IMG/VR virus record: IMGVR_UViG_3300042474_001373
Coordinates: 1 to 24,359 of that record
DNA length: 24,359 nucleotides
Reading direction: 5' to 3' (one strand)
Origin: a virus
Under the pieces are notes generated by a model. That model did no database searches and had not been told where the DNA came from. It was given only the letters and a program-made list of their open reading frames with translations. Below, piece after piece: positions 1 through 24,359 of this stretch. Both the position numbers and the translations under genes were made by a program. Within the stretch, counting starts at the first letter, position 1. Each line of letters opens with the position of its first letter.

Positions 1-797
1 TGCACAAACATCCTTGCCCAACTGCAGTGTTCCAAAATAACTTCTTCAAATATTTTTTGAGTAGTGGCAGCAATATTGGCTAGATCTTTTTCTGAATTTA
101 ATTCAGGCCTCCACCAACGACAGCCTCTGTGTAGATTAATATGTGTTTTGAATGGCATTTTATCTTTGATTAATTCTGCGTTGAACACGTCATACAGCAC
201 TCTCCAATCTCCTTGTTTGGCCAACTGTTCCAATTTCATTTCTTCACTGTTGTGTTTGAATCCACATCGTTGTGTCATGGCACTGTAAAATAATCCCACA
301 CTGTGCGGATATGTTTGCGAATATCTTTTTTGAATTTTATTACCTACTCCAGACCATATACTGATGGTGTCAAATTCTCCAATACTATCTAACACAATGA
401 TCACAGCATTTTTCATTGTGCTGGTATAATATCCATAAGCAGCATGACTTTTGTGATGATCAATGCATTGTACTGGCACATCTAATCCATACTTTTTTAG
501 ATATTTTTTAATGTTGTTCTCACCAAATTTAAATCCTTGACCTGCCCATAGTTGTCTTAAACTTTTTACAAATGGCCTTTCATAAAATATTATTTTTTTT
601 GGGTCACCATATTCTTTTTTTAGATATTCTATGATTTGAGGATTAAGGTCTGGATCATTGGGCACACCAGAAAAATCTCTTGTTAAGCCAGCCCAAAGTA
701 ATTTAAGTTTTTTGTTATTGGTTAATCCTGCCACTTTGTATTCAAAGACGGCAATACTAGCATCGTGATTGTTGGCAGTGATTCCCCAAATTATCAT
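1..797 (-). CDS. Carbamoyltransferase (NodU/CmcH/TobZ family), 3' part outside window
   Basis: Reading leftward from ATG 797-795 there is an open frame of 265 codons with no stop, so the C-terminal part lies outside the window. The N-terminus has the family pattern: MIIWGI then N-H11-D12-A-S, an HHKSHAA block at residues 114-120, VLDS at 135-138 and SVGLFYSAMT at 166-175. Family members transfer a carbamoyl group from carbamoyl phosphate (through an adenylate) to hydroxyls of sugars or antibiotics. Full-length proteins are usually 500-600 aa, so less than half is visible. The start follows the preceding small gene in a TAAAATG junction. A carbamoyltransferase fits the sugar-modifying genes elsewhere in the window, but the substrate cannot be read. 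Family call confident, substrate unknown. Confidence 0.87.
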   Translation of the reverse strand, partial: MIIWGITANNHDASIAVFEYKVAGLTNNKKLKLLWAGLTRDFSGVPNDPDLNPQIIEYLKKEYGDPKKIIFYERPFVKSLRQLWAGQGFKFGENNIKKYLKKYGLDVPVQCIDHHKSHAAYGYYTSTMKNAVIIVLDSIGEFDTISIWSGVGNKIQKRYSQTYPHSVGLFYSAMTQRCGFKHNSEEMKLEQLAKQGDWRVLYDVFNAELIKDKMPFKTHINLHRGCRWWRPELNSEKDLANIAATTQKIFEEVILEHCSWARMFV

Positions 798-798
798 T

Positions 799-921
799 TT
801 ATTTGTAGATGAAAGGATCTCTCTTTTGTAATTCTTTCACTTTCTTTTTGTATTGTCTGTATTGGTAATATTTGATCACAGGAGCAAATATAAATCTTAA
901 TACTGTTTTTATGACAGCCAT
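799..921 (-). CDS. Small basic phage protein, 40 aa
   Basis: This 40-codon gene fills the gap between the primase and the carbamoyltransferase. Its ATG (921-919) overlaps the last 13 bases of the primase gene in another frame, and its TAA is followed directly by the next gene's ATG. The protein starts MAVIKTVLRFIFAPVIKYY, a hydrophobic/aromatic stretch, and continues with a lysine-rich tail ending in DPFIYK. It could be a membrane-associated or amphipathic peptide. A purine-rich GGATGAAAAA precedes the ATG. I do not recognise a family. The tight coupling on both sides is the main argument that it is real. Confidence 0.6.
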   Translation of the reverse strand: MAVIKTVLRFIFAPVIKYYQYRQYKKKVKELQKRDPFIYK

Positions 922-1913
922 TTTTTCATCCTTAGTTTTATTTTTAATTGCTGATTCTCAGCATGTTTCACTATTGAATACAGAGTGTGTAATCTACCAT
1001 ATTTAATCACAGCATCATTGATGTCTTTGACATTGTGATCCCATTCAGGCATGCTCACACTCCATTCCAATTCCATTGCATCATGTATTAATTTTTCACC
1101 TGCTGCGTCTCTATCTGGTACTACAATAATTTTTTTGTTTAAACTTTTGATCAACATACTTTGCTGTTGTTTTACTTCGCTGCCTAAGAATGCCACACCA
1201 TCCAGCAATATTGCATCAATAGGACCTTCCACTGCTATCACAAATAATCTATCATCATCCTGTGCATCTAGATTGAACACATATCCAGGCTGTTGCTCGC
1301 TGAGATATTTTACTTTGTCATCCACAATTTTTCTAGCAGTCCATCCCACTATTTTATCTTGATAATAAAATGGCACAATCATACGATCCCTATATCCCAT
1401 CTCCGGAGTCCAATAGAAGTCATAATCGTTGATGTTAAGATTTCTACCATTGATGTATTCTAAAACTTTGATATAATTTAAATCTGGTTCCACACTGCGT
1501 TGCTCAAAGTCTTTGTGCCATTCAAAGATTGTTTTGGCACGTTTGGGCAGTTCCACAGTTTTAAATTTGGGAAATTGTGAAAGACTTTTGTGAATGCTTT
1601 TTTCATCTGTTTGTTGCAGCACACTCAATGACAGTTTGGTGATCACATCATCAGGCACATTCAACCACTGCATAAGACGTTTCAGTTTGAACGTGAGATT
1701 TCTTCCTGCTACCCAACTGGCTTTATAGCCACAATTGAAACAATGATAACTTAGTCCTTGGTCAGCGTTCTGTATCAGACCTGCTCTACTGCGAGTGTCT
1801 GCTGTGGTGCCATTGTGCTGACAGCAAGGAGCATTGAAACTCAACCATCCGCTGGGAGTCTGTTTTCTTTTGGCTGGAAGATATTGAATCAATGTATCAA
1901 ACACAATACTCAT
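909..1913 (-). CDS. 61: DNA primase, T4 gp61-like
   Basis: A 334-aa protein, close to the length of T4 gp61 (about 342 aa). In T4, gp61 makes RNA primers for lagging-strand synthesis together with the gp41 helicase. The N-terminus carries a zinc-binding domain with Cys30, Cys31, His33 and then CFNCG (Cys58, Cys61). A primase-core segment YRDRMIVPF lies at 174-182. The Toprim fold shows VEGPID (228-233, Glu229) and PDRDAAG (266-272, Asp267 and Asp269), the expected metal-binding acids of DnaG-type primases. The start ATG lies 6 bases after a consensus TATAAT box with TTGACT 17 bases upstream, so the mRNA may be leaderless. No gp41 is in the window. Confidence 0.9.
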   Translation of the reverse strand: MSIVFDTLIQYLPAKRKQTPSGWLSFNAPCCQHNGTTADTRSRAGLIQNADQGLSYHCFNCGYKASWVAGRNLTFKLKRLMQWLNVPDDVITKLSLSVLQQTDEKSIHKSLSQFPKFKTVELPKRAKTIFEWHKDFEQRSVEPDLNYIKVLEYINGRNLNINDYDFYWTPEMGYRDRMIVPFYYQDKIVGWTARKIVDDKVKYLSEQQPGYVFNLDAQDDDRLFVIAVEGPIDAILLDGVAFLGSEVKQQQSMLIKSLNKKIIVVPDRDAAGEKLIHDAMELEWSVSMPEWDHNVKDINDAVIKYGRLHTLYSIVKHAENQQLKIKLRMKKWLS

Positions 1914-1919
1914 TGTGCT

Positions 1920-1948
1920 ATTATAACTTACGGTTTGGTAAAAGTCAA
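1920..1948 (-). promoter_or_regulatory. Sigma70-like promoter of the primase gene, predicted leaderless
   Basis: On the minus strand, TTGACT (1943-1948) is followed by a 17-base spacer and TATAAT (1920-1925). Six bases later comes the ATG at 1913, so the expected +1 coincides with the A of the start codon. Nothing like a Shine-Dalgarno site fits between them. This is inferred from host-type sigma70 consensus rules. Confidence 0.75.
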
Positions 1949-2746
1949 TTAATTGCGCACTAGTATTTTTGCTATAGTTCCGGAATTGGTAGGATCAAAT
2001 TTGAATCTGATATGATTGAACACACCATTGAAATTGGCATACTTGATATCGTCTGTGGATGTGAGGGACACAGTGGTGATGTCGGCCCAATTGGTACTGT
2101 TGTTCACTGTGTTGTCCAAAGTGCCCTGCACAGTGAGAGTGGCTGTGGAATCATTGTTGTATATGGCAGCAGTGTGCAGTGCGGCATTGCCATTGATGCT
2201 GGGTTGTCCACTGATGCTTTCTGACACATAGATATCAGTGCCCACTCCTGTTTCGCTGAACTGGGTGACTGCATAAGAATTGAGAGGACCTGGAAATGCT
2301 GTATGGTCTAGGAATATCACACCTTTGTTTTCAAAATGAGTATTGGCATAAGTGAGTGTTCTGGTGTTGTCTGTGTTGTTGGTCAACCACACACTGTAAC
2401 TGAGATATTGGGATTTTAAATCTAATAAATCATTTTCAGTGAGAGTGATTGTGAATTGTCCTTTATTGGTGTACACTGAACTGTCCTGAGTTTCAATGAT
2501 TGTGCCCTGTTTGGTCACCACTAAAACGTTGTTTTCATCATACATGTAAAAAGTAGGAGTGTATTCAGTGTCAATGGAGATAGCTTTCTGATCAGCATTA
2601 TTGAGCTGAAATGTGATTAAATTGTCTATGCCTCTGTAAATTTTAATGTTTCTTTGATACACTGACTTATACTCCGTTATTTCTCCTGCCAGATCCACTG
2701 TCAGAAGCACTTTGTTATTTACTAAATATCGGTAAATTAGCTGCAT
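1949..2746 (-). CDS. Putative virion structural protein with BppU-like N-terminal domain
   Basis: A 265-aa protein rich in Thr, Asn and Ser, with few charged residues and a beta-strand pattern typical of phage baseplate or fibre proteins. Residues about 30-120 (YQRNIKIYRGIDNLITFQL, then strands alternating with turns, ending near SYSVWLTNN) resemble the N-terminal domain of BppU-type baseplate proteins. The C-terminal half contains repeated Thr/Ser strands, such as TATLTVQGTLDNTVNNSTNW, that look like a receptor-binding or decoration domain. It has its own TATAAATA late promoter 25 bases upstream of the ATG, which fits a structural gene sitting alone among replication genes. Structural role is likely; the precise location in the virion is unknown. 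Confidence 0.65.
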   Translation of the reverse strand: MQLIYRYLVNNKVLLTVDLAGEITEYKSVYQRNIKIYRGIDNLITFQLNNADQKAISIDTEYTPTFYMYDENNVLVVTKQGTIIETQDSSVYTNKGQFTITLTENDLLDLKSQYLSYSVWLTNNTDNTRTLTYANTHFENKGVIFLDHTAFPGPLNSYAVTQFSETGVGTDIYVSESISGQPSINGNAALHTAAIYNNDSTATLTVQGTLDNTVNNSTNWADITTVSLTSTDDIKYANFNGVFNHIRFKFDPTNSGTIAKILVRN

Positions 2747-2771
2747 AGTTGTATAACTTTAATTTGTAATG

Positions 2772-2779
2772 TATTTATA
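2772..2779 (-). promoter_or_regulatory. T4-type late promoter TATAAATA
   Basis: A perfect TATAAATA on the minus strand, 25 bases before the ATG of the structural gene (2746). T4 and related phages transcribe late genes from this element using gp55, gp33 and the sliding clamp. It lies in the 38-base divergent gap shared with the plus-strand gene at 2785. Confidence 0.75.
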
Positions 2780-2784
2780 GGAAA

Positions 2785-3156
2785 ATGTTGCGTAAAGATA
2801 TAGAAGAAAACTTCCCTTTTATCAGTGTGGTCAACTATGGCGACAAAGAATATGTGGGTGTGATCAACAATCAAGATCATAACATCACCAGCATGTACAT
2901 TTACACTCAGATACACACGGAGGAAGAAAAGAAACAATTCTTAGATCTGTGCGAATCATGGTGGTGGGAAAGCAATAGAATGATTCCCATAGGCATCTTC
3001 CTACGCAGAGAAATAGAATACTTCAAAAGTATTTTGATGATGATGAACACCAAAGATGTGAGAATAGTGATAGGTCCCACAGTAAATCTCTATAATCTAG
3101 CAGTGAAAAGAACCAAACGTAAATCAGTGCAATTGGTAAGAAAACCCAAAAACTAA
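2785..3156 (+). CDS. Conserved T4-like marine phage protein, unknown function
   Basis: A 123-aa acidic-to-basic protein (MLRKDIEENFPFISVVNYG ...) with a tryptophan cluster CESWWWESNR at about 53-62 and a Lys/Arg-rich C-terminus (KRTKRKSVQLVRKPKN) that may bind nucleic acid. It resembles, from memory, a hypothetical protein found in many T4-like cyanophages; I know no function. GGAAA just before the ATG can serve as a weak ribosome site. It is transcribed divergently from the structural gene and converges on the next minus-strand gene with a 4-base overlap of stop codons. It is the only plus-strand gene in the left 10 kb. Confidence 0.75.
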   Translation: MLRKDIEENFPFISVVNYGDKEYVGVINNQDHNITSMYIYTQIHTEEEKKQFLDLCESWWWESNRMIPIGIFLRREIEYFKSILMMMNTKDVRIVIGPTVNLYNLAVKRTKRKSVQLVRKPKN

Positions 3157-3425
3157 AGTTTTAACAAAGCATCCACAGCATCCAAAATTTCTCGCACATT
3201 AACTGCTGTGGCAGCAGGTTTAGGATTTAATTTTTTAAATTCATTCACAAAACTGTTGTCTATTTTTGTCCAGTGTGATCCTGGCTGATTGTTGTCTGTG
3301 CCGCGATAGGTTTCATCTGTTTCAAGATCCAACAGTAGATATTTGTTAGGACACTTTGTTTTAACAATCAATGAAATTGGTTCGTTTAATTCAGATGCTT
3401 CGGTGCCATCAATCAGTTTACGCAT
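3153..3425 (-). CDS. Hypothetical phage protein, 90 aa
   Basis: A small protein starting MRKLIDGTEASELNEPISL. I chose the ATG at 3425 because it gives the 8-base ATGCGTAA overlap with the upstream zinc-finger gene, the same junction type as at 5534-5541 and 20046-20053, with GGGAG just before it. An in-frame ATG at 3437 would add four residues. The middle (KYLLLDLETDETYRG) looks like beta strands, and the C-terminal segment (NVREILDAVDALLKL) is a probable amphipathic helix that could mediate oligomerisation. No recognised domain. Confidence 0.6.
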   Translation of the reverse strand: MRKLIDGTEASELNEPISLIVKTKCPNKYLLLDLETDETYRGTDNNQPGSHWTKIDNSFVNEFKKLNPKPAATAVNVREILDAVDALLKL

Positions 3426-3633
3426 CTTCTCCCACATATATAAATTTTTTATCGCAGTAACCGCAGGTCACTTGATTGGTCTCGTCTATGTTGTAAAACA
3501 CTGTGGGGTGTCCTCCCCATTCATCATCGCCAAAACATTTCACTTCTCTGGTGTGTACTTCTTCAACAGGTTGTTTTACATTGGGACGTTCCACAAATTC
3601 AGTTTGCTTCACAGGGTTTTTATATTTCTTCAT
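3418..3633 (-). CDS. CHCC-type zinc-finger protein (NDUFS6 C-terminal-like)
   Basis: A 71-aa protein with Cys33, His42, Cys57 and Cys60 in the order C-x8-H-x14-C-x2-C, including GGHPTVFYNID and VTCGYCDKKF. This is the pattern of the zf-CHCC domain found in mitochondrial complex I subunit NDUFS6 and in small proteins of alphaproteobacteria. The N-terminal 30 residues are polar. ATG 3633 has GGAT upstream and overlaps the end of the polymerase-like gene; ATG 3639 and GTG 3663 are alternative starts. The phage copy may have come from an alphaproteobacterial host. Its role is unknown. Confidence 0.75.
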   Translation of the reverse strand: MKKYKNPVKQTEFVERPNVKQPVEEVHTREVKCFGDDEWGGHPTVFYNIDETNQVTCGYCDKKFIYVGEDA

Positions 3634-4204
3634 GTACATCCAATCTGCGTAATGCAGGCTCACAAATTAAATTCATGTGCATCACCACTGCCATGGCATA
3701 CGAAGTGGCGTGTGATTTTTTAAAATAATAAGAATCATCCACAGGTTTGGTCCAGACCTGGGACATAATTTCTTTCCAATCACTGTTTAGTAAATATCTT
3801 TTGGCTGGTCTAATAATTGCCAATACTGCTGCCAATTGTTCAATACTTTGTGGTTTTAATTTTTGTAAAATTTCTACATGACCGTTCACGTGGAATAACT
3901 GATCTACAAAATCTTTTTCCTGTAATAGATCCCACAAAGGTTCTTTTTTCATTAGGTGAATAAGGTGTGGTTCATTTTTTACATGTTTATAGATGCTGAC
4001 ATTTAAAAAATCCACTTTAAAATATCCTCTGTTTTCAGCTTCTTCGTAATTGAGTGTGGACATATTATCCACAGGATTGTGAGGAATTTCTGTGAAGTAA
4101 ATTCCAGTGTTGTGTTTCTTGCCTGTGTCTAGTTTGGCAATTCTGTGTTTGAATTTTTCTAACACCACCGTTCTATCAGCAAAGTCTATATCAATATCGG
4201 GCAT
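3620..4204 (-). CDS. Miniature DNA polymerase III alpha-like protein
   Basis: A 194-aa protein starting MPDIDIDFADR, which matches the PDFDVDF motif of DnaE carrying the first two catalytic aspartates (E. coli D401 and D403; here D5 and D7). FKVDFLNVS at 62-70 matches the third catalytic-aspartate segment (VKFDFLGL, D555; here D65). Near the C-terminus, YYFKKSHATSYAMAVV matches the GYGFNKSHxxAYALxSY segment of DnaE. DnaE is about 1,160 aa, so the PHP, thumb, clamp-binding and most of the fingers are absent, and only about 58 residues separate the acids instead of about 150. It could be a remnant, a regulator or a repurposed fold. A sigma70-like promoter lies immediately upstream. Confidence 0.75.
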   Translation of the reverse strand: MPDIDIDFADRTVVLEKFKHRIAKLDTGKKHNTGIYFTEIPHNPVDNMSTLNYEEAENRGYFKVDFLNVSIYKHVKNEPHLIHLMKKEPLWDLLQEKDFVDQLFHVNGHVEILQKLKPQSIEQLAAVLAIIRPAKRYLLNSDWKEIMSQVWTKPVDDSYYFKKSHATSYAMAVVMHMNLICEPALRRLDVHEEI

Positions 4205-4209
4205 AATTT

Positions 4210-4239
4210 ATTATAACTTCGTAGATAATAGTTTGTCAA
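4210..4239 (-). promoter_or_regulatory. Sigma70-like promoter before the DnaE-like gene, near-leaderless
   Basis: TTGACA (4234-4239), an 18-base spacer, then TATAAT (4210-4215), all on the minus strand. The TATAAT ends 5 bases before the ATG (4204). The boxes are embedded in the last codons of the upstream CxxC gene, so the coding sequence doubles as promoter. Confidence 0.65.
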
Positions 4240-4393
4240 GAGAGGTAGGATAACAAATGGTACATTGCCAAGGAATATATGGATTTTTTCCATAATTGGT
4301 AATGGCACAACTGGCATCTTTTCCATGAGGAGTAATTTTTTTACACATATGACAAAATTTTTTTGATTTGTAATTGACTTCTTTTGATTTCAT
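4211..4393 (-). CDS. Small CxxC zinc-ribbon-like protein, 60 aa
   Basis: A 60-aa basic protein with Cys14-x2-Cys17, His23, Cys29 and Cys44-x2-Cys47, enough to form one zinc site (probably the two CxxC pairs). The N-terminus is lysine-rich. Its ATG directly follows the TAA of the C2H2-finger gene, and its 3' end contains the promoter of the next gene. It resembles small treble-clef or zinc-ribbon proteins; whether it binds nucleic acid or protein cannot be told. Confidence 0.65.
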   Translation of the reverse strand: MKSKEVNYKSKKFCHMCKKITPHGKDASCAITNYGKNPYIPWQCTICYPTSLDKLLSTKL

Positions 4394-5077
4394 TTACAAT
4401 TTGGCTTCTTTGATTATTTCCTTAATTAACTCTATGTCTGCTGGATGTCTTTTAAATTTTAATGACCAATGTTCTGGATTTAACACATGATAAAGTATGC
4501 TCAATTGTTCATTGTTAAGTTTGCTCATCATGTCTTTGCCTGTGCTGCTGTTTAATATTAACCAAGGAGAAATTTTGCCATCTTTGATGTCATACACTGC
4601 TCTAGGCAAGCTCACATATCTAAAATAATCTTTCCAATCAGCACTGTGATTGTCGGCCCAATCCATCATGTTCTTAATAGATCTTTCCACAGCAGGTTCC
4701 ATGGATTCTTTCAGTATTAACTCCAACACATATTTTTCATACAGTTCTTCTCTGCACCAATGATCTAATTTAACTCCACTTTTGATCACATAGTCGATAT
4801 AATTTTCTGGATACATGGGTTTGACATTGGACACAAATGATCCAAATTTAACAAAAGCATTATAATAGGGTGACTTGCAAAATTCTTCATAGGTTTTAGT
4901 GCCATCCAGTTTTTGTGATATTTGATAGAATCTTACAAAAGTCATGTAACCCAACTGCACTCTGCGTTCATCTTTTTGTAAATGTCTACGTTTTTGTTCA
5001 CACAGATGCACTGCCAGTGTTTTTTCTTTGGTATAACTGGTTTGACAGTATTGACAAGTGTATGGTCTATCAATCAT
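4394..5077 (-). CDS. C2H2 zinc-finger-containing conserved phage protein
   Basis: A 227-aa protein whose first 31 residues form a C2H2-like finger: Cys8-x2-Cys11-x12-His24, with His31 or Cys26 as fourth ligand. The remaining about 190 residues are helical and rich in Trp, Tyr and Lys (for example KDGKISPWLILNSSTGKDMM at 163-182). I recall close relatives of this arrangement in T4-like marine phages, where they are unnamed. It overlaps the upstream gp62-like gene by ATGA, so the two are probably translationally coupled and may work in replication or transcription. A DNA- or RNA-binding role is an inference from the finger. Confidence 0.7.
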   Translation of the reverse strand: MIDRPYTCQYCQTSYTKEKTLAVHLCEQKRRHLQKDERRVQLGYMTFVRFYQISQKLDGTKTYEEFCKSPYYNAFVKFGSFVSNVKPMYPENYIDYVIKSGVKLDHWCREELYEKYVLELILKESMEPAVERSIKNMMDWADNHSADWKDYFRYVSLPRAVYDIKDGKISPWLILNSSTGKDMMSKLNNEQLSILYHVLNPEHWSLKFKRHPADIELIKEIIKEAKL

Positions 5078-5541
5078 AGCGTTTTCTTAATTTCTGTTTT
5101 GTCCATGCCATGTGCTTCAGCCAACTCTTTTAATTCTTCTTTGCTGTTGATTTTGGCCAACAACTCAATTTCATCTTCCTTCATGTTGGGATATAGTTCT
5201 TTCAAAAACTTGATGGCTTTGTTTTGTGATCCAGCATCTTTCAATTTGTAACCTATCCATTCATGATATCTGATATCTTTCTTTTCATTGGCAGTCATGC
5301 ACAACAAATACCATAACAATTTTTTATGTTTCTGTATAGTAAAGAAATTTTTGTTGTAGTATTCGTTGGTTTTGAATATGGCCAATTCTTTCTGTGTGTT
5401 GTTGCCTTTCACAGCACTGGCATATCTGTTTAGCAAAAAGAAACTTACCTGTTTTTGTTCCTCATCAGACAGCTCATCCCAAACATTTTTAGCGTTCATA
5501 TCTATAGCTGCCAAGATATCTTTTAATGGTAATTTACTCAT
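5074..5541 (-). CDS. Probable clamp-loader small subunit (gp62-like)
   Basis: A 155-aa protein, MSKLPLKDILAAIDMNAKN..., with helical segments including LLNRYASAVKG, TNEYYNKNF, ELYPNMKEDEIELLAKI and an acidic/basic C-terminal helix. It resembles, from memory, the small protein annotated as clamp-loader subunit gp62 in marine T4-like phages. T4 gp62 itself (187 aa) is too divergent to align with confidence by eye. gp62 acts with the gp44 ATPase to load the gp45 clamp; neither gp44 nor gp45 is in the window, which weakens the call. It begins inside the previous gene with the 8-base overlap ATGAGTAA. The alternative is a conserved replication-associated protein of unknown role. Confidence 0.5.
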   Translation of the reverse strand: MSKLPLKDILAAIDMNAKNVWDELSDEEQKQVSFFLLNRYASAVKGNNTQKELAIFKTNEYYNKNFFTIQKHKKLLWYLLCMTANEKKDIRYHEWIGYKLKDAGSQNKAIKFLKELYPNMKEDEIELLAKINSKEELKELAEAHGMDKTEIKKTL

Positions 5542-5806
5542 CGTTGAAGCCTGATAGTTTTAACAATACTATATACTTTTCCCATGCTTTCTGCAAGCCT
5601 TTATTTTGCATACAGAGTTTTATGGCATCCTCATTTACATACTGCGCTCGCATTTGACTTTCTTCTTCCAGCACTGTTTCCTCACTTCTATAAACCAAAT
5701 GTCTTTGATTGGAGTCGACCTCTCGTGCATACACAGTTTGACCTCCATCAGGCGATTCATGTATATAAGTTTTGCCTTTTTTATATCTGTATGGTTTCTC
5801 TTGCAT
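5534..5806 (-). CDS. Hypothetical phage protein, 90 aa
   Basis: A 90-aa charged protein starting MQEKPYRYKKGKTYIHESPD. The first half has beta-hairpin character with DGGQTVYAREVD, where the sequence alternates polar and hydrophobic residues. The second half is helical (ETVLEEESQMRAQ, then LQKAWEKYIVLLKLSG). It sits between the transporter and the gp62-like gene, sharing one base with the first (TAATG) and overlapping the second by eight bases, so it is part of one operon. No recognised domain. Confidence 0.65.
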   Translation of the reverse strand: MQEKPYRYKKGKTYIHESPDGGQTVYAREVDSNQRHLVYRSEETVLEEESQMRAQYVNEDAIKLCMQNKGLQKAWEKYIVLLKLSGFNDE

Positions 5807-6444
5807 TAGCCTACCAAGCGTCTTTTTAATTTTTTTTGTAGGTACATCAATAACATTCCATAAGCAGGCAGGAATACTGCAAAGCCCACAATAATTTTTA
5901 CCAATGTGTTATTGAACGCCACTGCATGCACCCAAGGTTGCGGATAAAATGCTGTGTAGAAAAATGTGTAAGTGTCAATCACGTTGGCAGCCACAGTGCT
6001 CATTGCTGGAGCCAACCACCAATTGTCTGACCATTTTTCTCTAATCCACTGCATCACATACACATCCAACATGGTTCCTATGGCATAGGCAGATCCTGAA
6101 GCAAGACCAACTCTAATAGCATGTGGATCTTTTAATATCAATAACACCAACACTGAAGCAAGTATGGCAGGAATCATAGACATAGCTACCACTGCTCTTG
6201 CAGTTTGTTTGCCCACCATTCTCACGGTGAGATCACTGGCCACCACCACCAATGGAAAAGTGAATGCGGCTGCTGCCAATGGAAAACTGGTTTCCCAACC
6301 TAGTATGTTGATTTTTTCCGAAAATAAATTAAATCTTATGGTCACAAGATAATTGCTCACAGCAATGATCAGTGTGTGGAATATGACTAGATTCCTAATC
6401 AATATTCTATTTGTGTTTTTGAACATGTCATTTATCAGTTTCAT
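5806..6444 (-). CDS. VUT/YhhQ-family transporter, probable queuosine-precursor importer
   Basis: A 212-aa inner-membrane protein with about six hydrophobic segments (roughly residues 16-36, 52-70, 83-104, 111-131, 145-165 and 178-202) and a positively charged C-terminal tail KKLKRRL. Between segments 2 and 3 is DLTVRMVGKQTAR (71-83), matching the DLTNExYGKxxAR signature of COG1738. In segment 5 is ANVIDTYTFF, matching the family's conserved NxIDT motif. E. coli YhhQ imports preQ0/preQ1, 7-deazaguanine precursors of queuosine. AAAGGAAATAAAA before the ATG is a good ribosome site. No queC/D/E/F or DNA transglycosylase is in this window, so whether the purine is used for tRNA or for phage DNA is open. 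Family call confident; substrate inferred. Confidence 0.85.
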   Translation of the reverse strand: MKLINDMFKNTNRILIRNLVIFHTLIIAVSNYLVTIRFNLFSEKINILGWETSFPLAAAAFTFPLVVVASDLTVRMVGKQTARAVVAMSMIPAILASVLVLLILKDPHAIRVGLASGSAYAIGTMLDVYVMQWIREKWSDNWWLAPAMSTVAANVIDTYTFFYTAFYPQPWVHAVAFNNTLVKIIVGFAVFLPAYGMLLMYLQKKLKRRLVG

Positions 6445-6586
6445 TTTTATTTCCTTTTTGGTTGTTTGTGTTAGCGGAAACCTTTACTCCGTCTATCATC
6501 CAAGACAGATCTCTTTCTTCCTCTTCTGTAGGAAACAGATCTATTATTGAATCTGGTTCTATTTTTTTCTTCTTCTTTTTTGTCAT
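6428..6586 (-). CDS. Small charged phage protein, 52 aa
   Basis: This gene starts MTKKKKKKIEPDSIIDLFPT, continues with a Glu-rich patch and DLSWMIDGVKV, and ends NKNETDK. The ATG shares one base with the upstream stop (TGATG). The 3' end overlaps the transporter start by 17 bases and carries that gene's ribosome site. A hexalysine N-terminus next to an acidic segment suggests a disordered interaction peptide. The overlaps at both ends and lack of other coding capacity in the gap support it. Function unknown. Confidence 0.6.
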   Translation of the reverse strand: MTKKKKKKIEPDSIIDLFPTEEEERDLSWMIDGVKVSANTNNQKGNKNETDK

Positions 6587-7092
6587 CAGTACAACAGTGA
6601 ATGGTCAATGCTTTCACATTGCCGGCTCACATCTTTGATAAAAAACACACATTTGGATTTGGGCAAATCAGTCAAAGGAGTTGTGATCAATTGATTATTT
6701 TTGACCTTGGGAAAATACCATTTGACATCATTGTAAAAATTAATCACATTGATGTTTAAGAATTCAGGTCTGAATCCTGTCAAAGGATTAATCGAAAATG
6801 CTTCAAATCCTCTGTCGCTGAGACTGGTCAAAGGAATAATCTGCAGATCATAACCGCTTTCTGGATCTCCGACGGCCACACTCCAATCCAAAGGCATGCT
6901 GATCTCATGTCCGCCTATCTCCAACACTATGGCTGGGCTTGAAAAACTTTCTATAAAGATCAAAGGCATAAAAAAGAAATCAGGATCTTTGGGATTGCTG
7001 TTGTCCAGCACACTGAAACTGATGTCTTCAGTGATTTGATCAGGCATTTTGGACAGCAAGAAAGTATTGTTGTCCACTGTTAATATTCTCAT
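6586..7092 (-). CDS. Conserved phage protein, 168 aa, unknown function
   Basis: This protein starts MRILTVDNNTFLLSKMPDQI and is predicted to be mostly beta strands with acidic loops (for example SFSVLDNSNPKDPDFFFMPLI, and IGGHEISMPLDWSVAVGDP near 59-77). It has no signal peptide, transmembrane segment or metal motif. Its ATG lies 4 bases after the UvsW stop codon, so it is very likely co-transcribed with that helicase. It may be a partner of UvsW or a general phage core protein. I do not recognise the family. Confidence 0.7.
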   Translation of the reverse strand: MRILTVDNNTFLLSKMPDQITEDISFSVLDNSNPKDPDFFFMPLIFIESFSSPAIVLEIGGHEISMPLDWSVAVGDPESGYDLQIIPLTSLSDRGFEAFSINPLTGFRPEFLNINVINFYNDVKWYFPKVKNNQLITTPLTDLPKSKCVFFIKDVSRQCESIDHSLLY

Positions 7093-7096
7093 AATT

Positions 7097-8554
7097 TTAA
7101 TTCCACTCCATTTTTTCCATTGTGAAAGGATAGTTTGCTTCTTTGTAAAACTTTTTCCTTTGGGTTAAGTGCCTTTTGGCAAATTTACAGCTGGACGTTA
7201 TGTCCCAAATCTGTACAAAGTCTTTGTCTTGCGCCTTTCTTATGCCTCTGCCAATGCTCTGTATCACTCTCACAAAGCTCTTGCCAGGTTCAATTAAAAC
7301 TAGATTAAAAATTCTGGGAATATTAATACCCACAGAAGCCACACCATAAGTGGCAATTAATACCTTATTGGTTGAATTGGATATTTGATCATATTCTTCT
7401 TTGCGCTCAGCTAGCTTCATTTCTCCCTGTATGAACACAGAATCTGGAATTAATTTTTGCAACAGTTCGCCTGCTGCTAATCTATCCACCAATATTAATG
7501 TGTTGCCTGAGTCTTTGATTCTCATCAGCATTTTAGATAAAAATTTCATGCGTGGTTCATGAGTCATTAGATATTTTAATTCTTCTTGATAATTTCTGTG
7601 CACCACTGTGTCCACCAATTGCACCACATTCACATGACACTGTGACAGCACTCCTTTGTCTTGTAGCTCTTTGGCAGATATTTGATTGATCACAGGACCA
7701 ATGCTGGCCAGTATGGCTTGAAATTCAAACTGTTCTTTGGGAATGGTGCCTGTGAGTCCCCAACGTATGGCAGCATTTCTTAAATTGTGTGTGAGTAATT
7801 TTTTTAGAACTTCTGCTTTGGCTTGATGCACTTCATCAATTATGATAGTGTTCACTCCCTCTAAAAATTCAGCCAATGTGACCACAGCATCACCATCTTG
7901 GGTTTTCTTATCCAACACATTCAATGATTGCCAAGTGCAAATGGTATGTGTGTGATTCAGTTCTTTTCTATCACCGAAATACACTCCCACATCCAATCCA
8001 CAATTGATATAATCTTCTTCTGTTTGTGTGACCAATCCTTTGTTGGGCACCACCACTATGGTTCGGCCAAATGGTTCACACAGCTTGGACAAACAAGCAG
8101 TGATAATGGTCTTGCCTGCTCCAGTGGCCACTTCTTGCAGCGATTGTGGATTTTCTAAAAAGTTATTCACAACCTCTACTTGATAATCTCTCAATTCAAT
8201 TTTTTGTCCTTCCATGATGTGTCCTTTGGGCCAAGTTTTGTCTGCAAAGAAATCTTTGTTTATCTTGTTGAATTTCAAATCAACCTTGTGTCTGTTGTCC
8301 ACAATTTCTTCAATCTCTATGCCATAGTCATTCAACAGTTGTATGATCACATCCAAATGGTTCACATAGCCATTGCCGCCCAATCCAAAGAATCCCACTT
8401 TGCCATCCCATCTGCCCAATTTATATTGTGGTAGATATCTTGCATATGGCACTGCCCATTTTAATTTGTTGGCAATCTTTCTTCTGATGTCCACATCCAG
8501 TCCATCAATTTTTACATTCACTTCGTCCTGGATTATAATTTTACATCTGCTCAT
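7097..8554 (-). CDS. uvsW: UvsW-type superfamily 2 helicase
   Basis: A 485-aa protein from ATG 8554, chosen because GGAG precedes it and it starts one base after the upstream stop; a longer frame to 8611 would overlap that gene. The N-terminal ~100 residues form the UvsW DNA-binding domain, with YLPQYKLGRWDG (40-51). Helicase motifs follow in order: Walker A ATGAGKT (143-149), DEVH (240-243), GLTGT (266-270), a YGVASVGINIPR segment (motif V region) and QSIGRGIRK (motif VI). T4 UvsW (about 500 aa) is an ATP-dependent branch-migration helicase that unwinds R-loops and D-loops and switches phage replication to recombination-dependent initiation. This fits the UvsX/UvsY/gp32 set at the other end of the window. 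Confidence 0.95.
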   Translation of the reverse strand: MSRCKIIIQDEVNVKIDGLDVDIRRKIANKLKWAVPYARYLPQYKLGRWDGKVGFFGLGGNGYVNHLDVIIQLLNDYGIEIEEIVDNRHKVDLKFNKINKDFFADKTWPKGHIMEGQKIELRDYQVEVVNNFLENPQSLQEVATGAGKTIITACLSKLCEPFGRTIVVVPNKGLVTQTEEDYINCGLDVGVYFGDRKELNHTHTICTWQSLNVLDKKTQDGDAVVTLAEFLEGVNTIIIDEVHQAKAEVLKKLLTHNLRNAAIRWGLTGTIPKEQFEFQAILASIGPVINQISAKELQDKGVLSQCHVNVVQLVDTVVHRNYQEELKYLMTHEPRMKFLSKMLMRIKDSGNTLILVDRLAAGELLQKLIPDSVFIQGEMKLAERKEEYDQISNSTNKVLIATYGVASVGINIPRIFNLVLIEPGKSFVRVIQSIGRGIRKAQDKDFVQIWDITSSCKFAKRHLTQRKKFYKEANYPFTMEKMEWN

Positions 8555-8555
8555 G

Positions 8556-9857
8556 TTATATGATCTCCATTTCGTGATGCCACATGTTCCAAGGACTTTC
8601 TTCTCGGTCATACTGTATGATCAGATCATACGGTTCAAGAAAATGCTGCACTTGATTGTGTTCTCTTTCACTCCTCACACTGATAACAGCTCTAGCTTGC
8701 CAACCGGATTTGATCAGTGGTTTGGGCACACGTTTATGATTAATATAAACTATTTTTGTGTTTTCATCAATGGAATTATTGGTACGATCTTCAGTCACAC
8801 GCTGATTAAACTCAATATTTTTTACACCTTGATTGGGCAATCTAAACATCACAGCATGTGCAGATGCAGGATACAACAATTTTAATTTGACAAATATTTC
8901 ATGATAATCATCCAATGCATTTTTTTCGTTCAACACCACCAGTAGAGGAAATCTACGCAGTGTGTGCAAGGATCTTATGACCTGATCCAATGTCCATTTC
9001 TCTCTATTGATATTCACTATGAATGAGTTCCTAGATGCAATCTTTTGACTGAGGATGTCTATACTTTTCAGAGATTCCTGCACATCGATGGGATCTAGAT
9101 GTTCCAACGCCAACGCCTTGCAACGATCTTTGTACAGATACAAATTTTCTTTGCTGGGCACACCAATGTCTTGATGTAAAAAGTTTACAAATTCTTTGGG
9201 CACATTACGTATCTCATAATCATAGATGCCAGGAATATATTGATCGGAATTTTCTTTGATTGCACAAATTTTTTCATACGCAGTGATGAGTTCAGGATCA
9301 ATGTCTTTGATTTTGCTCTGAAAACTGTGCACCAAATGATACACATATTTTTCTTCATAAGGAAAAAGATAATGATTATCGTAGTTGAGATATCTGCTGT
9401 CATAGCTGAATTTTTTCTTTATATCGTTTACCAAACGTGCATAGGACATGTTGAAAGGAAAACGTAGAATGATCACTTTGTGCTCAATGCCAAAGTTACC
9501 GCGATTGATTACTTCGTTCAATTGAGGCACGTCGCTGACTTTTTTAATTTTTATAAAGGTAGATCGATCCAACTCACGCAAAGGACCTCTCAATTGTTCC
9601 AAAGATTTAAACAGATCAATGCCTCTGTCCGCAAATTGTAAAGCGTAATTGGATAAGAGTATTTTTTTTACCACAGCCAATTGTTTGTCGGTCAATCCCA
9701 CACCTTTGAAAGTTTTGGAAGCAATGCTTTGTAATATTTTTTTATCACGCTCCAACAACTCAAAAGTAGGAGATACCAAAATTTCACTGTAGGCTGTCAT
9801 GATCTCTAAGCAGTCTTCCACTGTGTATATCATGGGTGATGTATTAGAAATTAGCAT
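8556..9857 (-). CDS. Uncharacterised 433-aa protein upstream of uvsW
   Basis: I do not recognise this family. The protein is soluble and well mixed in alpha and beta segments. Its N-terminal third includes GLTDKQLAVVKKILLSNYAL (54-73), a helix often seen in nucleic-acid enzymes. The C-terminal third has strands such as FPLLVVLNEKN and WQARAVISVRSERE that look like a Rossmann or RecA-type fold, but no Walker A is present. It is transcribed with uvsW (1-base gap) from a strong promoter whose -10 box ends 6 bases before the first ATG (9857). A second in-frame ATG at 9833 (MIYTVEDCLEIM) is possible. By position a role in repair or recombination is plausible, but nothing direct shows it. Confidence 0.75.
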   Translation of the reverse strand: MLISNTSPMIYTVEDCLEIMTAYSEILVSPTFELLERDKKILQSIASKTFKGVGLTDKQLAVVKKILLSNYALQFADRGIDLFKSLEQLRGPLRELDRSTFIKIKKVSDVPQLNEVINRGNFGIEHKVIILRFPFNMSYARLVNDIKKKFSYDSRYLNYDNHYLFPYEEKYVYHLVHSFQSKIKDIDPELITAYEKICAIKENSDQYIPGIYDYEIRNVPKEFVNFLHQDIGVPSKENLYLYKDRCKALALEHLDPIDVQESLKSIDILSQKIASRNSFIVNINREKWTLDQVIRSLHTLRRFPLLVVLNEKNALDDYHEIFVKLKLLYPASAHAVMFRLPNQGVKNIEFNQRVTEDRTNNSIDENTKIVYINHKRVPKPLIKSGWQARAVISVRSEREHNQVQHFLEPYDLIIQYDREESPWNMWHHEMEII

Positions 9858-9866
9858 ACGCTAATT
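9849..9866. promoter_or_regulatory. Inverted repeat overlapping -10 and start codon (operator-like)
   Basis: A perfect 7-base dyad, AATTAGC (9849-9855) and GCTAATT (9860-9866), separated by four bases. It overlaps the -10 box, the expected +1 and the first codons of the 433-aa gene. It could bind a dimeric repressor, or form a small 5' hairpin if the +1 lies further upstream. Confidence 0.45.
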
Positions 9867-9892
9867 ATATGCGGCGGATATTAAAAAGTCAA
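9864..9892 (-). promoter_or_regulatory. Sigma70-like promoter of the 433-aa gene / uvsW operon, predicted leaderless
   Basis: TTGACT (9887-9892), a 17-base spacer and TATAAT (9864-9869) on the minus strand, with exactly six bases to the ATG at 9857. The geometry is the same as for the primase promoter. Confidence 0.75.
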
Positions 9893-10723
9893 GCGTTTAA
9901 AAGGAATACCAGATCTGATTTCATCCACAGTCCACTCAGTGTGAGCGTAATTCACCAACCAATTTTCACGATTGGGCATGTGCGGTGATTCTATGTTTGC
10001 CAAATCTAGATTGGCCACATCATAGGCCAAACTGTCAGGACCCACAAACACAGGCACGCCTGCAATCACTGCTTGTGGTCCGGGATTGCTGCTCCAACTG
10101 ACCACTGCCCAACAGTTGTGGAAATCTAAATTAAAATCATCATAAGTGCCATCTATTTGCACAGGATTCTGGATGCTCACATCACCAAACATTTTAAAAT
10201 TGTTTCCAACAGGACAACGCGGATGCGGTCTGATCACAATGGGTCTTTGGGAATGTTTACGGATTTCCATTATGGTGTTGTGCAACCAACGTTCCAATGT
10301 GGGCATATCTCGCCACTGTTCACTCTTGTTGTGTTGAGCACAAATCAAAATGTGTGTGCCATCAGTGCGCCAAGGTTTTAATTTTAATTTTAATTTGTTG
10401 GGTCTATCGGAATCCATCTCACCTGAACCAAAATCAGCAGCACGATTGATGCCATTCAGTGCCACTTTCCAAGTGACATTTCTTTGTATGCCGCCCACTT
10501 CCAATACCAGCACATTCTTACCACGACTCCTGAATGATTGATAGATGGCGTGATTGCCTTGCATTCTACCATGCCACAACAGTGACCATATCACAGGCAC
10601 ATCCACGTCTTCCACAGTGTCATATGTCACAGTGTGACCCAGCTGTTGCAAACCGTCTGCCACATAGTAGAAAATGTCAGCACTGTTGAGTGCTCCGTTC
10701 TTTTTGAATAGACCAAATTTCAT
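9881..10723 (-). CDS. Capsule-polysaccharide-type glycosyltransferase-like protein, paralog 1
   Basis: A 280-aa protein from ATG 10723 (MKFGLFKKNGALNSADIFYY). A longer frame to 11143 is rejected because it would lie antisense across the cupin gene. The C-terminal half has IVIRPHPR (163-169) and SSNPGPQAVIAGVPVFVGPD (211-230), the RPHP plus (S/G)xxxxEA-type nucleotide-sugar-site signature seen in KpsC/KpsS-like and CDP-glycerol-transferase-like GT-B proteins. LKPWRTDGTHILICAQ aligns with LKPYRTQGNHILICLQ in the gene at 19130-20053, so the two are paralogs. It probably adds a sugar to a surface or virion glycan. A possible weak TTGATT-18-TATTTA promoter precedes it. Confidence 0.75.
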   Translation of the reverse strand: MKFGLFKKNGALNSADIFYYVADGLQQLGHTVTYDTVEDVDVPVIWSLLWHGRMQGNHAIYQSFRSRGKNVLVLEVGGIQRNVTWKVALNGINRAADFGSGEMDSDRPNKLKLKLKPWRTDGTHILICAQHNKSEQWRDMPTLERWLHNTIMEIRKHSQRPIVIRPHPRCPVGNNFKMFGDVSIQNPVQIDGTYDDFNLDFHNCWAVVSWSSNPGPQAVIAGVPVFVGPDSLAYDVANLDLANIESPHMPNRENWLVNYAHTEWTVDEIRSGIPFKRLTF

Positions 10724-10726
10724 ATG

Positions 10727-10734
10727 GATAAATA
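10727..10734 (+). promoter_or_regulatory. Late-promoter-like GATAAATA before the cupin gene
   Basis: GATAAATA on the plus strand lies 40 bases upstream of the cupin ATG (10775) and differs from T4 TATAAATA only in the first base. The same bases read on the minus strand form TATTTA, a possible -10 box (10729-10734) with TTGATT 18 bases upstream (10753-10758), 5 bases before the ATG of the gene at 10723. The site may therefore be bidirectional. Confidence 0.4.
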
Positions 10735-10774
10735 TGTGAGTATTTAATACCAAATCAACCAGAGTGAATGCATC

Positions 10775-11119
10775 ATGATAGCAGGCAAGGTGTGGGGCAA
10801 GACAGAATTGCTGGAGGCCAACGGAGTGCTGGAATTCCATCGCATTGAGGCCAAAGCCGGAGGCACGTGTTCCAAACACACTCACAAATACAAGTGGAAC
10901 GGATTCTTCGTTGAGTCTGGCAAGATGATTATCCGAGTGTGGAAGAACAATTATGATCTCATAGACGAAACAGTATTGACAGCGGGTCAGTATACCAAAG
11001 TTGCACCTGGAGAATATCATCAGTTCGAGGCAGTGGAGGACACAGTGGCCTTTGAATTGTATTGGGCTGAATTCAATCATGAAGACATTGAAAGAGAAAC
11101 CGTTGGACATAAAAAATAA
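10775..11119 (+). CDS. Single-domain cupin protein
   Basis: A 114-aa protein with both cupin motifs. Motif 1 is about residues 29-50 with His35, His37 and Glu47, and motif 2 is about 71-86 (GQYTKVAPGEYHQFEA) with Pro78, Gly79 and His82. The three histidines and the glutamate are the usual metal ligands, so it probably binds a divalent metal. Small cupins of this kind act as sugar epimerases or isomerases, or as sensors, in nucleotide-sugar pathways, which fits a place at the edge of the glycan island. The exact reaction cannot be read. Base composition is less AT-rich than the genes to its right. No strong Shine-Dalgarno site is seen. Confidence 0.8.
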   Translation: MIAGKVWGKTELLEANGVLEFHRIEAKAGGTCSKHTHKYKWNGFFVESGKMIIRVWKNNYDLIDETVLTAGQYTKVAPGEYHQFEAVEDTVAFELYWAEFNHEDIERETVGHKK

Positions 11120-11148
11120 ATCAAGTATATGATAAAAAAACATTTATA

Positions 11149-11928
11149 ATGTTCTTTCAAAATGTTAATTTTTGTCAATATTCAAAATCAAAAGAAAAAG
11201 TAATCTTTGCATGCGATGAATTATATTTTAAAAATTACGGATTTTATAATTTATTATCATGTAATAACGTTGGACACGATGTTCATATACATTTAATTAA
11301 TCCTTCTATAAAATTTTTAGATAAAATTAAAAAAATTAATTTGAATATTGATTTATCAATTACTACAGAAAATTTTTCAATTAACAATATAAATTATTAT
11401 AAATTACAAAGTTACTATTTTTGTTCTAGATATTTTATTTCTAATTTTTTATTTTCAAAAAAACTTTTAGATAAAGCATATATAACAGATGCTGATTTAA
11501 TATTTAATGAAAAAATTTTTTTTAATAATAAAATAAATTTAGGCGTTCTATATTTTCCAAATCATGACAATTATTGGAAACAATCTGGTGGTAATTTTTT
11601 ATACGTATCTAAAAATCGATCTGATTTTTTAAAAAAAATTATTGAATTATATAATAAAAAACTTCAAGAAATTAATTTTGAAAAAATTCATCAAGGAATG
11701 GAAAAATATATGAGAGGAAATATGTACGGATTAGATCAAGTTTGTATATCCTTACAAATGCTTAATGAAAACACAAACAGTGAAAACTTTTTAAATCTAA
11801 GTCAAGTAGATAATTTTATAAGTAAAACTATGCAGACAAAGATATGGAGTTTTACTGGTCCTACGAAAAAAGATCCTCAATTACAAAATATTTTATTAAA
11901 AAAATTTAAAAAATCTTTTGATGAATAA
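11149..11928 (+). CDS. GT-A-type glycosyltransferase-like protein, very AT-rich
   Basis: A 259-aa protein with VIFACDELYFKNYGFYNLLS near the N-terminus and YITDADLIF (111-119), whose Asp-Ala-Asp (114-116) fits the metal-binding DxD of GT-A enzymes. After it come GVLYFPNHDNYWKQSGGNFL and, near the end, KIWSFTGPTKK, typical of hexosyltransferases that move nucleotide sugars. The gene is dominated by AAA, AAT, TTT and TTA codons and is visibly more AT-rich than the replication genes, so it was probably acquired recently. No clear ribosome site is seen before the ATG. Acceptor and donor unknown. Confidence 0.65.
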   Translation: MFFQNVNFCQYSKSKEKVIFACDELYFKNYGFYNLLSCNNVGHDVHIHLINPSIKFLDKIKKINLNIDLSITTENFSINNINYYKLQSYYFCSRYFISNFLFSKKLLDKAYITDADLIFNEKIFFNNKINLGVLYFPNHDNYWKQSGGNFLYVSKNRSDFLKKIIELYNKKLQEINFEKIHQGMEKYMRGNMYGLDQVCISLQMLNENTNSENFLNLSQVDNFISKTMQTKIWSFTGPTKKDPQLQNILLKKFKKSFDE

Positions 11929-11936
11929 ATTGAGTA

Positions 11937-11944
11937 TATAAATA
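11937..11944 (+). promoter_or_regulatory. TATAAATA late-promoter match before the methyltransferase genes
   Basis: An exact TATAAATA in the 70-base gap between the glycosyltransferase and the first FkbM gene. The local DNA is so AT-rich that a chance match is quite possible. If real, it would drive the three methyltransferase genes as a late operon. Confidence 0.4.
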
Positions 11945-11951
11945 AAATAAA

Positions 11952-12002
11952 ATGATTGAATATTATAATATAAGCACTAACTACGTGCGGATTAAAAAAT
12001 GA
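11952..12002 (+). CDS. Possible 16-codon leader or remnant ORF
   Basis: ATG 11952 opens a frame reading MIEYYNISTNYVRIKK and stops with TGA that overlaps the next gene's ATG (ATGA, 11999-12002). It starts 7 bases after the TATAAATA element. It could be a translated leader coupling expression of the FkbM gene, the remnant of a lost gene, or chance. No ribosome site is visible. Confidence 0.25.
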   Translation: MIEYYNISTNYVRIKK

Positions 12003-12664
12003 AATTAGTGAGAAATTGGTATGTTCCAGATTATGAGGACAATACAAAAACTTTGTCAGAAGTAAATTCAGAAAATTGGCGCTGCATTATTCCTTTAGAA
12101 AAATCTTTTAATTATATAAAAAATTTTAATTCAGCTATTGATGTAGGAACGTGGATAGGTGATAGCACGTCTATTTTATGTAAAAAATTTAATAATGTGA
12201 TCGGGTTTGAAGCCAATCCTGACGTATTTGAATGTTGTAAAAAAAATTTAAGTCACTTCCAAAATTTAAAAATTTTTAATTTTGCATTGAGCAACTCAAA
12301 TGATGTAAAAACATTATTTTTAGGTAAGTCAACATTTTCAGCATGGATAAACACGTTATCAAAAGACCAATTACCAAACACACATGTTTTAGAAAAACAA
12401 ATTAATTCTAAAACTTTAGATTCATTTGATTTAAAAAACATTGATTTTATTAAGATAGATATTGATAGTCATGAAGGATATTTTTTACAAGGCAGTGAAA
12501 ATTTTTTTAAAAATAATTCTCCTGTAATATTAATAGAATATAAACCCAAAGTGTTAACAAGACAAAATATTTTGATGCCGGATCCTATTAAATTTTTAAA
12601 TAAGATTGGATATAAAATCGAAGAACAAGTTAGTAATATAGATTATGTCTTTACAAGGAATTAA
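11999..12664 (+). CDS. FkbM-family SAM-dependent methyltransferase 1
   Basis: A 221-aa protein. SAM motif I is AIDVGTWIGDS (46-56), and the acidic residue at the end of strand 2 is Glu71 in GFEANP. The FkbM signature follows: a KTLDSFDLKNIDFIKIDIDS segment leading to HEGYFLQGS, then VILIEYKP. FkbM enzymes O-methylate sugars or polyketides and are frequent in LPS and capsule clusters. The gene is very AT-rich, like its left neighbour. The next gene encodes a paralog six bases away, so they are likely co-transcribed. The methyl acceptor is probably a glycan hydroxyl (inference). Confidence 0.85.
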   Translation: MKLVRNWYVPDYEDNTKTLSEVNSENWRCIIPLEKSFNYIKNFNSAIDVGTWIGDSTSILCKKFNNVIGFEANPDVFECCKKNLSHFQNLKIFNFALSNSNDVKTLFLGKSTFSAWINTLSKDQLPNTHVLEKQINSKTLDSFDLKNIDFIKIDIDSHEGYFLQGSENFFKNNSPVILIEYKPKVLTRQNILMPDPIKFLNKIGYKIEEQVSNIDYVFTRN

Positions 12665-12670
12665 AAGTTT

Positions 12671-13309
12671 ATGAAATGGCCTTTAAAACCAACAGTATTT
12701 GATTCTAATCCTTTTGATTGGAATTGGTATGAAAAAGACTTTTTTCACAGTCCAGATGGTACAGAAGAGTTTCCCGATCATCATTGTAAACAAACTTGGA
12801 TGGTAAGTTTACCATTTATTATGTCAAAAAAAAATGCCATTGACGTTGGGTGTAGAGACGGAGAATACGCTAGATATATTCACAAAGATTTTGAACATGT
12901 TTATTGTTTTGATTACAGACAAAGAAAACGCTTTCATATGAATGTTGATCTTAAAAAAATTACTCATTTTAAATGTGCTCTTGGTGACGAACACAAAATT
13001 ATAAAAGTAAGTGGAGCAGGCAGTATTACAGCACAAAAAATTCCTTTAGATCGCTGGTACAATGAACAGTTGTACACAATAGATGAATTTAATTTTGAAA
13101 ATATTGATTATATTAAAATTGATGTTGATGGATATGAACTACCTGTATTAAAAGGCGCAATAAAAACCATAGAAAAATATAAACCCGTCTTAGTTTTAGA
13201 ACAAGAATTTGGTGAAACAGCAGCATTAAAGTTTTGTATTGAAAAGTTTCAATATAAAATAGGAGCGTGGGATCCTTTGCATCGTAATGTTGTGCTTGTG
13301 GCTCATTAA
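12671..13309 (+). CDS. FkbM-family SAM-dependent methyltransferase 2
   Basis: A 212-aa protein with motif I AIDVGCRDGEY (56-66), Asp81 at the end of strand 2 (YCFDYR), and the FkbM segment ENIDYIKIDVDGYELPVLKG followed by PVLVLEQEFG. It aligns with the preceding gene through this last region but differs in the N-terminal ~45 residues, so the two probably methylate different positions or sugars. Six bases separate the genes. Codon use is AT-rich but milder than in the first copy. Confidence 0.85.
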   Translation: MKWPLKPTVFDSNPFDWNWYEKDFFHSPDGTEEFPDHHCKQTWMVSLPFIMSKKNAIDVGCRDGEYARYIHKDFEHVYCFDYRQRKRFHMNVDLKKITHFKCALGDEHKIIKVSGAGSITAQKIPLDRWYNEQLYTIDEFNFENIDYIKIDVDGYELPVLKGAIKTIEKYKPVLVLEQEFGETAALKFCIEKFQYKIGAWDPLHRNVVLVAH

Positions 13310-13321
13310 ATAAATTAAAAT

Positions 13322-13888
13322 ATGGAAAATCTAATTTCAAAAGAATACGTTGAAAAACTAAAACAGCTACATCAATCCAATCCTAGTTTTGGTAGTAAAA
13401 ATAATATACCTGCTCTTTTAAAAAAATGTTTAGAATCACACGAAACAAAAACGGTCTTAGATTATGGATGTGGTAAAGGAAACGTAATGAATGAAATTAA
13501 AAATATTTTTTCTAATTTACAGATTCAAGGATACGATCCAGCAGTAGATGAATACAATGTTCTACCAGATAAAACTTTTAATTTAGTGTTTAGCACAGAC
13601 GTATTAGAACATGTAGAACCACAACAAATTGATTCTACTATATGCAGTCTTGCAAAACTCTCCGATAAAACTATGTATCATCTGATAGCATGCTATCCAG
13701 CAAAAAAGTTTTTACCAGATGGTAGAAACGCTCACTTGATTATAGAAAAACCTGAATATTGGCGCAACAAGTTTAAAACAATATTGGATTGGAAATTAGT
13801 GGATGAGAAAATAAATGATTACTCTTTTCAGAGCAAAAAAGGTCCTATCATAAACGTATTAACCTATGAAGTAATTTTACAAAAATAA
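13322..13888 (+). CDS. Class I SAM methyltransferase (Methyltransf_11/23-like)
   Basis: A 188-aa protein with motif I VLDYGCGKGN (45-54), the strand-2 motif GYDPAVDEY (70-78) and the post-motif FSTDVLEHVEP (90-100), a standard small-molecule methyltransferase pattern. Relatives are common in surface-polysaccharide and LPS clusters. It is the third methyltransferase in a row on the plus strand and lies in a tail-to-tail arrangement two bases from the next minus-strand gene, with no hairpin terminator visible. Substrate unknown. Confidence 0.8.
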   Translation: MENLISKEYVEKLKQLHQSNPSFGSKNNIPALLKKCLESHETKTVLDYGCGKGNVMNEIKNIFSNLQIQGYDPAVDEYNVLPDKTFNLVFSTDVLEHVEPQQIDSTICSLAKLSDKTMYHLIACYPAKKFLPDGRNAHLIIEKPEYWRNKFKTILDWKLVDEKINDYSFQSKKGPIINVLTYEVILQK

Positions 13889-13890
13889 TT

Positions 13891-14706
13891 TTAAGACCAA
13901 TATTTGGTATTTTTTCTTTTAACAATCAAATCTCTTTGTGAACTTTTGCCTACTGTTTTGCGATTGCCTTTAAGGTGATCCAAATATTCTCCCCATTCTG
14001 TATTGATTAATGGATGTCCTTCATCTTTAATAATACCTTGAGCCCAATCATTCCAACTCCATCCAGGATACTTATTTTTAACTTCCTTTCTTACTTCATC
14101 AAATACCCAGCAATCATTCCATTCTTTCATTGTGAAAATTCTAGCTGTATCATATGCGTTTTGAAATTCTTTTAAAAAAATATTTGTGATAGAATTTTTT
14201 AAATTCATAGCATATAATCCGCACTCAGTGAATTTATTTGGTCTGCCTAAAAAACACAAGTCACCACTATTGATCATACTATCTATAAAATCATGCTGTA
14301 TAGGACTGTGACAAAAAGTGTCAGCATCCATCCAAAATAGCACATCAGCATCACAGTTAACACCTGTGTGACAAACAGCATAAACTTTATGACTGAATCT
14401 AATAGCGTCCCAACGAAATCCAATGCCAGGCTGTTTGCCTCTGCGATCCGCAGGTCCTGTGGCCAATTTACCCACAGCTTTTGGATCATTTTTCCAACGC
14501 TCTTTGAATGCTGCCAATGCTGGAATGGTTGCATGTAGATCTCTTACCACAACATTTGCAGCTGATTCTTTCACTGTGCAATCTTCTGCATACACATACA
14601 GTGTGATATCTATGGGCCAGTTTTGAATGAATGATTGTATCATTCTACTGCCATACTTGTCATATCCAGATTGATTGAATGTGGTAACCACTGCTTTTTT
14701 TTGCAT
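13891..14706 (-). CDS. GT-A-type glycosyltransferase-like protein, paralog of 18420-19133
   Basis: A 271-aa protein starting MQKKAVVTTFNQSGYDKYG. The DxD motif is FWMDADTF (124-131). A later FLGRPNKFTECGLYAMNL segment and a C-terminal INTEWGEYLDHLKGNRK align with VPETGFFAINTQ and PHTELGMYLKHYKAKGSKK in the gene at 18420-19133, so they are paralogs. Its ATG shares one base with the gmd stop (TAATG), which places it in the gmd operon as the probable user, or co-worker, of the GDP-sugar made there. That functional link is an inference. Confidence 0.7.
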   Translation of the reverse strand: MQKKAVVTTFNQSGYDKYGSRMIQSFIQNWPIDITLYVYAEDCTVKESAANVVVRDLHATIPALAAFKERWKNDPKAVGKLATGPADRRGKQPGIGFRWDAIRFSHKVYAVCHTGVNCDADVLFWMDADTFCHSPIQHDFIDSMINSGDLCFLGRPNKFTECGLYAMNLKNSITNIFLKEFQNAYDTARIFTMKEWNDCWVFDEVRKEVKNKYPGWSWNDWAQGIIKDEGHPLINTEWGEYLDHLKGNRKTVGKSSQRDLIVKRKNTKYWS

Positions 14707-15680
14707 TATTTTTGTAATCGTTTGATATCAGCTGCCACCATCATGCTGACCAAGGTTTTAAAATCTGTTTTGCGTTGCCAGCCTAATATTTTTTCTGCTT
14801 TGGTGGCATCACCACACAGTCTATGTAGTTCTGCAGGTCTTTTGAATTTGGGATCACTTTCCACATATTGTTGCCAGTCTGTGATGCCCACACTGTCAAA
14901 TGCCAATTGTAGGAATTCTTTGATGCTGTGTTGCTCTCCAGTGGCTATCACATAGTCTCCTGGTTCTGGTTGTTGCAGCATCTGCCACATGGCTTCCACA
15001 TAATCTCCAGCAAAACCCCAGTCTCTTTGTGATTCTAGATTGCCTAAAACGATTTTATTCTCCAGTCCTAATTTTATTTTTGCTACTCCGTCAGTAATTT
15101 TTCTTGTAACAAATTCTTTGCCTCTGATGGGAGATTCATGGTTAAACAATATGCCTGTGGAAGCATGCAAACTGTAACTTTCACGAAAATTTATGGTGAT
15201 CCAATGTGCATACAGTTTGGCCACTCCATAAGGTGATCTAGGATGAAATGGAGTGTGTTCATCCTGTTTGATGGTTCCTATGCCATTGCCATACATTTCA
15301 CTGGTGCTGGCTTGATAAAATTTAGTGCTTGGGTTATGATGTTTAATAGCGTTTAATATGTTCAACACTCCCACAGCATTTACCTCAGTGGTGACCTTGT
15401 TAAGATCCCAACTGGCTCCCACAAAACTTTGAGCAGCAAGATTGTAAAACTCATTTGGTCGTAACGTTTTTATCAAATGGTTCATGCTGTTATCGTCAGT
15501 GATATCACCTGTGATCAATTCAATATCGTTTTCAATGCCTAAGAATTTAATATTTTCCAAATTGGGACTGGAATATCTTTTGACCAATCCAATCACGTGA
15601 TATCCTTTTTCCAATAATAGTTTTGCTAGATAAGGACCATCCTGTCCAGTCATTCCAGTTACAAACGCAATTTTTTTCAT
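14706..15680 (-). CDS. gmd: GDP-mannose 4,6-dehydratase
   Basis: A 324-aa extended short-chain dehydrogenase that converts GDP-D-mannose to GDP-4-keto-6-deoxy-D-mannose, the entry to GDP-fucose, rhamnose, perosamine and related sugars. Visible features are the NADP-binding VTGMTGQDG (7-15), catalytic Ser125/Thr126 with Glu128 in STSEMYG, Tyr151-x3-Lys155 in SPYGVAK, and NHESPIRGKEFVTRK (180-194), the GMD hallmark. Residue RDWGFAGDYVEAMW is also typical. Length is close to the usual 340-370 aa. A TAGGAG ribosome site precedes the ATG. No GDP-fucose synthase or reductase is in the window, so the later steps must come from the host or from elsewhere in the phage. Confidence 0.95.
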   Translation of the reverse strand: MKKIAFVTGMTGQDGPYLAKLLLEKGYHVIGLVKRYSSPNLENIKFLGIENDIELITGDITDDNSMNHLIKTLRPNEFYNLAAQSFVGASWDLNKVTTEVNAVGVLNILNAIKHHNPSTKFYQASTSEMYGNGIGTIKQDEHTPFHPRSPYGVAKLYAHWITINFRESYSLHASTGILFNHESPIRGKEFVTRKITDGVAKIKLGLENKIVLGNLESQRDWGFAGDYVEAMWQMLQQPEPGDYVIATGEQHSIKEFLQLAFDSVGITDWQQYVESDPKFKRPAELHRLCGDATKAEKILGWQRKTDFKTLVSMMVAADIKRLQK

Positions 15681-15687
15681 AAAACTC

Positions 15688-16365
15688 CTAATTTATTTTA
15701 AGCATGTTGGCCAAATATTTTTTCCAAACATCACTATGTTCACAATCCCTGTATTCTTTGAACCAAGGGCCACCTTCTGTGTAATGCAACACTTTTGGAG
15801 CGCCGTCTTTGGGTTCTTTGTACCAACCCACCAACCAATTCCAACTGTGATCCACACTACCAATCTCTTCATCTTTGAGCCAACTGAATCTGTGTAGATA
15901 CTGTCCTGTTTCTTTATTGACCATTTCAGGAGTGACTGCTCTGTTGGCAGGATGAGCACAATTCCACAGTATCATGGAACTCCAATTCTTTCTAGGATAT
16001 GGCATCTGTTTTTGATTGTCCATTTTGACTCCTGGTGCAGGAGTGTAATCGTGTTTGACCACCATCACTGCATAACGATCATCTGCTTGAGCAAACAATT
16101 CAGCCGCATCCACAGTCCACACAAAGTCACAGTCACAGAACACTGCCCAACCTGTGTAGTTGGTCATGTAAGGAATGAGAAATCTACTGAAAGTGAATTC
16201 GGTAGTGCTGAGTGGATCGATGGGTCGTGTGTACAAACCTGCCTCACGCAATTCTTTCATTTTAAGTGGTAGAACTTCAGCTTTTGGTTGATGTTGTTTG
16301 ATAGAATGCTCACACACCTGATATGTGATGTCTTCCCTAGTATCGTAACCTACAAATATCTTCAT
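15688..16365 (-). CDS. Glycosyltransferase, GT8-like GT-A fold
   Basis: A 225-aa protein, MKIFVGYDTREDITYQVCEHS, with LSTTEFTFSRFLIPYM (52-67) and the DxD segment FCDCDFVW (76-83). Later come NWSSMILWNCAHP and LHYTEGGPWFKEYRDCEHSDVW, typical of small phage and bacterial glycosyltransferases of the GT8 kind. It is the first gene of a minus-strand operon with gmd and the 13891-14706 transferase, behind a TATAAATA late promoter. Its stop codon TAG is part of the ribosome site of gmd. A role adding the GMD-derived sugar is plausible but unproven. Confidence 0.8.
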   Translation of the reverse strand: MKIFVGYDTREDITYQVCEHSIKQHQPKAEVLPLKMKELREAGLYTRPIDPLSTTEFTFSRFLIPYMTNYTGWAVFCDCDFVWTVDAAELFAQADDRYAVMVVKHDYTPAPGVKMDNQKQMPYPRKNWSSMILWNCAHPANRAVTPEMVNKETGQYLHRFSWLKDEEIGSVDHSWNWLVGWYKEPKDGAPKVLHYTEGGPWFKEYRDCEHSDVWKKYLANMLKIN

Positions 16366-16383
16366 AAGAATTTTGAATAAAAC

Positions 16384-16391
16384 TATTTATA
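16384..16391 (-). promoter_or_regulatory. T4-type late promoter TATAAATA before the GT8-gmd operon
   Basis: A perfect TATAAATA on the minus strand, 18 bases before the ATG at 16365. It suggests the GT8-like, gmd and GT-A genes are expressed late, when virions are assembled. This position is also at the 5' edge of the plus-strand gene starting near 16391. Confidence 0.65.
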
Positions 16392-17056
16392 TGCTCAGTA
16401 AACTGTTAAATACCAATATGAATAGTGAAAATTGGTTGAGTGTGTTTGCAGAAAAATACAGTCAATTGTTGGATATCAGAACATCTGGAGCACAAAGAGG
16501 ACTCAAAGAAGGAATCTATCAGCGCAGCAAAGGGTTTCAAATCATATTTGAAATGATGTTTAAAAACAAAAATCAAAATTTTAATATTATAGAAACAGGC
16601 ACCATACGTAAACCCAACAATTGGAAAGACGGCAACAGTGGATTCCTATTTGCAGAGTTGACAAAAATGCATGGGGGGTTGGTGAAATCTGTGGATATTA
16701 ATCAGAAAGCTGTTGATACCGCAAATAATTTTGTAAATTCAAAACATTACACAGCTTATTGTAGTGATAGCGTAGCATGGTTAAAGCAACAAACTGATTT
16801 AGACCAAATAGATCTTTTTTATTTAGACAGTTATGATGTAGAATGGTCTGATGACGAACCCAGCGCAACTCATCATCTTAATGAATTTTTAGTTATTGAG
16901 CCATTCTTAAACAGTGGTAAGATAGTTGCTGTTGACGATAACAGTTTTTTAACTTCAGGCAAACGTACCGGCAAAGGCAGAAAAATTTTTGAATATTTAG
17001 AAAAAAAATCTGTGTTGCCTATGTATGACGAATATCAAATAATTTATAAATTTTAA
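16391..17056 (+). CDS. SAM-dependent methyltransferase-like protein (Methyltransf_24 type)
   Basis: A class I methyltransferase fold. The motif I region is NIIETGTIR, followed by a GNSGFLFAEL loop, the strand-2 end VKSVDIN, and DLFYLDSYD, resembling TylF/MycF and Methyltransf_24 enzymes, which have a metal-dependent acidic site. Start uncertain: I use ATG 16391 (221 aa); ATG 16418 (MNSENWLSVF) and TTG 16373 are alternatives, and none has a good ribosome site. It lies head to head with the GT8-like gene across an 25-base gap that holds a late promoter for the other strand. The next gene follows one base after the stop. Substrate unknown; probably a sugar. Confidence 0.7.
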   Translation: MLSKLLNTNMNSENWLSVFAEKYSQLLDIRTSGAQRGLKEGIYQRSKGFQIIFEMMFKNKNQNFNIIETGTIRKPNNWKDGNSGFLFAELTKMHGGLVKSVDINQKAVDTANNFVNSKHYTAYCSDSVAWLKQQTDLDQIDLFYLDSYDVEWSDDEPSATHHLNEFLVIEPFLNSGKIVAVDDNSFLTSGKRTGKGRKIFEYLEKKSVLPMYDEYQIIYKF

Positions 17057-17057
17057 T

Positions 17058-17852
17058 ATGATAATTGACACAACTCTTTTTAATGATGAATTTGATATGT
17101 TAGACATACATCTTTCTATTTCAGAAAATTATGTTGATCATTGGATTATTTTAGAAGCAAATAGAACTTTTAGCGGTAAACTTAAACCTTATAATTTAAA
17201 AAATAATTTTAAAAAATACAAAGAAAAATATGGCGATAGAATAGAAATAGTCAATTTAGAATTGGATGAAACTCAAACAAATTTAATTTGTGAAACAATG
17301 ATGCGACAGGGATTAGCAAGTGCTTTAGAAAAATTTGATAACGAGGATATAGTAATTCATGGAGATCTTGATGAAATTATAGATCCAACCAAATGGAATG
17401 AGATTACGGAATTAATGGATAAAAATAATTGTCCTGTGTCATGCGGGTTTGAAATGTATTTTTATAAATTTGATCAAAAAGCTGGTCGGAATTGGAAGGG
17501 TAGCGTGGTGGCTAGAAAAAGAATGTTTAAAACTCCACACGGTTTATACAAAGGCAGTGAAGAAATGGGAATCAAAAGAAAAAATAGAGTAAATGCTATT
17601 GCAACAACAGACCCTGTGGGTTGGCATTGGACTTGGATGGGCAATGACGAAATAATTAAAAACAAAGTGGTTAGTTGTATTGAAAGTCAATACAGAGATC
17701 CTAATCAAGTATTAGAAGCATTTAAAAATAAAGATACTACGATTGCAGTCAATCACAAGAGTGCTTCTGAAATAATAAAGCCAGTTTATCCAAATGTAGT
17801 ATTGGATGTATTAAAAAGATATTCTTTTTATTGGCACAATCCTTTACAATAG
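17058..17852 (+). CDS. GT17-family-like glycosyltransferase
   Basis: A 264-aa protein with the N-terminal pattern TTLFNDEFDMLDIHLSISE and VDHWIILEANRTFSGK (26-41) of GT17 (beta-1,4-GlcNAc transferase relatives), followed by HGDLDEIID (101-109) with the DxD-like DLDE. Later sequence VGWHWTWMG and ISKxxHK-type segments also fit. The animal enzyme adds bisecting GlcNAc to N-glycans; bacterial and phage members act on surface glycans. The start ATG at 17058 follows the previous stop by one base. The AT-rich composition is like the block on the left, suggesting shared origin. Confidence 0.85.
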   Translation: MIIDTTLFNDEFDMLDIHLSISENYVDHWIILEANRTFSGKLKPYNLKNNFKKYKEKYGDRIEIVNLELDETQTNLICETMMRQGLASALEKFDNEDIVIHGDLDEIIDPTKWNEITELMDKNNCPVSCGFEMYFYKFDQKAGRNWKGSVVARKRMFKTPHGLYKGSEEMGIKRKNRVNAIATTDPVGWHWTWMGNDEIIKNKVVSCIESQYRDPNQVLEAFKNKDTTIAVNHKSASEIIKPVYPNVVLDVLKRYSFYWHNPLQ

Positions 17853-17856
17853 TTTA

Positions 17857-18411
17857 TTATTTTTTAACAAACCAACAGCGACCACTTCTATTTACTTTAA
17901 TTTTTTTTGGACCAAAGAAATCCCAAACAGCATTTTGAACTCCAGGATGTCCTTTAGTATAATCATCTCCGCCAAAGTATGAATCTCTTTTAATTTTGGA
18001 CCACCAAGCATTTAAATCTTTTGTAACGCATTCATAAGTATGTCCTGCATCCACATAACAAAAATCAACAGAGTTGTCATCAAATTTTATAGCTGCGTCC
18101 CAACTTAAAGATTCAATAATTTCTATTTTATCAATTACAGGTTGTATATTTTTATAAAAAATTTCTTTAATATTTTTTGTATTTTTATTATTTTTTAGTT
18201 CTTCACCTCCACACCAAGTATCTATAGCATAAAATTTTCCTAGTGCGTTTTTTTTTAATAATTCTACTACGCAATATGCTACAGATTTTCCAGTCCAAGA
18301 TCCTAACTCTACCCAAGTTCCTTGAACAGGAAAATTTTGTAAAACTATGTCAAGAAAAATAGTATTTTTATGACTCATAAATCCGTCAATATTTTGATAA
18401 AAATGATCCAT
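17857..18411 (-). CDS. Class I SAM methyltransferase (Methyltransf_24-like)
   Basis: A 184-aa protein with motif I VELGSWTGKS (34-43), the strand-2 acid in YAIDTWCGG (Asp64), and VDFCYVDAGHTYECVTKDL (about 114-132), the motif of TylF-like O-methyltransferases and related rhamnosyl methyltransferases. FGGDDYTKGHPGV near the C-terminus carries the second acidic pair that often holds a metal. It is the second such enzyme in the island and resembles the gene at 16391 only in fold. Four bases separate it from the convergent GT17 gene, with no terminator visible. Confidence 0.75.
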   Translation of the reverse strand: MDHFYQNIDGFMSHKNTIFLDIVLQNFPVQGTWVELGSWTGKSVAYCVVELLKKNALGKFYAIDTWCGGEELKNNKNTKNIKEIFYKNIQPVIDKIEIIESLSWDAAIKFDDNSVDFCYVDAGHTYECVTKDLNAWWSKIKRDSYFGGDDYTKGHPGVQNAVWDFFGPKKIKVNRSGRCWFVKK

Positions 18412-18419
18412 ACTATATT

Positions 18420-19133
18420 TTATTTACTTTTTATATATTCTTTTTTGCTGCCTTTTGCCTTATAATGTTTCAAATACATTCCTAATTCAGTGTGTGGTAG
18501 TGGTGTTTTATAACCTTTATCAAATTTGTCACACAAATCATGACCAGGAGCTTTTAATTTTTCAAACACATGTCCGTACACATCATTGTCATAAAATCTT
18601 CTCAAATGTTTATGATCTTTTTCTACATAATGACGTTTGTATTCTGTTTTAAAATTTTCAAACAATTCGTGTTGAGTGTTGATTGCAAAGAATCCTGTTT
18701 CAGGCACAAACCATAGTCCAGGGTTACCAGATTTATCTGCATAATAGATCACTCCCATGTGTGTGCTAAGAACGTTGCTAGGCAATGTTTCTAATAATAA
18801 GGATTTTGGCAATGCTTGTAAGGTTATAACATCTGCATCCAACCATATGATTCTATCGGCTGTAGAATTTTCCATAGCGTGAATAAAAGTAAATGCCTTC
18901 TTAGCAAATTTTTTTATTTGTTTGACAGACGTTTTTTGAAATTCAAAATATTCTTTACACAAATTATCAAATGGTATTTGTTTGATTCGAGGGTGTTCAG
19001 GCATAGTAAATTCTTCCACATAGCAAGTAAGACTATACTCCTCAGGCCAATATTTCAACCAAGAATTTACAGCATCTTTACCTATCAGATCATAATATTT
19101 TTGATCAAAGCTAGTAATAATTTCTAATTTCAT
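18420..19133 (-). CDS. GT-A-type glycosyltransferase-like protein, paralog of 13891-14706
   Basis: A 237-aa protein starting MKLEIITSFDQKYYDLIGKD, with IIWLDADVITLQ (95-106) holding the DxD. Its C-terminal segment TPLPHTELGMYLKHYKAKGSKK aligns with the paralog at 13891-14706. The start overlaps the previous stop by four bases (ATGA), and AGGAGATACAT just upstream is a good ribosome site, so translation is coupled to the capsule-type gene. It probably transfers a nucleotide-activated hexose, but donor and acceptor are not evident. Confidence 0.7.
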   Translation of the reverse strand: MKLEIITSFDQKYYDLIGKDAVNSWLKYWPEEYSLTCYVEEFTMPEHPRIKQIPFDNLCKEYFEFQKTSVKQIKKFAKKAFTFIHAMENSTADRIIWLDADVITLQALPKSLLLETLPSNVLSTHMGVIYYADKSGNPGLWFVPETGFFAINTQHELFENFKTEYKRHYVEKDHKHLRRFYDNDVYGHVFEKLKAPGHDLCDKFDKGYKTPLPHTELGMYLKHYKAKGSKKEYIKSK

Positions 19134-20053
19134 ATGTATCTCCTAAAAAAGTTCCATGCTTCGCCAGATTGTAATTCAGCAAAATTCCAATGGCACATGG
19201 CTATTTTTTCAAGCCATGGTTGTCTTTCATGTAACACGGGATTTTCTATTTGATTTAAATCAGTATTGGCCACTGAATAACTTTGACTGTGTTTGGGTTC
19301 AGGGTCTGTAATAAATGCAGGCACACCTTCTATGATACTGGCCACGCTGGGTGAACTGTTGTAAACCACAGTGGCCCAAGCGTTTTGCAGATCATCCAAT
19401 AAATTTGGTTTATTACTCAGTGAAACATTTTTATATTTCAATTTCAAAATACGCATAATTTTTTTATCGCCTGGATGCGGTCTTACCACAATAGTTCTAC
19501 TGGAAATCTGTTGTATTTTTCTCACGATATCATCCAACCAATCGATCACACTCAGTCCAGCCATACTCCAACCACCATTGCGTTGCAAACAGATTAGTAT
19601 ATGATTGCCCTGTGTTCTATAAGGTTTCAGTGTGATGTTCATATTTCTACTTATTTTAATCCATCTATTAGGATCCACATCTTTATCAAAATAAAATCCT
19701 GTAGTAGGAAACACTCCATCAAAACTGTATCGCAAATAGTGTTGGGGATTATTTTTATCCATATACAAAAATAAATTGCTGTCTGCTATGAGAGTTTTTT
19801 TGCCAGACTGTTTTTGATAATCTAATATTTTTTGTCTTAAATCCAAATGAGGCAAATGTTTGCCATCTTTGTGTACATACCCCATGATACAAGCCACATC
19901 ACACGGAACGCAATTGAATCCTTTGTGTAATATGCCTGTATCTCCTGCTGCATTAACTCCTTGATGAAAAAATTTTAGTATGTTGGATTTTTCTTCACTT
20001 TTATTGTGTGGGGGTAGTATGTCTAAATATGATACTGTGGTCAGTTTAGACAT
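19130..20053 (-). CDS. Capsule-polysaccharide-type glycosyltransferase-like protein, paralog 2
   Basis: A 307-aa protein. The C-terminal half has TIVVRPHPGDKK (187-198) and NSSPSVASIIEGVPAFITD (232-250), the nucleotide-sugar site of the KpsC/KpsS-like GT-B group. LKPYRTQGNHILICLQ and the closing segment LNQIENPVLHERQPW align well with the 9881-10723 protein, so the two are paralogs. The N-terminal ~130 residues, with Cys47, Cys51 and Cys55 in FNCVPCDVACIMG, are divergent and may select the acceptor. The start ATG overlaps the previous stop in the 8-base ATGTCTAA junction, and a GAGGAAA ribosome site is present. Confidence 0.75.
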   Translation of the reverse strand: MSKLTTVSYLDILPPHNKSEEKSNILKFFHQGVNAAGDTGILHKGFNCVPCDVACIMGYVHKDGKHLPHLDLRQKILDYQKQSGKKTLIADSNLFLYMDKNNPQHYLRYSFDGVFPTTGFYFDKDVDPNRWIKISRNMNITLKPYRTQGNHILICLQRNGGWSMAGLSVIDWLDDIVRKIQQISSRTIVVRPHPGDKKIMRILKLKYKNVSLSNKPNLLDDLQNAWATVVYNSSPSVASIIEGVPAFITDPEPKHSQSYSVANTDLNQIENPVLHERQPWLEKIAMCHWNFAELQSGEAWNFFRRYI

Positions 20054-21194
20054 GATATTTCCTCAAAATTTTTATAGCAGTGCCGTCATATAATTCATCT
20101 TTAGTAAACTGACTGTAACTCACAGCACACAGCCAACGTGCTAGATGTGGTCTGGCTAGATTGTTTATGTCGGACAGTTTGCTGCGCGAAACGGGGGTAG
20201 TGATATGACGATCCAATGTGATCACAGGAATACCACTCCAAATGGCCTCTGTGGCAGCATTGGAATTGATGTTGACCACACAGTAGTAATCTTCATTGTT
20301 AAGTTCTTCTATGAGACTGGTACGTATTTTTTTCTCTGCTTTTTCTCTAAACACAATCTTTTTGTCTGTGTATTTCTTCAGTTCACGCTCCACATCATAT
20401 TTCCAGGTTTTTAGATCCACATGAAATATACCAGCTGCAAACGGACCTGGTTCTATGATCAGTATTTTCTCTCCTGATTCACGCCAAGGTCGGGGAAAAC
20501 TGGCAAAGTTGGCCAGTCTGTCCACAGGTGCTTCAAACATCTGATCATGATGTATGTGATTACGCACCAGTCTGTGCCATTTTTTATTGGATTCTAAAAA
20601 GTTGGTATAGCCACTGTCTATAAACCAAAAAGGGTATTGGCGGTCTATCTTTTCAGTCAACAGTCGCTCATTGCCTGTGGTATTTCTAATTAGACAGTCC
20701 TCAGAGTAATTGTTAAAATTTTGTCGACGCACATATTTTGCACAAGGATCTATGGTGTCACCAGTGCTCTTGACAAAATATTTGAATTTGCTCTGTTTGT
20801 ATAAGTTCAGCACACGCTGTTCTCCCAGTGCTGATACTATTTGATCCATGTTGTTGTGTATCAAATCAAAATATTGTGCTCGACGACGATCCATTATTTC
20901 CCATATTTTTCCCACGTATGTGCTCAGCTCTCGATATAAAACTTTTTCAAATTTGCCTGGCCACTTGCCCCAACTCCATTTGGCATGGTTGGCTGCTTCC
21001 ACCTGTTCAGCCTCTCCAGAATTTCGCATTTTTCTCAACCAGCGTCTGTGCTGTCGTATTTCTCTTTTGATATTTTTTAACTGATTCCAACTCTCACTGC
21101 GATCATACTTGACCATGCCTCGAGCAATTTCAAAATGATTGATGAGACTGCAAAGAAAATATGCCAGTTCTTTATTGTTGATTAATAATTTCAT
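20046..21194 (-). CDS. Capsule-polysaccharide-type protein, paralog 3 with divergent catalytic motif
   Basis: A 382-aa protein. The first ~110 residues are helical and highly charged (ESWNQLKNIKREIRQHRRWL; RNSGEAEQVEAANHAKWSWG), possibly a coiled coil or membrane-anchor region. The C-terminal third keeps the general fold: REKAEKK takes the place of the RPHP motif, followed by VVNINSNAATEAIWSGIPVI and then LSDINNLARPHLARWL, matching the end of the paralogs. The usual His-Pro is absent, so it may be inactive, regulatory or use a different donor. It heads an operon with the 19130-20053 and 18420-19133 genes. No obvious promoter consensus is seen in the 60-base gap to uvsY. Confidence 0.7.
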   Translation of the reverse strand: MKLLINNKELAYFLCSLINHFEIARGMVKYDRSESWNQLKNIKREIRQHRRWLRKMRNSGEAEQVEAANHAKWSWGKWPGKFEKVLYRELSTYVGKIWEIMDRRRAQYFDLIHNNMDQIVSALGEQRVLNLYKQSKFKYFVKSTGDTIDPCAKYVRRQNFNNYSEDCLIRNTTGNERLLTEKIDRQYPFWFIDSGYTNFLESNKKWHRLVRNHIHHDQMFEAPVDRLANFASFPRPWRESGEKILIIEPGPFAAGIFHVDLKTWKYDVERELKKYTDKKIVFREKAEKKIRTSLIEELNNEDYYCVVNINSNAATEAIWSGIPVITLDRHITTPVSRSKLSDINNLARPHLARWLCAVSYSQFTKDELYDGTAIKILRKYHV

Positions 21195-21254
21195 GATTCC
21201 GGTGTGCTGTGCTATTTACGCTGGAAATTGATTTGAGAAAATGTTTTTGATTGA

Positions 21255-21713
21255 TTAGATGCTGGCGTCTTCCATACCAGCCACACGCAGTTTGACGATG
21301 TTGGTCATCTGCCATTGCTTTTGGTCTAGTCCTTTGCAAATACCCAACCATTTGTTGCGCATCAGTGCAAAATCATTGATGATCTTTTCATAGTCCACCA
21401 CATCTGCTTCACCATCCACATACTTCTCCACTTCTCTGCTGGTGAGTGCTCTGTTGTAATTTTCAAAATATTTTTTAAAGTATGAGCTGCGCAGTCTGCG
21501 CAGTTCTATGTTGAGATACTCCAACACTGCTTCCAATTCTTGTAACTGATTGAATCTGTGTTCCACATTGCCAGGCATTTCTGCTGCCTGTTTTTCCACA
21601 TTGCCTCGGATTTTGATTTCCAGTTTGGCTTCTTGCAATTGATTTTCGAAATATTCCAATGCTTCAGGAATGGTACTGATGTCTTTGGATATCTTTTGAT
21701 ACCATCCAGACAT
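21255..21713 (-). CDS. uvsY: UvsY recombination mediator
   Basis: A 152-aa protein. Central matches to the T4-type UvsY core are KIRGNVEKQAAEMPGNVEHRF, LQELEAVLEYLNIELRRLRS and YNRALTSREVEKYVDGEADV. UvsY hexamers bind single-stranded DNA coated with gp32 and load the UvsX recombinase. Length is slightly greater than T4 UvsY (137 aa). It lies downstream of uvsX and a small gene; its ATG shares one base with the previous stop (TAATG). Confidence 0.93.
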   Translation of the reverse strand: MSGWYQKISKDISTIPEALEYFENQLQEAKLEIKIRGNVEKQAAEMPGNVEHRFNQLQELEAVLEYLNIELRRLRSSYFKKYFENYNRALTSREVEKYVDGEADVVDYEKIINDFALMRNKWLGICKGLDQKQWQMTNIVKLRVAGMEDASI

Positions 21714-21925
21714 TACTGATCCTCGTCTTCTTCTATGTCCAAATAGTACATGATGGCTTTGTCCAAGTCTTGGTCATTGCCCATGGCCTCTTTGAATTGC
21801 TCATCTTCCACACCGTAGTCGGCGCACATTTCCACATATTTCTCAGCCACCACTTCGATCTGTTTCTTATCGACGTACTCTTTGAAAAATTGCCAAGTTT
21901 CTATCAGTTGACTGGCGTCTTGCAT
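21713..21925 (-). CDS. Small acidic protein between uvsX and uvsY, 70 aa
   Basis: A 70-aa, strongly acidic, helical protein starting MQDASQLIETWQFFKEYVDK and ending IEEDEDQ. A gene in this position is usual in T4-like marine phages. It overlaps uvsX and uvsY by single bases (TAATG on both sides), so it is translated in the same operon and could be a partner of the UvsX/UvsY machinery, but I know no function. Confidence 0.75.
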   Translation of the reverse strand: MQDASQLIETWQFFKEYVDKKQIEVVAEKYVEMCADYGVEDEQFKEAMGNDQDLDKAIMYYLDIEEDEDQ

Positions 21926-23004
21926 TATTTCTTTTCTTTCACTGTTTCTGTTTCTGCTGTTGTGTCTGTTTCAGATTTTGGTTTGATCTTATGATATTCT
22001 TTCATAACCATATCTAACTTTTCACCTGTCCAACCTTTTCTATACTCCAAGTGTTCCACACCTTTAAGGTCCACATATCTTAATCTGTTGCCAGATGCTG
22101 TCAATATGCCTTCTTTTTCAAACAGTTCCACCAATCCACTGTAGGGATCCATGCCTGTTTCATAAGGAATTTTAACTTGCACACTTTCAAAAGGTTTGGC
22201 AAATCTTGTTTTCATTATCTTACAAGCAGCTCTAATACCTCTCACATCTGTTACTTTGTTACCATCTTCATCTTCTTTTAATTTTAATTTTTTCATTGCC
22301 ACCACCACTGAACTGGCGTACACAAATCCTTGACCACCTGATATTTTATCATCTGGGTCAAACATATCTTGTGAAGCATACGTGTGGTTGGTTGCTACCA
22401 ATCCCACATTCCAACTGCCAAACATGTTCACACAATTACGCACCAATGCTGTGAGCGCTTTGGGTTTACGACCCATGTCACCTTTCATGTCTCCTGCTTC
22501 AAATTGATTCACATCAGTGGGAGTCATCAGCATGCCCAAACTGTCTATGATGAACAGTATTTTGGGAGCAGTGTCTTTGTTGTCTCCATGCTCTGTTTTG
22601 TATTCTTTCATAAATGTGGATATAGTTTTAGCCACATCATCAATCATGCTAAGATTTAATTTTAATAATTTTTTCTCATCACAGTCCACACCCAATGCCT
22701 GCAACCAATTTTGGTCCAGTGCGTTTTCTGTGTCCACCAACACCACATATATGCCTTGCTTTTGTGCGTGTCTCACCAAGTTGCCTGAAGCAATGTATGA
22801 TTTGCCTGATCCTGATTCGCCAGCAAACACTGTGACCTTGCCCAAGGGAATTCCTTTTTCAAAATCGCCTGACATCAAATAGTTCAGTGCGTAGTTGCCT
22901 GTGGAGATCCAATCTGTGGGATCATTGAATCCCAATCCCAATCCATCAATGGATTTTGTTAACGTTTTTCTAAATTTCGATATGTCGAAAGCCTTAGTAG
23001 CCAT
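21925..23004 (-). CDS. uvsX: UvsX recombinase (RecA-like)
   Basis: A 359-aa strand-exchange ATPase with Walker A GESGSGKS (62-69), Glu93 in DTENALD, Walker B ILFIID (149-154), and an L2/ATP-region segment HTYASQDMFDPDDKISGGQG. The C-terminus is acidic then lysine-rich (TDTTAETETVKEKK). Length is like T4 UvsX (391 aa, slightly shorter). It pairs homologous DNA during repair and recombination-dependent replication with gp32, UvsY and UvsW, all in this window. The AAAAGGAAAAATTT leader is a good ribosome site. The promoter is in the 3' end of gp32, and a hairpin lies in the leader. Confidence 0.96.
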   Translation of the reverse strand: MATKAFDISKFRKTLTKSIDGLGLGFNDPTDWISTGNYALNYLMSGDFEKGIPLGKVTVFAGESGSGKSYIASGNLVRHAQKQGIYVVLVDTENALDQNWLQALGVDCDEKKLLKLNLSMIDDVAKTISTFMKEYKTEHGDNKDTAPKILFIIDSLGMLMTPTDVNQFEAGDMKGDMGRKPKALTALVRNCVNMFGSWNVGLVATNHTYASQDMFDPDDKISGGQGFVYASSVVVAMKKLKLKEDEDGNKVTDVRGIRAACKIMKTRFAKPFESVQVKIPYETGMDPYSGLVELFEKEGILTASGNRLRYVDLKGVEHLEYRKGWTGEKLDMVMKEYHKIKPKSETDTTAETETVKEKK

Positions 23005-23026
23005 AAATTTTTCCTTTTATTTGTTC

Positions 23027-23056
23027 GTAGTGGAGAATATTCAAACTCTCCACTAC
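23027..23056. promoter_or_regulatory. Perfect 10-bp hairpin in the uvsX leader
   Basis: GTAGTGGAGA (23027-23036) and TCTCCACTAC (23047-23056) form a perfect stem with a 10-base loop. No U-tract follows on either strand, so it is not a typical terminator. On the minus strand it begins right after the -10 box; it could stabilise the mRNA 5' end, attenuate, or bind a regulator. Confidence 0.65.
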
Positions 23057-23085
23057 AATATACCACTCTTTATTGTTTTTGTCTA
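23057..23085 (-). promoter_or_regulatory. Sigma70-like promoter of uvsX
   Basis: On the minus strand TAGACA (23080-23085), a 17-base spacer and TATATT (23057-23062), preceded by TGG as an extended -10. The -35 lies inside the final codons of gp32. The -10 region matches the gp32 promoter in 14 of 16 bases. Confidence 0.55.
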
Positions 23086-24038
23086 GACCTAATCATTGCC
23101 AAAATATCTTCAGCTCTGCTTTTGCTCTCCACTTTGGGAGCAGTTACAGATTCTGTTTTTACTTCAACTTTTGCAGTTGCAGTTTCAATTGGCTTTGGTG
23201 TTTCAGCTTTAACGTTTGTGTTAACCACTGGGTCTCCAGTTTTGGATGACATGCCAGCTGGACGGAAGTATTGTCCAAATCTTTGCATATCGTATGCTTC
23301 ACCATCCACAGATGCTTCAAACATTTCTTTCATCACCTTTAACTCAACTTCAGTTGGTTTTTTAGGCAAGTAATCGCTCATGTTGTACAAGCCGTGTGTT
23401 TCCACTGCTTTGTTTTCATCTTCAGTTAATGGTCTGGTTTTTCTAGACCAAGCAGAAGTTGAATAGTCTGCGTATCCACCTTTGCTGGTTTTGATAATTT
23501 TAAAATCAACTCCGTTGATTTTGTCTGTAGGAAGATCTTCCATTTCAGGATCCATCAGAGCACCTTTTATTATTTGGAATATTTGAGGTCCAATAATAAA
23601 TCTTCTGATTGGGTTTGCTGGTTTGGTTTCTTCATTCAGTGGATCTTCTTTGACAAAACCTTGGAAAATATATGATCTTTTTTTCCAATATTTTCTTCCC
23701 ATGTCTTCCAAGTTGGGATCTTTAAACCATCCTCTAACTTCAGATAGAATAGGACAAGAGTCTCCATACATTTCCATACATGGCACTTGTACTTGAACTG
23801 GTTTTGAATCAGTTTCTCCTTTGATACCATTGAATGGAAGTTTGATCATCAAACGTTCTCTCCAAAAGAAAGTGTTGTTTGAGTCGCCATCTGGCAAGAA
23901 TCGAACAGTTGATTGTTCACCTTCTTTTAGATTCCAGAATGGATAGATTGCGTTGTCGCCGCCGCTTGTCTTGTTGTTGCCGCTTGAACGAACTTCTTGT
24001 TCCTTCAACTTATTGCGGATGTCTGCTAGTGTAGCCAT
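23070..24038 (-). CDS. 32: Single-stranded DNA-binding protein gp32
   Basis: A 322-aa protein with the N-terminal cooperativity segment LADIRNKLKEQE, core features YPFWNLKEGEQSTVRFLPDG and FFWRERLMIKLPF, and GPQIFQIIKGALMDPE. The T4 zinc ligands are His64, Cys77, Cys87 and Cys90; here I see only VPCMEMYGDSCPIL (Cys87 and Cys95 in this numbering), so the T4 zinc site is incomplete. The C-terminal tail is Lys/Glu/Ala/Thr-rich and ends RAEDILAMIRSRQKQ, shaped for contacts with replication partners. gp32 coats single-stranded DNA for UvsX/UvsY loading and replication. A strong AAGGAGG site precedes the ATG. Confidence 0.93.
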   Translation of the reverse strand: MATLADIRNKLKEQEVRSSGNNKTSGGDNAIYPFWNLKEGEQSTVRFLPDGDSNNTFFWRERLMIKLPFNGIKGETDSKPVQVQVPCMEMYGDSCPILSEVRGWFKDPNLEDMGRKYWKKRSYIFQGFVKEDPLNEETKPANPIRRFIIGPQIFQIIKGALMDPEMEDLPTDKINGVDFKIIKTSKGGYADYSTSAWSRKTRPLTEDENKAVETHGLYNMSDYLPKKPTEVELKVMKEMFEASVDGEAYDMQRFGQYFRPAGMSSKTGDPVVNTNVKAETPKPIETATAKVEVKTESVTAPKVESKSRAEDILAMIRSRQKQ

Positions 24039-24078
24039 TATAAGCCTCCTTATTGTTTGCCTGTTTGTATTTGTGCCT

Positions 24079-24094
24079 CACTATAATATAGCAC
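24079..24094 (-). promoter_or_regulatory. gp32 promoter element sharing a 16-base motif with uvsX
   Basis: GTGCTATATTATAGTG on the minus strand is 14 of 16 identical to the uvsX element at 23051-23066. TATATT reads as a -10, about 40 bases before the gp32 ATG. It may be a phage-specific early or middle promoter type. Confidence 0.5.
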
Positions 24095-24104
24095 ATATTT
24101 GTAC

Positions 24105-24133
24105 ATACTATATTAATATGTGTATTTAGTCAA
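24105..24133 (-). promoter_or_regulatory. Second sigma70-like promoter upstream of gp32
   Basis: TTGACT (24128-24133), a 17-base spacer and TAGTAT (24105-24110), on the minus strand about 70-95 bases before the gp32 ATG. The -35 matches that of the primase and 433-aa gene promoters exactly; the -10 is weaker (TAGTAT). Confidence 0.5.
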
Positions 24134-24152
24134 GTGTGTAGTTAATGAAATA

Positions 24153-24359
24153 TTAATTTTTGGTGGAATAGCCGGCCAGTTGTTTGATGCGTTCAATTTC
24201 TTTGTTCTGACCGCTCTGCAGAGCTTTGATGGTTTCAATGGCAGTTTTGGCACCAGCGTCTCCATATTGTTTCTGCACTGCTGTGATCACTGCTGTTTCA
24301 CCTTTGGGAAATTTATTGGTGGTGTAGTCATAGAAACTCTTAACCAATTCTTCTATTTT
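24153..24359 (-). CDS. Uncharacterised phage protein, C-terminal part; 5' end outside window
   Basis: The last 68 codons of a minus-strand gene that continues past the right end: reading from 24359 the frame is KIEELVKSFYDYTTNKFPKG and stays open to the stop at 24153. A TTG at 24347 gives a 64-aa reading, but there is no reason to prefer it as the start because the upstream codons are also open. The visible part is helical and moderately charged (AIETIKALQSGQNKEIERIK). It lies upstream of the gp32 gene; function unknown. Confidence 0.7.
   Translation of the reverse strand, partial: KIEELVKSFYDYTTNKFPKGETAVITAVQKQYGDAGAKTAIETIKALQSGQNKEIERIKQLAGYSTKN

Follow-up and report, generated by a model that had tools for sequence, protein, structure and literature searches.

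The cI mRNA that phage lambda makes from PRM is the classic leaderless phage mRNA and starts at the AUG itself. A prediction of leaderless mRNAs has also been made for the SigA-like promoters PL1, PR2 and PL2 of cluster O mycobacteriophages (the Corndog group) (PMC4351075). In cellular genomes of Deinococcus-Thermus, a -10 motif about 6 to 7 bp ahead of the open reading frame (ORF) gives rise to leaderless mRNAs, with experimental support (PMC12340547), and 171 leaderless mRNAs have been described in Sinorhizobium (PMC3616915). Our literature search, in open-licence papers, found no report of such a class in jumbo phages. Leaderless phage genes are already known; what appears to be new is that such promoters are deeply conserved at genes for replication in large phages.

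Here, we analyzed a virus record of 24,359 bases, hereafter the window, meaning the whole of this stretch of DNA. Three of its genes, encoding a primase, a DnaE-like protein and a protein of 433 amino acids, have a complete promoter-like sequence that ends just before the start codon. Judging from sequence comparisons, we consider it likely that these are sigma70-type promoters producing leaderless mRNAs that are translated from their 5'-terminal AUG.

Three predicted promoters close to start codons

The coordinates and spacings that the original prediction gave for the three promoters match the sequence exactly, and all three lie on the minus strand (Table 1). Each site has 11 or 12 of the 12 consensus bases of a sigma70-type promoter (TTGACA/TATAAT, spacing 17 +/- 1), and the start codon of all three genes is ATG. 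The motif TTGACW-17/18-TATAAT occurs exactly three times in the window, where shuffles lead to an expectation of 0.09. All three occurrences are the sites described here, each 5-6 nt ahead of an ATG; when the pattern is extended to TTGACW-17/18-TATAAT-N5-6-ATG the expectation is 0.00, and none of 100 shuffles reached three. In a window this AT-rich, TATAAT-N4-8-ATG lacking a -35 box is unremarkable (5 against 2.9 expected), and a looser promoter scan of the window gave no excess (86 against 85.6). Hence, we place the weight on complete promoters and on their conservation.

Table 1. Promoters, genes and neighboring features in the window.
Feature	Position	Strand	Remarks
Primase promoter, TTGACT-17-TATAAT-6-ATG	1948-1911	minus	sequence
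DnaE-like gene promoter, TTGACA-18-TATAAT-5-ATG	4239-4202	minus	sequence
433-aa gene promoter, TTGACT-17-TATAAT-6-ATG	9892-9855	minus	sequence
Primase -35 box, TTGACT	1943..1948	minus	adjoins TAA stop of preceding gene
Primase -10 box, TATAAT	1920..1925	minus	ends 6 nt from ATG
DNA primase, 334 aa, phrog_47	909..1913	minus	ATG 1913-1911; predicted mRNA 5' end 1913
DnaE-like gene -35 box, TTGACA	4234..4239	minus	within 3' end of ORF 4211-4393
DnaE-like gene -10 box, TATAAT	4210..4215	minus	includes stop codon of ORF 4211-4393; ends 5 nt from ATG
DnaE-type DNA polymerase fragment, 194 aa, phrog_11778	3620..4204	minus	N-terminus MPDIDIDF
433-aa gene -35 box, TTGACT	9887..9892	minus	last codons of ORF 9881-11143 (..KRLTF stop)
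433-aa gene -10 box, TATAAT	9864..9869	minus	ends 6 nt from ATG
433-aa protein, no Pfam or PHROG family matched	8556..9857	minus	ATG 9857-9855
UvsW-like helicase	7097-8611		adjoins 433-aa gene

No Shine-Dalgarno (SD) motif was found ahead of the primase, DnaE-like and 433-aa starts. These genes had been contrasted with others in the window that have clear SD sites, and this is confirmed for the transporter, gmd-like and gp32-like genes. Yet the absence of an SD is not distinctive here, because a recognizable motif precedes only 9 of the roughly 32 genes of the window.

Two observations concern the annotation of the region. The minus-strand ORF 9881-11143 overlaps the plus-strand ORF 10775-11119; the ATG at 10723 is probably where it really begins. 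In this phage group, the DnaE-type polymerase appears to be encoded in small separate ORFs (window 3620-4204, minus strand; L222:3127-3681, plus strand): besides the 194-aa piece that starts with the PDIDIDF motif, another piece, of 185 aa (phrog_11127), is found in G001.

Promoter position in related phages

Related loci were gathered from IMG/VR, nearly all by protein similarity, and 153 primase loci formed 53 clusters at 85% amino-acid identity. All 53 clusters have TTGACW and a TATAAT-like box (at most 2 mismatches) placed 5-7 nt from the ATG; the original prediction had proposed to seek TATAAT-5/6-ATG at these genes in related phages. The gap is exactly 6 nt in 43 of the 53 clusters, the spacer has 17 nt in 50, and TTGAC is free of mismatches in 52. 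Conservation reaches 83-100% at the bases of the boxes and mostly 30-60% at those of the spacer. With the A of the ATG as +1, the hexamers occupy -35 to -30 and -12 to -7, the textbook positions. The best explanation of these alignments is that a leaderless primase layout has been conserved within a large group of uncultured phages, most of them marine-looking, whose distant relatives include jumbo phages such as PA5oct.

The two other genes gave different results. TTGACT-17-TATAAT-6-ATG is kept in relatives of the 433-aa gene down to 73% identity, and the gap is 8 nt in the two more distant relatives with an intact start (67% and 56%). The conserved 433-aa protein is present in only 13 IMG/VR loci; no meaningful match to a known fold came from its structure model, which is poor (pLDDT 61.5, pTM 0.43). 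Close relatives of the DnaE-like gene keep the 18/5 spacing, with TATAAT, TACAAT or TAAAAT as the -10 box, but farther out the layout is absent: distant homologues lie in packed operons without a TTGACA-18-TATAAT-5 promoter or have a promoter-like site further off. Other DnaE-core genes (MSADIDIDF) with the 6-nt layout turned up in an independent pattern scan (see below). The expectation that a standard +1 would fall on the A of the ATG in two of the three genes agrees with the 6-nt gaps. At the 5-nt gap of the DnaE-like gene, a strict 7-nt +1 falls on the U of the AUG, so that a start-site flexibility of 1 nt is needed. Hence, the predicted leaderless transcription is strongly supported by sequence at the primase and the 433-aa gene and less so at the DnaE-like gene, whose promoter, limited to close relatives, is the weakest case of the three.

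We then extended the analysis to related loci totaling 2.35 Mb, two of them long records (237 and 270 kb), and counted promoters with at most 1 mismatch that are followed within 60 nt by an ORF beginning with ATG. The distances are bimodal, with 115 promoters at 5-8 nt, 11 at 9-19 nt and 95 at 20 nt or more. Strong SD motifs are absent from all 115 promoters at 5-8 nt (12 have a weak one), against 30 of the 95 at 20 nt or more. Scrambled hexamers produced 0-6 matches at 5-8 nt where the real ones produced 151-156, in a less strictly deduplicated count. Leader lengths in Lactococcus are similarly bimodal, with none measured between 4 and 14 nt (PMC10986495), and the gap at 9-19 nt is what one would expect if very short leaders were untranslatable. 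Of 96 protein families, 28 have members in the 5-8 nt class, including primase, the DnaB-like replicative helicase (which occurs in both distance classes), two DnaE fragments, an endonuclease, 2OG oxygenases and small unknown proteins. The other promoters in these genomes carry leaders of at least about 13 nt, many of them with an SD. Genes with long leaders include RNR, ligase, RIIA-like and GTP cyclohydrolase genes, so that the division is not simply one between replication and the rest.

These distances bear on the alternative that survives best, namely that the promoters are real but translation occurs mainly from read-through polycistronic transcripts, coupled to the upstream gene, the promoters' own transcripts being minor or starting slightly downstream and going untranslated. 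The preceding genes end 35 nt (primase), 6 nt (DnaE-like gene) and 23 nt (433-aa gene) ahead of the respective ATG, and an SD is missing from most genes of the window. That SD-less read-through or coupled translation is common among such genes counts against the leaderless reading. Still, selection has held the gap between box and ATG at 6 (5-7) nt in all 53 primase clusters, and distances of 9-19 nt are depleted. Promoters that only provided extra transcription would not need a fixed gap, and we regard this alternative as unlikely.

Start codons and coding constraint

A second alternative places the true starts downstream, which would give the mRNAs ordinary leaders. The original prediction named one such start for the 433-aa gene, the in-frame ATG 9833 (Met9), 8 codons after ATG 9857. 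This candidate is disfavored, since relatives do not keep the methionine: it is Ile in L166 and also non-Met in L172 and L173, the replacements being Ile, Ile/Asn-context or Val/Ser-context. A further in-frame ATG within the first 40 codons is absent from 39 of 48 primase sequences, and a search of codons 2-30 in these 48 sequences found no start codon with a strong SD. All 48 begin with ATG, in a set picked by ATG search. The primases are constrained from codon 2, with variation across codons 2-22 mainly at third positions, i.e., coding-type evolution. The DnaE-like start is fixed by the catalytic PDIDIDF motif at residues 2-8. Downstream starts are thus very unlikely.

Least credible of the three, and most improbable, is the idea that the hexamers are not promoters but by-products of coding constraint on the upstream C-terminus or of tight packing in an AT-rich genome. 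The -35 box of the 433-aa gene does lie within coding sequence, and ahead of the replicative helicase gene and of some small genes the boxes fall in conserved C-terminal codons of the upstream gene. However, both primase boxes follow the stop codon of the preceding gene, which often abuts TTGAC, and so they cannot result from constraint on the protein encoded upstream; only the boxes and their distance are conserved there. Moreover, scrambled hexamers of equal base content show no pile-up at 5-8 nt. Chance or base composition as the origin of the pattern is ruled out by the shuffles and the scrambled-hexamer controls.

The helicase loci deserve a separate comment. Their boxes are often inside the C-terminal codons of the upstream gene, reading I/L-D-F..W-Y-N or LDNQWYKKV-stop (L086 near 2900-2936, L116, L072), and two different upstream peptides lead to one promoter layout. 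Because these boxes lie within upstream codons, the evidence is weaker there, and part of the signal may be coding constraint.

Other phages, mechanism and known systems

In IMG/VR, we scanned for the exact pattern TTGACT-17-TATAAT-6-ATGAG and, as a control, for the same pattern with 12 nt in place of 6, comparing the share of sites that start ORFs among the matches listed. An ORF of 60 aa or more begins at 57 of 76 distinct sites with 6 nt and at 22 of 67 with 12 nt, and none of the listed 6-nt sites has an SD. DNA metabolism accounts for 8 of 20 non-primase-motif products examined, a hand-picked set that is suggestive only: two T4-type DNA polymerases, two primases (one T4 gp61-like), an exonuclease, a UvsW-like helicase, an NAD-dependent ligase and a DnaE core.

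The nearest isolates are the jumbo phages Phosso and Atu_ph07 (rhizobia), PA5oct (Pseudomonas), and K64-1 and Munch (enterobacteria). The PA5oct primase gp261 resembles that of the window in having TTGACA-17-TATAAT-6-GTG, and its exonuclease gp244 has TTGACA-18-TATAAT-7-ATG. Unlike the window primase, gp261 starts with GTG, and the identity is about 36% over 93% of the query. GTG is a poor leaderless start in E. coli, which counts against the leaderless reading. The annotated GTG start of this primase abuts TATAAT (NC_071039.1 145884-145892; L178 1429-1437); provided that the promoter is used, the GTG 6 nt downstream is more likely to be the start. In contrast to the window, the primase genes of Munch, K64-1, a Vibrio phage and Phosso are preceded by leaders, most of them with SD-like motifs, and that of Atu_ph07 by a longer one; these isolates, too, count against the leaderless reading. 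The tree with these distant isolates has long branches, and the PA5oct arrangement may or may not be shared by descent.

The sequences, their spacing and conservation, the start codons and the lack of an SD are observed directly; from these data we infer that the three promoters are active, where the mRNAs begin and how they are translated. A sigma70-type RNA polymerase, presumably that of the host, would recognize them and start transcription on or within about 1 nt of the A of the start codon. The resulting mRNAs would be leaderless, and ribosomes would initiate at the 5'-terminal AUG without an SD interaction. As for leaderless mRNAs in general, 70S ribosomes would carry out this initiation, and translation would tolerate kasugamycin. 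Read-through transcripts from upstream genes may add coupled or SD-less translation. It is much more doubtful that leaderless initiation forms a regulatory class, in which core replication genes are kept leaderless so as to be translated during infection by a rule differing from that of SD-led genes, such as at times when the initiation factors or the pools of 70S ribosomes are altered. Such a class would cover primase, replicative helicase and DnaE pieces and, in other phages, T4-type polymerase, gp61-type primase, exonuclease, UvsW-like helicase and ligase. Speculative, too, are the proposals of the original prediction that the three genes are early genes and that leaderless translation could favor them as initiation factors or ribosome types shift in the course of infection.

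If the leaderless reading is true, the expression of key replication genes from mRNAs without a leader may be a trait, kept across deep divergence, of a large group of phages abundant in the environment. This would affect the annotation of start codons, as in the PA5oct primase, and would provide a natural sequence set with which to ask what reasons phages would have for leaderless translation. The question is testable, as PA5oct-like phages grow on laboratory Pseudomonas.

Among known systems, lambda cI differs in being the repressor gene of a temperate phage and not one that serves replication in a large phage. The SigA-like promoters of cluster O share the geometry of the window sites; however, those phages have actinobacterial hosts, in which leaderless mRNA is common, and few promoters per genome, and the passage on these promoters mentions no conserved association with primase or with other genes of replication (PMC4351075). 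Deinococcus-Thermus shares the -10 box at about 6-7 bp from the ORF, but there the arrangement concerns cellular genes, about a third of the genome, and TANNNT works without a -35 box (PMC12340547). In the window and its relatives the genes are viral, and the -10 box does not stand alone: the -35 box is strictly conserved, without mismatch in 52 of the 53 primase clusters.
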